From Natrinema ejinorense (GTDB lineage Archaea > Halobacteriota > Halobacteria > Halobacteriales > Natrialbaceae): 64,000 nucleotides of DNA. Below are positions 1 through 64,000 of this stretch, one piece after another (position 1 is the first letter of the stretch; each line of letters opens with the position of its first letter). Made by a program: the position numbers and the translations under genes. The notes under the pieces were generated by a model. That model worked only from the letters and a program-made list of their open reading frames with translations, had not been told where the DNA came from and searched no databases. The stretch lies in the NCBI RefSeq assembly GCF_002494345.1, contig NZ_NXNI01000002.1:248001-312000 (forward strand). Direction: 5' to 3'.

Positions 1-170
1 CTCCGATCGACGCTTCCCTTGGGTGTCGATTCCTCGGATGCTCGTCCCGCGTCTCCACTGATCGTCGTTCCGGCGTGTCGGTGACGGCTACTCGCGTTCG
101 AAAAGACGAATCGGCTGCTCACTGACTGATGTCCGACGGGAGAGTCGAACGACCGCTCGTCGAAATTCGA

Positions 171-683
171 TTACAGTTCGACGTCGATATCTTTCGCCTT
201 CTCTTCCGGTGCCGCCTCGAGTTTCGATTCGGCTCCCTCGTCTGCTTCGACGATGGCTTGCATGTCGGAGAAGTACTTCTTGACCAGGCGGTTCGTGACG
301 CTCTTGAGCGCTCGCCCGCCGAGACTAACGATCGTTCCGGAGACGTCGGCGTTCGCCTCCCACGCGACGGTCGTCCCGCCGCCCTCGCGTTCGAGCAACT
401 CCATCGACGCGGTCATCTCGAACTCGTTTCGCGGTGCCTGGCCGGTGGCCTTCAGTTCGAGCGATTCCGGATACTCGATGTGCGTGACGACGGCGTCGAC
501 GTCGAACTCGGGTTTGACGCTCCCGACGCCGACCGCCAACACTGCCGTGATCTCGTGTGGGGATTCGAGGATCATCTCCTTGCATCCCGGCGCACACTGT
601 GCCAGTACGTCCGGATCCGTGAAGTACGGCCAGAGTTCCTCTCGCGACTGTTCCATCTCGTATTCGCCACTGAATTCTAACAT
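171..683 (-). CDS. CoxG-like SRPBCC family protein
   Basis: A 170-residue protein of the CO dehydrogenase subunit G (CoxG) branch of the SRPBCC/START-like fold. The N-terminus LEFSGEYEM, followed by a conserved FTDPDVLAQCAPGCKEM segment, is the usual CoxG opening. In molybdenum hydroxylase loci CoxG is a membrane-recruitment or maturation factor, not a catalytic subunit. Its ATG overlaps the last base of the upstream FAD-subunit gene, so the two are translationally coupled in a minus-strand operon that begins at the permease near 4014. The acidic C-terminal tail (about residues 145-170) is typical of halophiles. Family assignment is firm; the partner hydroxylase is not visible in the window. 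Confidence 0.85.
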   Translation of the reverse strand: MLEFSGEYEMEQSREELWPYFTDPDVLAQCAPGCKEMILESPHEITAVLAVGVGSVKPEFDVDAVVTHIEYPESLELKATGQAPRNEFEMTASMELLEREGGGTTVAWEANADVSGTIVSLGGRALKSVTNRLVKKYFSDMQAIVEADEGAESKLEAAPEEKAKDIDVEL

Positions 684-1570
684 TATTCTACTGCGTTTCC
701 GTATGCTATCTCGAGAGAGCGCTTCGCGTACTCCCCGGCCGTTTCTACTTTGTAGTCACGATCCGCGTGCATCTCTCCTGTTGGGTCGACCGCCTCCACG
801 ACGATGTCGGCGGCCGCGTCGAGCCCTGCCTCTGAGAGGGGCTCTCCTTCGAGTTCGGCCTCTGCGTCCTCGACCCGCAACGGCACGTCGGCCGCGTTCG
901 CGAGGACGAGTCGAACCGCTTCGATGATCGGCTCCTCGGCCTCCGGGTCGTCGACCCGAACCGCGGCTGCGGCGCTGATGGTCGGCCAGGTCTGTGCAGC
1001 GGGCTTGAGCTCTTCGAAGGCCATTCCCGAAACGTCGGGCGGAAAGAGATCGAGGGGTACCGTAACCGACTCGATGACTTCCTCCTCCCGGAGTTCCGTG
1101 AACATGTACGCGATGTAGAACTCCTCGGCGGAGACGCTCCGGTCCTCCGCAGCCGAGCGGAGGTGTATCGTCGCGTCCAGTGCTAGGAGAGCCGTCGGGT
1201 AGTTCCCCGCTGGATCCGCCTCGGCGAGGCTCCCGCCGAGCGTACCGCGACTGCGGACGCTCGGACCGGCGATCTGCTCGGCGGACCGTGGAAGCATCGG
1301 AACCGTTTCCGCCAACAGTTCCGATCGCTCGATCGCTCGGTGGGTAACCATCGACCCGATCCGGACCGCGTCGTCCTCCTGTCGGACGTACTCGAGTTCG
1401 TCGACATCGCCGAGATCGATCAGGTGCTCCGGCGTCGCGAGCCGGTTTGCCATCACGATTCCGAGCGACTGATTCCCTGCCATCAGCTCCGCGTCCGGAT
1501 GGTTCTCCAGCAGGTCGAAGACCTCCTCGAGGGTCGACGGTCGATGGTAGTCGAATTGTGTCGGTTTCAT
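683..1570 (-). CDS. FAD-binding subunit of a xanthine dehydrogenase/CO dehydrogenase-type molybdenum hydroxylase (CoxM-like)
   Basis: A 295-residue protein with the CoxM/XdhB architecture. The FAD-binding motif AGNQSLGIVMANRL lies near residues 32-45 (family form AGGxSL), the second flavin motif TLGGSLAEADPAGNYP near 110-125, and the CO_deh_flav C-terminal domain after about residue 175. This subunit passes electrons from an iron-sulfur subunit to an external acceptor. Normally it sits with CoxS and CoxL; here neither is seen, and the genes upstream are ABC permeases. The large and small subunits may lie left of the window. Context with a substrate importer suggests hydroxylation of the imported compound rather than CO oxidation. 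Confidence 0.85.
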   Translation of the reverse strand: MKPTQFDYHRPSTLEEVFDLLENHPDAELMAGNQSLGIVMANRLATPEHLIDLGDVDELEYVRQEDDAVRIGSMVTHRAIERSELLAETVPMLPRSAEQIAGPSVRSRGTLGGSLAEADPAGNYPTALLALDATIHLRSAAEDRSVSAEEFYIAYMFTELREEEVIESVTVPLDLFPPDVSGMAFEELKPAAQTWPTISAAAAVRVDDPEAEEPIIEAVRLVLANAADVPLRVEDAEAELEGEPLSEAGLDAAADIVVEAVDPTGEMHADRDYKVETAGEYAKRSLEIAYGNAVE

Positions 1571-1588
1571 TGATAGTGGTGAGGTGGT

Positions 1589-2395
1589 TCAGCCGATGAG
1601 GTCGAAGTCGGCGTCGTGGCGGTACTCGAACACGCGCTTTTCGAGCGGTTTGACGACGACGTATTCGATGATGAGGATCACGACCATGAACAGGGCTGCC
1701 CACGCCCACGCTTGTTCGAACTGGTAGAGCTGGTAGGTCTGCATCAGCTTGTAGCCGACGCCGGAGTTACCGACGAAGATCTCCGCGATGGTGACGATCT
1801 TCCACGAGATGGCGAGGCCGAACCGGAATCCCGAAAACAGGAACGGTGCTGCACTCGGGAGGATCAGCCGCTTGAGCATCCGCTTTCGAGAGATGTTGAA
1901 CGACTTGGACATCGCCACGAGGTCCGCCTCGATGCTCTCGACGCCCTTCCAGACGTTGATCGCGATGTAGGGGAACGTCGTCAGCACCGTCGCCGAGACG
2001 GGCGTGATGATGCTGATACCGAAGACGAGCGTGGCGACGGCGGCCCAGGCAATCGCCGGGATCGAGAGCCCGACGACGACCCACGGCGTGAAGAACCGTT
2101 GACCGAAGTTGTTCACGCCCATGAAGACGCCCAACATCGTCCCGAGCACCATCGATCCGATGAAGCCCCACAGCGTTCGCCACATCGTCGCCCACAGGTG
2201 GGTGCCCGCGACGCCACTCGCGACGAGGTTCCAGGCGTCACCGAGCGCTTCCTGGGGGAACGGCATTAGCTCGTTCGGGAACACCGACGCGAGCGCAAAC
2301 CAGCCGACGAACCCCAACACGATACCGAAGACCCGGGCGGGGACGCCGGTCGGAAGGTTTCCGATGCCGTATGCAGTTTCATCTGTCGTTGCCAT
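1589..2395 (-). CDS. ABC transporter permease (SsuC/TauC type)
   Basis: A 268-residue integral membrane protein with about six hydrophobic segments and a BPD_transp_1 EAA-loop region around residues 155-180 (GVESIEADLVAMSKSFNISRKRMLKRLILPSAAPFLF). This matches the permeases of sulfonate, taurine, nitrate and pyrimidine-precursor importers. It lies 2 nt after the ATPase gene and is the second permease of the operon, so the transporter is probably heteromeric. Substrate cannot be read from the permease. Sulfonate- or thiamine-precursor-like substrates are the commonest in this subfamily. Confidence 0.85.
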   Translation of the reverse strand: MATTDETAYGIGNLPTGVPARVFGIVLGFVGWFALASVFPNELMPFPQEALGDAWNLVASGVAGTHLWATMWRTLWGFIGSMVLGTMLGVFMGVNNFGQRFFTPWVVVGLSIPAIAWAAVATLVFGISIITPVSATVLTTFPYIAINVWKGVESIEADLVAMSKSFNISRKRMLKRLILPSAAPFLFSGFRFGLAISWKIVTIAEIFVGNSGVGYKLMQTYQLYQFEQAWAWAALFMVVILIIEYVVVKPLEKRVFEYRHDADFDLIG

Positions 2396-2397
2396 CG

Positions 2398-3183
2398 TCA
2401 GTCCTCGATGCTGTGGAAGGCTCTGATTGCCTCTCCACGGAACTTCAGGAATTCGTCCGAGTCGACCTCCCGTGGACGCTCGAGCGGGTTCTCCAGGTCG
2501 GCGTAGATTTCGCCTTGACCCAGCATCAGTAGCCGGTCCGATAGCTGGATGGCTTCGGTCATGTCGTGTGTGACGAAGAACACCGTCTTGTTGAGCTGTT
2601 GCCAGATGTCGAGGAGTTCGTCTCGAAGCGTCTCCGCGGTAATCTCGTCCAGGTTACTGAACGGCTCGTCCATCAGGAGGACGCCGGGGTCGGTGCTGAG
2701 TGCACGTGCGATCCCGACCCGCTGTTGCTGGCCGCCCGACAGCTGCGTCGGATACTTGTCGTAGTGCTCGCTGAGCCCGACGAGATCGAGATGCGTCTGA
2801 GCGTGCTGTTCCGTGTAATCGGGATTGTTCTCGTGGACGTATTCGATGTTGTTGACACAGGTGTTCCAGGGCAGCAGTCGGGGTGACTGGAAGACGTGTC
2901 CGAGCGTCACGTCGGTACTTCCGTCCTGATTTTCGAACCGAACCTGGCCCTCCGTCGGCTCGAGGACGTCGCTGACGATGTTGAGCATCGTCGACTTTCC
3001 GCTCCCCGACTTCCCGAGCAGGCAGACGAACGAGCCCGGTTCGATGTCGATGTTGATGTCGCTGAAGACCTCCTCGACCCCTTCGGACGTATCGAACGTC
3101 TTGCCGAGGTTTTCGATGTGAATTGCTGCTGCGTTTTCCGATTCCACTGCGACTCTGTCGTCCGATCGTGCTTGTGAACTCAT
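2398..3183 (-). CDS. ABC transporter ATP-binding protein (SsuB/TauB type)
   Basis: A 261-residue cytoplasmic ATPase. Walker A is GKSGSGKST (about residues 58-66), the signature is LSGGQQQRVGIARAL, Walker B is VLLMDEPFSNLD, and the switch histidine is in FVTHDMTEA. The spacing and the DMTEAIQLSDRL segment match the nitrate/sulfonate/taurine importer ATPases. It sits between two permease genes with 2-3 nt gaps on either side, so the three are co-transcribed and translationally linked. It energises import of the ligand delivered by the lipoprotein encoded divergently at 4701. Confidence 0.92.
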   Translation of the reverse strand: MSSQARSDDRVAVESENAAAIHIENLGKTFDTSEGVEEVFSDINIDIEPGSFVCLLGKSGSGKSTMLNIVSDVLEPTEGQVRFENQDGSTDVTLGHVFQSPRLLPWNTCVNNIEYVHENNPDYTEQHAQTHLDLVGLSEHYDKYPTQLSGGQQQRVGIARALSTDPGVLLMDEPFSNLDEITAETLRDELLDIWQQLNKTVFFVTHDMTEAIQLSDRLLMLGQGEIYADLENPLERPREVDSDEFLKFRGEAIRAFHSIED

Positions 3184-3186
3184 TGG

Positions 3187-4014
3187 TTAGACACCTCCAA
3201 TCATTCCCATGTCCGTTCCTTCCCGCCAGTCGAAGACCCGCTTTTCGATCTGCTGTAGGATACCGTATTCGACGATCAGGATGACCCCCGTGAACAGGAC
3301 CGTCCACGCGAGGACCCCGGTCAGCGAGAGAATCTCCATCTGCCGTTCGATCATAAAGCCGACGCCACTCCCCGCTGCGATCAGCTCGGCGAGCGTCGTG
3401 ATCTTCCAACAGATCGCAAAGGAGTAGCGTGCCCCTGCGAACCACTCCGGAAGCACTGACTGGACGATGACGCGCCAGATCGTCCGCCGCCGCGAGACGT
3501 CGAACGCGCTCGACATCTCGAGGAGGGCGTAGTCGACGTTTTTCACTCCCTCGAAGACGTTCTGGGTGAGGAAGGGGAACGCGATGGCGGCGCCGGCGAC
3601 GATCGGCGTCGTGTCGCTGACGCCGAACCACATCGCCGCGAAAATCGCGGCGAACAGCGACGGCAGGGCGAGCCCGACCGTGATGTAATCCTGGAGCGCG
3701 TGGCGCCAGAAGTCGGACATGCCCATCACGATACCGAGAACGGTTCCGATGATCGTCGTGATGACGAATCCCAGGACAACACGTCGAATCGTAGCGATCA
3801 TGTGCGGTGTCGCCGTGCCGGAGGCCACCAACGTGTACGCTCGTTCACCGACGAGCGTCGGCGACGAAATACTCGACTCGAGACCAAGTACGTTGGACAA
3901 AACGGCCCAGGCGATAACGATGAATAGCATCGATTCGAAGAAGATCACCTTGTTCTGCGTGTAGAGGACCTTCGGGACGAACTGGTCGATACTTCGACTC
4001 GTTCTCGTACTCAT
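3187..4014 (-). CDS. ABC transporter permease (SsuC/TauC type), first gene of the importer operon
   Basis: A 275-residue membrane protein with an extended cytoplasmic N-terminus (RTSRSIDQFVPKVLYTQNKVIF) and about six membrane segments. Its EAA loop is near residues 165-190 (GVKNVDYALLEMSSAFDVSRRRTIWRVIV). It is related to, but clearly diverged from, the second permease in the same operon, as expected for a heterodimeric channel. It is the promoter-proximal gene: the next 686 nt up to the binding protein gene form a divergent control region. Confidence 0.85.
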   Translation of the reverse strand: MSTRTSRSIDQFVPKVLYTQNKVIFFESMLFIVIAWAVLSNVLGLESSISSPTLVGERAYTLVASGTATPHMIATIRRVVLGFVITTIIGTVLGIVMGMSDFWRHALQDYITVGLALPSLFAAIFAAMWFGVSDTTPIVAGAAIAFPFLTQNVFEGVKNVDYALLEMSSAFDVSRRRTIWRVIVQSVLPEWFAGARYSFAICWKITTLAELIAAGSGVGFMIERQMEILSLTGVLAWTVLFTGVILIVEYGILQQIEKRVFDWREGTDMGMIGGV

Positions 4015-4700
4015 TGTCGTTTCCTCTCTAGTCTCAGAGAGGTGTTTTGGACGGCGATAGCACGGTTGCTATTCAGCCCACTGTGACTGGTTATCATATG
4101 CTCCATGTGCCACGATGCAACTTTCACTATTAAAGCTTTTGTTGGTCCACAGAACTGCTACCCCCCCCCGACTCACGAACCCGTTTCGAACGGCTGATTC
4201 CGTCTCCCGCTACCGGAAACGGCCTCTGGGGCGTCGTCGGACCTTCAACTCGGGTACTACTGCCTCGCGCTACGCGTCGACTACGATGTTCGGTCGTCGG
4301 ACGAGATTCCGACCGTCCGCGACAGCTTCGGGATCCCAACCGAGCCATGGGAGACGCTCGCAGTTACCGGTGGAACCGCTTGAATCGTACGACTCTTGCG
4401 CACACCTAAACTAGTATCGGGCTGGATTGGCCACACCGGTCCGCGAGTAGACTGGTGTCATCTGCCCCGATCCACGTCATCGGTACCTGTCGACGAGCCT
4501 CGCTCTCGGATCCGTTTCTTCCCCGTTGTTCATGAACAGAGAATACATTGTTTGTGTTTTCTGCATCGAAGTATATCAAACCGTGAAAGAAACGGATTAA
4601 ATATAGCTATCTACCGACCAAGTAGTCACGATTTACTCATCCTATATATAATTATTTACCCAAACTATTAAATGGGAGTGCTTCCAAGCACTGATACGGT
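4015..4700. promoter_or_regulatory. Divergent control region between importer operon and binding-protein gene
   Basis: A non-coding stretch of 686 nt. Close to the permease start is an inverted repeat with arms ATAGCA and TGCTAT separated by 4 nt (4057-4072), a candidate operator. Toward the right end are AT-rich segments (4590-4675). The segment CTATTAAATGG at about 4664-4674 lies roughly 27-37 nt before the ATG at 4701, the position expected of a TATA box for a leaderless transcript. I see no credible protein gene here. The IclR regulator encoded at 10730 is one candidate ligand-responsive factor, which is inference. Confidence 0.5.
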
Positions 4701-5792
4701 ATGACAAGCCAAAGACGAACCTTTATCAAAGGACTCGGCACTGCAGCGACCATCGGCGCACTCAGTGGATGCATGGGTGGTGGCGGCAACGGCGGCGGCA
4801 GTGGCCCAGGGATGGCAATGGCGCCCGACGGCATGATGGGCGTCTGGATGGATCACATCGTCAACGAGACCAGCATTCTCGAGGACACGATGGACGAGGC
4901 GGGATACGAGATGACCATCGACTCGAGCTGGGAAGACGCGGCGCTGTTCGCGTCCGGGCAGGCGACGTTCTCGACGTTCAGCTCGCTCGAAGCGGCACAG
5001 CTCGCCGGTCAGCGTGACCAGAACCTCGTGGTCTTCGGACGTATACACCCACAGTACATGGGGTGGATGGTCGACACCGGCGGGGATTACGATCCGGACA
5101 ACACCGGTAGCGTCCAGGCTTCGATCGACGCCCTCGTCGAGGACGACGCCCTCGTCGGCATCGGTGCCTGGAACGGCGGCCACGTTCCGACCGACACGAT
5201 CGCGATGGACCAGGTGTACGGATACGAGTTCTCCGAGGAAGGCGGTGACTTCAACGTGACGACGGCAGACTACGTCGCGATCCCGACGCTGATCAACGAC
5301 GGCGAACTCGCTGCGGGTTCGACGTCGCCCGAACACGGCGGTGCGCGTTTCCTGACCGACGGTCAGGAGGACCTGACGAAACTCTTCTGGGGCGCCGACC
5401 TCGCCGCAGAGGAAGGCTTCGGTATTCCCCAGCTGAACTCGCTCGTGACGACCCAGGAGTTCTGGGATCAGGAACAGGAGGCCGTCGAGGCCTTTACGGA
5501 CGCGTTCCAGCAGGGTATCGACTGGTTCCTCGACGATCCGAAGGGCCACGTGCTCGACAACGAGGACTACATCGAGATGCTCGGCGCGCAAAACGCGGCA
5601 CAGGCCGAGTACATCATCGACTGGGGGCTCAACCTCGAGTACGACACTGACACTCAGATGGTCTACGAGGACGTTACGATGAGCGAAGACGCCATCGCAG
5701 CCGACCGGGAGTTCATCGAATACTCCGAGAGCATCGGTTTCGTTCCCGAGGGCTGGAGCGAAAACATCTCGTTCGAGACAATCTCGTCTTAA
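4701..5792 (+). CDS. ABC transporter substrate-binding lipoprotein (NMT1/SsuA-like)
   Basis: A 363-residue secreted protein. The N-terminus has a twin-arginine motif (QRRTFIKG, residues 4-11) followed by a hydrophobic stretch and a lipobox LSGC, so it is exported folded by Tat and lipid-anchored at the Cys at about residue 25. A glycine-rich linker precedes the periplasmic-binding-protein-like fold. The pattern of SFASGQATF-like segment, then helices, matches the NMT1/ThiY/SsuA family. It is transcribed away from the permease/ATPase genes but is their obvious partner. The specific ligand is unknown; sulfonates are favoured by the neighbouring enzymes, weakly. Confidence 0.85.
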   Translation: MTSQRRTFIKGLGTAATIGALSGCMGGGGNGGGSGPGMAMAPDGMMGVWMDHIVNETSILEDTMDEAGYEMTIDSSWEDAALFASGQATFSTFSSLEAAQLAGQRDQNLVVFGRIHPQYMGWMVDTGGDYDPDNTGSVQASIDALVEDDALVGIGAWNGGHVPTDTIAMDQVYGYEFSEEGGDFNVTTADYVAIPTLINDGELAAGSTSPEHGGARFLTDGQEDLTKLFWGADLAAEEGFGIPQLNSLVTTQEFWDQEQEAVEAFTDAFQQGIDWFLDDPKGHVLDNEDYIEMLGAQNAAQAEYIIDWGLNLEYDTDTQMVYEDVTMSEDAIAADREFIEYSESIGFVPEGWSENISFETISS

Positions 5793-6245
5793 AATATCGT
5801 CACACACGCCTTGGAAACGGCGGAACCGAATCACACCGTCCAGTTCGAATCGCTCTACTAACACCGACTTCGCGGCTCGCTCCCGAGTCGACCTCGTCGC
5901 CGCTCGACGCACGGGTGGAAACGAACCGCTGGCAACGGGCGGTCATCGCCGGTCGGGAACGCCCATTCTGTGGTCTTTATAAGACGGTCACGTTGACAGA
6001 CAGCGCTGACGATGCGCGTCTCGCAGTCGGAACGCTTCTGACGGAAGCGTTTCGGTGGCCGCCGATATACCGTCGACGGATCGAGCGACGATCCCGCTAT
6101 ACCTTGGTCACCGACTCTCGGAGAACGAGACCGTTACCCGAAAACGAAACCGGTGCTCGCTCCTCCGATCGTGCCGTTCCTGGAGTCTTGTGACGCGAAC
6201 TCGTGGACGGAATCATTATATATACGCGGGTCTAGATCCGAACAC
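5793..6245. promoter_or_regulatory. Intergenic region with promoter of the aldehyde dehydrogenase gene
   Basis: About 450 nt without a plausible gene. A strong TATA-like box TTATATATA at 6216-6224 lies 22-30 nt before the ATG at 6246. This fits a leaderless transcript and decides the start codon: the longer reading frame beginning at 6153 would start upstream of the promoter. Confidence 0.6.
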
Positions 6246-7726
6246 ATGCCTGAGCTAGAGACATTAGCAGACGACGGGCAGCTTCGAAATTACGCCAACG
6301 GTCAGTGGACCGAGATCACTGGAAGCAACGGACAGGATATCGTCAATCCTGCGACGGGTGAAACGCTCGGTCACGTCCCGTTTAGCGACGAAGCGAACGT
6401 GGATCGAGTCGTCGGCGACGCACTCGAGGCCTTTCAGGACTGGCAATCGACTCCGGTCGAGGAACGCATTCAACCGCTGTTCGAATTCAAGCAGCTGCTC
6501 GAGGAACACGAATCCGACCTGGCGGAACTGGTGGTCCAGGAACACGGCAAAACGCTCGCCGAGGCTCGCGGTGAGGTACGGCGGGGAATCGAGAACGTGG
6601 AGGTCGCCTGTGGCATCCCATCGATGATGCAGGCGGGGAACCTCGCCCACGCCGCGCCCGAGATCGACGAGAGCGCAGTTCGACAGCCACTGGGCGTATT
6701 CACTGCGATTACCCCGTTCAACTTCCCCGCGATGATCCCGCTGTGGTTCCTGCCGTACGCGGTCGCGACCGGCAACACGTTCATTCTGAAGCCCAGCGAG
6801 CAGGACCCGCTGACGGCGCGGCTGATCTTCCAGCTGATCGACGAGGCCGGCTTCCCGGACGGCGTCGTCAACATGGTCCACGGCGGTCCCGAAGCCGTCA
6901 ACGCGTTGCTGGACCACGACGACATCGCTGGCGCGTCGTTCGTCGGCAGCACGCCCATCGCCAAACACGTCTACGAGCGAGGAGCCAAGAACGGCAAGCG
7001 CGTCCAGGCACAGGGCGGCGCGAAAAATCACGTCATCGTCACCGAGAGCGCGGATCTGGACTTCGCCGCCGAGAAGGTCCTGTCGGCGTCGTGTGCCTGT
7101 GCCGGCGAGCGGTGTCTCGCCCTCGACAACGTCGTCATCGAGGACTCCATCTACGACGACTTCGTCGACCGCACCGTCGAGCTAGCCGACGAGATGACCG
7201 TTAGCCAGGGCCTCGAGGACGACGTCGACATGGGGGCGCTCATCACCCCGAACACGAACAGAACGTGCGCAATCACATCCAGACGGGGATCGAAGAGGGC
7301 GCGACTCTGCTCCGGGACGGCCGTGATATCACGGTCGATGGATACGAGGACGGGAACTTCCTCGGACCGACCGTGTTCGGCGACGTGACCGCCGACATGG
7401 TCATCGCTCGCGAGGAGATCTTCGGACCGGTGGTCAATCTGATGCGTGCCGAGAACTTCGATGAGGCCGTCGAGACGGTCAACGAGAGCCGATTCGGTAA
7501 CGCTGCCAGCCTCTTTACCAACAACGGACACAAGGCGAACAGGTTCAAGAAGGAAGCCGAAGCGGGCAATCTGGGCGTCAACGTCGGCACCGTCGCACCC
7601 ATGGCGTTCTTCCACTTCGGCGGACAGAAGGACTCGTTCTTCGGCGACCTCCACGCACAGGGCGAGGACATGATTCAGTTCTACACCGACAAAACGATCT
7701 ACATCGAGCGCTGGCCCGACCAGTAA
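6246..7726 (+). pseudogene. mmsA: CoA-acylating methylmalonate-semialdehyde dehydrogenase-like gene, frameshifted
   Basis: Two overlapping frames together encode a complete aldehyde dehydrogenase of about 493 residues. The first runs from 6246 to the region of 7249; the second carries the remainder to 7726. The family sequence is restored by adding one C to the CCCC run at 7246-7249, which gives ITPEHEQNVRNHI across the join. The motif GGAKNH replaces the usual glutamate region of NAD-only aldehyde dehydrogenases, and the active-site Cys is in AGERCLA. Both are hallmarks of the MmsA, CoA-dependent branch (malonate or methylmalonate semialdehyde to acetyl- or propionyl-CoA). Without correction the first frame ends at 7388 and lacks the C-terminal third. 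It could be a real inactivating mutation or a homopolymer sequencing error. Confidence 0.88.
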
Positions 7727-7748
7727 GTCGGCTGGCGACCACGATTCG

Positions 7749-7760
7749 AATCTTTTTCTT
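7749..7760 (+). terminator. T-rich transcription terminator after mmsA
   Basis: The run ATCTTTTTCTTG, 22 nt past the mmsA stop, is the kind of oligo-T tract that ends archaeal transcripts. The downstream gene is convergent, its own end lying at 7979, which fits termination here. Confidence 0.4.
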
Positions 7761-7978
7761 GAAGCGCCGATCGCGACCGCACAGCAAGCGCCGTCAGTAA
7801 TGCTCTCGAATGGTGAGACGACTACCGCGTCGCTATCGCCCGTTCCGGCGTATCGGTCGCACTCGGACGTGGCGTCCCGGCGCGGCCGTGTCGTCCACTA
7901 TCCGGTCCTCGATAATACTGATCCACGACGAGTACCAGCGTCGACTGTTCGAATCAAAAACGGCTGTTTCAGCCGGCG

Positions 7979-9271
7979 TTAATCGGTATCCGCGGTCTCG
8001 TCGGTCGAGAGTCGTGCCTCGGCTGACAGTCGGTGCGCGTGCGTGCCCTCGATTTCGCAGATTTTCGCCGCGTGGGGCGCGATACTAGCTGCACCCTCGG
8101 CGGTCGCCTGCTGGTGGGTGAGCGTCTTGAGGTACGTTCCGACCCAGATGCCGCCGCTGTACCGAGCGACCTCCACCGTCGGTAGGCTGTGGTTCGTCCC
8201 CACTGCCTTGTCGCCGAAGACGACGGGAGAGTGATCCCCCAGGAACAGCGACCCGTAGTTGTACAGATCGTCCATCAGATCGCGGGGGTTCTTGGTCATC
8301 ACCTGCAGGTGCTCGATCGCGTACTCGTTCGCGATGTCGGTCGCTTCCCGACTGTCGGCGGCGACGACGACCTCACCGTTGTTCTCCCAACAGTCCCGTG
8401 CGGTTTCTTCGGTCTCGAGTGCCGGCAACTGATCGGCGAGTTCGCTCATCGAATCGCGGGCTATCGCTTCGTCCGTAGAGACGAGTATCGGTCTCGAGTT
8501 CGGATCGTGTTCGGCTTGGGCCAGAAGGTCGGTCGCGATCAGTTCGGGATCGGACGTCTCGTCGGCCATGATCAGCACTTCGCTCGGCCCGGCGAGGAAG
8601 TCGATGCCGACGTGGCCGTACACCTGGCGTTTCGCCTCCGTGGTAAAGACGTTCCCCGGGCCGGTAATCTTCGCGACCGACGGGACCGTCTCCGTTCCGT
8701 ACGCCATCGCAGCGATGGCCTGTGCGCCGCCGATACAGTAAATCTCGTCGGCTCCCGACTGGTCCATCGCGTAGAGCTGTGCCGACTGTATCGTCCCGTC
8801 CGGTTGGGGTGGGGCACAGGTAACGATCCGGTCGACGCCCGCGATATCCGCGGGGACGATCGACATTGCGGGGGCCGCTACCAGCGGATGCCGGCCGCCG
8901 GGAACGTACGTGCCGGCGGATTCGACGGGAACGATTCGCTGGCCGAGCGTTACCCCCGGCTGGAACTCCTTCTCGAATCCCTGGATGTGCGTTCGTTGTT
9001 CCTCGTGGAAGGCGCGGACGTTTTCGATCGTCTTGTCGATGGCCTCGCGATGATCCGCCGAAAGGTCGTCTCGAGCCGCTGCGAGCTCGTCGTCGGTGAT
9101 TCGCAACTCCTCGCGTTCGACCCCGTCGAACTTCTCCGTGAGCCGCTTGACGCCGTCGTCTCCGTCGTTCCGAACCGTCGAAAGAATATCCTGTACTGCC
9201 TCGGTGACCTCCTGATCGACTTCCAGAGAGGCCTCTTCAGCCTGTTTGAGATACTCACCTTTGTCTGCCAT
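7979..9271 (-). CDS. Histidinol dehydrogenase paralogue, possibly sulfopropanediol (HpsN-like) dehydrogenase
   Basis: A 430-residue protein with the complete HisD fold. Zinc and catalytic positions are retained: LLAQAEHD (Gln/His ligands), GDKAVGTNH (Asp ligand and catalytic His) and EGTHAH (C-terminal His). However, the stretch after the catalytic His reads [22 protein letters not shown]. The VARYSGGxWVG form is characteristic of catabolic HisD paralogues such as HpsN, which oxidises 2,3-dihydroxypropane-1-sulfonate to sulfolactate. True HisD has a different segment here. It sits with an ABC importer, hydroxyacid dehydrogenase and IclR regulator, not with his genes, supporting a catabolic role. 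A TATA-like TAATAAAG at 9295-9302 lies about 25-30 nt before the ATG. Substrate is inferred. Confidence 0.75.
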
Positions 9272-9424
9272 GGTATGAACTCCGTGCCAACTGTAATAAA
9301 GCTTAGGATGGTGCGGATCACGACCTTCGCGTTCGTCCGCCCATCACGGGGAAACGCGGTCCACTTGCCGCGGGTGAGTCCTTCGAGGAATACATTTAGG
9401 TAGCCGTAACCACGAGAGCACGGT

Positions 9425-10393
9425 ATGGAGTACCAAGTCGTATTCACCGATCACACGTTCGAGACGCTGGACATCGAACGGGACATTCTCGAGGAAGTAG
9501 GCGCGGACGTCATCGACGGTGAAGCCGTCGACGGACCGCTGGACGATCACCTCGAGGGCGCGGACGCGGTCATCGTGATGTACGAGACGATCGACGCCGA
9601 TCGGATGGACCGGATGCCCGACTGTCGGATCGTGTCCCGTACCGGCATCGGCGTCGACAACGTCGATCTCGATGCGGCTACCGACCGGGGAATCCACGTC
9701 ACGAACGTCCCCGACTACTGCATCCCCGAGGTCTCCGATCATACGATGGCGCTCCTCCTGGCGCTGGAACGGAAGGTCGTCGACTACAATCGGCGCGTCA
9801 AGGCCGGCGAGTGGGATGTCACCGCAGGTCGAACGATGCACCGCCTCTCGGGCCAGACGTTGGGGCTGGTCGCCTTCGGTGACATCGCTCGAGCGGTCTG
9901 TCAAAAGGCGACCGCGTTCGGAATGGACGTCGTCACGTTCGATCCATACCTCGGTGAGGACGACGTGGCGGACACGAATGCAACGCTCGTCGACGACCTC
10001 GAGACGCTGCTCGAGCGGTCCGATGCCGTGTCAGTACACACGCCGCTAACCGCCGAAACCGAGGGGATGATCAGCACCGCGGAGTTCGCTCGAATGAAAG
10101 ATTCCGCGTTCATCATCAATCCTGCGCGAGGCGGGATCATCGACGAAGCCGCATTGACGGACGCAGTCGAAGCCGGTGAGATTGCCGGTGCAGCGCTGGA
10201 CGTTCTCGCCGACGAACCGCCGGAACCGGACGGGAAACTGATGGAACTCGACCAGGTGCTCCTGACACCGCATGCAGCGTGGAACTCCGCGGAAAGCGTC
10301 GTCGAACTCAGAGAAAAGGCCGCGTGGAACGTTCGGACGACGCTCGAAGGGGGTGTTTCCGAATACCTCGTCAACGACGAGGTCCGCCAGTAA
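9425..10393 (+). CDS. D-2-hydroxyacid dehydrogenase, CtBP-like
   Basis: A 322-residue NAD-dependent dehydrogenase of the D-isomer 2-hydroxyacid family, closest in layout to C-terminal-binding-protein-like members. The Rossmann motif is GLVAFGDIAR (about residues 143-152), with an acidic NAD-ribose residue in FDPYL. The catalytic Arg is in INPARGG, the Glu in ADEPPE, and the His in LTPHAAW. It is divergent from the HisD-like gene, with a 153-nt shared promoter region. Reduction or oxidation of a 2-hydroxy or 2-oxo acid such as sulfolactate, glyoxylate or hydroxypyruvate is possible; the substrate is not determined by sequence. Confidence 0.85.
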   Translation: MEYQVVFTDHTFETLDIERDILEEVGADVIDGEAVDGPLDDHLEGADAVIVMYETIDADRMDRMPDCRIVSRTGIGVDNVDLDAATDRGIHVTNVPDYCIPEVSDHTMALLLALERKVVDYNRRVKAGEWDVTAGRTMHRLSGQTLGLVAFGDIARAVCQKATAFGMDVVTFDPYLGEDDVADTNATLVDDLETLLERSDAVSVHTPLTAETEGMISTAEFARMKDSAFIINPARGGIIDEAALTDAVEAGEIAGAALDVLADEPPEPDGKLMELDQVLLTPHAAWNSAESVVELREKAAWNVRTTLEGGVSEYLVNDEVRQ

Positions 10394-10729
10394 CCGACTG
10401 GACCGATGAGCGTCTGGGACTCGGAGATGAACACGCCACATCGGGCAGCCATCACGAGTCCGTTCTGTGGTGGGCACCTCGTCGGAGAGGACGGTCTCGA
10501 TATCCCCCAGCGAAACTCGCTCGATCAGGCCCGTCCGTCCCCGATCGAAGCCGCTCGTCTCAACCCGTTTTGATCTCGCTCACCACAGGCATCCGAAATA
10601 CGCACAGCAGTCCGTCCCGGTTATCGCTGGAACTGTGTTCGGAATTACCGAACCACGAATGCGGTAGCGTTCCACACGTAAAATGTTACCACGGTAGTCG
10701 ACCTCGAAACCGTGATTCGAGTACCGTCG
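10394..10729. other. Intergenic stretch without a gene
   Basis: Between the convergent dehydrogenase and IclR genes. A short T-rich segment, CGTTTTGATC at about 10564-10573, may contribute to termination. I see no conserved small protein or RNA. Confidence 0.4.
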
Positions 10730-11497
10730 TCACCGGGCAGTCAGTTCCAGTTCGATCGCGTTCGCCGTCCCCGAGACGATTTCCGGGATCTTCTCCGTGA
10801 ACATATCCCCCTGAATTCTGTTTTTCGGTCCCGAAACGACGATTGCGCCGATCAGTCGGTCGTTCGGACAGATCGGGCTGGCGACGGCTCGATGGCCGGC
10901 CAGCGACTCCCCGTCGTTGAACGCGACGCCCGATTGACGGATCGATTCGAGTTCCTCGAACAACTGGTCGGTATCGGTGATCGTCTCGCTCGTTTGCGAC
11001 TCGAGTCCGTGTTTCTCGATGATGGTCCGCACTTCGTCCTCCGGCAAATGGGCGAGAATCGCCTTTCCTGCGGCGATACTGTGCAGGTCGACTCGGTTAC
11101 CGATCTTCCCGTACGGCTGGACGGCTCGATCTCCTTTTGCCTTGCTGAGATACACTCCCCGGCCGTACTCTTCGACGAGGAACCAGGCGATTTCTCCCGT
11201 TTCGTTGGCCATCTGTTTGAGGTTTGGCTGGACCGTGGGTAGGAGGTCGAGACTGTCCCGTGCGTGTATGCCGTGATTTAAAAATTTCAGCCCTAGCTGA
11301 TAGGTCTGGCCGTTTTTGACCAGGTACTCCTTCTCGACCATCGTCGAGAGATGATCGTGGATCGTGCTCTTGGCCAACCCGAGTTCTTCGGAAAGTTCCG
11401 TTACCCCCGCGCCGTCCAGCGCTTGGATGGATTCGATAATTCCGAACACCGTATCTGCCGTCTTTACCCGACGATTTCGGTTGTTATCTGATGCCAT
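10730..11497 (-). CDS. IclR family transcriptional regulator
   Basis: A 255-residue regulator. The N-terminal winged helix (residues 10-75) includes ELSEELGLAKSTIHDHLSTMVEKEYL as recognition region, and the IclR effector domain follows (residues 80-250) with the GKAILAHLPEDEV signature. IclR proteins in haloarchaea commonly control catabolic operons by binding a pathway intermediate. Its position beside the importer, HisD-like and hydroxyacid dehydrogenase genes makes those the likely targets. A TATA-like TCTTAACC lies about 25-35 nt upstream of the ATG, reading leftward. Confidence 0.9.
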   Translation of the reverse strand: MASDNNRNRRVKTADTVFGIIESIQALDGAGVTELSEELGLAKSTIHDHLSTMVEKEYLVKNGQTYQLGLKFLNHGIHARDSLDLLPTVQPNLKQMANETGEIAWFLVEEYGRGVYLSKAKGDRAVQPYGKIGNRVDLHSIAAGKAILAHLPEDEVRTIIEKHGLESQTSETITDTDQLFEELESIRQSGVAFNDGESLAGHRAVASPICPNDRLIGAIVVSGPKNRIQGDMFTEKIPEIVSGTANAIELELTAR

Positions 11498-12631
11498 TGC
11501 CCATGTTTCGGGTCAACTCGGGTTAAGACTTGTGCATCGTTCTCCATTAGCGAGTTCGGTGTCTCCGAACACGCCTTAGCGGGTGCTTCGTTCCGTGTCT
11601 CGCCCCGACTCGGTACTCACACGAAGGATCCAGCGCGCCAATCGTTTCTATTGTTAGCGCCCGAGCGGGTCTCGACTTCTATTGTATATGTCTCTCATAC
11701 AACCCCGTCGCCGTTCGATCCGCAGTGGCCCCGACTGCCGTTCGGGAACACCGAACGATCGTTCATCGTCTTTCATTGCCCTCGCTCGGTGTCGCTCCGT
11801 CCAACCCAATACTTGGATTACAGACGTACTTCTGTAATTCACTTGCGTTCCGGGAAATACCCGCCCGTCGTAAGTGCGCTCCACAATTATATACAAACGT
11901 ACCAGTGTAATTCTATATGGTCGGTGATTCGGTCGAGCGATGGCTCGCTCTGCGAAGACGCGTGTCGGCATTCGGCGTCAGCGAGCGGTCACACTTACTG
12001 GAAGTCTGATATATTACACTCTGATAATCGAACTAGACCTGCCGTCGCTTTCCCAACTCATATCTGCCACATCGAACTTATAATCAGTATCTATACCTAT
12101 CCGATTGGTGTCATTGCTCGCGCTCGAACTCGAGTCGTGTCGGTCTCGAATGCTGTCGACTGATCTCTCGTATTGACGAGAAACGCGGTCGCAGTTCCGG
12201 CATGCGTTCAACGGCGACGACCCGAACTCACTCCGGGGTACTTCTGGCGCTTGCCACGCCCTTTGTACGGGGATATCTTTGCTTTTCGATACCACCACTG
12301 GCTAGCCAGTTTCGGTACGCGTCGGTCGTTTCTCGCGCCGGAACTGCTTCGCCCGGTAATTCGTCTTCGGCTGACTCTCGACTTTCGTTACTCACTTACG
12401 AATGATTATTTAGGCTATACGATCCTATATGTGTGGGATATTACTATATTTCTGAGTTGTCACTATCTGGTATATCCGTGTAGAAGTAGCGGTGAATGAA
12501 TGCACCACTAATTTGGCTCTCAAACTGACCTTTTATCGCGGTGGACGCAGGAGGTATCTCCGTCTCCCGAGGACTCGTCTCCCACGCTGATCATCGATCC
12601 GCTGGATGTCGCGAGACGACGCCGAGGCCCG
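11498..12631. other. Gene-poor, relatively AT-rich region with an inverted repeat
   Basis: More than 1.1 kb without a convincing gene; the open frames across it have no haloarchaeal amino-acid bias and no family resemblance. An inverted repeat with 8-nt arms ATTACAGA and TCTGTAAT around a 6-nt centre lies at 11817-11838. A partial copy of its right half (CGTAC then TGTAATTC) recurs near 11901-11916. It borders an IS6 remnant, so it is probably eroded accessory DNA. Confidence 0.4.
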
Positions 12632-12777
12632 TCAGCAAGCACACAGTGGGGCGTGGAAACAAGACCCCTTGACGGTCCCGATAGACTGTAGCCCACAGGC
12701 GGGCTGACTGACGGTTCGATACCCACCCGGCCGCGTGATTTGTGACGCCCTGTCCTTTCCGATCACCAGGGTTGCGT

Positions 12778-13462
12778 TTAGTTTGTAGCGTTGTACCAGA
12801 CGGCGAAGGCTTGGACCCATGATTCGGCTGTTGACGGTTTTGCGTGACTGAAACAGTTTGAGAACGAAGAGGTGCGTCGGTTTATCACACGGAGATACGC
12901 TCGCCACTGTTCCGATTTCCATGTGTTTCGTCTCGAAATCGGAGCCCTGATCGGCGGAGTGCAGTCTGGAGATGGTTTGTCCATCGACGAGCACCACGGC
13001 ATCGTTACGGTCATGCTTCTCGGTGAGTTCCTGCAGAGATCGTTCTATCAAAGCGGTTGGAGTCGTCGAGCACAGCCGTATCTGGAGGATTTTGTTGGTT
13101 TGCGGATCAACAGCAGTGTACAGCCAATAGCGATGTCCGTCGAGTTGAATCACCGTCTCGTCGAGCGCGACGTGATTCGGATTCCCATCGATTGCTGGCC
13201 GTAGACCACACTGGTGGACCCAATCATGGACTCCCTTTCGACCGCGTTCGACACCGAACTTCTCCAATTCTCGAACTGTATTCCAAAGCGATAAGATAGC
13301 AGGGTGGAGCCGAATACCGAACTCCAGCAGCCGGCGCGGGGTCGGTCCCGCGGCGGCTGTAGACATCAACCTCTAAATTCTCTTTGAGCAGGTCTGTGAG
13401 TGTCATAGACACCACTCACTACGACCTGCTCACTTCTCAAACTCCCTCAACTAGACAGTGCC
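12778..13462 (-). pseudogene. Degenerate IS6-family insertion sequence (transposase remnant)
   Basis: The transposase is split over three frames. The N-terminus MTLTDLLKENLEVDV begins at about 13406. The central part contains the DDE catalytic region: HVALDETVIQLDGHRYWLYTAVD for the first Asp and VVLVDG for the second. The C-terminus RRTSSFSNCFSHAKPSTAESWVQAF lies in yet another frame ending at 12778. At least two frameshifts and loss of the glutamate segment make it inactive. The left terminal repeat, GGCACTGTCTAGTT on the minus strand, ends at 13462 and matches the intact IS6 element at 26089. The other end is not recognisable. Confidence 0.8.
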
Positions 13463-13630
13463 CCGACGAGATTCGTTTCAACTCCCGTTGATTGAATCAG
13501 CTGATGAGTAGATGTGCGAATTGACCGGGTTACGCGTCGTGTTCGGATCACCCGAGTCTATGTCACCGCGAATGAGCTAAGCCGCGGATAAACAATTCTT
13601 ATGCACGCCGAGTCGGTTCCCTGAGACAGA

Positions 13631-15058
13631 ATGGTACGTGAGAGTTGGTCGAGTCGCGCCGGATTTATCCTGGCCGCAGTCGGAAGCGCGGTCGGACTGG
13701 GGAACATCTGGCGATTTCCCTGGATGACCGCGGAGAACGGCGGGAGTGCCTTTTTGCTGTTGTATCTGCTCATCGTCCTCGGCGTCGGGGTGCCGGGATT
13801 GCTGGCCGCATTCGTGATCGGGCGACGGTCGAATCGGAACCCAGTGGGGGCGTTCAAATCGCTCGCCGGATCGCGTCTCTGGACGGCGTTGGGCGTGCTC
13901 TGTGTCGTTACCTCGATCATACTGATGTCGTTCTACAGCGTCGTCGGCGGATGGATCCTTCGGTACTTCCTCGAGAGCGCGACGGGTGCCTATTTCGCGG
14001 CTCCCGAAACCCACTTCGCGGCGATCAGCTATGGTGCCGACGCGTTCGGCTACCAACTGGCCGTCCTCGCGGCCACGTCTCTGATCGTCGCCGCGGGGAT
14101 CAGACGCGGCATCGAGGCGACGACGAAGGTGATGATACCCGGCGTCGTCGTGTTGCTCGTCGGACTCGCGATCTGGGCGGCTCGACAACCCGGCGCCGCG
14201 CAGGGATACGAGTTCTACCTCGAATTCGACGGTGCCTACCTCGCGGCGAACTTCCTCTCGGTACTGGGGGCGGCCGCGGGCCAGGCGCTGTTCACCCTCT
14301 CGATCGGCAGCGGGACGATGATCACCTACGCCTCCTACGTCGACGACGACCGCTCGCTGCCCCTCGACGCCTCGGCCATCGCTGTGTTCAATCTCGGTAT
14401 CGGCATCCTGGCTGGACTCGTGGTGTTCCCGTTGCTGTTCTCGTTTACGCCGGGACCGACTGCGGGCGGCCCCGGCGCCCTGTTCATCGGGATCGCCGGC
14501 GCGTTCGCCAGCCTGCCCGGCGGGCGACTTCTCGGCGCGGTCTTCTTCCTCGTCGTTCTCCTCGCAGCCCTGACGAGCCTGATCAGCATGCTCGAGATTC
14601 CGGTCTCGTTTCTGGTCGACGAGTTCGATCTCGAGCGGTCGACGGCGACCCGGGGGCTATTCGCACTGATCGCCCTCACCGGCGGCGTGAACGCGTTCAG
14701 CCCCGCGGTGTTTACGCTGTTCGCGGACCACCTCGTCGATCTCCTCTTGGTGCTCGGCCTGACCGGGTTCATGATGTACACGGCCTGGGTCCTCGGTCCG
14801 GCCGCGATCGAGGAGTACCTCGAAGGTGCGGGACGGCTCTCACGCCCCCTGGTGGTCCCGTGGCGATACGCGATCGGGACCCTCTTCCCGGCGTTTCTCC
14901 TCTTTACGTTCTACGCCGACGTCGCGGCCCTAATCGGACTCTCAGCGGGAACGGGACTGTTGTTGGTCGCGACGCTGCTGACGGTGATGGCGCTCGTCTT
15001 AGTGGCCCGCCGCTCCGTCTCCGAAAGCCGACCGCAACCCAGCGAGAGCACGGACTGA
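13631..15058 (+). CDS. Sodium-dependent transporter, neurotransmitter:sodium symporter (SNF) family
   Basis: A 475-residue membrane protein with about 11-12 segments. The first helix carries the family signature AAVGSAVGLGNIWRFPWMTAENGG, including the Na+ and substrate site (GLGNIWRFP). A second sodium-site region lies in FTLSIGSGTMITYASY (near residue 220). The family cotransports amino acids or related amines with Na+, a natural choice for a haloarchaeon. The start codon is decided by a segment ACAATTCTTATG about 35-45 nt upstream that could be its TATA box. No operon partner is visible. Confidence 0.92.
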   Translation: MVRESWSSRAGFILAAVGSAVGLGNIWRFPWMTAENGGSAFLLLYLLIVLGVGVPGLLAAFVIGRRSNRNPVGAFKSLAGSRLWTALGVLCVVTSIILMSFYSVVGGWILRYFLESATGAYFAAPETHFAAISYGADAFGYQLAVLAATSLIVAAGIRRGIEATTKVMIPGVVVLLVGLAIWAARQPGAAQGYEFYLEFDGAYLAANFLSVLGAAAGQALFTLSIGSGTMITYASYVDDDRSLPLDASAIAVFNLGIGILAGLVVFPLLFSFTPGPTAGGPGALFIGIAGAFASLPGGRLLGAVFFLVVLLAALTSLISMLEIPVSFLVDEFDLERSTATRGLFALIALTGGVNAFSPAVFTLFADHLVDLLLVLGLTGFMMYTAWVLGPAAIEEYLEGAGRLSRPLVVPWRYAIGTLFPAFLLFTFYADVAALIGLSAGTGLLLVATLLTVMALVLVARRSVSESRPQPSESTD

Positions 15059-15762
15059 CTGGGACAAGTCGCTCAGTGCGAGCCGAACGCTTGCGCTGTG
15101 AGCGCGAACGGTGAGCGAACCGCAGCCCGGAATGGTCGGTCGCGAAACGGCGAACGGAGTGAGCCGTGTGCGACGCGGAGAGCGGCACGCGGCGAGCGGA
15201 GCGGGCGGGTCTCCAAGAGCGAGCTATCGATGTTACTGCAGCTCGATCAGTCCACGTGGGTGGGATCGAAAGGGGCTGGCGCGCTCGAGGAACCCCGCGA
15301 CGCAAGCACCACAACCTGAGAGAAGCGCAGCGAGACGCGTGCGTCTCGCCAGGCGAGGGACTCGAGCGTGGAAGGGGGCCTTCACCCTGTTATCGAAACC
15401 GATGATTGCAAGCCACTCACTGAGAGCTACTCCATCACAGTTGTTTCAGTGACCCATCAGCACGCAACAGCTGCGGACTGACCGCCGAAGATGCTACCAG
15501 GTGCGAGAGATGTTTCGATAGTCGTCCGAGATACAGGGCGAGAACGTGGCACGAGCCGGCGGCTGATCAAACTGGAGGGGAATCACTCAGTGTCGGTGAG
15601 GGCGTGAGCGAACGGACAGAACGTCGGTCGGATCGTACGTTATCGGCGGCCGATTTCTTCTATGGGCGATGGTGAGACGCTTTCCGCCGTGGGACATTCG
15701 GGGGGAGCTTACTGTCCGGTATGGAGAAAATATTTACCGTCGCTCGAGCTACTGAAACTCGT
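15059..15762. repeat. Non-coding region with a probable dispersed haloarchaeal repeat
   Basis: About 700 nt without a supported gene. The section at about 15,250-15,440 reads as a non-coding module: a GTGGGATCGAAAGGGGC core, then GAGGAACCCCGCGACGCAAGCACC, further purine-rich blocks, and a tail around GATTGCAAGCCACTCACTGAGAGC. From memory, similar strings recur in intergenic regions of haloarchaeal genomes. I cannot verify that here. The core resembles haloarchaeal CRISPR repeat ends, but there is only one copy. Confidence 0.35.
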
Positions 15763-15936
15763 ATGGTACACTGCCCTGAATGTGAGCACGAGATATCCGA
15801 GGAATCGGATGTCGAGTTCAAAGACTTGGACGCGAAGATAGAGGGACTCTTTCGGTCCTCCAAACGGTTCTACGTGGTTGCCTGCAACAATTGTGGCGCA
15901 GCAATCGGCAGCGGTGTCGCCGGTGGCGGCGGCTGA
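15763..15936 (+). CDS. Small zinc-ribbon protein
   Basis: 57 residues with two CxxC knuckles: CPEC at residues 4-7 and CNNC near residues 42-45, separated by an acidic helix-forming linker. The C-terminal tail is glycine-rich. I chose the ATG at 15763, since it directly precedes the first knuckle and follows TATA-like ATATTTACC at 15729. Such small ribbons are common in haloarchaea and no role can be assigned. It is the first of three rightward genes that look like a degraded integrative element. Confidence 0.6.
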   Translation: MVHCPECEHEISEESDVEFKDLDAKIEGLFRSSKRFYVVACNNCGAAIGSGVAGGGG

Positions 15937-16216
15937 CAGTAAAGCGAATTGAGTGAAGCACCGGCAGTCGGTAGTGAATCTAATTCTCCTCCATCGTAAT
16001 CTCCAGTGAATGCTCACTATGCAGAGCCACTGAACGGCTGGTTCATTGGATTCAGCGTGAAACGAATGGAGTCGGCGGCTGACCCCAGCCTCTCTCGCAC
16101 GCCGGTTCTAACAACCTTCAGAGAGGTTGATCGGGGCGTGCAAGATAAGGAACGAATGCAACACGGGATTCCAAACGACCACAGCATTATCCCGCTTGCT
16201 TCCCTAAGGAGCAGCG

Positions 16217-16510
16217 ATGGGAGACACGGAAAACGGACGAGAGAAGCAAGCAGACGACGAGAACCGACGTGGGGATGGAGTTCCGGACTCGCTTCCCGAG
16301 TGCCACCGTCGCGGCTGCACCGAGAGGGCGACGTTTGGCGTCCTCGAGCGATATCAGGAAGAAACCGGGCACGGTGCCGTTGAAGCAGAGGCCGTTCTCT
16401 GTCAAGAGCATGCCGCCGAAGAGAGCCCCACGAATCTTGACGGCAGTTACGCGGATTACGTGTTTCGTGTCGAGCCACTCCAAGAGACGCTGGACATGGA
16501 CACAGCATGA
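16217..16510 (+). CDS. Small acidic hypothetical protein with Cys/His cluster
   Basis: 97 residues, charged and hydrophilic. A possible metal site is formed by PECHRRGCTERA (residues 28-39) and VLCQEHAAEES (about 60-70), spaced as in small treble-clef or zinc-finger proteins. I do not recognise a named family, but this layout resembles small proteins next to haloarchaeal integrases. Its end is 22 nt before the integrase remnant. Confidence 0.55.
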   Translation: MGDTENGREKQADDENRRGDGVPDSLPECHRRGCTERATFGVLERYQEETGHGAVEAEAVLCQEHAAEESPTNLDGSYADYVFRVEPLQETLDMDTA

Positions 16511-16531
16511 TCAAACGGATGTAGTTCGATT

Positions 16532-17290
16532 TTGGCCACGGTGACGCCGTCGAGACGTGCACGACGTTCTCGAAGGACCCTGACCCCCGACAAGCGGCGA
16601 GCGCGCTATGAGGCGTTGGAGGCGGCTCGAGACCGTGCTCTCGTGTTCGTCCTCGCGTACACAGCCGTCCTCGTCGGAGAGCTACTCCGGGACCCGAACG
16701 ACCCACGCCGGCGTGGGGCCCGCTGGGAGGACCTTTCGCCCGACCACGGAGGTATCGACGTTTACCGAACGAAACAGCAGCGGGATGCCGCGAGTCTCCC
16801 CGATCCGGTGATCTCGCCACTACGGAGCTATCGCCAGCTGATGGACCCACCGACGGAGCGCTGGCCGGTGTTTCCCACGTTCGACCAGCGGACGCTCGCA
16901 GGGCTCGTCCAGGATGAGCTCGCCGACCGAGGGGAACATACGGAGGCAATCGCCGAACGCCGTGAGGAGTACGCTCGCGACCTCCTCTTGGCGCTCGATG
17001 AGGATATTCGACCGCCCTCGATTACGACGGACGGCACACGATCGATTCTCCAACGGCTTTCAGAAGCCGCAGAGATAGACATCGACCATCCGAAACACGA
17101 TTACCTTGCTCCACACGGCGGCCGGCGTGGAATGGGTGAAGTTCTCGTTCGAGCATTCGGATACACGGTTGCCGCCCGGTATCTCGACAATTCAGAGGAG
17201 ATGGTGAGAGAGCGGTATTCACATATCGAGGCCGGAGAACTCGGTGATGTCGCTACTGAAGCGCTCGGGGAGATCGATAGTGTACCGTAG
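16532..17290 (+). pseudogene. Truncated tyrosine recombinase (phage-type integrase), C-terminal part
   Basis: About 250 residues matching the catalytic half of haloarchaeal integrases. LVFVLAYTAVLVGELLRDPNDPRRRGARWEDL corresponds to the ARM-like first block, TKQQRDAASLP supplies the beta-hairpin Lys, PHGGRRGMGE matches the HxxR box, and ERYSHIEAGE contains the nucleophilic Tyr. The core-binding N-terminal domain is absent, and the only start is a TTG at 16532. The first-block Arg is probably replaced (VLVGEL where VRGAEL is usual), which would abolish catalysis. It is a relic marking the edge of the metal-resistance island that follows. Confidence 0.75.
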
Positions 17291-17327
17291 TAACATATTT
17301 CGAGTGTGGGGGGGTAGACCGTCGCGT

Positions 17328-17981
17328 TCACACCACGTCGACGGTGAACAGCGAGTCGTCGCTGAGGACGACCTGTACCCCGCGGTGCCAGGCGTCAGCG
17401 AAGGCCTCCCGTTGCTGGTCGCTTGCCGATCCGTCGAGAATCCCTTGGAGGTTCCCGATCGCGGGTCCACCGTCAGGAACGACGCTGACATGGTAGTTCA
17501 CTTCGATGGTCTCGTCCGTGTCGGTTCGCCGGAAGCGGAACGTCGGCTCCGCCGTGTCCGGGTCGAAGGCGTCGAAGCGCAGGAGATCGCGGCGGCCACC
17601 GTAGCCGCCGGCGAGCCCGCTGAATCCGTCGTCGTCGGTCGCGCCAGTCACGTACGAAATGATGCGGCTCATCACGCCGTACGCAGCATCGTCCCGCGGG
17701 CCGGCCGCCTGGACCTCGATTTCGCTCCGGACTGGATAGCCGTCGGGATACAGGGCGTCGAGTCCGAGCTGGACGATCCGGTAGGCGCCCGAGGCAGTCG
17801 GACAGGAGTGCCCCGCCTCTTTCACCGCGTCTCTATAGGTGATGACGAACGGCCCGCCCGGTTCGAGGACGCCGAGGGCCTCCGCGACGGGGTCGCGGAT
17901 TTCGATCGGATCGATGTCGTAGTCGACCTGCCAATTGGTTCTAGTCTGGGCCGTGTCAGTCGCAGTGGAATTCGATGTCAT
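17328..17981 (-). CDS. FmdE-like (GHSCP motif) metal-associated protein
   Basis: 217 residues. The segment AGHSCPTASGAYRIVQLGLDALYP (about residues 54-77) resembles the HGHxCPG box of the FmdE/GSU family, where His and Cys bind a metal. The rest has no clear domain, and there is no signal peptide. It lies 25 nt downstream of the heavy-metal ATPase in the same direction, suggesting one operon: HMA carrier, ATPase, then this protein. A metal-binding accessory or regulator of the pump is a reasonable inference. The family assignment is tentative. Confidence 0.55.
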   Translation of the reverse strand: MTSNSTATDTAQTRTNWQVDYDIDPIEIRDPVAEALGVLEPGGPFVITYRDAVKEAGHSCPTASGAYRIVQLGLDALYPDGYPVRSEIEVQAAGPRDDAAYGVMSRIISYVTGATDDDGFSGLAGGYGGRRDLLRFDAFDPDTAEPTFRFRRTDTDETIEVNYHVSVVPDGGPAIGNLQGILDGSASDQQREAFADAWHRGVQVVLSDDSLFTVDVV

Positions 17982-18006
17982 GAGTGGTGGTGGTAGTGTC
18001 TAGTGG

Positions 18007-19926
18007 TCAGTAGCGGAGCAGTCGCATCCCGTTGAGGATGACGAGGAGGACGCTGGCCTCGTGGACCAGCATCCCGGCGGCGAGGGTGACGTAGCTGGTG
18101 AGCACGCCCGCGAGGAGGACGGTCACGGTCAGCACCGCGAGACCGACGTTCTCGAGGACGTTCCAGCGCGTCGCCTTGCTGAGTTTGACCGCGTACGGGA
18201 TGCGTTCGAGGTCGTCGGCCATCAACGCCATGTCAGCCGTCTCGATGGCGGTTTCCGTTCCCGCAGCACCCATCGCGATGCCGACATCGGCGGTCGCCAG
18301 CGACGGCGCGTCGTTGATGCCGTCGCCGACCATCGCGACGACGTGCCCGTCGGTCTGGTAGCCCTCGATGACCGTCTGTTTGTCCTCGGGGAGCAGTTCG
18401 GCGCGGTACTCGTCGATGCCGACCTCCTCGGCGACGGCGGCGGCCGTTCGCTCGTTGTCGCCGGTGAGCATCACCGTCTCGATGCCGGCGTCTTGGAGCG
18501 CCGCGACGACCGCAGGAGCGGCCTCCCGGAGCTCGTCCCGCAGCGCGATCGCGCCGATGATGTCCCCATCGCGGACGACGTGGACGACTGTCTCGCCGCG
18601 CCCCTCACGCTCGCGGACGTAGTCGGCGACCCGACTGGGGATGTCGATGTCGCGGTCGTCCAGCAGTGCGCGGTTGCCGACAACAACTTCCTGGCCATCG
18701 GCATTGGCGATAACGCCCTTGCCAGCGACCACGTCGAAGTCGTCCGGATCGGGGATCGACTGGCGCCCCGCGTCCGTACCGTCCGCCTGGGCGACCGTCG
18801 TTCCGCCGTCCGTCGCGGCGGTCGGACCCTCGCGGGCCGCGTCGACGATGGCGTCAGAGAGGTGGTGTTCGCTCTTCTTCTCGGCGGTCGCCGCGAGCGA
18901 GAGGACCTCCTCATCAGCAACACCGAACCCCTCAACATCGGCGACGGTGGTCTCGCCCTTCGTGAGGGTGCCGGTCTTGTCGAAGGCGACGAGGTCGATC
19001 TTGCCGGCGCGTTCGAGGTGTTCACCGCCCTTCATCAGCACGCCAGACCGAGCGGCGTTGCCGATGGCCGAGACGATGCTGACCGGCGGCCCGATGACCA
19101 GCGCGCCCGGACAGCCGATGACCAACAGGGTCAGCGACAGGATCGCGTTCTGCGTGACTGCATACGCGCCGATTGCTAACGCGATGACGCCGGGCGTGTA
19201 GTACTTCGCGAACCGGTCGATGAGACTCTTCGTGGGCGACTGAGCCTCCTGGGCCCCCTCGACGCGACGGATGATACGTTCGAGCGTCGTATCCGAGCCC
19301 GCACCCGTCGTCCGGATTTCTAGCGCGCCTTCCTGGTTGACCGTCCCGGCGTAGACCTCGTCGCTGTCGGCCTTGTGGACGGGCGCGCTCTCGCCGGTGA
19401 CTGGCGCCTGGTTGACGGCGCTCTCGCCGTCGACGACGTCACCGTCGACCGGAATCTTTCCGCCCGGCTTTACGACGACGACTTCGCCCTCTTCGACCTC
19501 GCGGGCGGGGACCTCCTGGCGTTCCCCGTCGCGACGGACGGTCGCCGTGTCGGGGGTCATCTCCAGGAGTTCCTGGAGGGCCGTCTGGGTCTTCCGCATC
19601 GTCCGGCCTTCGAGGTAGCTGCCGAGGCTGAACAGGAAGACGACGGCGGCGGCTTCCCAGTACTCCCCGATGATGATGGCACCGATGGCGGCCAGCGTCA
19701 CCAGCGTCTTGATGCCGAGCGTCCGGTTGGCGACCTCGTGGTAGGCGGTCTTAGCGATGTCGTAGCCACCCACGATCGTCGCCAGGACGAGGATGGCGGC
19801 GCTTGCCATATCTAAACTCGTGAGGTAGCCGAGACTCCAGCCTCCGCCGTAGAGGAGGCCGCTCGTCGCCGTGACGATGGCCTTCCGGTGTTGCCGGGAG
19901 TACTGCGTGACCGATTGTTTGTTCAT
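18007..19926 (-). CDS. Heavy-metal translocating P-type ATPase (P1B)
   Basis: 639 residues from the ATG at 19926. The N-terminus lacks a fused HMA domain; that domain is encoded separately 4 nt upstream. Actuator loop TGES is at 177-180, phosphorylation site DKTGT at 316-320, and hinge GDGIND at 534-539. The ion-path motif in the sixth membrane helix is CPG (272-274) instead of CPC or CPH, and the nucleotide-domain HP motif is SEHH (352-355) instead of SEHP. Both are unusual and may indicate different metal preference or altered kinetics. Two membrane helices fall at the far C-terminus. Probable role is export of Cu, Zn or Cd. Confidence 0.88.
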   Translation of the reverse strand: MNKQSVTQYSRQHRKAIVTATSGLLYGGGWSLGYLTSLDMASAAILVLATIVGGYDIAKTAYHEVANRTLGIKTLVTLAAIGAIIIGEYWEAAAVVFLFSLGSYLEGRTMRKTQTALQELLEMTPDTATVRRDGERQEVPAREVEEGEVVVVKPGGKIPVDGDVVDGESAVNQAPVTGESAPVHKADSDEVYAGTVNQEGALEIRTTGAGSDTTLERIIRRVEGAQEAQSPTKSLIDRFAKYYTPGVIALAIGAYAVTQNAILSLTLLVIGCPGALVIGPPVSIVSAIGNAARSGVLMKGGEHLERAGKIDLVAFDKTGTLTKGETTVADVEGFGVADEEVLSLAATAEKKSEHHLSDAIVDAAREGPTAATDGGTTVAQADGTDAGRQSIPDPDDFDVVAGKGVIANADGQEVVVGNRALLDDRDIDIPSRVADYVREREGRGETVVHVVRDGDIIGAIALRDELREAAPAVVAALQDAGIETVMLTGDNERTAAAVAEEVGIDEYRAELLPEDKQTVIEGYQTDGHVVAMVGDGINDAPSLATADVGIAMGAAGTETAIETADMALMADDLERIPYAVKLSKATRWNVLENVGLAVLTVTVLLAGVLTSYVTLAAGMLVHEASVLLVILNGMRLLRY

Positions 19927-19930
19927 GGTG

Positions 19931-20146
19931 TTAGGCGGGCTGGGGCGTGTACCCCTGGTTTTCGATGGTCTGTGCGAAGGCGTCGGGGTCGGCGACGCCG
20001 TCGTCGTACTCGATCTCGACGCGGCCGGTCGCGTAGTGGACTTCGACGTGCTGGACGCCGTCGACGTTCGAGAGGGCGCGTTCGACGGTGCTCGCACAGG
20101 TCGGGCAATCGAAGTCGAGGACGCGGAACTGGGTTGTGTCGCTCAT
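19931..20146 (-). CDS. HMA-domain metallochaperone (CopZ-like)
   Basis: 71 residues comprising a single heavy-metal-associated domain. The metal loop is FDCPTCASTVERAL with CxxC at residues 14-17, flanked by the usual beta-alpha-beta-beta-alpha-beta pattern ending NQGYTPQPA. The tiny gap to the ATPase suggests co-translation and direct delivery of metal to the pump, standing in for the missing fused N-terminal domain. Confidence 0.9.
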   Translation of the reverse strand: MSDTTQFRVLDFDCPTCASTVERALSNVDGVQHVEVHYATGRVEIEYDDGVADPDAFAQTIENQGYTPQPA

Positions 20147-20344
20147 TACAGTTTGAGGTAGTGCCCGTACCCCAATAAGTATTTTTTAAATGATATATTT
20201 GAATACGGAGATAGGTGATTGGAACAGTCAAACAGGTCGTCTAGGGCTTTCGCCCTCGTGGTTCCGTCCGATACTCGTTCTTCGGTGGGCGGCTCTTCGC
20301 TGGCATCCCGTACCTTTTCCCTCGTGCTCACTCTCAGTTCCTGT
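20147..20344. promoter_or_regulatory. Divergent promoter region of the metal-resistance operon and its regulator
   Basis: 198 nt. For the leftward operon a TATA-like ATACTTATT (minus strand, about 20176-20184) lies 30-38 nt before the ATG at 20146. An AT-rich block AAATGATATATTTGAATA occupies 20187-20206. The regulator gene begins at 20345. Autoregulation by the divergently encoded metal-binding HTH protein is the simplest model. Confidence 0.45.
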
Positions 20345-20869
20345 ATGAGTAGTTCCAGTACCGATCACCGTCTCGACGACATCGCAGTTCGCGATACCCG
20401 GGTTTCAGACGCCATCGACGAACCGATGCGGGCGATGATCCTCGACATTCTGTCCGAGGAGGCTCTGACCGCGACTGAGGTTCACGAATATCTCGGCGAT
20501 CGCGGCGTCGACCGAACGGAGAATACGGTTCGCCACCATATCAACGAGCTTCGGGACGCCGGCCTCGTCGACGTCGTTCGCTTTGAGGAGGGACGCGGCG
20601 GGACGACGAAGTACTATCACGCGAACACGATCGTCCTCTCGTACTCCCTGCCGAACTCTGCCGACGACGCCGTCGAAGAGATGATCGACGCTGTCCAGCC
20701 CCAGATTACTGACGCGCTCGCTACGCTCACCGACGAGTACGATGATACGATCGAGAAGGTTGTGACGGACATGCAGCCCTGCAAACACTGTCGGACCCAG
20801 AAGTACGAAACGTACGTACTCCTGACCGTCCTGCGACGTGCGTTCGTTCGCGCTCACAGGGACTCTTAA
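20345..20869 (+). CDS. Winged-helix metal-responsive transcriptional regulator
   Basis: 174 residues. An ArsR-like winged helix spans about residues 20-95, with TATEVHEYL and RTENTVRHHINELRDAGLVDVVRFEEGRGGTTKYY giving the recognition helix and wing. A helical region follows, and near the C-terminus MQPCKHCRTQKYE holds a CxxC that could sense metal. The earlier in-frame start at 20219 would place the N-terminus inside the divergent promoter, so ATG 20345 is preferred. Its divergence from the ATPase operon suggests it controls that operon. Confidence 0.75.
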   Translation: MSSSSTDHRLDDIAVRDTRVSDAIDEPMRAMILDILSEEALTATEVHEYLGDRGVDRTENTVRHHINELRDAGLVDVVRFEEGRGGTTKYYHANTIVLSYSLPNSADDAVEEMIDAVQPQITDALATLTDEYDDTIEKVVTDMQPCKHCRTQKYETYVLLTVLRRAFVRAHRDS

Positions 20870-20897
20870 GGAAGAACTCTCTCACGTTGTCATAGTC

Positions 20898-21105
20898 TCT
20901 CAGGCCCCGCTCGGAGTATCCGGCGATACCCCCTCGTACACAGCTGGCAATCCGAGAGGGAGTACGAAGAGCCCGAACCGAGGAGGACCTACTCGTCCCT
21001 GCGCTGGCGGCGTACTTTGAGGAGCGTCGCGACGACGCCGCCAGCGCGATCACGTATGCAGTGAGCGATCGTTCAAAAGGTCAGCGTCAGGCGAACGACG
21101 GTTAG
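20898..21105 (+). pseudogene. C-terminal remnant of an unidentified gene
   Basis: An open frame without a start codon reads as protein-like sequence, ending EEDLLVPALAAYFEERRDD followed by AASAITYAVSDRSKGQR. Its acidic helical bias is that of haloarchaeal coding DNA. It is cut off on the left by an in-frame TAG at about 20893. It is likely a decayed tail of a lost gene; no family was recognised. Confidence 0.3.
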
Positions 21106-21401
21106 TTCTTCGAGCTAGACCGATATTCCTTGCAACCGCCGCGAAAACGGCTGCACTCCGAGCTTCGCCCATCGACACAGAGATCTAAGTCTCGATACTC
21201 CTCCGCGAGTACGTCGTCGAGAATCTCGATCTCTCGAGCGCCGTAGTCACTATCTGCGATGAAATACGGGACGAGGTGTTGTTCGGCTATCCGTCGCCCG
21301 CACAGCCCTTGTCGCTTGAATTGCAGTATCTCCTCCCGGATGTCTTCACGGGTCGGTTCTGTGCCGAGGTCCAGTTCGCTGACGCGTCCCTCCGAAAGCC
21401 C
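21102..21401 (-). pseudogene. Gene fragment truncated by the IS5 element
   Basis: About 99 codons reading out of the left end of the insertion sequence. It has acidic, clearly coding-like composition and a Cys-rich C-terminus (CVDGRSSECSRFRGGC), which could bind zinc. The first codons come from the IS terminus, so the native N-terminus is missing. I could not find its other half on the far side of the element (22342 onward), so a deletion probably accompanied insertion. Function unknown. Confidence 0.45.
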
Positions 21402-22341
21402 GGCTGTGTTGAATCGCCATACAGCGGTGGATTTCACTGTTTGACAGCCCGCTTGATGTTATAGACGACACACATCAGGGTAATTTCACGGAACTCTCGA
21501 TACCAGGTACGCGCTCGCACGGCGTAGCCGAGCGAGCGCTTGATGGCGGAGTTCACGGTTTCAGTCATTGATCGCTGAGCGTACCGATCTTCGTCAATAC
21601 GAGCGTTGTGAGCGTGATCGTAGGGAGCGAAGATCCGGTGTTTGATCAGCGGGCGAATGTCGAGTTTGCGGAGCTGGTCGCGGAGCGCTTGCTTATCGTA
21701 GCCCTTGTCAGCGGCAAGGGATCGCAGATCGCCCGCGTTCCGGCGGGCGATCTGCTCGGCGAGGTCTGCGTCGCTTCCTTCTAACGTCGTCGAGCAGTGA
21801 AGATCGAGAACAGCTTGCGTTGCTGTATCGACGAGTTTTGTAACTTTGAGCGTTTGAACGCGGTAATTGGTTCGGTGGCAGTAGTGGCGGCTCGCACGAT
21901 CACGTTCGTAGAATGTTGCGTCGATAGCAGCGTGTTCAGAGGGGTTGTGCAACTGCGCCGACTGGTGCAGTAGCACTCGACAGACACTCATTTCGATCCG
22001 ATCAAACGCCTTACACAGCGTAGATGGAGCGGGGAGATCGGCCACGTCAAGGCCGATATCCCCTGTTATTTGCGGCATTTCCTTCAACAGATCGATCGTC
22101 ATCCGGTAGGACGTATCGAGGTAAATCCGGAGGCAATGCAGCGAAATGAGGGCATAGTCGGCGAATCCGCCGCCACCAGTCGGGGCGGCGGATTCGCCTC
22201 GTTCACCCGTAACTCTTTGTGCAATCGAGACGCAACGCTCGGTGAAGCGGGAGATTTGTGTCATGGACAACCAAATTTTCCCGCTTCAACTCCTTCGATT
22301 TACTGACCTTCCCCGACGCCATCTAGTGATTCAACGCAGCC
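21402..22341 (-). mobile_element. IS5-family insertion sequence (ISH type), about 940 bp
   Basis: Bounded by imperfect terminal inverted repeats: GGCTGTGTTGAATC at the left end (21402-21415) and GGCTGCGTTGAATC read inward from 22341. The single transposase gene fills the interior. Flanking octamers do not form a target duplication, so either one side has been rearranged or the copy arose by recombination. Confidence 0.8.
21434..22264 (-). CDS. IS5-family transposase
   Basis: 276 residues from the ATG at 22264. The DDE triad is intact: first Asp in HAAIDATFYERDRASRHY, second in LAADKGYDKQAL (about residues 187-198), and Glu in the late NARIDEDRYAQRSMTETVNSAIKRSLG region (YAQRSMTE). The GGGGFADYALISLHCLRIYLDTSYR region is typical of the haloarchaeal IS5 group. 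The frame is uninterrupted, so the element may still be active. Confidence 0.88.
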   Translation of the reverse strand: MTQISRFTERCVSIAQRVTGERGESAAPTGGGGFADYALISLHCLRIYLDTSYRMTIDLLKEMPQITGDIGLDVADLPAPSTLCKAFDRIEMSVCRVLLHQSAQLHNPSEHAAIDATFYERDRASRHYCHRTNYRVQTLKVTKLVDTATQAVLDLHCSTTLEGSDADLAEQIARRNAGDLRSLAADKGYDKQALRDQLRKLDIRPLIKHRIFAPYDHAHNARIDEDRYAQRSMTETVNSAIKRSLGYAVRARTWYREFREITLMCVVYNIKRAVKQ

Positions 22342-22439
22342 CTCTATTCACATATTGTTCTTGATGGTTATCAGTGGAATGGATTGCCACTCCGTTACTT
22401 GCTTGACCTATATTGAGCGAACAAAGGGGACGAAAATGA

Positions 22440-22735
22440 GGTATGAGAATTGTTGTATGACGCCCTCCCCCAACTGTACCAAGGCGAGTGACTATTTGCC
22501 TCGGATCAGTATGAAATGGATACTGCTCCACCTGCTGTCTTCTGAACCTCCAACCACCCTCAACGACGTCGACAATTTCTGCAGACTCAACATCATGCTT
22601 GAGGAGACGATCGACGGCCAGCTGCTAAGCGTATTCGGCGAATTCGGGATCAGCTTGTTCGTAATGAATTGAGAACTCGGCCAATTCGACTGCGACTAGG
22701 AGACCATCTTGTCAATCAGTCAGTGCCATCATCGC
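22440..22735 (-). pseudogene. Decayed coding region with in-frame stop
   Basis: The minus strand reads LLVAVELAEFSIHYEQADP, then a TAG, then QLAVDRLLKHDVESAEIVDVV, and continues to about 22460. The acidic composition and helix periodicity on both sides of the stop suggest a broken gene. A frameshift separates it from a possible start. No family was recognised. Confidence 0.3.
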
Positions 22736-22947
22736 TGTCGGCTGTGGCTTCGAATATAAACTTTAGCATCTTGTAGAAACGCCGGCCAGAGGCCGACGCC
22801 AGCGCACTCATGAACCAGACGGTGTGTCACTGGTGAGTGATCTGAGATTACGATGGCACCAAGTAGTGGTGGAGCAATCCCAGTTGCGGCGAGGAGCGAT
22901 GTGTCTCGAAACGATTGCATTCCCTGTAGGAAGCCGTTTGGAGCCAC
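22729..22947 (-). CDS. Possible small membrane protein, probably a fragment
   Basis: 72 residues with a hydrophobic stretch LLAATGIAPPLLGAIVIS and a second weak one. It ends shortly after a phrase KVYIRSHSRQR that looks out of character. It may be the start of a longer membrane protein broken by decay. The region is littered with remnants next to the IS5 element, so I would not rely on it. Confidence 0.25.
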   Translation of the reverse strand: MAPNGFLQGMQSFRDTSLLAATGIAPPLLGAIVISDHSPVTHRLVHECAGVGLWPAFLQDAKVYIRSHSRQR

Positions 22948-23363
22948 ACTGTCCTCCCCATCCGTGTCTTTAGGATAGGTATCGTATGAATCTATTGTCT
23001 AAATGACCAGAAGGAAGAATTATTAATAGTGATCGCCAATAACAATCAGTTGCCTCCCACAGTGATTCACGGAGGCACTACCTCCCCCCACCCCCATCAC
23101 CGACACTACTCTTCCTGGGAGAGGTCTAAGCTCGAGCACAAATTAAGAGCGCAGATCGATCTCTATCTCTCGCAATTTCAGATTGGAGATTTTGCTACTG
23201 TTGTTCGATATATCGGCAGAAGCAGCGCTGTTCAAACACAGCTCACAACGCTACTCTCGAAACACAAGTAGTCTAGCCATAGCTTATAATAATTCCTAAT
23301 GAGAGTACAGAAATTAGCATAGTTGGCAACATATATTTGTGCTCTCGAGATATACCTATTACT
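22948..23363. other. AT-rich intergenic stretch
   Basis: About 415 nt. One open frame of 80 codons (23029-23271, plus strand) contains a histidine/proline-rich start and a helical end, but it has no recognisable family and its composition is unconvincing. The segment next to the HalOD1 start is strongly AT-rich and may contain its promoter. Confidence 0.3.
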
Positions 23364-23633
23364 ATGAAAAAGAATCCTAGTAATGAAGATAATATTTCTT
23401 CGAAGATAGTGGATTGTGTTGCTAAGAGAGAACAGACAGACCCACTGAAGCTGCCTCCATTGTACGATTCGGTTGATCCAGATGCACTCGACGATATCTT
23501 TGCGTCGGAGTTCCAGACCGGGACGGATCGATCTGGCCGAGTCGAGTTCCAATACAATGGTTACACAGTTGTTGTAGAATTCGGTAACGATCCAGAACTC
23601 ACGGTCAAAGAACAGTCAGAGCTCGTTGAGTAA
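23364..23633 (+). CDS. HalOD1 domain protein
   Basis: 89 residues forming a single haloarchaeal output domain 1. The hallmark LPPLYDSVDPDALDDIF is at about residues 30-46, followed by GRVEFQYNGYTVVVE. HalOD1 occurs as a stand-alone protein or at the end of receiver-domain proteins and is thought to be a signalling output module. The ATG at 23364 was chosen because the upstream extension is AT-rich and non-haloarchaeal. No nearby partner is evident. Confidence 0.8.
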   Translation: MKKNPSNEDNISSKIVDCVAKREQTDPLKLPPLYDSVDPDALDDIFASEFQTGTDRSGRVEFQYNGYTVVVEFGNDPELTVKEQSELVE

Positions 23634-24185
23634 CACACTCTGACCAGAAATCACTTCTCGAGACAGGGTGCCGCCGGAGTTACCGAACGCCACTCCCCAC
23701 CCCTCACGTTGTACTGTCAGTCCCAGACGACTCGTGCGGAGACGAGTATTCGACACGGTCCGTGTGTCTGAGATGTGCCTCTGACTGAGCGTGAGGGTGG
23801 TTTCCCCTGATGCTCCCCACGCCCAAGTCACCGTTTTGATTAAATTCATATCAGACTTTCTTAATTCTCACAATATTACCCAGTGATTCATGGCGTTCTA
23901 TTGGACAGGATCTCACCATGTCGATCTCACGCGATCCTCTCCTGTGAAAGAGCGATCGTGCAGACCATAACTGACCGGTCATGATCACACCCGTTGTGAG
24001 TAGATCCAAAGCCGAAACTTCAGAATCAGCGTTAGAGGGACAAACACTGTCTCTGAAAGGGAGGGTCTTCTCTTACACCTGCAGCTATTAGTAGCGGCGA
24101 CGTCGTCGTGGTCCGACGACGACCAGATCCGTTCGGTGTGCTCGTTAGAGAGATGCTCCCTCTCGGGATGGGTTCAACCGCTTTC
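23634..24185. other. Intergenic stretch, no supported gene
   Basis: 550 nt between convergent genes. It contains a few direct and inverted short repeats (GAGACGAGTATTCGACACGG region near 23735), but nothing I can call. The open frame 23616-23849 on the minus strand has no haloarchaeal protein character. Confidence 0.35.
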
Positions 24186-25064
24186 TCACACCTCTGCCCT
24201 GTCGTTCTGGGTCACAACGGGTGTGACACCACCAGTGACCCGTCCATTCGAGTCGAGTAACTCGAGGTGGTGATAACGAGACTCAAACAGTCCCTCGGCA
24301 GTCTCGATATCCATCGCAATGATCTCTTTTGGCGTCTGTTTCGCAGAGACACGCCGTTCAGTGACATCGACGTCCGAACTTCCGATCGCGATCATCTCGT
24401 TCCACACGCGCTTGAGTGTCTGTGCGTGGGGACGCTTTCCGAGGATTGCAGTGAGCGCATCCCGGACATCGTCTCGCGTCCAGAAGATGCCGCTCCCGTT
24501 CGTGCGCTTCGTTGCGAACTCCTCCCAGCGCTTCATCACAAGAAGTGCCCGGAATCGGTTCTTCCGCGGTGTCCCCTGGTCGACAAGGTGTTTTTTGACG
24601 CGGTGCTGACGACAGTTCGCAAGGAAGTCCAGCGGACTACTCGAGGGCTCGATGCCACCTGGCAGTTCCTCTGGATCCTCGCGGTCGAAGGCAGTCTCGC
24701 CAGTTTCGGCGATCGACTTGGCCTGCTCAGCGTTTGCGTTCGCGGTCTTCGCGATTTCCTTTGCTTGGTCAGCCGTCTCGTCGGCTTCGTCAATCGACTC
24801 GGTGATCTCGTTGAGTTGACTGGCGATCTCCTTGCGGTTGCGATCGGCGCGGTTTTGTCCCTGCTGGAGGTCGCCGATCATCTGCACCAGTTCTTGGATG
24901 ATGGCCCACATCTCTTCGCGACTCGGGAACTCATCATCACCATCGTTGGCCGTCTGATCTGTGCTAATGTACTTTTCGACGGTGTCAAAGCCAAGAGCTG
25001 CGGCAACGTCGTGATCAGTGGGTGTTTCTGCGTCAACTGCGTCCGGATCTTTTCCAATTGTCAT
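24186..25064 (-). CDS. Coiled-coil protein with C-terminal HTH-like region, plasmid or virus type
   Basis: 292 residues. The N-terminal 60 are acidic. Residues about 65-135 form a long coiled coil (NRKEIASQLNEITESIDEADETADQAKEIAKTANANAEQAK). A basic globular C-terminal part (150-260) contains TRDDVRDALTAILGKRPHAQTLKRVWNEM, which looks like a winged-helix or similar DNA-binding unit. Its overall plan resembles the protein at 58720-59616. Such proteins are frequent on haloarchaeal plasmids and integrated elements; function unknown. Confidence 0.6.
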   Translation of the reverse strand: MTIGKDPDAVDAETPTDHDVAAALGFDTVEKYISTDQTANDGDDEFPSREEMWAIIQELVQMIGDLQQGQNRADRNRKEIASQLNEITESIDEADETADQAKEIAKTANANAEQAKSIAETGETAFDREDPEELPGGIEPSSSPLDFLANCRQHRVKKHLVDQGTPRKNRFRALLVMKRWEEFATKRTNGSGIFWTRDDVRDALTAILGKRPHAQTLKRVWNEMIAIGSSDVDVTERRVSAKQTPKEIIAMDIETAEGLFESRYHHLELLDSNGRVTGGVTPVVTQNDRAEV

Positions 25065-25263
25065 GGAGGGTCGTTGTGGTCGTGTACTGCTGGTTGTCGG
25101 TCAAGTCGCGATGCTGCTGGGGAGAGAGACGACTCTCGAAGGAGACGAGACACCGTACTGGACAGAGCCACGGCTCCTCGAGAGCAACTCAATCAGCTCA
25201 TGAATACGACATCGGCCCGGGCAGCCGATGGACTGGGGTCTCAGATTGGGGGCGATGGCAGCG

Positions 25264-25470
25264 ATGAGTAAATCGAATCGTGTCGGCCCGATCGTCTTCG
25301 CCGACGCCACGGCCCGCCGGCAACTGCTCGCACACGGCGAGGTCGTCACCTTCCGTGCGAGCAAGCGGACGATCGGCGATACCTGGTGACGCGAGTCTCG
25401 CACCAGCCCGAGCGACCGTCGGGTCGAACACATCGACGCCGTCGACCGCGTCGGCGACTACGAAAATAAC
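25264..25470 (+). pseudogene. Broken copy of a small haloarchaeal mobile-element protein
   Basis: From ATG 25264 the frame reads VFADATARRQLLAHGEVVTF then RASKRTIGDTW and meets TGA at 25387-25389. The same frame then continues RESRTSPSDRRVEHIDAVDR. The VVTFRxSxRTxGxTW.RxSRT pattern matches, from memory, a widespread small haloarchaeal hypothetical family in which no stop occurs. A nonsense mutation is therefore likely. The end is approximate. Confidence 0.4.
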
Positions 25471-25485
25471 GATAATGGCGACTGT

Positions 25486-25917
25486 CTACTCATCCCGAAC
25501 CGTCTCGCAACTATAAACTGGCTTCACACCTTCCCCCGCCTGCTGATCGTAGTAGATACTCAAGCTGGTAGACGTCCCTTCGGAACACTCACCTGAGTGG
25601 TCGCCGGCACCCGCTTGAGGATCCCATGTGAAAGTTTCAGGTTTTCTCTCATCGACAGTAACCGAGACCTCTGCAGGAGTTCCTTCGATTATCCGATTTT
25701 CGTCTCCAGTGAGCGGCTCGAGATCGTATTCTTTGTTGAAGATCTCTTTTCCATCTTCGTTCGTAACAGTGACTACGAAGACATGTGAGTCATCACTGCC
25801 GTTGAGGACATCGACATAGTGACGATTGGTGTTTCTGCTGGTGATAGAAGAGCAACCCGCGAGAGTTACGCTACTGAGGGCTCCTATCGAAGTCAGCAGG
25901 GACCGGCGAGTGGGCAT
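25486..25917 (-). CDS. Haloarchaeal lipoprotein of unknown function
   Basis: 143 residues beginning at the ATG at 25917. The N-terminus PTRRSLLTSIGALSSVTLAGCSS has a twin-arginine pair and a lipobox (LAGC, Cys about residue 21), so it should be Tat-exported and lipid-anchored. The remainder is a small beta-rich domain with a VFVVTVTNEDGKEIF strand pair, reminiscent of the Ig-like or BsuPI-like lipoproteins common in haloarchaea. It ends CETVRDE. Role unknown. Confidence 0.75.
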   Translation of the reverse strand: MPTRRSLLTSIGALSSVTLAGCSSITSRNTNRHYVDVLNGSDDSHVFVVTVTNEDGKEIFNKEYDLEPLTGDENRIIEGTPAEVSVTVDERKPETFTWDPQAGAGDHSGECSEGTSTSLSIYYDQQAGEGVKPVYSCETVRDE

Positions 25918-26088
25918 GTAATCCGTTAGTCCCCTGTCATACAAATATCTTACCACCTTCCCAAACCACAAATAAATACCATCTATTCACCACTGTGGAT
26001 AGTTTAGTTCTAACCACATCTTTAATTTCCTTATTCCCATAGTGACACCAAGATTTAAATAATAGTGAATGTACTGGTTGGGTGGGTA

Positions 26089-26830
26089 GGCACCGTCTAA
26101 TTAGCGCGGTTTGAGAAGCGAGCAGGTCATGGAGTGAGTTGAGGATGATGCTCGCAGACCTGCTCAGCGAGTGTTACGCGGCGGAATTTGATGAAGCTTG
26201 GGAGCGTGAGCGGACGGCGACGCCCGTCAGGGTGTTCGCCGTCCGTCTTCACGCGACCGGTTGTTCGCTTCGAGAGACACAAGCGATTCTTCGCTTGATC
26301 GGCGTAAAACGCTCTCATCAAGCGATCTGGCACTGGGTACATCGGCTGGCTGACAGCGTGCCAGACCCGCCGACGGCGAAGCCGTCGCGGGTCGCCATTG
26401 ATGAAACCGCTGTCAAGATTAACGGCGATTGGTCTTGGGTATACGCTGCAATCGACCTAGACGCACGGTTGATTCTCGATGTCGCAGTCTTTGGACGCCG
26501 AGGCACCGATCCAGCCGCTGCGTTCCTCCATCGATTGACCGAGAAACACGATCGCTCTGACACGGTGTTTCTCGTCGATGGCTACGGCTATCTGACTGCC
26601 CTCTCTCGATTAGGATTGAGCGGTCAGCTCAACTACGTCGAAAGAAACCTGATCGAGAAGTGGTTTCACACCTTGAAGATGCGAGTTGACCGCTTCCATA
26701 ACTCGTGGGTTGGCAGTCGGGCGAGCGTCAGAGAATGGCTTGAACAGTTTGTACACTACTATAACACACAACGACCGCACCAGTCACTTAACGGACAGAC
26801 TCCCGCCGAGGTGCTAAACTAGACAGTGCC
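26089..26830 (+). mobile_element. Complete IS6-family insertion sequence, 742 bp
   Basis: Left terminus GGCACCGTCTAATT (26089-26102) and right terminus AAACTAGACAGTGCC (to 26830) are inverted copies. The same termini bound the degenerate copy that ends at 13462. The sequence before the transposase (GCGGTTTGAGAAGCGAGCAG) is also shared with that copy. The flanking octamers GGTGGGTA and TCCAGGAT differ, so no target duplication remains. Confidence 0.85.
26145..26822 (+). CDS. IS6-family transposase
   Basis: 225 residues from the ATG at 26145, which aligns with the MTLTDLL start of the other copy. The catalytic triad is intact: AIDETAVKINGDW for the first Asp, FLVDGYGYL for the second, and YVERNLIEKWFHTLKMRVDRF for the Glu. 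The C-terminal YYNTQRPHQSLNGQTP motif is complete. It should be functional. Confidence 0.9.
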   Translation: MMLADLLSECYAAEFDEAWERERTATPVRVFAVRLHATGCSLRETQAILRLIGVKRSHQAIWHWVHRLADSVPDPPTAKPSRVAIDETAVKINGDWSWVYAAIDLDARLILDVAVFGRRGTDPAAAFLHRLTEKHDRSDTVFLVDGYGYLTALSRLGLSGQLNYVERNLIEKWFHTLKMRVDRFHNSWVGSRASVREWLEQFVHYYNTQRPHQSLNGQTPAEVLN

Positions 26831-27239
26831 TCCAGGATCTCATTGAACTCGCCGCACACCATCCCGCTTCGAATCGACGAATCGGTGAGTACAGGTCAAA
26901 GCGTTACCGGTAGGGCTCCCAATCTATTTTAACTGCCAAGAGTCGCGTGCTGAATACAGAGAGTCCGGTCAGCAGTCGGCATCCGTTAGTTTCACTCTGA
27001 TTCGGATCGATTCGCCGATCGGTAGAACTGCGAACGAATCGATCACCTACGCTTCGGCGTAGCCAAACGGAACCAGATCGGGGGGTACCTGACCTGCGAG
27101 GAGGCAGTCAACATGTGTATCCCATTTACTTCTGTCTCGGCTGTCGGGTTTTGAGACGTATTGGCTGAATCGATTGTCCCTTGCTTCGTGCATTCTACTC
27201 GTTCTGGCTCGGGCGAAGCCGGTCACTTACACCAGCAAC
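26831..27239. other. Intergenic region right of the IS6 element
   Basis: About 400 nt with no credible gene. It contains the end of whatever the IS6 element interrupted, which I cannot identify. No terminator is obvious at its right border, where the CPBP protease gene ends convergently. Confidence 0.35.
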
Positions 27240-28001
27240 TCAGCCCAACAAAGGAGACGCAAACAGCACGGCGTTGAATGTTCCGTGGACTATAGCCGGA
27301 GCCACGAGGGTGTTTGTCCTGTGGTACACCCAACCGAAGATTACGCCCATCACCGTGTAGTACGCCGCCATATGAACGACGACGATAGGGGGAGGGGCCA
27401 GCAGCGCGACGGGGTAGACGTGGAAGAGCGCGAACACCGCACTAGCTATCCCGACAGCACCAACCGGGCCGAGCGCTTCGAGAATTCGTCCCTGGATGAC
27501 CCCGCGGAAGAGAAACTCCTCGACGGGGCCGATCAACGCGAGTGAGAGGGCTACTCCGACGACGAGACCGCTGCCGCTCACCTGGCCCAAATTGCTGTAC
27601 TCCGTAAACCCGGGTGAGAGCTCTATCGCCGGGACAACGGCGTCGGTGATGGCAAACTGGAGAAACGCCGTGACGAGCCCCGCAACCAGCCCACCGACCA
27701 GGTAAGGAATCGACTGCCAAGTGGGCGGGCGAACGGGCATGTGGAACGATGACTGAAACCAGAGGTATGTTACTCCAACTAGGAGAAACGCGAGTTCGGA
27801 CGCGACGACGACCGTCGCGAAAGGTATCGTTTCGCCCACGTTGCTCCCCACTGCACTGGTGGCGGCCAGCGTCGCCATGAGGTTCGTCACTAATGCGGCC
27901 AAAACGATGCCAACGACGACGACTGCTGTCCGAGCGATACCGGTTCGGGCGGTCATTCTTTCGGAGACAATTCCCGGCAGCGTAGAGGGCTGGTCCGACA
28001 T
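27240..28001 (-). CDS. CPBP-family intramembrane metalloprotease (CAAX-type)
   Basis: 253 residues from the ATG at 28001, with about seven membrane helices. The ABI/CPBP motifs are all present: PVEEFLFRGVIQGRI (EExxxR, about residue 165), FALFHVYPVA (FxxxH) and IVHGTFNAVLF (HxxxN). The family includes prenyl-protein proteases and bacteriocin immunity proteins; in archaea substrates are unknown. It is divergent from an HTH gene 111 nt away, which could control it. Confidence 0.88.
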   Translation of the reverse strand: MSDQPSTLPGIVSERMTARTGIARTAVVVVGIVLAALVTNLMATLAATSAVGSNVGETIPFATVVVASELAFLLVGVTYLWFQSSFHMPVRPPTWQSIPYLVGGLVAGLVTAFLQFAITDAVVPAIELSPGFTEYSNLGQVSGSGLVVGVALSLALIGPVEEFLFRGVIQGRILEALGPVGAVGIASAVFALFHVYPVALLAPPPIVVVHMAAYYTVMGVIFGWVYHRTNTLVAPAIVHGTFNAVLFASPLLG

Positions 28002-28112
28002 ACGTGTCGATTGACACGGGTTGGTTGTAAGTGTAATCTGTATGACTATTAAGTTGAGTAATTGATATATCCAATCAGAACTAGTATCTGACAGGGGCAC
28101 TCAATATGATGT

Positions 28113-28991
28113 ATGGCGGAACCGGGAGATGCTTTACACGAGGATACCTACGCGGCGTTGACCGACGAGACGCGCGTTCGTATCCTCCTTGCGCTCGCGG
28201 ATCAGTACGACGCGGCGTGGTCGTCAGGGTGGCTCACGTTTTCGGAGTTGCGCGAACGAGTCGGCGTCGAAGATACCAGCCGGTTCAGTTACCATCTTGA
28301 CGAGCTACAAGACGAGTTCGTCGTCAAGGCTGATGGGCGCTACCGACCGCGGGTGGCTGCTCTCGAGATCACGTCGGCGATCCGAGCGGGAACGTACGAC
28401 GACGAGTCTGTGGCTGTCGACCGCCAGCAGATCAAATACGAGTGCCCACATTGCGGGCAATCGCTCTTCGCGAAATATCGGGATCACCACTTGTACGTCG
28501 GTTGCCCGGACCACGGCGCCGCCATCGCGTTCCCGGTCCCACCGCGGGCGGTGTCAGGCCGGACGCTGGTGGAAGTCATCAACCTCTCGCTTCAAAAACA
28601 CTCCTGTGATGTGCGACTCCTCCGGAATGGAGTCTGTCCACGTTGCTGGGGCAGCGCCGCCATCTCCTTCCCGCGGGAATCCGTCCCAGAGTCGTATCTC
28701 GTGGACGATGTCGCGTACGGAACGGCAGCGTGTGACGACTGCTGGCTGTCCTATCCGATTCCGCTTGCCTACGCCGTTCTCGGGCATCCCGCCATCGAAA
28801 CGCTGTACGCGGAATACGGGCTCGGACCGGCGGACGCACAAATCGGTCCACACGACCTTGCGAGGGTGAGTACTGTTGAGTACCCCGACGGGGAGACGCC
28901 TGCGGTTCGAATCACCGTCGGACTGGGCGAAGATACTCTAGTCCTTGATCTCGACGAGGGCTGTGGCCTTCGCGATTCCTGGCGGCAGTAG
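28113..28991 (+). CDS. ArsR-like winged-helix protein with zinc-binding region
   Basis: 292 residues. The N-terminal winged helix (residues 8-80) has LTDETRVRILLALADQY and SRFSYHLDELQDEFVV. The middle has CxxC motifs: ECPHCGQSLF (about 110), and then CPRCWG and CDDCWLSYP around residues 173-212. These probably build one or two zinc ribbons. This arrangement is common in haloarchaeal regulators. Divergence from the CPBP protease suggests a local target. Effector unknown. Confidence 0.7.
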   Translation: MAEPGDALHEDTYAALTDETRVRILLALADQYDAAWSSGWLTFSELRERVGVEDTSRFSYHLDELQDEFVVKADGRYRPRVAALEITSAIRAGTYDDESVAVDRQQIKYECPHCGQSLFAKYRDHHLYVGCPDHGAAIAFPVPPRAVSGRTLVEVINLSLQKHSCDVRLLRNGVCPRCWGSAAISFPRESVPESYLVDDVAYGTAACDDCWLSYPIPLAYAVLGHPAIETLYAEYGLGPADAQIGPHDLARVSTVEYPDGETPAVRITVGLGEDTLVLDLDEGCGLRDSWRQ

Positions 28992-29174
28992 CGTTCTCGA
29001 CCACGATTATCGCTAACGCTGTCGACTGTGCTGACCGGAAGAGACGGTCCCGTATTTCAGTGTGCAACACGACAGCTTCGTTTGTTTCACGCCGAAACCG
29101 GTGATCCACCCGCACACTATACGTGCGAACTGAGCGAAGAACTTTTTGTGGAATCAACGGAATACGGGAACGGG

Positions 29175-29324
29175 ATGAATACCAGTTGTTCCAACCATGG
29201 TCTCTTGGCGTATTTTCTGTTTCTTCTTGGCGCAGTCTTCATCGGTCCGCTTGAAGCTGTATTGGGGTTGGCGCTCTACTGGCTCCTTGGAAGTCAAGAA
29301 GAGTCTCCACAGAATGAATCGTAG
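29175..29324 (+). CDS. Small membrane protein
   Basis: 49 residues with one or two hydrophobic helices (LLAYFLFLLGAVFIGPLEAVLGLALYWLLG). The ATG at 29175 was selected because upstream codons look non-coding. The tail is QEESPQNES. Unknown function; such peptides are easily missed or spurious. Confidence 0.4.
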   Translation: MNTSCSNHGLLAYFLFLLGAVFIGPLEAVLGLALYWLLGSQEESPQNES

Positions 29325-29786
29325 TTGCGTCAGTACCTTTCTACTTGCATCCTACCATTTGTACGCCCTGTACTGAGCGATCACTACCTTCGAAAATCGA
29401 GTCAGATCTGGTGAGACGTTCGCGCCCTGTATTCAGCACGCCTCGCCCAACAGTCTCGTAATTTTATACAACTCGACGCATTCCATTCGTCCACCTGTTC
29501 GTCGGTCAATTCATCCGAGGTGTGGCTGTAATCGGCACTGTGAGCGGGCTTCTCTGACACCCTCGTGATGTCACAAAAGGGAGTCAACCCTGTCGGATCG
29601 CTTGCCGCACTGATACGTATTCGGACGGCCCGGATCCGTCACAGCGGCGAGCGGTCGAGGAACGACTGACCACCGAGAGCGGCGTCCACGACCGTCAGTC
29701 CGATCCGGAAGCGATGGAACAGCCCTTCGGACACCCACTCCCTCCGAAAACCACCGAAAGATTCACATATTCTTACCGCGAATATA
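29325..29786. other. Intergenic stretch without a gene
   Basis: About 460 nt. A coding-like fragment near 29656-29715 (RLTTESGVHDRQSDPEAMEQ) may be a relic of an HMA-type or HTH protein, too short to call. A TATA-like CGCGAATATAAGG at 29778-29790 directly precedes the hairpin-rich region. Confidence 0.3.
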
Positions 29787-30060
29787 AGGGCGGGCTATAC
29801 GCCCTGCCCCCGGCGGAACAAAAGGGAGTCCGTAACGACCGTCGCCGAAAGCAACCGGCGAAGCACACGACGATGCCCGGCCGGCCGAGGACACGGCTGT
29901 CGCGGCCATCGTCCGAGCGAAAGCCCTTCGCTGACAGGTACCGGTCGTCGGACTGTCGCGATCGAAAGCCCCCTGGGGGCTACGCGGGACGCCGAGGCTC
30001 GGCGATGAAACCCTGTGCTGGAACCGAACGACACGGTTCGGTGAGACGGCCCTGTGTGTA
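29787..30060 (+). ncRNA. Candidate structured non-coding RNA
   Basis: Within about 255 nt there are five perfect short-loop inverted repeats. They are AGGGCG/CGCCCT (29787-29805), TCGCCG/CGGCGA (29842-29861), AGCGAA/TTCGCT (29916-29932, enclosed by CTGTC/GACAG), AGCCCC/GGGGCT (29967-29981, enclosed by CGCG/CGCG) and ACCGAAC/GTTCGGT (30023-30042). The string GAAAGC occurs in three of them. A TATA-like sequence precedes the array on the plus strand. No protein frame fits. Strand and boundaries are uncertain, and GC-rich DNA yields hairpins by chance, so this is a candidate only. Confidence 0.35.
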
Positions 30061-30207
30061 AGCCGGGTCGAAGAACTCCCGTGGAGACGTTCGAACACGC
30101 GTTCTTTCTGCGTCCCGTCAGATCCGTATCTCGTCGTAATTGCCCTCGAGGGCCTTTGCAACCAGTCTCGAGCGTCTTCGCAACCGGTCCGGACACGGGC
30201 GAGTCCG

Positions 30208-30855
30208 CTATCGTTCGTGGGGTTGTACGACGACGAATCCGTCCGAGCCGGTAAACGCCATCTGGATCGCCTCTCCGGAGGGCTGACCGATCTCGAATTT
30301 CTTGGTCACCTCGAAGGACGGCGACAGGTTCGTACTCCACGCGACGGTCGCATCCGGATCGGTGGTGACCGGTGGCGTCACCACGAGGGGCTCGCCGTGG
30401 GTCGAGAGAGCGATCTCTCCGGGGCCAGTGAGAGAGACGTTCGTCAGGCCGCCGGTAGCCGCTGCCGAGAGGGTTTCGATGGTCTCGATTTCGTAGTCGA
30501 TAGACGACTCGAAAGCGAGGATGTCATCGCCGTTGATCGATATCGACTCGTCTTCGGCGAGCTCGAGGACCTGCAGTTCCTTGCCCCGGTCGGCGACGTA
30601 GAGATGCCCACTCCCTTCGGCCTCCATGATCGGCGTCCCCTCGCCGCTCGCTGCGTCCTTGAGGAAGCCGGTGAGACCGCCTTCGGCGGACGATTTCCCG
30701 GCGAAGGCGATCTCGCCGGTGTACGCGATCATCGAACTGGCCTTGATTAGCACCGTTCCATCGACCGGGACATCCAGGAGCCTCGTGTTCTCCTTCCGGA
30801 ATCCGTCGTGTCCCTCCTGCGGGGTATTGGATCGTCTGAATCGTTCTCGTTTCAT
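30208..30855 (-). CDS. AIM24 family protein
   Basis: 215 residues from the ATG at 30855. The AIM24/TIGR00266-like beta-rich fold shows in LLDVPVDGTVLIKASSMIAYTG, LYVADRGKELQVLEL, the repeated strand pairs, and LSTHGEPLVVTP near the end. Eukaryotic AIM24 is a mitochondrial inner-membrane organiser; prokaryotic homologues are uncharacterised, sometimes linked with membrane stress. Upstream in-frame codons look non-coding. No operon partner is visible. Confidence 0.85.
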   Translation of the reverse strand: MKRERFRRSNTPQEGHDGFRKENTRLLDVPVDGTVLIKASSMIAYTGEIAFAGKSSAEGGLTGFLKDAASGEGTPIMEAEGSGHLYVADRGKELQVLELAEDESISINGDDILAFESSIDYEIETIETLSAAATGGLTNVSLTGPGEIALSTHGEPLVVTPPVTTDPDATVAWSTNLSPSFEVTKKFEIGQPSGEAIQMAFTGSDGFVVVQPHER

Positions 30856-31203
30856 AGCAATCTCTCGTGAGTTGCGCGTGCCAGTGTCGACGGCGAGTCG
30901 ACCGTTCCACACAGTCGCACGGAAAGAGCAGGGCCGCCGCTGGCTGCGACATCTCCGTGCCGGTTCGTCCGTCGGATCGCCCCGATTCCTCCCATTCGTA
31001 CTCGATGTTGCGACCTCGGGAGGCATAAACCGGGTCGAACGGTTTCCGAGCGTGAAACTCTGGGTCAGCGTATACGTCTCCCGTCTCGCAATCGAGCGAT
31101 ATGCGACCGTTCAGTAGGGAGGCTGGCAAGGAGTCGTCCTGGGTATCGAAAGCATCGAACGAGCAACGCGCTCGAACCGACCGCCGAACCACGAACGCAG
31201 GGA

Positions 31204-32064
31204 ATGAAACTCGAGCTTGATGCCGTCGCGAAACGGTTCGGTGATGACTGGGCGCTCCGTGATATCGACCTCGTCTTCGAACCTGGGGTCGTCGGACTGC
31301 TCGGCCCGAACGGCGCGGGGAAATCCACGCTCATGCGGATCATTACGACCGTCTTGGAGCCCACGACGGGATCCGTTCGCTGGAACGGCACGGACGTACT
31401 GGCTACGCCGAGGACTATCAGAAACAGCGTGGGGTATCTCCCACAGGAGTTCGGCGTCTATCCGACCCTGTCCGCCCGCGAGTTCCTTCGCTACCTCGCC
31501 GCGATTCGCGGGGTCTCGAACGCGGCCGATCGAATCGACGACCTCCTCGAGCTCGTCAATCTGGAACGGGACGCCGACCGACGACTCGGGACGTTCTCCG
31601 GTGGCATGCGTCAACGAGTCGGAATCGCGCAGGCGCTGCTGACGGATCCGGACCTGTTGGTCGTCGACGAACCGACGGTCGGTCTCGATCCTGAAGAGCG
31701 GGTCCGGTTCCGGAACGTCCTCGCTGAACTCGCGGACGACCGGATCGTCGTTCTCTCGACGCACATCGTCTCGGACATCGAAGTGACGGCGAGCGACATC
31801 GTCCTGTTGCACGAGGGGCGAGTGCGTGCACACGAACGACCCGCGTCGCTTCTCGACCGCGTCGATGGCACCGTCTGGGAGTGGCTCGTCGACGACGACG
31901 AGCTGCCGCGTCTCAAGCGTGAGTACACGATCAGCGGAACCGCGCGTCGGGGTGGCGGTGTGGCGGTGCGTGTCGTCTCCGAGACGCGACCACGGCCGAC
32001 GGCCGAACGCGTCGACCCGACCCTCGAAGACGCCTACCTCGCTGCGATTACAGCCGATGAGTGA
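31204..32064 (+). CDS. ABC transporter ATP-binding protein (ABC-2 type exporter)
   Basis: 286 residues. Walker A GPNGAGKST (about 38-46), signature FSGGMRQRVGIAQALL, Walker B LLVVDEPTVGLDPEER, and switch His in VVLSTHIVSD. The C-terminal 60 residues are a variable regulatory segment. It overlaps the permease gene by 8 nt (GATGAGTGA), so the two form an exporter. The CcmA-like organisation suggests export of a drug, lipid or peptide; substrate unknown. Confidence 0.92.
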   Translation: MKLELDAVAKRFGDDWALRDIDLVFEPGVVGLLGPNGAGKSTLMRIITTVLEPTTGSVRWNGTDVLATPRTIRNSVGYLPQEFGVYPTLSAREFLRYLAAIRGVSNAADRIDDLLELVNLERDADRRLGTFSGGMRQRVGIAQALLTDPDLLVVDEPTVGLDPEERVRFRNVLAELADDRIVVLSTHIVSDIEVTASDIVLLHEGRVRAHERPASLLDRVDGTVWEWLVDDDELPRLKREYTISGTARRGGGVAVRVVSETRPRPTAERVDPTLEDAYLAAITADE

Positions 32065-33769
32065 CCTCGTCCGACCAGTCGTCGCCGTCGCGCTCGCGGA
32101 TCTCAAAGAGCGGTCACGCTCTCCGAAACTGCTGGTCGTTCCGATTCTCGTCAGCTACTTCGTGAAAGTGGTGACGGTCGATACGACGCTCGTCGTCGGC
32201 GGCGACTACACCGGGGCGCCGACGAGTGCATGGTTCGCCGGAACGACGACCGTCATCGGGACGACGGTGTTCTTCCTCTTTGGATTCAGTTTCGTCAGCG
32301 GGACGATCGCCAGGGATCGAGAGACGGGCGTCGGCGAACTCATCGCATCGTCAGCGCTTTCGAACGGCCAGTATCTCCTCGGCAAGTGGCTCAGTCACGT
32401 CGTCGTTCTCGGGGCCACGACGGGGATCCTCCTCGGTTCGACGGGTGTCGCGTTCCTCCGCCAGGGAACGGGCGGGTTCGATCTCTGGGCGTTCGTCTCT
32501 CCGTTTCTCTTCATTACCCTGCCGACGATGGCCGCCGTCGCTGCGGCGGCAGTCTGCTTCGAGACGATCGGGTCGCTCCGCGGGACCGCCGGAACCGTCG
32601 TCTACTTTTTCGCCGCGTTGATCGCTCTCTTGGTCGGTCTCGCCCCGAACACGCCCGATCCCGTCGGTCTCGAGATCGTTCGCGAGAGTGTCGTCCGATC
32701 GATCTCCGCCCAGTATCCCACCGACGAAGGGATGGACCCCGGGTTTACGTATACGGACGACCCGGGCAGCACCCGGACAGTTACGTGGGAGGGGATCGCG
32801 TGGACCACCTCGAACCTGGCGTCGCGCGTATCGATCGTCGCGATCGCCGTCGGACTGCTCGGCGTGGCGACCGTCGCCTTCGACCGGTTCGACGACTCGA
32901 GTCGCTGGGCGTTTCTCGGAGGATCCGATCGCGGAACCGACGACGACGCCGGGTCCGTCCCGGTGAGCGACCGAACTCCCCAACCCTCCGCTCGTTCCTC
33001 GTCCGTGGATATCGAGCTCGCACCCATCACCCGTGATGGCGGGTCGATCCGTCACGTGTTGCTGGCCGAACTCCGAATGGCGCTTCGTGGCTATCCGCGC
33101 TGGTGGTACGTCGTCTGTTCGCTCGCAGTCGTTACGGCCGGTCTCGCCCCCATCGGCACCGTTCGAACGGTCGTCGTCCCGACCGCGCTCTTAGTGCCCC
33201 TTTCGGCGTGGTCGTCTCTCGGCGCGCGGGAACGGATCCATCGAACCGAACCGCTCGTGTTCGTCGGGAGTCGGCCCCTTCAGTTACTCGGTTCGACGTA
33301 CGTCTCGGGGGTTCTCGTCGGGCTCGTGGTGACGTTTCCCGCCCCGATACGGTTCGGCGTCTCCGGGCTGTACGGCGCACTCGTCGGCTGGGGTGTCGGG
33401 CTGTTGTTCCTCCCGGCGATCGCGCTCGCGATGGGTGTCTGGACGGGTCGCCCGAAGACGTTCGAAATCACGTACCTCACGGCGTGGTACCTCGGTCCGG
33501 TGAACGGACTCGGGTTCCTCGATTATCTCGGCGTCCAGGAGACGACGGTCGCCAGCGGGATCACGCTCATTTATGGGGGCCTGACGATTCTCGCACTCGG
33601 GGCAGCGTTCTTCGGTCGCACTCGGGGTGAACGGCGAAACGCCAGTGAGACCGCTCGCTGGGCCGCTCGTCGATCGAGTCGACGACCGTTCGGCTCGAGC
33701 GTCGAACGCGCTTACTCCTCGAGTCGTTCGATATCCGCGATCAGTTCCTGGCGCAGTTGGGCGGCCTGA
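32057..33769 (+). CDS. ABC-2 type transporter membrane protein
   Basis: 570 residues with two sets of about six helices joined by a hydrophilic linker (about residues 275-345, rich in Asp/Ser), so it may be a fused permease pair. The motif RDRETGVGELIASSALSNGQYLLGKWLSH is typical of ABC-2 permeases, where the cytoplasmic loop contacts the ATPase. The ATG at 32057 lies in the overlap with the ATPase gene. The last 58 nt overlap the convergent zinc-protein gene, which is unusual, and the Ser/Arg-rich tail beyond about 33660 may be non-native. Confidence 0.85.
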   Translation: MSDLVRPVVAVALADLKERSRSPKLLVVPILVSYFVKVVTVDTTLVVGGDYTGAPTSAWFAGTTTVIGTTVFFLFGFSFVSGTIARDRETGVGELIASSALSNGQYLLGKWLSHVVVLGATTGILLGSTGVAFLRQGTGGFDLWAFVSPFLFITLPTMAAVAAAAVCFETIGSLRGTAGTVVYFFAALIALLVGLAPNTPDPVGLEIVRESVVRSISAQYPTDEGMDPGFTYTDDPGSTRTVTWEGIAWTTSNLASRVSIVAIAVGLLGVATVAFDRFDDSSRWAFLGGSDRGTDDDAGSVPVSDRTPQPSARSSSVDIELAPITRDGGSIRHVLLAELRMALRGYPRWWYVVCSLAVVTAGLAPIGTVRTVVVPTALLVPLSAWSSLGARERIHRTEPLVFVGSRPLQLLGSTYVSGVLVGLVVTFPAPIRFGVSGLYGALVGWGVGLLFLPAIALAMGVWTGRPKTFEITYLTAWYLGPVNGLGFLDYLGVQETTVASGITLIYGGLTILALGAAFFGRTRGERRNASETARWAARRSSRRPFGSSVERAYSSSRSISAISSWRSWAA

Positions 33770-34086
33770 TCCGAATCGTAGTCCGCGTGGTACTCCTTTG
33801 TGACGCCTTCCTCCGCCAGAACGTAATGGAGATCCGGAGCGACGTCGTGCTGATCGAGACACTGCTTCGTACATTCGAGCGGACAGCCGTCGATCGCGAC
33901 GATCGGCCGGCCGGCCGTTGCAGTGTCGACTAACGGCGCGACGCCCCCGCCGACGCCGGCGATACACGACATTTCGGCCACCGCCTCTCTGTCGAGGGAG
34001 ACGGCCAGATCGTTCGCCATCTGGGCCGCACTCGAACAGCCGGAACAGGAATATACAAGGGGACGGTCGCTGTAGTCGTCTGCCAT
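33712..34086 (-). CDS. DGC-domain putative zinc-binding protein
   Basis: 124 residues. CSGCSSAAQMANDLAV opens the protein (residues 14-29), a second Cys follows in EMSCIAGVGGG, and the family box VAIDGCPLECTKQCL is at about residues 64-78. These Cys residues suggest a metal site, and the DGCPxxC box defines the DGC/DUF1847-type family. Function is unknown; it is often near arsenic, sulfur or redox genes. It is divergent from the peroxiredoxin gene, with 158 nt between. Confidence 0.8.
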   Translation of the reverse strand: MADDYSDRPLVYSCSGCSSAAQMANDLAVSLDREAVAEMSCIAGVGGGVAPLVDTATAGRPIVAIDGCPLECTKQCLDQHDVAPDLHYVLAEEGVTKEYHADYDSDQAAQLRQELIADIERLEE

Positions 34087-34244
34087 ATCGGCGATTGAGA
34101 CGAGATCCTGATAACGATCATCCCGTACATGTACGCTGGGTTCGACATCCGTTCTCGAGGGATCCGATCGGTTGCACTCCGCTCGCGGACGAACTCACCG
34201 TTCGTGATCACTTTTATCATCGTTCCGAACGGACGGACTGTCGT

Positions 34245-34721
34245 ATGCCTGTCACCGGAGACACTGCGCCGACGTTCACTGCCACGGTCGGAACCAGCGA
34301 CCACGAATCGTTCGCCCTCGAGGATCACCTCGGGGACGGGCCGGTCGTCCTCGCGTTCTTCCCTGGGGCGTTCACCCCGCCGTGTACGAACGAGATGGTC
34401 GCGATACAGGACCGACTCGATCAGTTCCACGATGCCGGCGGGACGGTCCTCGGCGTGAGTGCGGATTCCCCGTTCTCGCAGGGGGCGTTCCGGGAGGAAC
34501 ACGGTATCGAGTTCGACCTCGTCAGTGACATGGGCCGTGAGGCGATCGAGGCCTACGGGCTCGAGATCGACATTCCCGAACTCGGGCTCTACGGGATCGC
34601 CAACAGAGCCGTGTTCGTCCTCGCGGCGGACGGGACGATCGCGTACGACTGGGTCGCCGACGATCCGACGAACGAACCACCCTACGACGCGGTCCTCGAC
34701 GCCGTCGAATCGGCATCGTAA
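34245..34721 (+). CDS. Peroxiredoxin (AhpC/TSA, 1-Cys like)
   Basis: 158 residues from ATG 34245. The active-site motif FFPGAFTPPCTNEM places the peroxidatic Cys at about residue 47 with the Thr and Pro of the PxxxTxxC box. No second Cys is seen, so a thiol partner such as a small thioredoxin is needed to resolve the sulfenic acid. It reduces H2O2 or organic hydroperoxides. TATA-like CTTTTATCATC at 34211-34221 fits a leaderless start. Confidence 0.9.
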   Translation: MPVTGDTAPTFTATVGTSDHESFALEDHLGDGPVVLAFFPGAFTPPCTNEMVAIQDRLDQFHDAGGTVLGVSADSPFSQGAFREEHGIEFDLVSDMGREAIEAYGLEIDIPELGLYGIANRAVFVLAADGTIAYDWVADDPTNEPPYDAVLDAVESAS

Positions 34722-34776
34722 TCGACCGTCCGGAAGCCGAGCGGGTCCTTCGAGGACCGGCGACGAGACCGGTTCC

Positions 34777-36087
34777 TCACGGCCAGAGTCCGCGCGCTTC
34801 GTGAGCGCTGGCGACCCGCGAAAGCGCGACGATGTACGCGGCGTCCCGCCACGTCACGTCTCGCGCTTCGTACGCCTCGCGGACGTCGTTCCACGCCGTC
34901 ACCATCTCCGTTTCGAGTTCGCTATTGACCCGTTCGAGTGACCAGGACCGTCGGTTGATGTCCTGGAGCCACTCGAAATACGAGACCGTGACGCCGCCAG
35001 CGTTGGCGAGGATGTCCGGGACGACCGGAATCCCGCGCTCGGCGAGGATCTCGTCGGCACCGCTCGTCGTCGGGCCGTTCGCCCCCTCGACGACGATATC
35101 GGCGTCGACGGCGGCGGCGTTTTCTTCCGTCAACACGTTGCCGACTGCGGCGGGGACGAGTACGTCGACGTCGAGTTCGAGCAACGCCTCGTTCGTGAGC
35201 GTCTCGAATGCGTCCTGGCGCATGACGGCTTCGGGCTCCTCGTCGTGTGAGGGGATCGCGTGGGGATCGAGTCCGGTCGGATCGTAGATCGCACCGTTGA
35301 CGTCACTGACGGCGACGACGGTCGCACCCCACTCGTCGAGTCGCCGCGCGGCGTTGGCAGCGACGCTTCCATATCCCTGTATTGCAATCGTCGTTTCCTC
35401 GAGATCCCGTTCGTAGTACTCGAGGACCTCGCGGGTGATGATCGCAACGCTTCGGCCGGGGGCTTCTTCCCGGCCTTCGCTGCCGCCGACGATCGGCGGC
35501 TTTCCCGTGACGACACCGGGTATCGTCTCGCCTTCCTGCATCGAATACGCGTCCATCAGCCACGCCATGGTCTGTGGATCCGTTCCCATATCCGGTGCCG
35601 GAATGTCTTTGGTCGGGCCGATACTGCTCCGGATCCCTTCGGTGAATCGACGTGTCAGTCGCTCTTTCTCGGCCGCACTCAGATCTTTGGGATCGACCGC
35701 GATCCCGCCTTTCGCGCCGCCAAAGGGCAGGTCCATGACCGCACATTTCCAGGTCATCCACATCCCGAGTCCGACGCACTCGTCTCTGGTCACGTCGGGA
35801 TGAAACCGGAGCCCTCCCTTGTGGGGACCGCGAACGCTATCGTGCTGTGCCCGGTAGCCGGTATACACTTCGACGGTCCCGTCGTCGCGTTCGATCGGTA
35901 CTGTGACCTCGTGGACCGACGTGGGGTACTTGAGACGTTCGACGATATTGGGGTCGATATCGAGGTGGTCGGCGGCGTGCTGTAGCTGTCGCCGAGCGGT
36001 TTCGACCGCCGATTCCGGGTCGGAATCGGCCGTCTCCGACTCCCGCTCCGCCCTGGTTGTGTGATCCGCGGTCGAATCTATTGTCAT
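34777..36087 (-). CDS. gdhB: Glutamate dehydrogenase (Glu/Leu/Phe/Val family)
   Basis: 436 residues, usual for haloarchaeal GDH. The N-terminal dimerisation/substrate domain has [39 protein letters not shown] (Lys in GGAKGG binds substrate; the catalytic Asp and Lys positions follow). The Rossmann domain contains [15 protein letters not shown], the NAD(P) glycine motif. It interconverts 2-oxoglutarate and glutamate with ammonia. Haloarchaea usually carry several paralogues, so the B symbol is a guess. It is preceded by a tiny zinc-ribbon gene 2 nt upstream. Confidence 0.92.
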
Positions 36088-36089
36088 TA

Positions 36090-36233
36090 TTACTCGATCG
36101 GTGTCCGGCGGTTTCGCATCTCACCGCCACAGTCCGGACAGGTCGTCGGGTTGTCTTGGGTAACGATGATGTTCCCGCATCCGAAACACTCGTAAGGGGA
36201 TTCTTCGCCTGGGGTCTGGTCGGTATCTCTCAT
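36090..36233 (-). CDS. 47-residue rubrerythrin-like zinc-ribbon protein
   Basis: Reading leftward from ATG 36233: [20 protein letters not shown], then [20 protein letters not shown] and a short basic tail. Two CxxC knuckles (residues 15-18 and 31-34) form a rubredoxin-like zinc ribbon. From memory this matches the rubrerythrin-like domain family DUF7129 of haloarchaea. The stop lies 2 nt before the GDH start, so both are likely one transcript. Confidence 0.8.
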
Positions 36234-36349
36234 GGGTGAGTCACGAGTGCCAGTCGGTGCGTCGTGGCACTCTCCTCCGGATAGTCGGCGTATAAGGGAA
36301 TATCTGCTAGTTTAGCAAAAAGGTAGTCTCCAATCCGGCGGTTAATTAT

Positions 36350-39229
36350 TCAACCCCCTTCGGGAGGGGCGGCCGTCGGGACGCTGCGTTCCATGAACAG
36401 CGTCGTGAACAGTTTCCGCTGGACGGCCCGCACGTGCTGATAGAACGCCGGCGGCGATATCTCGAGCGTCTCGGCGATTTCCTCGCCGGTGTTCTCGCGG
36501 GGCGACTCGAAGAAGCCGCTGTAGTAGGCCGTCTGCAGGACCTCGAGTTGCCGGTCCGTGAGCGTTTCGCGCACTCTCGAGTAGAGGTCGCGTTCGGCGG
36601 CTTGCTCGACCGTCTCCTTTCGCTGGAGTTCGATCGGTGAGAGCGTTTCGCGAACCAGCTGTGTGATCGTCCGCACGTCGACGCCCTCTGGAACGTCGAT
36701 GACGAGCGTCGCGGCGGTCGGATCGGCGGTCGATTCCCGGAAGACGACGCCGTGGTCGGCCAACTCGACGGCGAGGAACGGTTGTGACAGCCGTAACCGC
36801 AAGGTACCGCCGGTATCGTCAGCGTGTATCGTGGTGGCTTCGTCGACGGTCGCCAGTTCCGCCGCCGTCTCCGCGACGCCGCGTACGTCCGCGTCGTCGA
36901 CAGTCAGGAACACGTAATCGCCGTCCATCGTTCGCTGGACACCGCCCTGGTAGGAGAGCGTACACTCCGCGGTCCGGGCGAGCCTCGAGAGGAGATACGT
37001 CGGATCGTCGACGGTAAACGTCACGCGAGTCATCGATGTGGTAAGCAGTGCGTGCTTCCGTTCGATGGCGCTTTGGGCCGACGCGATCGTTTCTCCGAGC
37101 TCGGTCAACACGGCCCGTGCCGTCCCGTCGAACGCGCCCCTGGTATCCGCATAGACCGTGAGAACGCCGTGTGTGAGGTCGTTGTAGACGAGGGGAATAC
37201 TCAAGACGGACATGAAGTCACGCGTCAGCGCGTCGGAGCGCCACGGATCACCTCGGAGGTCGGCAGCGACGTTGGTCACCATCGTCACGTCGCCCGTGGC
37301 CGCAGTTTGCCCCGCGGGCTCCGCCCCCGTGGGGGCGACGGCGATCGACTGGCTGTCGAGATAGCCCTGTTCGTCGCCGGCCCACGCCCGAGGTTCGACG
37401 GTCTCGGTGGTCGAATCGACGGTTCCGATCCAGGCGAACTCGAACCGGTCGTTGTCCGTTAATCGTTCACAGACGGTGTGGTCGATCTCGTCTCGGGTCT
37501 CGGCTCGGACGATCGCCTGGTCGATCTCCCGAATGGTGGCGTTGATACGGTTCAGCGCGGTGAGTTGCTCGTTCTGTCGTTGGAGTTCGCGGTCCTGCTC
37601 GCGGAGCTGTGACTCTCGTGTCACTCGATCGAGCGCGGCCTCGGCGGTCGCAGCGAGCAGGTCGGCGAGCTCCCGGGTCACCTCGTCGAACGCCCCGACG
37701 TCGTCCGACCCGACGACGAACACGCCGTGGTGGCCGAGTGGAATGTAAATCGTGCTGCGGAGCCCCGTTGCCCGGTTCTCGAGCCGATCCGCGGCGTGGA
37801 CGTCGTCGAAGATCAACGTCTCGTCGTTGACGAAACAATGCCCCGGAAGCGTTTCGTCGTCGGTGTGGATCGGCGGCAGCGGTCCGTGCAGGTCCGTCAT
37901 CGTCGACGAGTACGCGGCGGGACGGAGCTCGTTGGCGTCGACGTCGAAGCGGTAGACGGCACTCGCCGTGAGGTCGAGGACGCTCGAGACGTCGTCGACG
38001 ATGTGCTGTGCGATCTCCTGGTGTGTTTCCGCGTACAGGAACTCTCGTGCGGTTTCTTGGAGCGTCGCGAGCGCCTCCTCTCGCTGTTTCCGTTTCGTGA
38101 TGTCTCGACAGCTGTACAGGAGCGTGCCGTCGTGAATCGAGACTTCGCGAACGTTGACGAGCAGCGTGTGCTCACGGCCGGCCTTGTCGGTAACCGTACA
38201 CTCGATGTTCTTGAGGACGCCGTTCGCCGCGAGCTCCTCGCGGTCGAAGAGATCCGTTCCGAGGAGGGTATCGATCGTGCCCTGGGCGCGAATCTCGTCG
38301 GCGGTGTAGCCGAAGATGAAGTGGACGTTCGGGCACACGTAGGTGTATTCGCCGGCCTCGTTCGTCATGAGGACGGTGTCGGTCATGTTGTTGAGCGTCA
38401 CCCGGTGGAGTTCCTCGGAGCGACGGAGGTCGCGTTCGAGATCGACCTGGTCGGTGATGTCGATGCCTTCGACCACGATCGAGACGAGGTCGCCGCGTTC
38501 GTTTTCGACGGGGCGAACCGAGAGGTCGATGACGCGCTGCGTCTCGGCGGCCGGCGGCGGGGAGACGACTGCGGTACCGAACCGCCCGCCCTGTGCCTTC
38601 TCCACGAGGTGATGGATATCACGCTGGTGTGCCTCCGTGTGTGCCCACCAGGGGAGCGTCCAGAACGGGTCGCCGATGATGGAATCGACGTCGTCGTCGA
38701 TCATCTCGCGTGCCGTTTGATTCACCCGCTTGAGCGTTCCGTCCGGATCGAGTATCCACGTCGCGGTCCGTGTATCGTGGAAGACGGCGTCGAACTGCCG
38801 TGCCCGCTCGCGGCGGGTGACGGTCCGCTGTGCGGAGCGAAGCGCCCGCTCGGTCCGATCGACCAGCTCGTCCCCCGTTTCCTCGAGCGGGTCGGTTACC
38901 GCGACGTAATCGGTGACGCCGGCCTCGATCGCCTCGCTGGCGATCGCTTCGCTGCCGGCTGTCGTCCCGAGCAAGACGGGAAGGGTCGCCGTGGACTCCC
39001 GGATCCGTTTCACGAGTTCGACGCCCGTCGTCTCTGCGAGCGTATACTCGGTGACGAGGCAGTCGATCGACTCCCGACGAACGGTCTCGAGGGCTTGCCC
39101 AGCCGTTTCAACCGCGTGGACGGACGCGTCAGTCCGCGTCTCGAGCGCCTCTGTGAACGTCTCGAGCCACGTGGCCGGCCCGACCACGAGAACACGAGCG
39201 GAATCGATGAGATACTCGGCGTCACTCAT
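36350..39229 (-). CDS. Large PAS/GAF sensor with HTH-10 (Bat-type) DNA-binding domain
   Basis: 959 residues. Residues 10-130 resemble a receiver domain, but the acceptor position reads LVTEY, lacking the Asp, so it is probably a pseudo-receiver. Two PAS domains follow (about 145-260 and 275-390: ATWILDPDGTLKRVNQTAREM and EAGEYTYVCPNVHFIFGYTADE), then a GAF (400-545), a coiled-coil linker, and a second GAF (570-720). The C-terminal bacterioopsin-activator domain ends with the HTH (LTDRQLEVLQTAYYSGFFESPRENTGEEIAETL). It probably controls transcription in response to light, redox or small ligands. Target genes are unknown. Confidence 0.85.
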   Translation of the reverse strand: MSDAEYLIDSARVLVVGPATWLETFTEALETRTDASVHAVETAGQALETVRRESIDCLVTEYTLAETTGVELVKRIRESTATLPVLLGTTAGSEAIASEAIEAGVTDYVAVTDPLEETGDELVDRTERALRSAQRTVTRRERARQFDAVFHDTRTATWILDPDGTLKRVNQTAREMIDDDVDSIIGDPFWTLPWWAHTEAHQRDIHHLVEKAQGGRFGTAVVSPPPAAETQRVIDLSVRPVENERGDLVSIVVEGIDITDQVDLERDLRRSEELHRVTLNNMTDTVLMTNEAGEYTYVCPNVHFIFGYTADEIRAQGTIDTLLGTDLFDREELAANGVLKNIECTVTDKAGREHTLLVNVREVSIHDGTLLYSCRDITKRKQREEALATLQETAREFLYAETHQEIAQHIVDDVSSVLDLTASAVYRFDVDANELRPAAYSSTMTDLHGPLPPIHTDDETLPGHCFVNDETLIFDDVHAADRLENRATGLRSTIYIPLGHHGVFVVGSDDVGAFDEVTRELADLLAATAEAALDRVTRESQLREQDRELQRQNEQLTALNRINATIREIDQAIVRAETRDEIDHTVCERLTDNDRFEFAWIGTVDSTTETVEPRAWAGDEQGYLDSQSIAVAPTGAEPAGQTAATGDVTMVTNVAADLRGDPWRSDALTRDFMSVLSIPLVYNDLTHGVLTVYADTRGAFDGTARAVLTELGETIASAQSAIERKHALLTTSMTRVTFTVDDPTYLLSRLARTAECTLSYQGGVQRTMDGDYVFLTVDDADVRGVAETAAELATVDEATTIHADDTGGTLRLRLSQPFLAVELADHGVVFRESTADPTAATLVIDVPEGVDVRTITQLVRETLSPIELQRKETVEQAAERDLYSRVRETLTDRQLEVLQTAYYSGFFESPRENTGEEIAETLEISPPAFYQHVRAVQRKLFTTLFMERSVPTAAPPEGG

Positions 39230-39635
39230 CTATCTCCCTCGACGCGTCGATACGACCAGTTCGCGGATCCGTCTCGGTCTCCCGCCGTCGCCACGATATG
39301 GAACTGGAACCAGGAGCATAGATGGTTGATTATATAACCGCCTGAATAAAGCCATTCGGTGTCTACTCGACCCGGCTGTCGGGCAGGGCCCGGCGGGTTC
39401 GGGAGTCCATCGCCGTCGTCAGTTGCTCGATTCCTCCGTCGGATCGTGACCGCTCGAGCCACGGGGTCGACTTGCGGTCCTTTCTTCGGGATGCACGTGC
39501 GTTGGCGAGTGCGACATCGGTTCTACGCGCAGCAGCGTGCACGGAGAACGCGTTCGAGAAGCGGGGACCGTTCCGACAGCTACAGCTACCGAGTGGTTAT
39601 CCTCGTGAACTCCGGAATCGAAGTTCGAAGGCTGC
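39230..39635. other. Intergenic region between regulator and sulfur locus
   Basis: About 400 nt. Downstream of the HalOD1 gene and upstream of the sensor gene, both on the minus strand. No credible gene. AT-rich GATTATATAACCGCC at 39327-39341 could be a promoter element for the sensor gene, although it lies about 100 nt from that start. Confidence 0.35.
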
Positions 39636-39881
39636 TTACGCCAGTTCGACGGCGCCATTCGAAGTGATCGTCACGTCGTATCCTCGATACCTGAACGTGA
39701 CGCGTCCACTTCGAACCGAGTCGTCGGTATCGGTCGGCTCGAACAACTGATCCAGCGCAGTCGGGTCCACGACGTCGTAGAGCGGCGGTTCGAGCGCGAC
39801 GGGAGCGACGTCGTCCGCGTCGGCGACCTTCTCGAGGACGCGCAGGCTCGGCTTCGAGAGCCTGGACTCGGTGTCGTTCAT
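39636..39881 (-). CDS. HalOD1 domain protein in the tusA-dsrE operon
   Basis: 81 residues, a single HalOD1 domain: PPLYDVVDPTALDQLF at about residues 33-48, followed by GRVTFRYRGYDVTITSNGAVELA. The start is 3 nt after the DsrE-like gene stop, in the same direction, so it is the third gene of the operon beginning at 40720. A signalling domain inside a sulfur-relay operon is uncommon and suggests a regulatory link. Confidence 0.8.
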   Translation of the reverse strand: MNDTESRLSKPSLRVLEKVADADDVAPVALEPPLYDVVDPTALDQLFEPTDTDDSVRSGRVTFRYRGYDVTITSNGAVELA

Positions 39882-39884
39882 GGA

Positions 39885-40475
39885 TCAGACGAGGAGTTGG
39901 ACGTCGGATTCGGCCATGTGTTGCAACGCGGTGGCCGCACCGACGCCGGTGGTGACGCCGTCGTAGAAGTCGTCCTCGTCGTAGTCCATCAACTCGATCG
40001 TCATCTGACAGGCCTGCAGGTCCACGCCGCTTTCCAGCGAGAGGTCGATCAGTTCCTCGATGGTCGCCGTCCCGTTCTCGTCGATCTTCTTTTGCATCAT
40101 CTTCGTGGCCATCGCGTCCATGCCGGGGAGCGCAGCGAGGGCGTTCGGGACCGGCATGTTCGGGTTCCCGACGGCGCTCAGTTTGAGGTTCGACGACTTC
40201 TCCTCGTGGAGGATGTCGAGCCCCCAGAACGTATGGAAGACGACGACATCCCAGCCGAATGCGGCCGCAGTGCTCGCGAGGATCAAGGGCGGATACGCCA
40301 TGTCGAAACTGCCCTGCGTGGCGACGATGGTCATCTTCTTTTGATCGTCGCCCGTCTCCACCGCTGCCATCGACGCTTCCAGTTCCTCGACGCGCTCGCG
40401 CAGGGCCTGCACCTCGGCGGCGTCGACGTCCGCATCGGCATCGTCGACGGACGCCGCTGGGTTGTCCGTACTCAT
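39885..40475 (-). CDS. DsrE/DsrF/DrsH-like (peroxiredoxin-like) sulfur-relay protein
   Basis: 196 residues from ATG 40475. An acidic N-terminus and coiled segment (18-42) precede the DsrE fold: TIVATQGSFDMAYPPLILASTAAAFGWDVVVFHTFWG. The conserved Cys is C156 in LQACQMTIELM. DsrE-type proteins pass persulfide sulfur to TusA or store it on that Cys. The ATG overlaps the last base of the upstream tusA stop codon, which fits the common TusA-DsrE pairing. Confidence 0.85.
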   Translation of the reverse strand: MSTDNPAASVDDADADVDAAEVQALRERVEELEASMAAVETGDDQKKMTIVATQGSFDMAYPPLILASTAAAFGWDVVVFHTFWGLDILHEEKSSNLKLSAVGNPNMPVPNALAALPGMDAMATKMMQKKIDENGTATIEELIDLSLESGVDLQACQMTIELMDYDEDDFYDGVTTGVGAATALQHMAESDVQLLV

Positions 40476-40720
40476 TATTCCGTCTTCTTCACGTAGTGGG
40501 TGTAGAGATCGTCGCCCTCGACCTGCTCGAGGAGTTCGACGCCGTTGGTGCCGTCGGCCCACCCCTGAATGTCGCTTATGCTGCCCGAATCCGTCGCGAC
40601 GACTTCGAGCACGTCGTCGGGCTCGAGGTCGTCGATCGCTTGCTTGGTCTTCACGATGGGCATCGGGCAGGACTGTCCTTTCACGTCCAGCGTCTCAGTG
40701 ATCTGGTATTCCGAACTCAT
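40475..40720 (-). CDS. tusA: TusA-like sulfurtransferase
   Basis: 81 residues with the TusA/SirA fold. Active C18 is in GQSCPMPIVKTK (CPxP box). It accepts a persulfide and hands it to a partner, here probably the DsrE-like protein encoded directly downstream. TATA-like CCTTTTATG (minus strand, 40772-40780) lies about 52-60 nt before the ATG. Two copies of the 10-bp palindrome flank that box. Confidence 0.9.
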   Translation of the reverse strand: MSSEYQITETLDVKGQSCPMPIVKTKQAIDDLEPDDVLEVVATDSGSISDIQGWADGTNGVELLEQVEGDDLYTHYVKKTE

Positions 40721-40963
40721 GATTTCCTTCTGTGCCCCGTATTGGAGCTATTACACAATATCGCTCGCTCCCATAAAAGGGCATCGATTATTGTACAATA
40801 TACAAACATCCGGAATCGCCAAAATCAACGTAACTAGTTTCTATCGCCTGTGTTCGCGCATACCGCTGCTACCTATGAATTGAGTGGGTAGCTGTATTGT
40901 GGAATATGGGAAATACTATACAAACTCTTAAGTGCCAGCAGCCGATACTGGGAACTGTACAAC
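40721..40963. promoter_or_regulatory. Divergent promoter with four palindromic ATTGTACAAT-type sites
   Basis: Sites: ATTACACAAT (40750-40759, near the start of the leftward transcript), ATTGTACAAT (40790-40799, perfect, beside the leftward TATA), ATTGTGGAAT (40896-40905, about 20 nt upstream of the rightward TATA candidate CTTAAG at about 40926) and ACTGTACAAC (40954-40963, abutting the ATG of the fusion gene). Such placement next to TATA boxes and transcription starts is typical of operators for archaeal HTH regulators. The TrmB-like protein at 57245 is the favoured cognate. Confidence 0.65.
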
Positions 40964-42157
40964 ATGGACGACATGGACTTTCCAACGCCGGATGTCGAGA
41001 TCGAATCGGTCAGTCCTGACGAGCTGAAGGGCCGAATCGACGCGGGCGAGGACATCACCCTCCTCGATACCCGCATGGAATCGGAGTACGACGAGTGGCG
41101 AATCGACGGTGCAACCGTCGAATCGATCAACATTCCGTATTTCGAGTTCTTGGACGACGAGATCGACGACGACGTTCTTGCACGGATTCCCGACGACCGC
41201 GAGATTACGGTCCTCTGCGCGAAGGGCGGCTCGAGCGAGTACGTCGCCGGGACGCTAAAAGAGCGCGGCTACGACGTCGACCACCTCGAGGACGGGATGA
41301 ACGGCTGGGCGCGCATCTACGAGCGCGTCGCAGTCGAGCGCTACGACGGGAGCGGGACGCTCTACCAGTACCAGCGCCCCTCGAGTGGCTGTCTGGGCTA
41401 CCTCGTCGTCGACGGGGACGAGGCTGCCGTGATCGATCCGCTGCGCGCGTTTACGAGTCGATACCTCGAGGACGCGGACGAGCTGGGCGCTGACCTGCAG
41501 TACGCGATCGACACGCACATCCACGCGGACCACATCTCGGGGGTTCGCGCCCTCGATGCCGTCGGCGTCGAGGGCGTCATCCCCGAGGCGTCGGTCGACC
41601 GCGGCGTCACGTACGCCGACGAGATGACCCTCGCGGCGGACGGCGACGAGTTCCAGGTCGGGTCGGCGACGATCGAGACCGTCTCCACGCCCGGCCACAC
41701 CTCCGGGATGACCTCGTACCTGCTCGACGGCTCGCTGCTCGCGACGGGTGATGGCCTGTTCGTCGAGAGCGTCGCCCGACCCGACTTAGAGGAGGGCGAC
41801 GACGGCGCTCCCGAGGCGGCCGCGCAGCTCTACGAGTCCCTGCAGGAGCGCGTGCTGACCCTGCCCGACGACACGCTGATCGGCGGTGCGCACTTCAGCG
41901 ACGCGGCCGAGCCCGCCGCCGACGGCACCTACACCGCACCGATCGGCCAGCTCACGGAGGAGATGGACGCCCTGACGATGGACGAAGCCGAGTTCATCGA
42001 GCTGATCCTCTCGGATATGCCGCCTCGGCCGGCCAACTACGAGGACATCATTCCGACGAACCTCGGTCAGCAGGAGGCCGACGACGAGGAGGCGTTCGAA
42101 CTCGAGCTCGGCCCGAACAACTGTGCCGCGAGCCAGGAGTCGCTCGCCGGTGACTAA
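40964..42157 (+). CDS. Rhodanese-metallo-beta-lactamase fusion (persulfide dioxygenase-like)
   Basis: 397 residues. An N-terminal rhodanese domain (about 10-125) has the active loop CAKGGS with C85. A metallo-beta-lactamase domain follows: THIHADH with H185, H187, D189 and H190, then H245 in STPGHTSGM, D263 in ATGDGLF and H310 in IGGAH. These iron- or zinc-binding positions match ETHE1-type persulfide dioxygenases, which oxidise glutathione persulfide to sulfite. The domain order is reversed from human-like fusions. In haloarchaea the thiol carrier would be gamma-glutamylcysteine or CoA, which is inference. Confidence 0.88.
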   Translation: MDDMDFPTPDVEIESVSPDELKGRIDAGEDITLLDTRMESEYDEWRIDGATVESINIPYFEFLDDEIDDDVLARIPDDREITVLCAKGGSSEYVAGTLKERGYDVDHLEDGMNGWARIYERVAVERYDGSGTLYQYQRPSSGCLGYLVVDGDEAAVIDPLRAFTSRYLEDADELGADLQYAIDTHIHADHISGVRALDAVGVEGVIPEASVDRGVTYADEMTLAADGDEFQVGSATIETVSTPGHTSGMTSYLLDGSLLATGDGLFVESVARPDLEEGDDGAPEAAAQLYESLQERVLTLPDDTLIGGAHFSDAAEPAADGTYTAPIGQLTEEMDALTMDEAEFIELILSDMPPRPANYEDIIPTNLGQQEADDEEAFELELGPNNCAASQESLAGD

Positions 42158-42163
42158 TCCCCA

Positions 42164-42721
42164 ATGGTAGCTGACCCAGTCCCACTCCAGTTGACCGCCG
42201 AGCTGTTCCCCAACGGGATCAGCCGCTACGCAGTCGGCGGGTTCCTCGTCGGTCTCGGCACGGTCGTGATCTACGTCGGAACCGGCATCCCGGCCGGGGC
42301 GAGCACGTTCCTCGAGTCGACGCTGTCGTACGTCTCCGGACAGTCGCGGTTCCAGCAGTACGTCTCGTCCCGGGACTGGCGCGTCGTGTTCACGCTCGGG
42401 ATCGTCCTGGGTGGGCTAGCGTTCGCGGCGACGGTCCAGTCCGGAGTGATCACGACCTCGCTCTACGAAGCCGGGACGACCGGCGAGCTATACGAGGTCG
42501 GCGGCGTGACGCTCTGGTCGACCGACGTGCAGGCCTGGCGGCTGCTGGTCGGCGGCGTCTTCGTCGGAATCGGCACCCGAATCGGCAAAGGGTGTACGTC
42601 GGGCCACGGCGTCTGTGGCGTCGGCTCGGCATCGAAGACCTCGCTCGTCGGCGTCGTGACGTTCCTGACAGTCGCGATCGTGACCGCTCAGATCGTCGCG
42701 GCACTGGGGGTGAGTCCGTAA
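42164..42721 (+). CDS. YeeE/YedE family sulfur-transport protein, first half
   Basis: 185 residues with about five membrane segments. The family signature is GIGTRIGKGCTSGHGVCGVG (about residues 133-152), with a conserved Cys that relays sulfur. In TsuA the Cys track carries thiosulfate through the membrane. The stop codon overlaps the next gene's ATG (TAATG). The two half-proteins probably dimerise into the equivalent of one full-length YeeE. Confidence 0.9.
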   Translation: MVADPVPLQLTAELFPNGISRYAVGGFLVGLGTVVIYVGTGIPAGASTFLESTLSYVSGQSRFQQYVSSRDWRVVFTLGIVLGGLAFAATVQSGVITTSLYEAGTTGELYEVGGVTLWSTDVQAWRLLVGGVFVGIGTRIGKGCTSGHGVCGVGSASKTSLVGVVTFLTVAIVTAQIVAALGVSP

Positions 42722-43179
42722 TGGCGGATCGCCATCCCCTGTTCATGCCGCTGATCTTCGTCGGCGGCCTGATCTTCGGGTTCGGCCTCGGCTTCAGCCA
42801 GATGGCGCGCCCGGAAGTCGTGTTGAACTTCCTGCAGTTCGAGGACTTCGGACTGCTGTTCGTCATGTTCGGCGCGGCGATCGTCTCCGGGATCGCCTTC
42901 GCCGTGATGCCCCGGATCCGAGACAGCGCGCCGCTGACGGGCGACCGGTACGAACGCCGGCTGAAGCCGTTCGATCGGAACGTCCTGATCGGCGGCGGGA
43001 TCTTCGGCGTCGGCTGGGGACTCTCGGGGATCTGCCCCGGCGCGGCCTACGCCAGCCTCGGCGTCGGCAACGTCACCATCCTGTGGGCGCTCGCCGGCAT
43101 GTTCGCCGGCGCCTACCTGCAGGGCGTCTGGCGCAGCAAGCGCGCCGCGGCCGAAACCGCCCCGACGGGTGCCGACTGA
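42721..43179 (+). CDS. YeeE/YedE family sulfur-transport protein, second half
   Basis: 152 residues with about four membrane segments. PLIFVGGLIFGFGLGFSQMARPEVVLNFLQFEDFGL starts the protein, and GWGLSGICPGAAYASLG (about residues 99-115) carries the matching Cys motif. The pair with 42164 appears in many haloarchaea as YeeE/YedE small subunits. Probable thiosulfate or sulfane-sulfur uptake for the rhodanese fusion upstream. Confidence 0.88.
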   Translation: MADRHPLFMPLIFVGGLIFGFGLGFSQMARPEVVLNFLQFEDFGLLFVMFGAAIVSGIAFAVMPRIRDSAPLTGDRYERRLKPFDRNVLIGGGIFGVGWGLSGICPGAAYASLGVGNVTILWALAGMFAGAYLQGVWRSKRAAAETAPTGAD

Positions 43180-43224
43180 CGCATCTCGAGTTTCGAACGC
43201 TGTGACGCAGTTTTTCAGCCACTA

Positions 43225-44397
43225 ATGGATCTCGCAACGATACTGTTGTTCGCCACTGCGGCCGTGGCGAGCCTGTTCATGGCCTGGGTGATCGGTGCCG
43301 GATCGAGCGGTGCGACCCCCTTCGCGCCGGCCGTCGGCGCGAACGCGATTCCGACGATGCGCGCGGCGTTTCTCGTCGGGATCCTCGGCTTCGCCGGCGC
43401 GGTGACCCAGGGTGGGAACGTCTCCGAGGCCGTCGGCAACGGCCTCGTCGAGGGCGTCACCCTCCCGGTCGTCGGCGTCATCGTCGTCCTGCTGATCGGT
43501 GCCGGATTGATGGCGATCGGCATCTCCACGGGGTATCCGATCGCGACGGCGTTTACCGTGACCGGGTCGGTCATCGGCGTCGGCTTCGCGCTCGGCGGCG
43601 ATCCGGCCTGGGGGAAGTACGCCGAAATCGGCGCGGTGTGGATCCTCACGCCGTTCGTCGGCGGCGGTATCGCCTACGGGATCGCGAGCGTCCTTCCGCG
43701 ACCGGACGTTCCCGAGGCCGTCAGCGTTTCGCTCCTCGCCGGCATCGTCGGCACCGTCGTCGCGAACCTCGAGTTCGCGTTCCTCTCGTCGGTCGGTGGA
43801 ACGCTCGCCGCCGCCGGGACCATGCTGGTTCCCGTCGACGGCACGGCTGCGACGATCGCGGTCTCGCTCGGAATCGGGGCGCTCGCCGCGGCCGTCGTCC
43901 GCTGGGACGTCGGTCGCGATCAGGCCGGCGGTCTGCGCCGGTTCCTGCTCTCGCTTGGCGCGCTCGTGGCGTTCTCGGCCGGTGCGAGCCAGGTCGGCCT
44001 GGCCGTCGGACCGCTGTTTCCACTGCTCGAGGAGCTGCCACTGGTGTCGCCGCTCGCGGTGTTGCTGGGCGGCGGCGTCGGGATCCTCGTCGGCTCCTGG
44101 ACGAGCGCGCCGCGGATGATCAAGTCGATCTCCCAGGAGTACGCGTCCCTGGGGCCGCGCCGATCGATCGCGACGCTCGTTCCCTCCTTTCTCATCGCCC
44201 AGAGCGCGGTCCTGCTGGGTGTCCCGGTTTCGTTCAACGAGATCATCGTGAGCGCCATCGTCGGCAGCGGGCTCGCGGTCGCCGGCGGGGCCGGTGTCAG
44301 TCCCCGAAAGCTGGGACTCACCGTCGCCGCCTGGGTCGGGTCGTTCGTTCTCGCGTTCGGACTCGGCTACGGCTCGATGCTCGCGCTCGGAGCGTAG
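43225..44397 (+). CDS. PiT-family inorganic anion transporter, possibly sulfate or sulfur oxyanion
   Basis: 390 residues with about ten membrane segments and the internal duplication of the PiT family: FMAWVIGAGSSGATPFAPAVGANAIPTMRAAFLVGILGFAGA near the N-terminus and SWTSAPRMIKSISQEYASLGP in the second half. PiT members use Na+ or H+ to import phosphate, but CysP of Bacillus subtilis is a sulfate permease of the same family. Position 45 nt after YeeE genes and inside a sulfur cluster suggests sulfate, sulfite or thiosulfate. The substrate is inferred from context alone. Confidence 0.8.
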   Translation: MDLATILLFATAAVASLFMAWVIGAGSSGATPFAPAVGANAIPTMRAAFLVGILGFAGAVTQGGNVSEAVGNGLVEGVTLPVVGVIVVLLIGAGLMAIGISTGYPIATAFTVTGSVIGVGFALGGDPAWGKYAEIGAVWILTPFVGGGIAYGIASVLPRPDVPEAVSVSLLAGIVGTVVANLEFAFLSSVGGTLAAAGTMLVPVDGTAATIAVSLGIGALAAAVVRWDVGRDQAGGLRRFLLSLGALVAFSAGASQVGLAVGPLFPLLEELPLVSPLAVLLGGGVGILVGSWTSAPRMIKSISQEYASLGPRRSIATLVPSFLIAQSAVLLGVPVSFNEIIVSAIVGSGLAVAGGAGVSPRKLGLTVAAWVGSFVLAFGLGYGSMLALGA

Positions 44398-44530
44398 GGA
44401 GACGTCGTGTGCTCTCTCCACGGTACTCGATCGACGAGGGTGTCCCACGAGGCGAGAAGCGGGGCCGTCGAGCAGTGCGCCACCGACCGGTAACGCCCCA
44501 GCCGTACTCGGCGATTCTCGCCCGGCGCGT
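44398..44530. other. Short intergenic region, convergent gene ends
   Basis: Between the PiT gene end and the convergent ATPase gene end. No gene and no clear terminator. Confidence 0.4.
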
Positions 44531-45913
44531 TCAGGCGTTCGCGATGATTTCGTCGAGGGCGAACAGGTGGAGGTCGTCACGGTCAGCGGCGGCATCGCGA
44601 ACCGACTGCGTGAACCCGTTTCTGGCGAAGAGCGCGTATTCTCGCTCCACGTCGCCAGTATCGGGCGTCCATCGAATCTCGTCGGCGTGGTCTTCGAGCG
44701 ACGCGAGCGCGCCGTAGTCGAGCGGTGACGACGTGAACTTACACTCGCCAGCGACCATCGTCCGACCATCCGTCAGGCCCACGACGTCGACCTCGTGCTC
44801 CTTGTACCACCACCGGCCGACGTCGACAAACGTCTCGTCGGGATACAGATTGGGGAGTGCGTCCTGACAGAGGGTCTCAAACGTCTGGCTCACGAAGTCG
44901 GCAATCTCCGGTTCGATGACGGTCTCGTAGGTGTCGTCACCGAGGCGTTCGTACCGGTCTTCGTTGCCGTAGACGAACCGGAACCAGAACCGAAACAGGG
45001 TGTCGAGAATCCGGTATCGTCCCCGTCGTGACGTTGTCTTGTCCTCGGTGACCGGGACCTCGCGATCGACGAGGCGAAGCCGTTCCAGTTTCTGGGTGTA
45101 CGTCGAAATCTGCTTTCCATCGATGCCGATCGCCCCTGCGATCTCGTTCGAGGTCGTGTTCCCGGCGGCGATCGCTTTCAGGATGGCGAAGTATCGGTTC
45201 GGTTCGGTGAGTTCGGTTCGGAGGACGTACTCGGGTTCGTTGTGTAGGAACCCCTGCTGTGAGAGAATCGCACGCTGGACGACCGTCCCGAGGTTGTGGT
45301 CCAGTTCGACGCCGTCGAGGTAGTACGGCGTCCCGCCGAACACGCCCCACGCGAACAGCTGCTCCTCGAGCGTGTACGAGTCGGGAAAGAACTCGCGTAC
45401 GGCGTCGAAGTTGAGCTGTCGAAGGTCGATCTTCTCCGTGAATCGACCGTATAGCGGGCTGTTTCCGAGGAGCGTCGCCTCTTCCATCATGCTGATCGAC
45501 GAGCCCACGAGCACGAACGTCGCGGCCGTGTCCTGTATCTCTTGGTCCCACAATCGCTGAACGACTGACGGGAGGCTCTCGTCCGCGTCGATTAGGTACG
45601 GGAATTCGTCCAGCACGACGATTGCGTCCTGCTCGGCGAGATAACCGAGAAGCGATTCCCACTCCTGTTTGATGCGGTCGACGCCGGGGAACGACTCCGA
45701 CGCGGCGTCGACGAACTCGTCGAGCTGTACCTGGGACGTGGTTTCGGTCGCCTGGTACAGCACGGCATCGTCGCCCTCGCCCAGCGATTGCCGGACGAGT
45801 TCGGTCTTCCCGAGGCGTCGACGCCCGAAGATAACGACCATGTCGGCCTCATCGGACTCGTAGCAGCCTCGGAGCCGCGAGAGTTCGGTCTGACGGTCGA
45901 CAAATCGGTCCAT
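44531..45913 (-). CDS. Archaeal-type STAND/AAA ATPase with DUF234 nuclease-like C-terminus
   Basis: 460 residues from ATG 45913. FGRRRLGKTELVRQ is a P-loop of the archaeal_ATPase family, with VVLDEFPYLI as Walker B. A winged helix follows (NEIAGAIGIDGKQISTYTQKLERLRL). The C-terminal DUF234 domain has DVVGLTDGRTMVAGECKF, resembling PD-(D/E)xK nucleases, with the catalytic-like D/E/K residues. The family is prone to horizontal transfer and sometimes associated with defence or transposition. It separates the PiT gene from the thioredoxin gene and shows no sulfur link, so it is likely an insertion. Confidence 0.88.
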   Translation of the reverse strand: MDRFVDRQTELSRLRGCYESDEADMVVIFGRRRLGKTELVRQSLGEGDDAVLYQATETTSQVQLDEFVDAASESFPGVDRIKQEWESLLGYLAEQDAIVVLDEFPYLIDADESLPSVVQRLWDQEIQDTAATFVLVGSSISMMEEATLLGNSPLYGRFTEKIDLRQLNFDAVREFFPDSYTLEEQLFAWGVFGGTPYYLDGVELDHNLGTVVQRAILSQQGFLHNEPEYVLRTELTEPNRYFAILKAIAAGNTTSNEIAGAIGIDGKQISTYTQKLERLRLVDREVPVTEDKTTSRRGRYRILDTLFRFWFRFVYGNEDRYERLGDDTYETVIEPEIADFVSQTFETLCQDALPNLYPDETFVDVGRWWYKEHEVDVVGLTDGRTMVAGECKFTSSPLDYGALASLEDHADEIRWTPDTGDVEREYALFARNGFTQSVRDAAADRDDLHLFALDEIIANA

Positions 45914-46102
45914 ACTGTCCGATGTTTGGACGTTGGCATAAACGCACCGGATAACCAATCTCAAAATAGGCTAATTCAGAATTGGCTATTTCGAGTTAGT
46001 CAGTTCGAACCGCGGACGGAGCGGCGCTCATCGAAACGCCTTCTCACCGGCCTCGACCGGCACCTCGAGCCAGTTCTCCGTCGGCCTCCGGAACTCGATT
46101 CG

Positions 46103-46543
46103 TTACGCGTGTTGTTCGATCAGGCCCTCGAGGGTCGCACGATCCTGGACGCCGACCGTGCGCTCGACCGGCTGCCCGTCGGCGTAGAGGACGAGCGTCG
46201 GGACGCCACGCGCGCCCAGCTGCTGGGCGATCCGCTGGTGACGGTCGACGTCGACCGTCGCGACGGCAGCGTCGGTCTCCGCGGCGAGGGCCTCGATCGT
46301 CGGCTCGAGCATCTGGCAGGGGCCACACCAGTCGGCGTAACAGTCCACGAGGACCACGTCGTGCTCGTCGACGACCTCGTCGAGGTGACCCTGTCCCGTG
46401 ATCGCGATCGGCTCGTCGGGCGCGTCGCCTCCCTCGTCCGCGTCGGGCGCGTCGAGACTCTCGCCGTTCTCGAGGCGTTCCTGTAACTCTCGTTTCTTCT
46501 GCTCGCGGATCCGCTGTCGTTCCTCGTCTGCAGTGTCGCTCAT
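46103..46543 (-). CDS. trxA: Thioredoxin with N-terminal coiled segment
   Basis: 146 residues. A charged N-terminus (MSDTADEERQRIREQKKRELQERLENG) resembles PDCD5-like helices. The thioredoxin fold covers about 45-146 with redox site ADWCGPCQMLEPTI and cis-Pro in GVPTLVLY. It reduces protein disulfides and could recycle persulfide enzymes. Promoter: TATA-like TTATAAC (minus strand, 46568-46574), with TTTGTGCAAC at 46578-46587 abutting it upstream. Confidence 0.92.
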   Translation of the reverse strand: MSDTADEERQRIREQKKRELQERLENGESLDAPDADEGGDAPDEPIAITGQGHLDEVVDEHDVVLVDCYADWCGPCQMLEPTIEALAAETDAAVATVDVDRHQRIAQQLGARGVPTLVLYADGQPVERTVGVQDRATLEGLIEQHA

Positions 46544-46961
46544 CGTCCGATCGTACGGCCGCCATCGTTATAATGGTTTTGTGCAACAGGTCCAATAGTG
46601 GTGGCCGGACAGTCGCGACTCGTCGTCGAGGGCGACGCAACCAGGCGATCATCGTCCGCGTCGCTCGTCGCGGGCAACTTTGACCACTGAGTGATACCGG
46701 ATCCGCAACGGACGGCACCTGGCGATGTTGTGGGCCGGTTCTATCAGCCGGCGCGGAGTCGGTGTCGGTCCGTCAGCGGACGATTACGGCGCTCGAGGTC
46801 ACCCGATCGGATATATACGCTTCGCTTTTTCCTGCCCACCTGTGTTTTGCGGTAGTGGCTTTACTACACAATACTACTTTTCGAGTGTGATCGAACGATG
46901 ACCGACCGACGCGACAGGCTCGGACGGTCCGAACGACGACGGCAGCTTCAGACCTAGACCA
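46544..46961. promoter_or_regulatory. Divergent control region of trx and the tusA-SQR operon
   Basis: About 420 nt. Beside trx lies TTTGTGCAAC (46578-46587). Near 46863-46872 is ACTACACAAT (reverse complement ATTGTGTAGT), followed by a weak TATA TACTTTT. The ATG of tusA is then about 80 nt downstream, so that transcript has a leader. Both motifs resemble the perfect palindrome at 57187 and 40790. Confidence 0.5.
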
Positions 46962-47201
46962 ATGACAGAGACACCCAAACCGGACGTAACGATCGACTCG
47001 CGCGGCGCAACGTGTCCCGGCCCGCTGATGGACCTCATCGGGACGGTGAAGACCCTCGACCCCGGCGTAGTGGTCGAACTTCGGACCACCGCACGGAACT
47101 CCACGACGGACGTTCCGGAGTGGCTTGAGGAGGCCGGCCACGAGTTACTCGAGATCGAGGAGCGCGACGACCACTGGAACATCTACCTGGAGGTCGACTG
47201 A
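46962..47201 (+). CDS. tusA: TusA-like sulfurtransferase (second copy)
   Basis: 79 residues. Active C18 is in GATCPGPLMDLIGT (CPxP). TusA proteins relay sulfur from persulfides; here the downstream gene is a sulfide:quinone oxidoreductase, whose product is sulfane sulfur. Only 1 nt separates its stop from the next ATG. It differs from the first copy mainly in the CPGP versus CPMP box. Confidence 0.9.
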   Translation: MTETPKPDVTIDSRGATCPGPLMDLIGTVKTLDPGVVVELRTTARNSTTDVPEWLEEAGHELLEIEERDDHWNIYLEVD

Positions 47202-47202
47202 G

Positions 47203-48345
47203 ATGCACCGAATCGCGATCGTCGGCGGCGGAACTGGTGGGACGGTCCTCGCGAACCGACTCGCGGACGAGCTACAGGGCGAGATCGAGGCCGGCGAGGT
47301 CGAGGTCCGACTGATCACGGCCGATCCGAACCACGTCTACAAGCCGACGTTCCTGTACGTGCCCTTCGGGAAGAAGACGGTCGACGACGCGAAACGGCCG
47401 ATCGAGGAGCTGGTCGACCGCCGCGTCACCCTGACGATCGACGAGGTCACCGGCATCGATACCGATCGCAAGCGCCTGTCGCTCGCCGACAGGACGACCT
47501 CGCTGCGCTACGACCAACTCGTGGTCGCGACCGGCGCGACCCTCGAGCCGGAGGCCGTGCCGGGCCTCGCCGAGGCCGGCCACCACTTCTACGGCCCCGA
47601 CGGTGCCGAACGACTCCGGGACGAACTGGCCGACTTCACCGAGGGCCACCTCGTCCTGAGCGTCGTCGGCGTGCCACACATGTGTCCGGCCGCGCCCGTC
47701 GAGTTCACGCTGATGGTCGACGACTGGCTCCGCCAGCGGGGTCGGCGCGAGGACGTCGACGTTACCTACACGTACCCGATCAACCGCGCCCACGGCCTCG
47801 AGTCGATCGCCGACTGGGCGACCGACCTGTTCGAGGAACGCGACATCGCCCTCGAGACGTTCTTCAACGTCGACGAGGTCGACCCCGACGCGGAAGTCAT
47901 CGGAACGGTCGAAGGGAACGAACTCGAGTACGACCTGCTCGTGGCGATCCCGCCCCACCGGGGCAGCGACCTCGTGACCGACGCGGGGCTCGGCGAGGAC
48001 GGCTGGGTCGACGTCGACAGGCACACGCTCGAGGCGACGGCGGCCGAGGACGTCTCCGCGATCGGCGACGCCGCGGACGTCCCGACGAGCAAGGCCGGCA
48101 GCGTCGCCCACTACGAGGCGGGCGTCGTCGCCGATCGGCTCGCCAGCCGCGCCCGCGGAGAGACGCCGACGGCGACCTACGACGGGAAGACGGTCTGCTT
48201 CCTCGAGGCGGGGATGGACGAGGCGACGTTTATCGAGTTCGAGTACGGCGAGGAACCGTTCGTCCGCGAGCCATCGAAAGCGCTCCACTGGGCGAAGCTC
48301 GGCTACAACGAGTCCTACTGGCTCACCGCACGGGGGTTGCTCTAG
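47203..48345 (+). CDS. sqr: Sulfide:quinone oxidoreductase
   Basis: 380 residues from ATG 47203. N-terminal FAD dinucleotide-binding motif GGGTGGTVLANRL (8-20), second FAD motif VVATGATLEPEAVPG, and a C-terminal FAD strand VSAIGDAADVPTSKAGS. Two Cys fit the catalytic disulfide: C161 in HMCPAAPVEF and C332 in TVCFLEAG; the third Cys of some SQR types is absent. SQR oxidises H2S at the membrane and feeds menaquinone, so cytochrome bd downstream could be the electron exit. A peripheral membrane role is expected. Confidence 0.88.
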   Translation: MHRIAIVGGGTGGTVLANRLADELQGEIEAGEVEVRLITADPNHVYKPTFLYVPFGKKTVDDAKRPIEELVDRRVTLTIDEVTGIDTDRKRLSLADRTTSLRYDQLVVATGATLEPEAVPGLAEAGHHFYGPDGAERLRDELADFTEGHLVLSVVGVPHMCPAAPVEFTLMVDDWLRQRGRREDVDVTYTYPINRAHGLESIADWATDLFEERDIALETFFNVDEVDPDAEVIGTVEGNELEYDLLVAIPPHRGSDLVTDAGLGEDGWVDVDRHTLEATAAEDVSAIGDAADVPTSKAGSVAHYEAGVVADRLASRARGETPTATYDGKTVCFLEAGMDEATFIEFEYGEEPFVREPSKALHWAKLGYNESYWLTARGLL

Positions 48346-48987
48346 ATGGCCGACACCGAACCCGCGCCCGACTCAGAGACCGCCGACGCCGGGGACCCGA
48401 CGCTCGAGGAACTCGTCGCCGACAACCCCGAGGAAGTCGCCCGGTTCCTCGAGCGTATCGATGTCGTCAACGACCTGCTCGACACCGCGGACCTCGCGAC
48501 GGCCGCGATGGACGACCGCATGGTCCAGGACCTCTCCGGCACGGCGACGAACCTCGGGGCCGCGGCGGACGGGCTGGCGACCGACGAGGTCGCAGCCCTC
48601 GGCGAGGCGACCGGCGAGAACGCCGACGACCTCGCCGACGCGATCGAGGCACTCGCTCGCCTGCAGCGATCGGGGACGCTCGACGACCTCGTGGCGATCG
48701 CGGACGTCGCCGCGCTCGGCTCGTCCGCGATGGACGACGGGATGGTGACCAAACTCGCGGCGACCGGCACCAGTCTCGGCGAGGTGGCTGACACCGCGGC
48801 CGACGACGACGTCGCCCGCACGCTCGAGGCGGTGCTCGGGGCCGTGGGTGAAGCGGGTGCCGAACCGACGAAACCCATCGGTGTCCGCGGGCTGGTGCGT
48901 GCCCTCCGAGACCTCGACGTCCGGCGGGGCCTCGGGTTCGTGATCGCCGTCGCTCGCAAGACGGGGCGGCGGCTGCGGAAGCGGTGA
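48346..48987 (+). CDS. DUF1641 protein, SQR partner
   Basis: 213 residues, acidic and Ala-rich with helical repeats, ending in a basic tail. The DUF1641 region includes KPIGVRGLVRALRDLDVRRGLGFVIAVARKTGRRL. It starts directly after the SQR stop. DUF1641 genes accompany SQR in many prokaryotes, presumably for membrane attachment or assembly; the role is not demonstrated. Confidence 0.85.
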   Translation: MADTEPAPDSETADAGDPTLEELVADNPEEVARFLERIDVVNDLLDTADLATAAMDDRMVQDLSGTATNLGAAADGLATDEVAALGEATGENADDLADAIEALARLQRSGTLDDLVAIADVAALGSSAMDDGMVTKLAATGTSLGEVADTAADDDVARTLEAVLGAVGEAGAEPTKPIGVRGLVRALRDLDVRRGLGFVIAVARKTGRRLRKR

Positions 48988-49174
48988 GACCGTCACGACA
49001 GTCGCCGTTGCGTCTCAGCGCACCATCCGTCGAAAGCGCCGGCGAGAGACGTAGTATGTCGCATTTCGACGTTCGTACCGCAAACACTACCCCGTGGTCG
49101 CCCCTTCTTCTAATTGGAATCACCCCGCTGTCTCGAGGTGGCATCGCTTACGACGTTCCGTCAGGTTTCACACC
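48988..49174. promoter_or_regulatory. Intergenic region before cytochrome bd
   Basis: 187 nt. No ATTGTACAAT-like site is seen. A weak T-rich patch CCCCTTCTTCTAATTGGAA at about 49101-49119 precedes the cydA start. It probably holds the cydAB promoter. Confidence 0.35.
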
Positions 49175-50599
49175 ATGATCGATCCAGTCACCGGCAGTCG
49201 GCTGCAGTTCGCACTCACGACCATCGTCCACATCATCTTTCCCGTGATGAGCATGGGGCTCGCCCCGTTCCTCGTTTACTTCACGTGGAAAGACGTTCGA
49301 ACCGGAAAGCCGATCTACGAGCAGTTACGCAGGTTCTGGACGCGGATCTTCGCCGTCAGCTTCGTCGTCGGCACCGTGACGGGGATCGTCCTCGAGTTCG
49401 AGTTCGGGACTAACTTCGCGGCGTTTTCCACGACCGCCGGCGAACTCTTCGGCGGTCCCCTCGCGCTCGAGGGGATGATGGCGTTCATGCTGGAAGCGAC
49501 GTTTCTCGGGATCTTCGTCTTCGGCCGCGAGCGCGTCGGGAACGCCCTGTACATGGTCTCCGCTGTCGCCGTCGGCCTCGGAACGTGGCTCTCGGCCGTC
49601 TGGATCCTGATCGCCAACTCGTGGATGCAGACCCCGCGGGGCTACGAACTGGCGACGAAAAACGGGCAGACGATCGTTCAGCTTGTCGATCCGATCGCGG
49701 CTTACGCCAACCCGCGGTTCCCCTGGATGTTCGTCCACATGCAAAACGCCGCCGTCGAGTCCGTCGCGCTGTTCATGGCCGGACTCGGCGCGTACTTCGT
49801 CTTCAGACACCACGTCTGGGGGTATTCGGTCGAGAACATCGGCTTCTGGGAGACGACGCTCAAGTTCGGCCTCCTCGCGCTGCTCGTCACCGCGCCGTTG
49901 CAGGTCCTCCACGGCGATCTGTACGCTCGACACGTCTTCGAGACCCAGCCACAGAAGTTCGCCGCGATGGAAGCAGTCTGGGAGACCGACTCCTACGTCC
50001 CCGAGTACATCGTCGCGTTCCCGACGAGTATGCAGGACCTACTGGATCCGCGGGCCAAGGACATCTTCGGTATCGGCATCCCCGGTGGGGCGTCGTGGCT
50101 CGCCAGCGGCGGCGATCCGCAGGCGACCATCCAGGGACTCGAGGAGTTCGAGGGCCCACAGCCGCCCGTCGCGATCGTCTTCTGGGCGTTCCGGATCATG
50201 GTCGCGCTCGGCTTCTGGTTCATCCTGCTCGCCGTCTGGGGCGGCTACCGCTGGTGGCGGGGCGAACTCCTCGAGGACGACCTCCTCCACAAGGCCCTGA
50301 TGGTCTCGACGCCGCTTGGCATCCTCGCGGTCGAACTCGGCTGGGTCGTCACCGAGGTCGGTCGCCAGCCGTGGGTCATTCAGGACGTCTTGCGGACGAG
50401 TGAAGGCGTCTCGCCGGGGCTCACGGCTGCCGAAGCGACAATAACCCTCGCCGGGTTCGCCGTCGTCTACATCGGACTGCTCGCGCTCTATACGTACGTC
50501 GTCGTCCGGATCATCCGTGCCGGACCGCCGGACGTGGACGGTCCCGAACTGGATGGCCCGACGGAGACGCCCACGTCGGAGGTCCAGGCCGATGACTGA
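49175..50599 (+). CDS. cydA: Cytochrome bd quinol oxidase subunit I
   Basis: 474 residues from ATG 49175. About nine membrane helices. The heme ligand His near the start is in TTIVHIIFPVMSMGLAPF; the conserved EFGTNF and WILIANSWMQTP segments surround the low-spin heme; and the quinone-site phrase EVGRQPWVIQDVLRT is near the C-terminus. The Q-loop is short. It oxidises menaquinol and reduces O2 with high affinity and resists sulfide, a good match for sulfide oxidation next door. The ATG of cydB overlaps its end. Confidence 0.92.
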   Translation: MIDPVTGSRLQFALTTIVHIIFPVMSMGLAPFLVYFTWKDVRTGKPIYEQLRRFWTRIFAVSFVVGTVTGIVLEFEFGTNFAAFSTTAGELFGGPLALEGMMAFMLEATFLGIFVFGRERVGNALYMVSAVAVGLGTWLSAVWILIANSWMQTPRGYELATKNGQTIVQLVDPIAAYANPRFPWMFVHMQNAAVESVALFMAGLGAYFVFRHHVWGYSVENIGFWETTLKFGLLALLVTAPLQVLHGDLYARHVFETQPQKFAAMEAVWETDSYVPEYIVAFPTSMQDLLDPRAKDIFGIGIPGGASWLASGGDPQATIQGLEEFEGPQPPVAIVFWAFRIMVALGFWFILLAVWGGYRWWRGELLEDDLLHKALMVSTPLGILAVELGWVVTEVGRQPWVIQDVLRTSEGVSPGLTAAEATITLAGFAVVYIGLLALYTYVVVRIIRAGPPDVDGPELDGPTETPTSEVQADD

Positions 50600-51593
50600 C
50601 CCGGCCTCACTCGCGACCGATCCCCTGTTCGGACTGCCGCTTGCCGACCTCTGGTTCGGGCTGTTGTTCTTCATCCTCGCGATGTTCCTGTTCCTCGATG
50701 GCTTCGACTTCGGGGTCGGCGCGCTGTTCGCGACGCGAGAGGACGCCGACGAACGCGAGCAGTTACTGTCCGCGATCGGGCCGTTCTGGGACGGTAACGA
50801 GGTGTGGCTCGTCGTCTTCGGCGGCGCGATGTTCGCGGCGTTCCCGGCCGTCTACGCCAACCTATTCAGCCGCCACTACCTGCTGATGTTCGCGATCCTG
50901 GGCGCGCTCATCGTTCGGGGTCTCGCCCCCGAGATGTACGAACAGCGCCACGACGAGGCGTGGCAGCGGTGGTGGGGGCGGGCGTTCGTCGTCGGCAGCC
51001 TCACGGCCCCGTTCTTTCTCGGGATGTTCACGGCGAACTGGCTGCTCGGCGCGACGACGATCGTCACGCTCCCGGGACTCGTCGTCGGCCTGGCCATCGT
51101 CGCGCTGACCGTCGTCGACGGCGTGGCGTTCCTTCGACTGAAGACGCGGGGCGATCTGCGCGAGGACCTCCGGACGGACGGCTACCGCGCGCTCGTGGCG
51201 TATCTCCTCCTGATCGTGGTGACGCTGGGATACGTCTACGGAGCGGCCCCCGCCCTGCGATCGGCCCTGTTCTCCGCGCCGGTCGCTGCCCTCGTCCTCG
51301 CCACGCTCGTCCTCGCCGGGGTGTACGCAGCGGCGACGCGGGCCGACCGCTACTACGTGGCGTTCGGTGCCGCTGCGGGCCTCGTCTTCGCACTGGTCGG
51401 CATCGTCGCGGGCCTGATGTATCCGGCAATCGATCGCGCCGGCGGGCTGACGGTCGAGACGGCGATCGTCTCGACGCTGCCGCTCAACCTCATGTCGATC
51501 GGGGCGGCAGTCCTACTTCCGCTCGTCTTCGTCTACTTCGTGGTCCTCTACTCCGCGTTCAGCGGCCCGATCGAAGCAGGTGAGTCGTACTAA
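50592..51593 (+). CDS. cydB: Cytochrome bd quinol oxidase subunit II
   Basis: 333 residues with about eight helices. The conserved start is ADLWFGLLFFILAMFLFLDGFDFGVGALF and the signature FWDGNEVWLVVFGGAMFAAFPAVY is present. It forms the heterodimer with CydA. The ATG lies inside the cydA end (ATGACTGA) and its stop shares a base with the next ATG, so all three genes are translationally coupled. Confidence 0.92.
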   Translation: MTDPASLATDPLFGLPLADLWFGLLFFILAMFLFLDGFDFGVGALFATREDADEREQLLSAIGPFWDGNEVWLVVFGGAMFAAFPAVYANLFSRHYLLMFAILGALIVRGLAPEMYEQRHDEAWQRWWGRAFVVGSLTAPFFLGMFTANWLLGATTIVTLPGLVVGLAIVALTVVDGVAFLRLKTRGDLREDLRTDGYRALVAYLLLIVVTLGYVYGAAPALRSALFSAPVAALVLATLVLAGVYAAATRADRYYVAFGAAAGLVFALVGIVAGLMYPAIDRAGGLTVETAIVSTLPLNLMSIGAAVLLPLVFVYFVVLYSAFSGPIEAGESY

Positions 51594-51946
51594 TGGGCTC
51601 CGACGACGACCGCGTCGAGCGTCCGGCTGTCGACGGCGGTGACGACGAGGGCCCCCCGACGGTCAGCGACGCTGACGCCGCCACTCGCAACGACGATCGA
51701 CCGACGAGCGGGTCGGGGACCGATCCGTCCCCGCCGCGGCTGGGTTCCCGGGTCCTGGTGACGTGGATCGAACTCACGGTCGTCGGCATCACCGGTGGCC
51801 TCCTCGGTGCGACGGTCGGCGGCCCGCCCGGGTTCGTGATCTACCTGGCGACGACCCTGCTCACCGTCGGCATCATCTTTCACAACGTAAACGAACTCGT
51901 CAAGACGTGGCTCCGGGCCTCGCAGAACGAACGCGCGATGGAGTGA
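51593..51946 (+). CDS. Small membrane protein coupled to cydAB
   Basis: 117 residues with an acidic, disordered N-terminal half (1-50) and two helices (about 54-78 and 80-98: WIELTVVGITGGLLGATVGGPPGFVIYLATTLLTVGIIF). It overlaps cydB by one base. In bacteria a short peptide (CydX) stabilises the bd oxidase; this protein is longer and not homologous by eye, but the position suggests an assembly or accessory subunit. Confidence 0.65.
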   Translation: MGSDDDRVERPAVDGGDDEGPPTVSDADAATRNDDRPTSGSGTDPSPPRLGSRVLVTWIELTVVGITGGLLGATVGGPPGFVIYLATTLLTVGIIFHNVNELVKTWLRASQNERAME

Positions 51947-51983
51947 TCGATGACCGACGGTGCTCGCGGGCGGTGGGACTGCA

Positions 51984-52346
51984 CTATCGCTGCTCCTCTC
52001 GTCGCAGACGTTCACGCCGGTTCTCGAACTCCTCGTCGGTGAGGTCACCGCGAGCGTAGGCGGTTCGCAGTTCCTCGAGGGCGGGGTCGGTCCGTCGGCC
52101 GCCGGATCCACGAACGGCGCGGTACAGGAGATATCCGAGGCCGAGAAGCACCAGTAACGGGACGATCGACATGAGCAGCCACATCCACGTGGCTCCGGTG
52201 CCGCCCCACATCCCGCCCCGCCACATGTGACCGCCGCCCCAGACGCCCATCATGGGCATCGCGAGCGCCATCATGAGGACCGGCAGCAGGAGGATCACGG
52301 CGATAACGACCACCAGTGTCCGAATCAGTGACTCGTCGGTTGCCAT
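51984..52346 (-). CDS. SHOCT-domain membrane protein
   Basis: 120 residues from ATG 52346. Two hydrophobic helices (about 8-32 and 53-75) surround a Gly/Trp/Met-rich loop (GVWGGGHMWRGGMWGG) that could bind metal. The C-terminal SHOCT motif is PALEELRTAYARGDLTDEEFENRRERL. SHOCT motifs mediate oligomerisation; the protein is found in many membranes without a known role. Confidence 0.85.
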   Translation of the reverse strand: MATDESLIRTLVVVIAVILLLPVLMMALAMPMMGVWGGGHMWRGGMWGGTGATWMWLLMSIVPLLVLLGLGYLLYRAVRGSGGRRTDPALEELRTAYARGDLTDEEFENRRERLRREEQR

Positions 52347-52592
52347 ACGTCCCCCTTCGGTTGCTAGAGTCTTGAACGGTATGGTGGATACCGACTCCCG
52401 GACACTGGTCGTCCGTCTGCGTCGGGAAACGCAGTCGGTTCCGTCGACGGCCACTCCCGAGCGTCGGATTCGACCGACCGGTGACGACAGGGAACCCCTC
52501 GCCACACCCAGGGGGAACGCGAGGGTCGATTTCGACGGATCGGAACCGACTCGCAGGGAGCCCAAGTAGCTCGAGCGGGCACCGAATGGCGG
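52347..52592. other. Intergenic region
   Basis: About 245 nt between the SHOCT gene start and the end of the NnrS-like gene, both on the minus strand. No gene recognised. Confidence 0.35.
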
Positions 52593-53942
52593 CTACGAAA
52601 CACGCTTCGACGCGCGTACCGACCACCGTCGGTCGACGATCGTGACCAGATAGTACCCCCAGATCGAGAGCACAACGGCGTATCCCGGACCGTGCAGTAG
52701 CGCCGACCACGGCTGGTCCTGATAGAAGAAGCCGATCCCGACGGCGAGCACCGCGAGGTTCCAGGCGAGGACTGATCGCGGGCCGACGACCGACGGGAGA
52801 GCCGTCGAGGGGACGAGTCCGGCGACCCGACCGTCGCCTGCGTCACCGCCGTCGGCTCCGGGAGCCCACTCGAGCGAGCGGGCGACGAGCAACGAACCCG
52901 CGAGCGCGACCGGCAGCGCCCAGCCGAGGAAGAAGAAGTGCAACGCGCCGGTCTCGATCCACGGGTCGGGGATGCCAAGCGGGACGCCAAACAGGATGAA
53001 CGGTGCGAAGCTCGCCGGGCCGAGGATCCACAGTTGGGCGACGAGAATCGAGAGCGCCGTCCCGTTCGACGTGCCGGCCCGGTAGGTCCGGGCGAGCGTG
53101 TAGACGTACAGGACGTAGCCGGCGGCGTACAGGGCCAGCCCGGTCGCGGTCACCGTCGTTCCCATGCCGAGGACCGGCCCGACGACGAGTGGGACGATAC
53201 CGAGCGCGAACAGCGGGAACGAGTAGCGTTTCAGGCGGTCGCTGTACAGCTCCGCGTCCACGAGCCGCGGAAAGAGATCGTACAGCGTGCCGATCGCTGC
53301 GAGGCCCAGAAAGCCCCACGCGTTGGCGTGGACGTGTGCTTCCCGGAGTCCGTACCAGCCGCCGGGGACGTCCCAGCCGCGGCTGTACAGGCCGAAGGCG
53401 AGCGTGAGCCCGATCAGGTAGACGAACGGCGAGAGGAGGGAGAAGCCGACGGTCGGGTCGCGTGCTCGTCCGTCCTCGCTTCTGACGACCATCACGAGAA
53501 CGACGGCGAACAGCCAGCCCGTGAGCAGCCAGATCGTCCCGAGACCGACGTCGAACAAGAGCGGCTCGCCGTAGGCGCGCCCGTACCACGCGAGCAGTAA
53601 GGCGCCGTTCAATCCGAGGAAGACGGCTCCGAAAGCCCGCGTCGACGGCCCCGGGCGCTCGAGTTTCCGCGCCATCAACTGTGGCAGTGTCCCAAAGAGC
53701 AACTGCGTGAACGCACCGATCGTGACGAAGTGGATGTGCGTCCACGTGATCCACGACACCTGCGGGACGAGTTCGAACCCCTGGAGACCCTGATAGCACG
53801 CGAGCGCGAAGCCGACGAACAGGAATCCGATGCCGGCGACGTGAAACGGCGTCATCGAGAGCGGCGGACCGTCCGTCGATCGGCGAGCAGCCCGCTGTTC
53901 GGCGTCCGTCGGACGTGAGTCACGTGAATCCGTATCGGCCAT
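52593..53942 (-). CDS. NnrS/heme-copper-oxidase-I-like membrane protein
   Basis: 449 residues from ATG 53942 with about twelve helices. Conserved histidines are in WTHIHFVTIGAFTQLLFGTLPQL (about 62-84), REAHVHANAWGFLGLAAIGTLYDLFPRL and GALHFFFLGW, resembling the heme-binding core of NnrS and of cbb3-type subunit I but without the full copper ligand set. NnrS protects against nitric oxide. The divergent HTH-10 gene and the palindrome between them suggest regulation by anaerobic or NO-type signals. The specific substrate is unknown. Confidence 0.75.
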   Translation of the reverse strand: MADTDSRDSRPTDAEQRAARRSTDGPPLSMTPFHVAGIGFLFVGFALACYQGLQGFELVPQVSWITWTHIHFVTIGAFTQLLFGTLPQLMARKLERPGPSTRAFGAVFLGLNGALLLAWYGRAYGEPLLFDVGLGTIWLLTGWLFAVVLVMVVRSEDGRARDPTVGFSLLSPFVYLIGLTLAFGLYSRGWDVPGGWYGLREAHVHANAWGFLGLAAIGTLYDLFPRLVDAELYSDRLKRYSFPLFALGIVPLVVGPVLGMGTTVTATGLALYAAGYVLYVYTLARTYRAGTSNGTALSILVAQLWILGPASFAPFILFGVPLGIPDPWIETGALHFFFLGWALPVALAGSLLVARSLEWAPGADGGDAGDGRVAGLVPSTALPSVVGPRSVLAWNLAVLAVGIGFFYQDQPWSALLHGPGYAVVLSIWGYYLVTIVDRRWSVRASKRVS

Positions 53943-54052
53943 ACACGTCCGTTCGCTCGGCCGCTGTGTATCGGTTATCGCGAACATCGGGGTGCAGTTC
54001 GAACATGTTCGAAGTCCCTGCTACGGTGTTCGACCGCCAACCATCGATACCG
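53943..54052. promoter_or_regulatory. Divergent promoter with perfect 16-bp palindrome
   Basis: The sequence TTCGAACATGTTCGAA at 53998-54013 is its own reverse complement. It lies 56 nt before the NnrS-like ATG and 40 nt before the HTH-10 ATG. From memory, the inverted repeat CGAAC-N2-GTTCG resembles the site reported for NarO-type regulators of haloarchaeal denitrification and DMSO respiration genes. Confidence 0.6.
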
Positions 54053-54730
54053 ATGCCACGGGCGAAACTCACCGTTCACCTGCCCGAATCGCTCTGGATC
54101 CACGAGATCTCGACCGCCTATCCCGACACCACGTTTCGAGTCAGTTCGGTGCTGCCGGGTTCGGATGTCGCGATCGGCGTCATCGAACTGGCGGCACCGA
54201 ATCCGGTCCCGATACTCGCCGCGATCGACGACCGGCGCGATATTCGGGACCTCGAGTTACTCTGGAAACACGACGAGACGGCGCTCCTGCAGGTCGAGAC
54301 GGCGAACGCGTCGCTGCTCGCTCCCATGCAGCAGGCCGGCGTTCCGATGGAGACGCCGTTCACGGTCGAAGACGGCGTGGTGACCTGGGAACTGACGACG
54401 AGCGCGAACCGGTTATCGACGCTCGGCGACACGTTCGATGAACACGGGATCGAATACCACATCGAGTACGTCCACGCCGTCGACGCGAGGCGTGCGGAGA
54501 ATCCCTTGACGGAGCGGCAACTCGAGGTCTTCCTGACTGCTCTCGACGCGGGGTACTACGACGTTCCCCGCGAAGCGACGCTGACGGACGTCGCGTCGAC
54601 GCTCGGTGTAACCAAGTCTACGTGTAGCGACGTTCTCCACCGTGCCGAGGGTACGATCGCACACTGGTTCGCCGACGAACACGTGACGATCGCCGACTCG
54701 GCCGCTGCGGGCCTGCAACACGTCGGCTGA
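54053..54730 (+). CDS. HTH-10 (Bat/DmsR-type) transcriptional regulator
   Basis: 225 residues from ATG 54053. An N-terminal sensor-like domain (1-150) has one Cys in the whole protein (in the HTH), so no NarO-type Cys cluster. The C-terminal bacterioopsin-activator HTH is LTERQLEVFLTALDAGYYDVPREATLTDVASTLGVTKSTCSDVLHRAEGTI. This layout resembles DmsR. Divergence from the NnrS-like gene and the shared palindrome make that gene the prime target. Confidence 0.8.
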   Translation: MPRAKLTVHLPESLWIHEISTAYPDTTFRVSSVLPGSDVAIGVIELAAPNPVPILAAIDDRRDIRDLELLWKHDETALLQVETANASLLAPMQQAGVPMETPFTVEDGVVTWELTTSANRLSTLGDTFDEHGIEYHIEYVHAVDARRAENPLTERQLEVFLTALDAGYYDVPREATLTDVASTLGVTKSTCSDVLHRAEGTIAHWFADEHVTIADSAAAGLQHVG

Positions 54731-54748
54731 GTCCGTTCGCCGTCGGTG

Positions 54749-55594
54749 TCAGGCCGTTCGATCCGGTGGGACGAGCATGACGTTGCCGTCCGCCCGTGCG
54801 ACGATGTCTTCGGAGACGCTCCCGAGTAACAATCGTCGAAGTCGGCTGTGCCCGCGCGAGCCGATCAGGACCGTGGTCGGCTCGTATTCGGCTTCCGCGG
54901 CGAGTATCTCGTCGGCGGGATCGCCCTGCCGGACGGCGGTTCGCGTCTCGATCTCCCAGTCCTCGAGCGTGGTCGCCAGTTCCGCGAGTCGTGCGCCGGG
55001 ATCGCTCTCTTCGGGGAGGTCCGGATCCTTCGGCGTTTCGACGTGGACCAGGGTCGCCTCCTGAGTCGCGTGACGGAGGTACGAAAACGCCTCGAACGCC
55101 CGCTCGGCGTTCGCAGAGAAGTCCGTCGCGAACAGCATCCGCTGGAACAGGTGTTCTCGGCGGACGGTCGGATCGTCCGTCCCGCGCTCGATCCGATTGA
55201 CGAGGAGCGGCACGACCGTCGTCCGCGCGAGATTGCGCGCGGTCGATCCGATGACGCGGTTCTCGAGTGGGCTCTTCCCGCGCGAGCCGACGACCGTGAG
55301 GCTGGCACCGATCGCTTCGGCGATACCGTTGATCCGTCGATGGGGCGTGCCGCGGACGACGTGTGCTTCGGCGTCGAAGCCCGCGTTTTCGATGACGCGC
55401 CGGTAGCGAGCCAGCGCTTGCTCGCGACGTTCCTCGAAGTCGATGCCGGGCATGCCGGCGTGTACGTTCGACGGGATCACGGTCACGAGATGGATCTCCT
55501 CGACGCCGATTCGACCGAGACACTCGAGGCAGGTTTCGTTCTCGATCGTCGCCTCGCTGGCGGCGGAGAGATCGGTCGCACAGATCGCTTTCAT
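54749..55594 (-). CDS. Tandem universal stress protein (UspA)
   Basis: 281 residues from ATG 55594, with two USP domains (1-138 and 147-281). Each contains the ATP-binding GxxGxxxxxxxxxGS motif: VVGSRGKSPLENRVIGSTARNL in the first and LIGSRGHSRLRRLLLGSVSEDI in the second. It probably binds ATP and supports stress survival. The exact signal is unknown. Confidence 0.9.
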   Translation of the reverse strand: MKAICATDLSAASEATIENETCLECLGRIGVEEIHLVTVIPSNVHAGMPGIDFEERREQALARYRRVIENAGFDAEAHVVRGTPHRRINGIAEAIGASLTVVGSRGKSPLENRVIGSTARNLARTTVVPLLVNRIERGTDDPTVRREHLFQRMLFATDFSANAERAFEAFSYLRHATQEATLVHVETPKDPDLPEESDPGARLAELATTLEDWEIETRTAVRQGDPADEILAAEAEYEPTTVLIGSRGHSRLRRLLLGSVSEDIVARADGNVMLVPPDRTA

Positions 55595-55954
55595 ACCGTT
55601 CGTAGGACGTGACGCCATAATATTGTTTGGGTGGGTCAATACTAGCGTCGAATTATCGGTTGCGGGCGAGCCGTTCAACGAGTCCGACGGTCGGTACGGT
55701 AGTTGTAATGTTATTGTTGTATCGTGAGGGTAGTGTCATCTATTCGTCCCAACCGCGCCCCAGAAGCAGAGCCCGATGTCTGGGGGATTTCTGTATCGGT
55801 ATAACTTATTCGAATATTCCCGTTGGATAGCCGTGAGATAGACGGCAGTAATATTGTGCGCTATTCCCAAAAGTGTTATAGCCATCCTCCGGATAGACGA
55901 TACTGAGCAGAAATCCATGACCCGAACACAACTGCACGGCGGAGGTCGATCCCG
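55595..55954. promoter_or_regulatory. Control region of the DUF7512-TauE operon
   Basis: 360 nt. Half-palindrome ATTGTGCGCT (55853-55862) lies 13 nt before a TATA-like GTTATAG (55875-55881); the ATG is about 75 nt further, so a short leader is expected. No other gene is credible. Confidence 0.5.
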
Positions 55955-56101
55955 ATGATCGACCTCGCAGCGTATTCACCAGCGGTACAGGCAGGCGCAC
56001 TCGTCGGCGTCGTCCTCCTCGAAGCGGTCGTCCTCTACGTGGGGTACGGCGCCTTAGAGCAGGTCGCAAAACCACTCGTCGAACGGATCACTCACACATA
56101 G
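55955..56101 (+). CDS. DUF7512-like membrane microprotein
   Basis: 48 residues: one long helix from about residue 10 to 33 (VQAGALVGVVLLEAVVLYVG) followed by a basic/acidic tail LEQVAKPLVERITHT. Its stop is directly followed by the TauE/SafE-family start. From memory, this kind of short protein precedes such exporters in haloarchaea, so it may be a subunit or assembly factor. Confidence 0.75.
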   Translation: MIDLAAYSPAVQAGALVGVVLLEAVVLYVGYGALEQVAKPLVERITHT

Positions 56102-57142
56102 ATGGAACTCTTTGGAATCGCACTGACGATGCTCGCGTTGTTCGTGAGCTTCGGCTTCATGGTCGGGGTGTTGTTCGGCTTCTTCGGCATGGGTGGTTCG
56201 TTCCTCGTCACACCCGCGTTACTCGTGATGGGGTACCCCACCCGCGTCGCCGTCGGTAGCGGCATGGCCTTCGTCTTCGGGACGGCCGTTATCGCGACGC
56301 TGAAACACCGCGACCTCGGGCAGGTCGACTACAAACTCGGCGGCCTGATGGTCGTCGGAACGACCGCAGGTATCGAAGTCGGTAGTCACCTGGTGTACTA
56401 CCTCGAAGAACTCGGACTCGCAGGCGGCGTCATCGGCGTCACGTACGTCTTCCTGCTGGGCGGTATCGGGGTGTTCGTCACCTACAACGCGCTGAAGGCC
56501 GACGGATCCGACGACAGCGGCGGCGGCCACCACGAGGCCGCGACCCAGGAAATCGACCCGAACGACATCCCGGACATCGCAAAGAAGATCCAGTCCTACA
56601 ACGTCCCGCCGATGATGACCCTTTCGGGCGGAATCGAGGTGTCGCTGTGGATGATCCTTGGCGTCGCGTTCGCCACGGGACTCCTCTCGGGCTTCCTCGG
56701 CGTCGGCGGCGGCTTCATCCGCATGCCCGCCCTGTTCTACCTGATCGGCGTCCCGGTGCCGATCGCGGTCGGGACCGACCTGTTCGAGATCGTCATCTCG
56801 GGGGGCTTCGGTGCGTACACCTACGGTCTCAACGGGGGCGTCAATCTCTCGATCGTCGTCCCGCTGCTGGCCGGGAGCGCACTCGGTGCCCGTATCGGCT
56901 CGGCAGCGACCAGCGTCGTCAACGAGGACGACATCAAGATCTACTTCGGGCTGATGCTCCTGGGTGGATCGGTCGCCGTCGCCTTCCAGCAGTCGGCCGG
57001 CTACCTCGGCATGCCGGTGCTCGACACGATCGGGTTCGTCCTGATCATGCTCTCGGCGTTCATGGTCAGCGGGGCCGTGATCTACAACACGATCACGACG
57101 ATGCGAGCGCGGTCGAACGCGTCCGCGCCGTCTGCGGACTGA
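56102..57142 (+). CDS. TSUP family (TauE/SafE) sulfite/organosulfur exporter
   Basis: 346 residues with about eight helices in two repeats. Each repeat has the glycine-rich motif: GVLFGFFGMGGSFLVTPALLVMG (about 21-43) and GLLSGFLGVGGGFIRMPALFYLIG (about 196-219). A soluble loop of about 40 residues (DGSDDSGGGHHEAATQEIDP) joins them. TauE/SafE members export sulfite or sulfoacetate, fitting removal of sulfite produced by a persulfide dioxygenase. The promoter carries a half site of the sulfur-locus motif. Confidence 0.9.
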   Translation: MELFGIALTMLALFVSFGFMVGVLFGFFGMGGSFLVTPALLVMGYPTRVAVGSGMAFVFGTAVIATLKHRDLGQVDYKLGGLMVVGTTAGIEVGSHLVYYLEELGLAGGVIGVTYVFLLGGIGVFVTYNALKADGSDDSGGGHHEAATQEIDPNDIPDIAKKIQSYNVPPMMTLSGGIEVSLWMILGVAFATGLLSGFLGVGGGFIRMPALFYLIGVPVPIAVGTDLFEIVISGGFGAYTYGLNGGVNLSIVVPLLAGSALGARIGSAATSVVNEDDIKIYFGLMLLGGSVAVAFQQSAGYLGMPVLDTIGFVLIMLSAFMVSGAVIYNTITTMRARSNASAPSAD

Positions 57143-57244
57143 CACTGGCGACGCCGCTCGCTCCCTCCTGCTCTCGGCTCATCGACATTGTACAATATTC
57201 ACACAACCCTTATACCGCCGCGGTCCCTACCCCGAGACAGTAAC
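57143..57244. promoter_or_regulatory. Promoter of the TrmB-like regulator, with perfect ATTGTACAAT palindrome
   Basis: The palindrome at 57187-57196 is identical to the one at 40790-40799. Thirteen nt downstream is the TATA-like CTTATAC (57209-57215), and the ATG at 57245 follows about 30 nt later. This implies that the regulator is controlled by the same operator as its supposed targets, possibly autoregulation. Confidence 0.6.
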
Positions 57245-57652
57245 ATGGCTAACTCGATGGCAGAACAACTGCAACAGGACATGGAATGCGAAGGGCTCCT
57301 GGAGTGTATCCACGGGCTCAAGCAACTCGACAAGGAGTGTTTCCGCGTGATGGTCGAGAGCGAGGACGCACTGACGATCGACGAAGTCGCCGAGCGGGTC
57401 GACCGCGAGCGCTCGACCGCGTACCGTTCGATCCAGCGGTTGCTCAAGAGCGGCTTCATCCAGAAAGAGCAGATCAACTACGATCAGGGCGGCTACTACC
57501 ACGTCTACTACCCGACGGACCCGACCCAGATCGCAAACGACATGCAGCGAAAGCTCAACGACTGGTACGCGAAAATGGGGCAACTCATTCAGGAATTCGA
57601 GGACAAGTACGAACACGCCGAGTCCGACACCGAAATTCCTGCGCAGAGCTAG
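57245..57652 (+). CDS. TrmB/MarR-like HTH regulator with N-terminal cysteines
   Basis: 135 residues from ATG 57245. Cys15, Cys21 and Cys32 cluster near the N-terminus (MECEGLLECIHGLKQLDKECF). The winged helix follows: ALTIDEVAERVDRERSTAYRSIQRLLKSGFIQKEQ with wing YDQGGYYHVYYP, and a C-terminal helix for dimerisation (QIANDMQRKLNDWYAKMGQLIQEFEDKYEH). It lies beside TauE and the second thioredoxin. The thiols could sense sulfane sulfur or redox state; this is inference. Confidence 0.8.
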   Translation: MANSMAEQLQQDMECEGLLECIHGLKQLDKECFRVMVESEDALTIDEVAERVDRERSTAYRSIQRLLKSGFIQKEQINYDQGGYYHVYYPTDPTQIANDMQRKLNDWYAKMGQLIQEFEDKYEHAESDTEIPAQS

Positions 57653-57868
57653 GGACCGTCTCTCGAATACCCTCCGTTTGGATCACACGACTTCCGTACC
57701 TACAGTTCGACGGCAGCCCCGTCCGTCCTGTTTCCTGTCGAGTTCACCCGACGCTCGAGGAGCGACTGGACGACCGCTCGAGGGACACGGAGAGTGCACC
57801 AACTGTGTCGCCGAGACTGCGTGAGAACTGTGGAGAAACTACCGCTCCGTCCTAGAACGCCGGACGCG

Positions 57869-58240
57869 TTACTGCGCCGCGTGCGTCTTGAGTGCGTCCA
57901 CGAGCGTTTCGGCGGACTGGAAGCCGTCGTCGAAGCGGGCGACTTCCGCGCCGTCTTTCAGGACGACGAGCGTCGGGACGCTCTGGACGTTGAACTCGGC
58001 AGCGAGGTCGGGGACGAGACCGGCGTTCACGACCGCCACGGCACCCGGAGCGCTACGGGCGACACCTCCGAGCACCGGCTCCATCGACGCGCAGATGCCA
58101 CAGCCGGACGTGACGAACTCGAGCAGGACGAGGTCGCGCGTCTCGAGCAGTTCCTCGTAGTCGGACGGGTCGTTCAACTGAACGGGCTTTCGGCTCGCGC
58201 GGCCATCGTCGGTCGGCTCCGAAGCGGTCGTTTCGGTCAT
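57869..58240 (-). CDS. Thioredoxin family protein, CGIC type
   Basis: 123 residues from ATG 58240. FVTSGCGICASMEPVL contains CGIC instead of CGPC; the cis-Pro loop is SVPTLVVLKDG. This variant suggests a different redox potential or role in sulfur transfer. Promoter: ACTGTGCAAT at 58283-58292 abuts TATA-like GTATACAAAAC (minus strand, about 58272-58282). Confidence 0.85.
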   Translation of the reverse strand: MTETTASEPTDDGRASRKPVQLNDPSDYEELLETRDLVLLEFVTSGCGICASMEPVLGGVARSAPGAVAVVNAGLVPDLAAEFNVQSVPTLVVLKDGAEVARFDDGFQSAETLVDALKTHAAQ

Positions 58241-58719
58241 CGTCGTCGATAGGGCTCGAGCGCATTTGAGTGTTTTGTATACACTGTGCAATACTGTTGG
58301 GTTCGGATCGGGAAGCGACGACGGCGGCGGGGGCTCCGAACGCGCTCATACGCCACTCCACCACGAGGGAGGCGATCAAGGCGCTGTCCCAGCGTCGGAC
58401 GGGAGACCGTCGGTCGGACGTGACTGCGCGGAACGACGGTTCGCGAGGTCGATGTGCGGGGAGACGAACCAGCACGTCGCCAGACTACTACCGAACCGAT
58501 TCGGTACCGCGTTCACGATCGGGCAATGATCGGTCCGGTGACAGCTGACGTCTTCGGTGACCCGGCCCGAGCAGTCGGTGGGCGTCGACCGTCGACGACC
58601 GATCGAGGGACGGACGGACGAGTACTCGGACGCGTACACGACCGCGATCGTGTGGGTGTTCCGTTAGTCGTGGAGCGCGAACCACCTCTCAGGACGGGAT
58701 GGGAGATCCGGGGACAGCC
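58241..58719. other. Intergenic region, contains the thioredoxin promoter
   Basis: About 480 nt. The promoter of the CGIC thioredoxin lies at the left end. The rest has no recognisable gene, although several frames are open because of high GC. Confidence 0.4.
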
Positions 58720-59616
58720 TCACCCGTCGACGTCACCTGTCTCCGGACCGTCCCGCGCAGTTGCGCTCGGTCGTTCACCGGGGACGTCCGCATCCGCCAT
58801 CAGCAGGACGCGGCGCTCGGTGTACTCGAGGCCGTTCTTGCGCTGCCGGGTCCGTTCGATCGCCAGTCGATGCTTCGAGAGCTCGAGTAACGCGTCGATC
58901 GTCCTCGAGACGAGTTTCTTCGCGTAGTCGTCGCTGATACCCGTCTCTTGACGGCGGATCCAGTGTTTCATATCGCTCGCCGTAACGTACTCGTGGACGG
59001 CTTTGCACCCGCTCTCCCACGGGTCGTCTCCGACGGCCGGATCGGTGCGGGCCTTCCAGAGCCTCGCAGCGAGCCGCGAGGGGAGCGAGGACGTGGTTGC
59101 ACGGAGGCTGTCGTCGTCCATCTTCGCGAGTTGCTGAATCGGCAGGAGGTCGCCGTGTGCTAACGCGACGTCGCCGCCGCGCTCGAGCGGATCGTCGCTC
59201 TCGGGCAGTCGGAAGTACTGCCCGCCGTCGTCTTTGCTGACTCGCTCGAGGCGGCCGCCGGCGACGTCGAGCTCGCTCTCGTCGACGTTCGCCGCGAGCA
59301 GGTGGGCCCCTTTCTCGAGTTCGCGAGCCTGGAGTTCGCCGATGCGGTCCTTGTTCGCGTTCAGTTTCTTTTCGTGGGCGTCGAGTCGCGCTTCGAGCGG
59401 CGGTCGCGTCCGCTCGAGTTCTTCGATCCGGGCTTCGAGACGCTCGTTTGCCGCACGCTCCCGCTGGAGTTCGGATTCGAGGCGGTCGAGGCGATCGGTC
59501 TTTCGCTCGAGGCCGGCTTCGAGCGTGTCGAGTCGCTCGCGAAGCGACTCGAGTTCGGTCGCCAGCGTCTGAACGATCGATGCGGTCGGTTCGGAGTGCT
59601 CGGAATTCGTGCTCAT
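58720..59616 (-). CDS. Coiled-coil protein with C-terminal DNA-binding-like part
   Basis: 298 residues from ATG 59616. Residues about 13-115 form a strong heptad coiled coil (LESLRERLDTLEAGLERKTDRLDRLESELQ...). The second half is globular: LPIQQLAKMDDDSLRATTSSLPSRLAARLWKARTD, then YVTASDMKHWIRRQETGISDDYAKKLVSRTIDAL, probably a winged helix or phage-like DNA-binding unit. Same overall plan as 24186-25064. It lies downstream of a TnpB-like gene in the same direction and may act with it. Confidence 0.65.
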   Translation of the reverse strand: MSTNSEHSEPTASIVQTLATELESLRERLDTLEAGLERKTDRLDRLESELQRERAANERLEARIEELERTRPPLEARLDAHEKKLNANKDRIGELQARELEKGAHLLAANVDESELDVAGGRLERVSKDDGGQYFRLPESDDPLERGGDVALAHGDLLPIQQLAKMDDDSLRATTSSLPSRLAARLWKARTDPAVGDDPWESGCKAVHEYVTASDMKHWIRRQETGISDDYAKKLVSRTIDALLELSKHRLAIERTRQRKNGLEYTERRVLLMADADVPGERPSATARDGPETGDVDG

Positions 59617-59790
59617 GTCGTCGTGATCCGTGGGTGAGATGGAGTGGTTGGCAAGCCGATGCGGCCGGCGCTCGGCGGTCACACGGAGTCGGGGAACGGA
59701 CGGGGGCGGCGAGCAGTTGCGTGAGCGGCGACACGGAGCGACTCGAGACCGCCCGGCCCCGGCTCGCTCGTCGTCCCGCAGTCGACGGCG

Positions 59791-60585
59791 TTACGCGCCG
59801 TCCCGTCGGGACCCCGGCGAGCCGCCGTCGGCGACGAGCGCCGACCGCTCCCCAGTCGCGAGCGAGCGCGGGGGTCGGTACGCACACCGCTGGTCGGGGT
59901 AGTACCGCTGTGCGAGGACCTTCGCGGCGTTGGAATCCGCGTCGACCGTCTCGACGCGACAGTTCGGGTTGGTACAGCGGAACGTCTCGTGCAGCGGTCG
60001 GTCGCCGATGACGCCACAGCCGTGACACTCCTGGGAGGAGTAGGCGACGGGCACCGTCGTGGCCTCGAGGCCGTACTCGGCGGCGACCGCGCGCAGGCGC
60101 AGATGGGCCGTCGGGAGCAGCCACGCCGTGCCGCGGTGGGCGTTCGGATCGGTCAGCCACGCCCACAGGTCCGGCTCGTAGTGGCTGTCCTCGGTGACCA
60201 GCACGGGGCGGTCGTACGCGCTCGCGTAGTCGCAGATCTCCCGCGCCGCGTCGTCGAGGGCCTCGAGTAGGGCACCCCGACGGCGTCGGACGCGTGCGAC
60301 GATCGTCTCGCGATCGGCGTCGCCGGCGAGCAGTGCGGCGACGCGGTCGCGAAGCGCGTCGAGGCGAGCGCAGAGGTCGTCGCCGGGGATCGCGTAGGCT
60401 CCCTTCCAGTCCGGCATGGACACCGGACACGCGGTGTAGAGGGTGTGTTCCCCGAGGTCGACGCCGATCGCGGTGCGGTCGGCGGGACCGGTGGCGGCTG
60501 GGGTGTTCTCGCGGCCAGTCGACTGGCCGGCTGTACGGTCGTCTGTGGAGCAATATTCATTGCCCCTCGAGCGTTCGGTTCGCAT
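59791..60585 (-). CDS. Minimal TnpB-like RuvC-domain protein with zinc ribbon
   Basis: 264 residues from ATG 60585 (start uncertain; the frame stays open to 60714). The RuvC parts are all there: GVDLGEHTLY with D43, VLVTEDSHYEPDL with E132, a zinc ribbon CHGC/CTNPNC (C187, C190, C204, C209) and VDADSNAAKVLA with D215/D217. The N-terminal region (WED/REC-like, about 170 residues in IS200/IS605 TnpB) is reduced to about 36 residues. So it may be a nuclease or a domesticated derivative, not a transposon copy: no TnpA, no left or right ends and no omega-RNA were recognised. Its partner may be the coiled-coil protein downstream. Confidence 0.75.
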   Translation of the reverse strand: MRTERSRGNEYCSTDDRTAGQSTGRENTPAATGPADRTAIGVDLGEHTLYTACPVSMPDWKGAYAIPGDDLCARLDALRDRVAALLAGDADRETIVARVRRRRGALLEALDDAAREICDYASAYDRPVLVTEDSHYEPDLWAWLTDPNAHRGTAWLLPTAHLRLRAVAAEYGLEATTVPVAYSSQECHGCGVIGDRPLHETFRCTNPNCRVETVDADSNAAKVLAQRYYPDQRCAYRPPRSLATGERSALVADGGSPGSRRDGA

Positions 60586-60782
60586 GGTCGGACCCTCGTG
60601 CAGAGGATGACCCGACCCCGGCGTGCTAGGGACACGTCGGACCTTTTGGTCCGAAAGGGCGGGTCGACTGGGCATAGAATCCCATCTCATAAATAGCTTC
60701 CTAACGGTTCGCAATCAATTGCTAACGGTGTGACCACATATTAAAACGATAGAGAACCGTTATCGGACGTATCGGTAGACCT
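60586..60782. promoter_or_regulatory. Divergent promoter between TnpB-like and HTH genes
   Basis: 197 nt. AT-rich segment CATATTAAAACGATAG at about 60736-60751, 32-47 nt before the HTH ATG, holds a TATA candidate. An imperfect repeat AACGGTTCGCAATC/TTGCTAACGG near 60701-60727 could bind the HTH protein. Confidence 0.4.
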
Positions 60783-61079
60783 ATGACTACTAATCGAACC
60801 ACTGTAGATGTGGTCCGACAACGCGCAGACTGGATGCGTCCAGTCGACGAGCGCATCATGGAGACGATGCGCGACGAAGGAAATCTCACTCCTCAGGCTG
60901 TGGACAACTTCGGTGTCTGCTCTCGTAGCCATGCCAGTGTCCGCCTCTCTAAACTCAACAAATACGGGTTAGTCGATCGGATCGCACAGGGGCTTTATCG
61001 ACTCACTGAGAACGGACGCGCCTTCCTCGACGAAGAACTCGATGCGAGCGAACTCGAGCCAGTCGAAGACACCGAGTAA
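60783..61079 (+). CDS. Phage repressor-like winged-helix protein (PhiH1 type)
   Basis: 98 residues. QRADWMRPVDERIMETMRDEGNLTPQAVDNFGVCSRSHASVRLSKLNKYGLVDRIAQGLYRLTENGRAFLDEELD is a compact winged helix of the haloarchaeal PhiH1-repressor-like family. It is divergent from the TnpB-like gene, an arrangement of a repressor guarding an element gene. Start supported by TATA-like ATTAAAACG about 40 nt upstream. Confidence 0.8.
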   Translation: MTTNRTTVDVVRQRADWMRPVDERIMETMRDEGNLTPQAVDNFGVCSRSHASVRLSKLNKYGLVDRIAQGLYRLTENGRAFLDEELDASELEPVEDTE

Positions 61080-61422
61080 AGACCTCTGTTTTAGTTCCCT
61101 ACTCAGGACGCGGTTACTCTGTTGGTGAACACATGCTGTAGATCTCGTGCTGTCGAGCAATGATTTTGAGTTACAGTCTTTGCGAAAGATAGAACGCGGC
61201 AATACTATGAAAATCTCCACGGTGGATTTCGGTTATGCACACGATCAGGCGGGGTTCGTGTGCATATTCGGAAAACGAATTTTGTCAGCGTGCAATCCCA
61301 GGGGGCAGTTTAGTCGAAAGGATCAAATTACGGTAACTATACTTGTGGACTTATCAATGATAATTTCATAATATCTACAATAATAATATTTGAAAGAATA
61401 TGCCACTGCGGACAGAACACGC
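61080..61422. other. AT-rich intergenic stretch
   Basis: About 340 nt. An open frame of 74 codons (61147-61371) has no recognised family and unusual composition. Probably non-coding accessory DNA. Confidence 0.35.
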
Positions 61423-61656
61423 TCAACAGCGCGCTATGGAGAGATCGTTTTCCGGCTCAATTGATTGGATGATCCCCCAAAAGAGTAATCGGACTGCACG
61501 CTTGTGGTCTCTCTTAGTACGATGCAGGTGCATCGGACGAGTATGCTGATAATCATACGCAGCGAACGCGTCAGGAGATGTATCTCCTCGTTGCTCCATG
61601 TCTTTCCGTATCTCCCGCAGTAACGCGTGAAGATTCAGCAATTCATCGTGGCGCAT
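61423..61656 (-). CDS. UPF0058 family protein
   Basis: 77 residues. HDELLNLHALLREIRKDMEQRGDTSPDAFAAYDYQHTRPMHLHRTKRDHKRAVRLLFWGI matches the haloarchaeal UPF0058 family, whose conserved His residues suggest metal binding. Function unknown. It lies among small accessory genes. Confidence 0.85.
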   Translation of the reverse strand: MRHDELLNLHALLREIRKDMEQRGDTSPDAFAAYDYQHTRPMHLHRTKRDHKRAVRLLFWGIIQSIEPENDLSIARC

Positions 61657-61725
61657 TCTTATGAATCGGAACGGACCTGCCGTTATGAGTCTGCGGCCTG
61701 AGAGCGTAACGAAGAGCGCTACTGT

Positions 61726-62019
61726 TTAATCGTATGGGAAATCTGAAATCCAAATCTCGACTCCGTTACCGATGTCTCGAAGAAGGACTTGGGAATCGCT
61801 GACGGCGAACGATACCGTTGTAGTACCCTCCTGATTAAACTGGAACAACGTATTGAGCGCTGACGGATTGATACTATCGTACAGTCTGAACTTCCGCTCC
61901 ATCACATCGATATTCTCGTACTCTGCAACCCCCTCTACAATCGCGACGCTCAGATTGCGGTCCTCGTCAGCAGTGTAGATGTGATGGCCTTCGTCATCGT
62001 ACAGTCGGTAAGTCGACAT
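61726..62019 (-). CDS. HalOD1 domain protein
   Basis: 97 residues. Short N-terminal segment, then the HalOD1 domain: LSVAIVEGVAEYENIDVMERKFRLYDSINPSALNTLFQF, ending with a beta region VSFAVSDSQVLLRDIG. Stand-alone, likely a signalling or output module. Confidence 0.75.
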   Translation of the reverse strand: MSTYRLYDDEGHHIYTADEDRNLSVAIVEGVAEYENIDVMERKFRLYDSINPSALNTLFQFNQEGTTTVSFAVSDSQVLLRDIGNGVEIWISDFPYD

Positions 62020-62419
62020 ACTACGATAGTCGCCCAGTCCTCTGTCAGTAGTTCTTTCCGTAGCGCTTGCAACATCCTATTGATTCTCTGAAACTCAGTT
62101 AGATACTACTCAGTCGTTGTCATTCAAATCGACGAATGAGTCGCTCCCACATCGGCAAAGCGATCTATTGCCGTCTTGTATTAGTCCTCCATCAGGAAGC
62201 CGTCGACCAGAATACACAGCACTGCACCTGGTGCAATATACAGAGACTTCTTCTATGTACTTTTGACTCCCATATCAAATTAAAGATTATTGAGTGAATG
62301 CATAGACATAGTGGCGAACTTCAGCTACTGACTCAGTTAATGAATGTCTATCAATTGAGATGACATTCCAGAAATTGCTTTGAGATAAGTACAGGCGGAG
62401 TCTTGATTTGTAGAAGTAC
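62020..62419. other. AT-rich intergenic stretch
   Basis: About 400 nt without a gene. AT-rich segments (TATAAGTACAGG-like near 62385) could be a promoter for the leftward HalOD1 gene at 61726. Nothing else stands out. Confidence 0.35.
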
Positions 62420-62692
62420 TCACCCAGTCTTCACGAACTTCGCGCTCCCGTTCTGTTCGATAGTGACTCGATACCTGTAATAACTGAAAGTGACCTCCAT
62501 TTGGGCCTCTGGTGCCGGTGGATTAGAAAAAAGCTCACTAAGCATTCCGTCCACGCAGTCGTAGATAGTGGGTAACTCGGTGGAATCTACTCCTTCCAAA
62601 TCCATGATCGCCTCAACAATCTGCACGGATGGGCTATCGCCGTCAGGATCAAGTTCTCGATGAACGATTTCACTCTCAGTTCGATCTGTCAT
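62420..62692 (-). CDS. HalOD1 domain protein
   Basis: 90 residues: SVQIVEAIMDLEGVDSTELPTIYDCVDGMLSELF followed by MEVTFSYYRYRVTIEQNGSAKFVKTG. The Asp-Pro box of the domain is replaced by DGML, a diverged variant. It sits 400 nt from another HalOD1 gene, both facing left. Confidence 0.75.
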   Translation of the reverse strand: MTDRTESEIVHRELDPDGDSPSVQIVEAIMDLEGVDSTELPTIYDCVDGMLSELFSNPPAPEAQMEVTFSYYRYRVTIEQNGSAKFVKTG

Positions 62693-62937
62693 TGCGGTAC
62701 TGTCTATTGTGAACCGCTAATATAGCTGTTCACATAGAAAACAACGAACTTCATATTGAAATAATCCACTCAAATTAATTTGCTGGTGATTCGAGAGTGC
62801 TGAATCGGTCAATGCATGATCGGTACTTATCGTTCGCCGAGTAGTCGCGGAAAAGGTACGTGAACTATTTTATGATGCCCTCGTTCATACACAATAAACA
62901 CGTATTCAAATGGACTGCTACTGAGCTATAATCCCCT

Positions 62938-63339
62938 TCAAAATTTGTTCTGTCGTTCCTGCTCAAGTCGTTGACACCCAACTATTAACGAATTAGGCAT
63001 ATCTGCTGATTTTGAATGTAACGCTTCAAATACGATAGCAACCTGGTCGAATTTTGGACCACGAGTTGCAATTAATGGATCTATCTCCCAGTCAATAAAT
63101 CCCTGATCGGCCAACATTGGCAAATGCTGATGGTACAACTCTTTCTGCAACTTCCTAGAATCAACAGGAATATTAGGATTTATTGCACTCTCTGGTAATG
63201 GAACTGTTTGGTCTGGTGATGCATCTAATAGCGATACAATAAGTTGGCGGCGTGGTTCCGCTAAGAGCGCCCGGAAAACAGCGTTCCATTTTTCAATAAC
63301 ATGTGTTCCGGCCTCAATTCGTGTGTCAAACTCCCCCAT
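62938..63339 (-). CDS. Winged-helix protein (DUF7344-like)
   Basis: 133 residues. EKWNAVFRALLAEPRRQLIVSLLDASPDQTVPLPES and then HHLPMLADQGFIDWE-like text (actual HQHLPMLADQGFIDWEIDP) form an ArsR-like winged helix. Base composition is more AT-rich than the rest of the window, suggesting recent transfer. Possibly a regulator of the neighbouring accessory genes. Confidence 0.65.
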   Translation of the reverse strand: MGEFDTRIEAGTHVIEKWNAVFRALLAEPRRQLIVSLLDASPDQTVPLPESAINPNIPVDSRKLQKELYHQHLPMLADQGFIDWEIDPLIATRGPKFDQVAIVFEALHSKSADMPNSLIVGCQRLEQERQNKF

Positions 63340-63886
63340 GACAAGCCAATCGTGTCTCTGTATAATAAATAGCCACCATACACGTTAATATATTTTCATT
63401 TATCATAGACTCTCTATAAGATGGGATTCAATGCCTCACCGGTTATTATTCGATTTGCTTATAACATATATTAAGGTTGAAAAACTCCCCGCTTCATGTG
63501 CATCAACTGGAGATCCATGTGCGAAGGCGAGGCGGGGGCGCTGTAATTTTTGGGCGCTGTCGCCTTGGCGACACCCCGCGACCCACGCAGAACCCACCGC
63601 ATCACACGTTTCGACAGTTCCGTTTTCCACCCATAGCTACCTGAGATGAGACCGGCAACCGCCGTGCGCCGGCGGGTTCCGGCTACTATTACTGCTATCT
63701 GTGACGCACCTGTTTGTCGATTCGATCGACGCGGTCGACGCGAGCGCGTCTCACTCGTCGGTCTTCGAGACTCGTGGCGACTCGAGACGGGAGGATTTTC
63801 GCCGACTTACACAGGGCAATACGTCCGCCGCGGCAACGGCATCGAAACGGCGGCTTCGCGTCGTCTCCGTTCGCCTTCGAACCAGT
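63340..63886. other. Intergenic region with hairpins
   Basis: About 550 nt. TATA-like TTATAACATATATTAAGG at 63460-63477 is followed by CCCCGC ... GCGGGG pairing (about 63487-63540), a hairpin TGTCGCC/GGCGACA (63558-63573), and a hairpin AACCGCCG/CGGCGGGTT near 63658-63680. A small RNA or terminator structures are possible. No protein gene. Confidence 0.3.
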
Positions 63887-64000
63887 ATGAGTGCTCCCGA
63901 ATCTACAGTCGACGTCGAACAGTTCCTCACCAACCTCCTCGCGTTTCGGTCCCGCGAACTGACGATGGTCGGCGCGACGCTGGCCGTCCTCGTCGCCGCG
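63887..64000 (+). CDS. Start of a membrane protein, truncated by the window edge
   Basis: 38 codons visible: SAPESTVDVEQFLTNLLAF followed by RSRELTMVGATLAVLVAA, with the first membrane helix beginning. Probably a transporter permease or similar; not identifiable. The ATG at 63887 is chosen from the acidic haloarchaeal N-terminus. Confidence 0.4.
   Translation, partial: MSAPESTVDVEQFLTNLLAFRSRELTMVGATLAVLVAA

Follow-up and report, generated by a model that had tools for sequence, protein, structure and literature searches.

A two-cysteine TrmB-family regulator of Natrinema ejinorense as a candidate sulfane-sulfur switch

What does a small winged-helix regulator, encoded directly behind a sulfite exporter gene in a haloarchaeon, respond to? 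The initial annotation of this locus pointed to three cysteines placed ahead of the winged helix and to a perfect palindrome in the gene's promoter, and suggested a sensor of sulfane sulfur. In the literature we searched, no haloarchaeal regulator of sulfane-sulfur or persulfide handling was found; the protein is one candidate for such control, and it comes with a defined predicted operator, a short list of genes and two specific residues. The DNA analyzed here (“the window”) comprises bases 248001-312000, i.e., 64 kb of a 416-kb contig (C2), and genome-wide scans covered the 4.48-Mb genome; the features discussed are collected in Table 1. Judging from sequence comparisons, the regulator probably switches the cell's response to sulfur stress. 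Its best explanation, to which we assign a probability of roughly 0.6, is a dimeric two-Cys thiol-switch transcription factor of the arCOG02242 type that controls itself and a sulfane-sulfur regulon, with C32 as an accessory residue.

Table 1. Genes and predicted operator sites in the window (positions counted from its first base).
Feature	Position	Strand	Remarks
TusA (40478-40720) and DsrE-family protein (39888-40475)	39885..40720	-	PF01206, PF13686
ATTGTACAATAT	40790..40801	+	TusA/MBL-rhodanese divergent intergenic region
Weaker operator-like site	40899..40931	+	MBL-rhodanese promoter; matrix score 23.7
Metallo-beta-lactamase + rhodanese protein (MBL-rhodanese), persulfide-dioxygenase-like	40964..42157	+	PF00753, PF00581
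Two sulfur transport proteins, YeeE/YedE-type	42164..43179	+	PF04143
Second thioredoxin (Trx2), CGPC	46103..46543	-	PF00085, 2.5e-24
Operator-like TATTGGACCTGTTGCACAAAA	46577..46597	-	Trx2 promoter
TusA2 - SQR-like flavoprotein - DUF1641 operon	46962..48987	+	weak operator-like match upstream (46847)
Operator-like TATTGTGCGCTATTCCCAAAA	55852..55872	+	48-aa/tauE operon promoter
Conserved 48-aa membrane-like protein before tauE	55955..56101	+	conserved frame
TauE/SafE-type sulfite exporter family protein	56102..57142	+	PF01925, 2.5e-41; directly upstream of regulator
Putative operator ATTGTACAATATTCACACAA	57187..57206	+	regulator's own promoter
Regulator gene (REG)	57245..57652	+	135 aa; single winged helix, TrmB/Lrs14-type; C15, C21, C32
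Thioredoxin-like protein, CGIC motif	57869..58240	-	PF00085, 3.3e-13; convergent with regulator
Operator-like TATTGCACAGTGTATACAAAA	58273..58293	-	thioredoxin promoter

A cysteine pair in a small TrmB-family protein

The regulator frame is a genuine gene, with an ATG start and conservation from the first residues onward in 184 distinct homologues, and its translation carries the three cysteines at the positions originally annotated. The protein matches the TrmB profile (PF01978; 4.4e-15, 55.7 bits against a cut-off of 25.6) and thus belongs to the TrmB family, although not to its two-domain sugar sensors: after the wing there is only a C-terminal helix, without a ligand-binding domain. The NCBIfam scores lie below the curated cut-offs both for Sta1 (75.0 vs. 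80) and for Lrs14 (46.1 vs. 90); by the curated cut-off rule the regulator is, at the level of its sequence, a relative of Sta1 and Lrs14 that stands outside both.

Conservation singles out two of the cysteines. The homologue set comprises 199 genes encoding 184 distinct haloarchaeal proteins, and every one of the latter (184/184) has C15 and C21, which are invariant also in an 83-sequence alignment. C32 is found in 158, with V, I or S elsewhere; missing from 26 of the 184, it was rejected as part of the sensor core, so that the annotated set of three shrinks to a core of C15 and C21. Much the same applies next to sulfur genes: in the 90 homologues with TauE, MBL-rhodanese, YeeE, TusA, DsrE or SQR genes within 6 kb, C15 and C21 are present throughout (90/90), while C32 is kept in 80. 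The loss of cysteines in such neighborhoods, named in the initial annotation as refuting its proposal, is not seen for these two.

A phylum-wide profile search recovered more distant homologues (about 22-36% identity), which we label methanogen and Archaeoglobus-like from their sequence and context. Nearly all of them keep C15 and C21, two of only about 13 near-invariant columns in the alignment; neither C32 nor H23, the latter near-invariant in the haloarchaeal homologues, is kept. For comparison, OxsR (HVO_2970) of Haloferax volcanii is a single winged-helix TrmB protein of arCOG02242 and a proven hypochlorite thiol sensor (mBio 2022, PMC9426492). Adding OxsR-type sequences to the alignment leaves just two invariant columns, C21 and G82; C15 is then near-invariant, and the sequences without it are mainly of the OxsR and MM_1094 types. 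In a tree, limited by few alignment columns and long branches, a branch separates the two-Cys proteins from the OxsR types (95/78 support; 94% of bootstraps). The retention of the pair in distant homologues, taken with this split, indicates from sequence that C15 and C21 mark a subfamily older than the haloarchaea.

The AlphaFold model (pLDDT 89; the N-terminus was weak in the first model and improved with a more diverse alignment) predicts a short helix at residues 15-23 that carries both C15 and C21, a winged helix at 27-90, and a long C-terminal helix beyond. The placement of the cysteines ahead of the winged helix therefore holds for the pair, but C32 lies in helix 27-38, the first of the domain itself. 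Among solved structures the best match is 3R0A (Z 13.2, rmsd 2.6, 118 aligned residues), the Methanosarcina mazei protein MM_1094, followed by 1SFX and then by AbfR2 (6CMV). 3R0A is reported to contain two inter-subunit disulfides, C6-C17' (PMC9426492), and its C17 aligns with C21 of the regulator; its other cysteine differs in lying about five residues further N-terminal than C15. Since a bond between residues i and i+6 of a helix would require its unwinding, a link of C15 and C21 between subunits is the natural reading of the model.

A rare operator and a conserved neighborhood

The palindrome described in the regulator promoter is indeed there, as ATTGTACAAT at 57187-57196, with a TATA-like CTTATA just downstream at 57209-57214. 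The window has exactly two copies of it, and three matches if one mismatch is allowed, a number reached by none of 100 shuffles; the TusA-DsrE promoter has it in common with the regulator promoter. The conserved operator exceeds this palindrome, consisting of TTGYRCAA and a downstream YRCAA half-site that abuts the BRE/TATA region. We trained a matrix on the homologues' promoters from other genomes, with the window's own excluded, and scanned the 64 kb with it. The top distinct sites fall at the promoters of the thioredoxin (58267), the regulator (57180), 48aa/TauE (55846), Trx2 (46571) and MBL-rhodanese (40899), and when the operator part of the matrix is used by itself, the TusA/MBL-rhodanese intergenic region comes out on top. 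The tauE gene sits within an operon, and the motif is absent directly before the gene itself. The match at the SQR operon is weak, which counts against the best explanation.

A 13-codon open reading frame (MTRTQLHGGGRSR; 55917-55958, forward strand) overlaps the 48-aa gene ahead of tauE by ATGA, and a similar short peptide (M-x-R-T-Q...GGR) recurs ahead of the 48-aa gene in most other loci; it is possibly a translationally coupled leader. A Pfam scan of the frame adjacent to the 48-aa gene gave no match. Elsewhere in the window, a 307-aa frame on the reverse strand (59791-60714) has a Cas12f1-like/TnpB C-terminal domain (PF07282), apparently without a full-length TnpB, and may be a transposon remnant.

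Genome-wide, the operator is rare. ATTGTACAATAT has exactly two copies in the 4.48 Mb, one at the regulator promoter and one between the divergent TusA and MBL-rhodanese genes. A strict 17-bp inverted repeat with TATA gave zero matches genome-wide because the second half-site is imperfect in the Natrinema genome, and a looser spacing pattern was therefore adopted: TATTG-N11-CAAAA has exactly three matches, all at predicted regulon promoters in the window, and as it was chosen after these three sites had been seen, the informative part is the zero further matches in the other 4.4 Mb. The operator 22-mer with up to three mismatches matches six times in the genome, five times at regulon promoters and once in transposase-like sequence (C2:394228), which we judged to be chance. 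One of the five is a near-perfect operator elsewhere on contig C2, beyond the window, at the promoter of a thioredoxin/thioredoxin-reductase (TrxA-TrxB) operon (C2:360553-360574; L290 1500-2946). The predicted regulon comprises the regulator, the TauE exporter, MBL-rhodanese, YeeE importers, TusA/DsrE carriers, three thioredoxins and thioredoxin reductase.

Among 150 non-redundant regulator promoters, TTGYRCAA is found in 56 (0.6 expected), TTGYR-N7-YRCAA in 55 (0.2 expected) and TTGYR-N9-YRCAA in 70 (0.2 expected), and 123 of these promoters carry the motif. In other genomes counterpart promoters have it at 48aa/TauE (28/35), Trx (9/11), Trx2 (8/17) and TusA (14/43); it is found in none of 101 upstream regions of genes where it was not expected (YeeE1, YeeE2, DsrE, PHO4, cydA, Usp, HTH10, SQR). 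The MBL-rhodanese promoters of other genomes have only weak sites, with 3 of 39 above threshold, and this counts against the best explanation.

The neighborhood was sampled at 138 regulator loci with 5.9 kb either side. At least one of TauE, MBL-rhodanese, YeeE1/2, TusA, DsrE, SQR and DUF1641 lies within 6 kb in 90 of them and three or more sulfur genes in 51; sulfur genes or a thioredoxin are nearby in 104, and in 50 loci the regulator directly follows TauE or YeeE2 on the same strand. The same count for the OxsR paralogue gives sulfur genes at 0 of 17 loci (Fisher p about 1e-7, a guide only, the loci not being phylogenetically independent). Two observations count against a sulfur reading: no sulfane-sulfur gene lies within 6 kb of the regulator in 48 of the 138 loci, and the distant homologues adjoin thioredoxin rather than sulfur genes. 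The Archaeoglobus-like genomes have a thioredoxin gene that adjoins that of the regulator or lies not far from it, in the same orientation; one of these cases also includes a glutaredoxin-like and a radical-SAM gene.

As separate observations, glutaredoxin-like, thioredoxin, radical-SAM and two-Cys regulator genes have an operon-like arrangement in Archaeoglobus-like loci (L237 4000-5750; L234, L236, L241), and at two further loci (L242 and L246) SQR-DUF1641-DsrE genes adjoin that of a diverged paralogue of the regulator, which keeps C15 and C21 and has V in place of C32.

The proposed switch and its alternatives

At the level of sequence, a conserved Cys pair, a rare shared operator and a conserved neighborhood are established, and the sharing of the operator points to control of the regulon by the regulator. 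Conservation, neighborhood and operator together give the protein two hallmarks of the sulfane-sulfur-responsive class: a Cys pair and an association with sulfur-oxidation and carrier genes. In the proposed switch, per- or polysulfide, the most likely signal, would build up and react with C15 and C21. The subunits would become linked C15-C21' or C21-C21', possibly via inserted sulfur, and this link would alter operator binding; the induced enzymes would then oxidize, carry, export or reduce the sulfur, and thioredoxin would reset the switch. The position of the downstream half-site, next to the BRE or overlapping it, tips the balance slightly toward a repressor that is released and away from an activator.

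The strongest argument for sulfane sulfur rather than a general oxidant is the gene set: with MBL-rhodanese, TusA, DsrE, YeeE and TauE as well as thioredoxins, it matches bacterial circuits. In Streptomyces, CsoR controls PDO, rhodanese and TauE (PMC7533328), and YrkD in Bacillus controls DsrE, TusA, TauE, thioredoxin, SQR and PDO (PMC9918477).

Disulfide stress is the main rival to this signal, and OxsR, the closest relative that has been characterized, is the strongest argument against sulfane sulfur. The regulator would then be an OxsR-like switch for general thiol oxidants (hypochlorite or disulfide stress), its sulfur genes being induced through oxidant thiol damage. C21 aligns with the sole N-terminal Cys of the OxsR-type protein, OxsR has been proven to need C24 and, as a hypochlorite sensor, also targets thioredoxin and thioredoxin-reductase genes (PMC9426492), both of which recur in the predicted regulon, and thioredoxin is the conserved neighbor of the regulator in the Archaeoglobus-like genomes. 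However, OxsR lacks C15, its paralogue loci are devoid of sulfur genes, its motif is CG-rich, and the same genome has a separate OxsR-type gene (L002); moreover, TauE, MBL-rhodanese, YeeE and TusA/DsrE are part of the predicted regulon, whose sites include none at a catalase, peroxidase or glutaredoxin gene. We consider this explanation unlikely, though the most serious of the alternatives.

Less probable still, the operator could serve another regulator, for example a general sulfur or anaerobiosis factor, and the present protein would regulate something else. The link between protein and motif is a predicted one, but the high frequency of the motif in the regulator's own promoters speaks against such a division of roles. 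So does co-occurrence: 12 regulator-bearing genomes have 50 motif matches vs. 11 for the reversed control, and nine genomes without the regulator have 5 vs. 14, a comparison confounded by clade and because genomes lacking the regulator tend to lack the cluster too. Separately, a same-species genome (G024) has neither the regulator nor operator-like matches and probably lacks contig C2.

A metal sensor binding Zn, Cu or Cd through C15, C21, C32 and H23 would suit the three cysteines and the histidine of the haloarchaeal proteins, but we rejected such a site and regard this reading as highly improbable, since H23 and C32 are not kept in the distant homologues, C32 is dispensed with even in some haloarchaea, and no metal transporter genes are in the predicted regulon.

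Returning to the sulfane-sulfur switch, a broader proposal seems to us evenly balanced: that the two-Cys TrmB/Lrs14 clade (haloarchaea, methanogens, Archaeoglobus-like) is a thiol-switch family whose haloarchaeal branch senses sulfane sulfur and, from a lineage unrelated to CstR/SqrR, commands the enzyme set of these bacterial regulators, its subunits being joined through two Cys that share one helix. Should the sulfane-sulfur switch be real, a widespread, uncharacterized group of small archaeal regulators would gain a testable function, and the TrmB lineage of archaea would have arrived on its own at the way in which bacteria sense persulfide.

Relation to known regulators

OxsR shares with the regulator its arCOG, the small dimer type and a Cys in the N-terminal helix, but has one Cys rather than two, responds to hypochlorite and uses a different, CG-rich motif. 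The regulator is not its orthologue: besides the separation of the two-Cys branch, the likely OxsR orthologue in the same genome is L002, which is about 26% identical and adjoins a threonine-synthase-like gene. HVO_1360 of H. volcanii, a small arCOG02242 protein with C15 and C21 that is 28% identical to OxsR, has been put forward solely as a potential partner of OxsR in a heterodimer, with no link drawn to sulfur (PMC9426492, the only literature we found on this protein); it is probably the Haloferax counterpart of the regulator.

The bacterial CstR, CsoR and YrkD proteins likewise have two reactive Cys and control PDO-rhodanese, TauE, TusA, DsrE, thioredoxin or SQR genes, but they have the CsoR fold, unrelated to the winged helix modeled here with 3R0A as its nearest structure. 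The ArsR-family regulators SqrR, BigR, sHdrR and SoxR come closer in form, sharing a winged helix, two Cys, a sulfane-sulfur response and sulfur-oxidation target genes. Their cysteines, however, are far apart (50 and 116 in sHdrR) and joined within one protomer, by a tetrasulfide in the SqrR/BigR type, whereas the regulator has its pair in one short N-terminal helix at a spacing of x5, and matches the TrmB profile with no ArsR profile listed. SurR of Thermococcales is an archaeal winged-helix protein that responds to elemental sulfur via Cys oxidation of a CxxC switch (PMC12162507); it differs in having this motif in an ArsR-like N-terminal domain and in controlling hydrogen and sulfur reduction. 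Given this precedent, archaeal sulfur-responsive thiol switches are already known, and the convergence put forward in the initial annotation is fair with regard to CstR and BigR/SqrR but is narrowed by SurR and by OxsR, a thiol sensor of the same arCOG. By analogy, then, the regulator would act most like CstR and SqrR while belonging to neither family, a relative of OxsR and not its orthologue.
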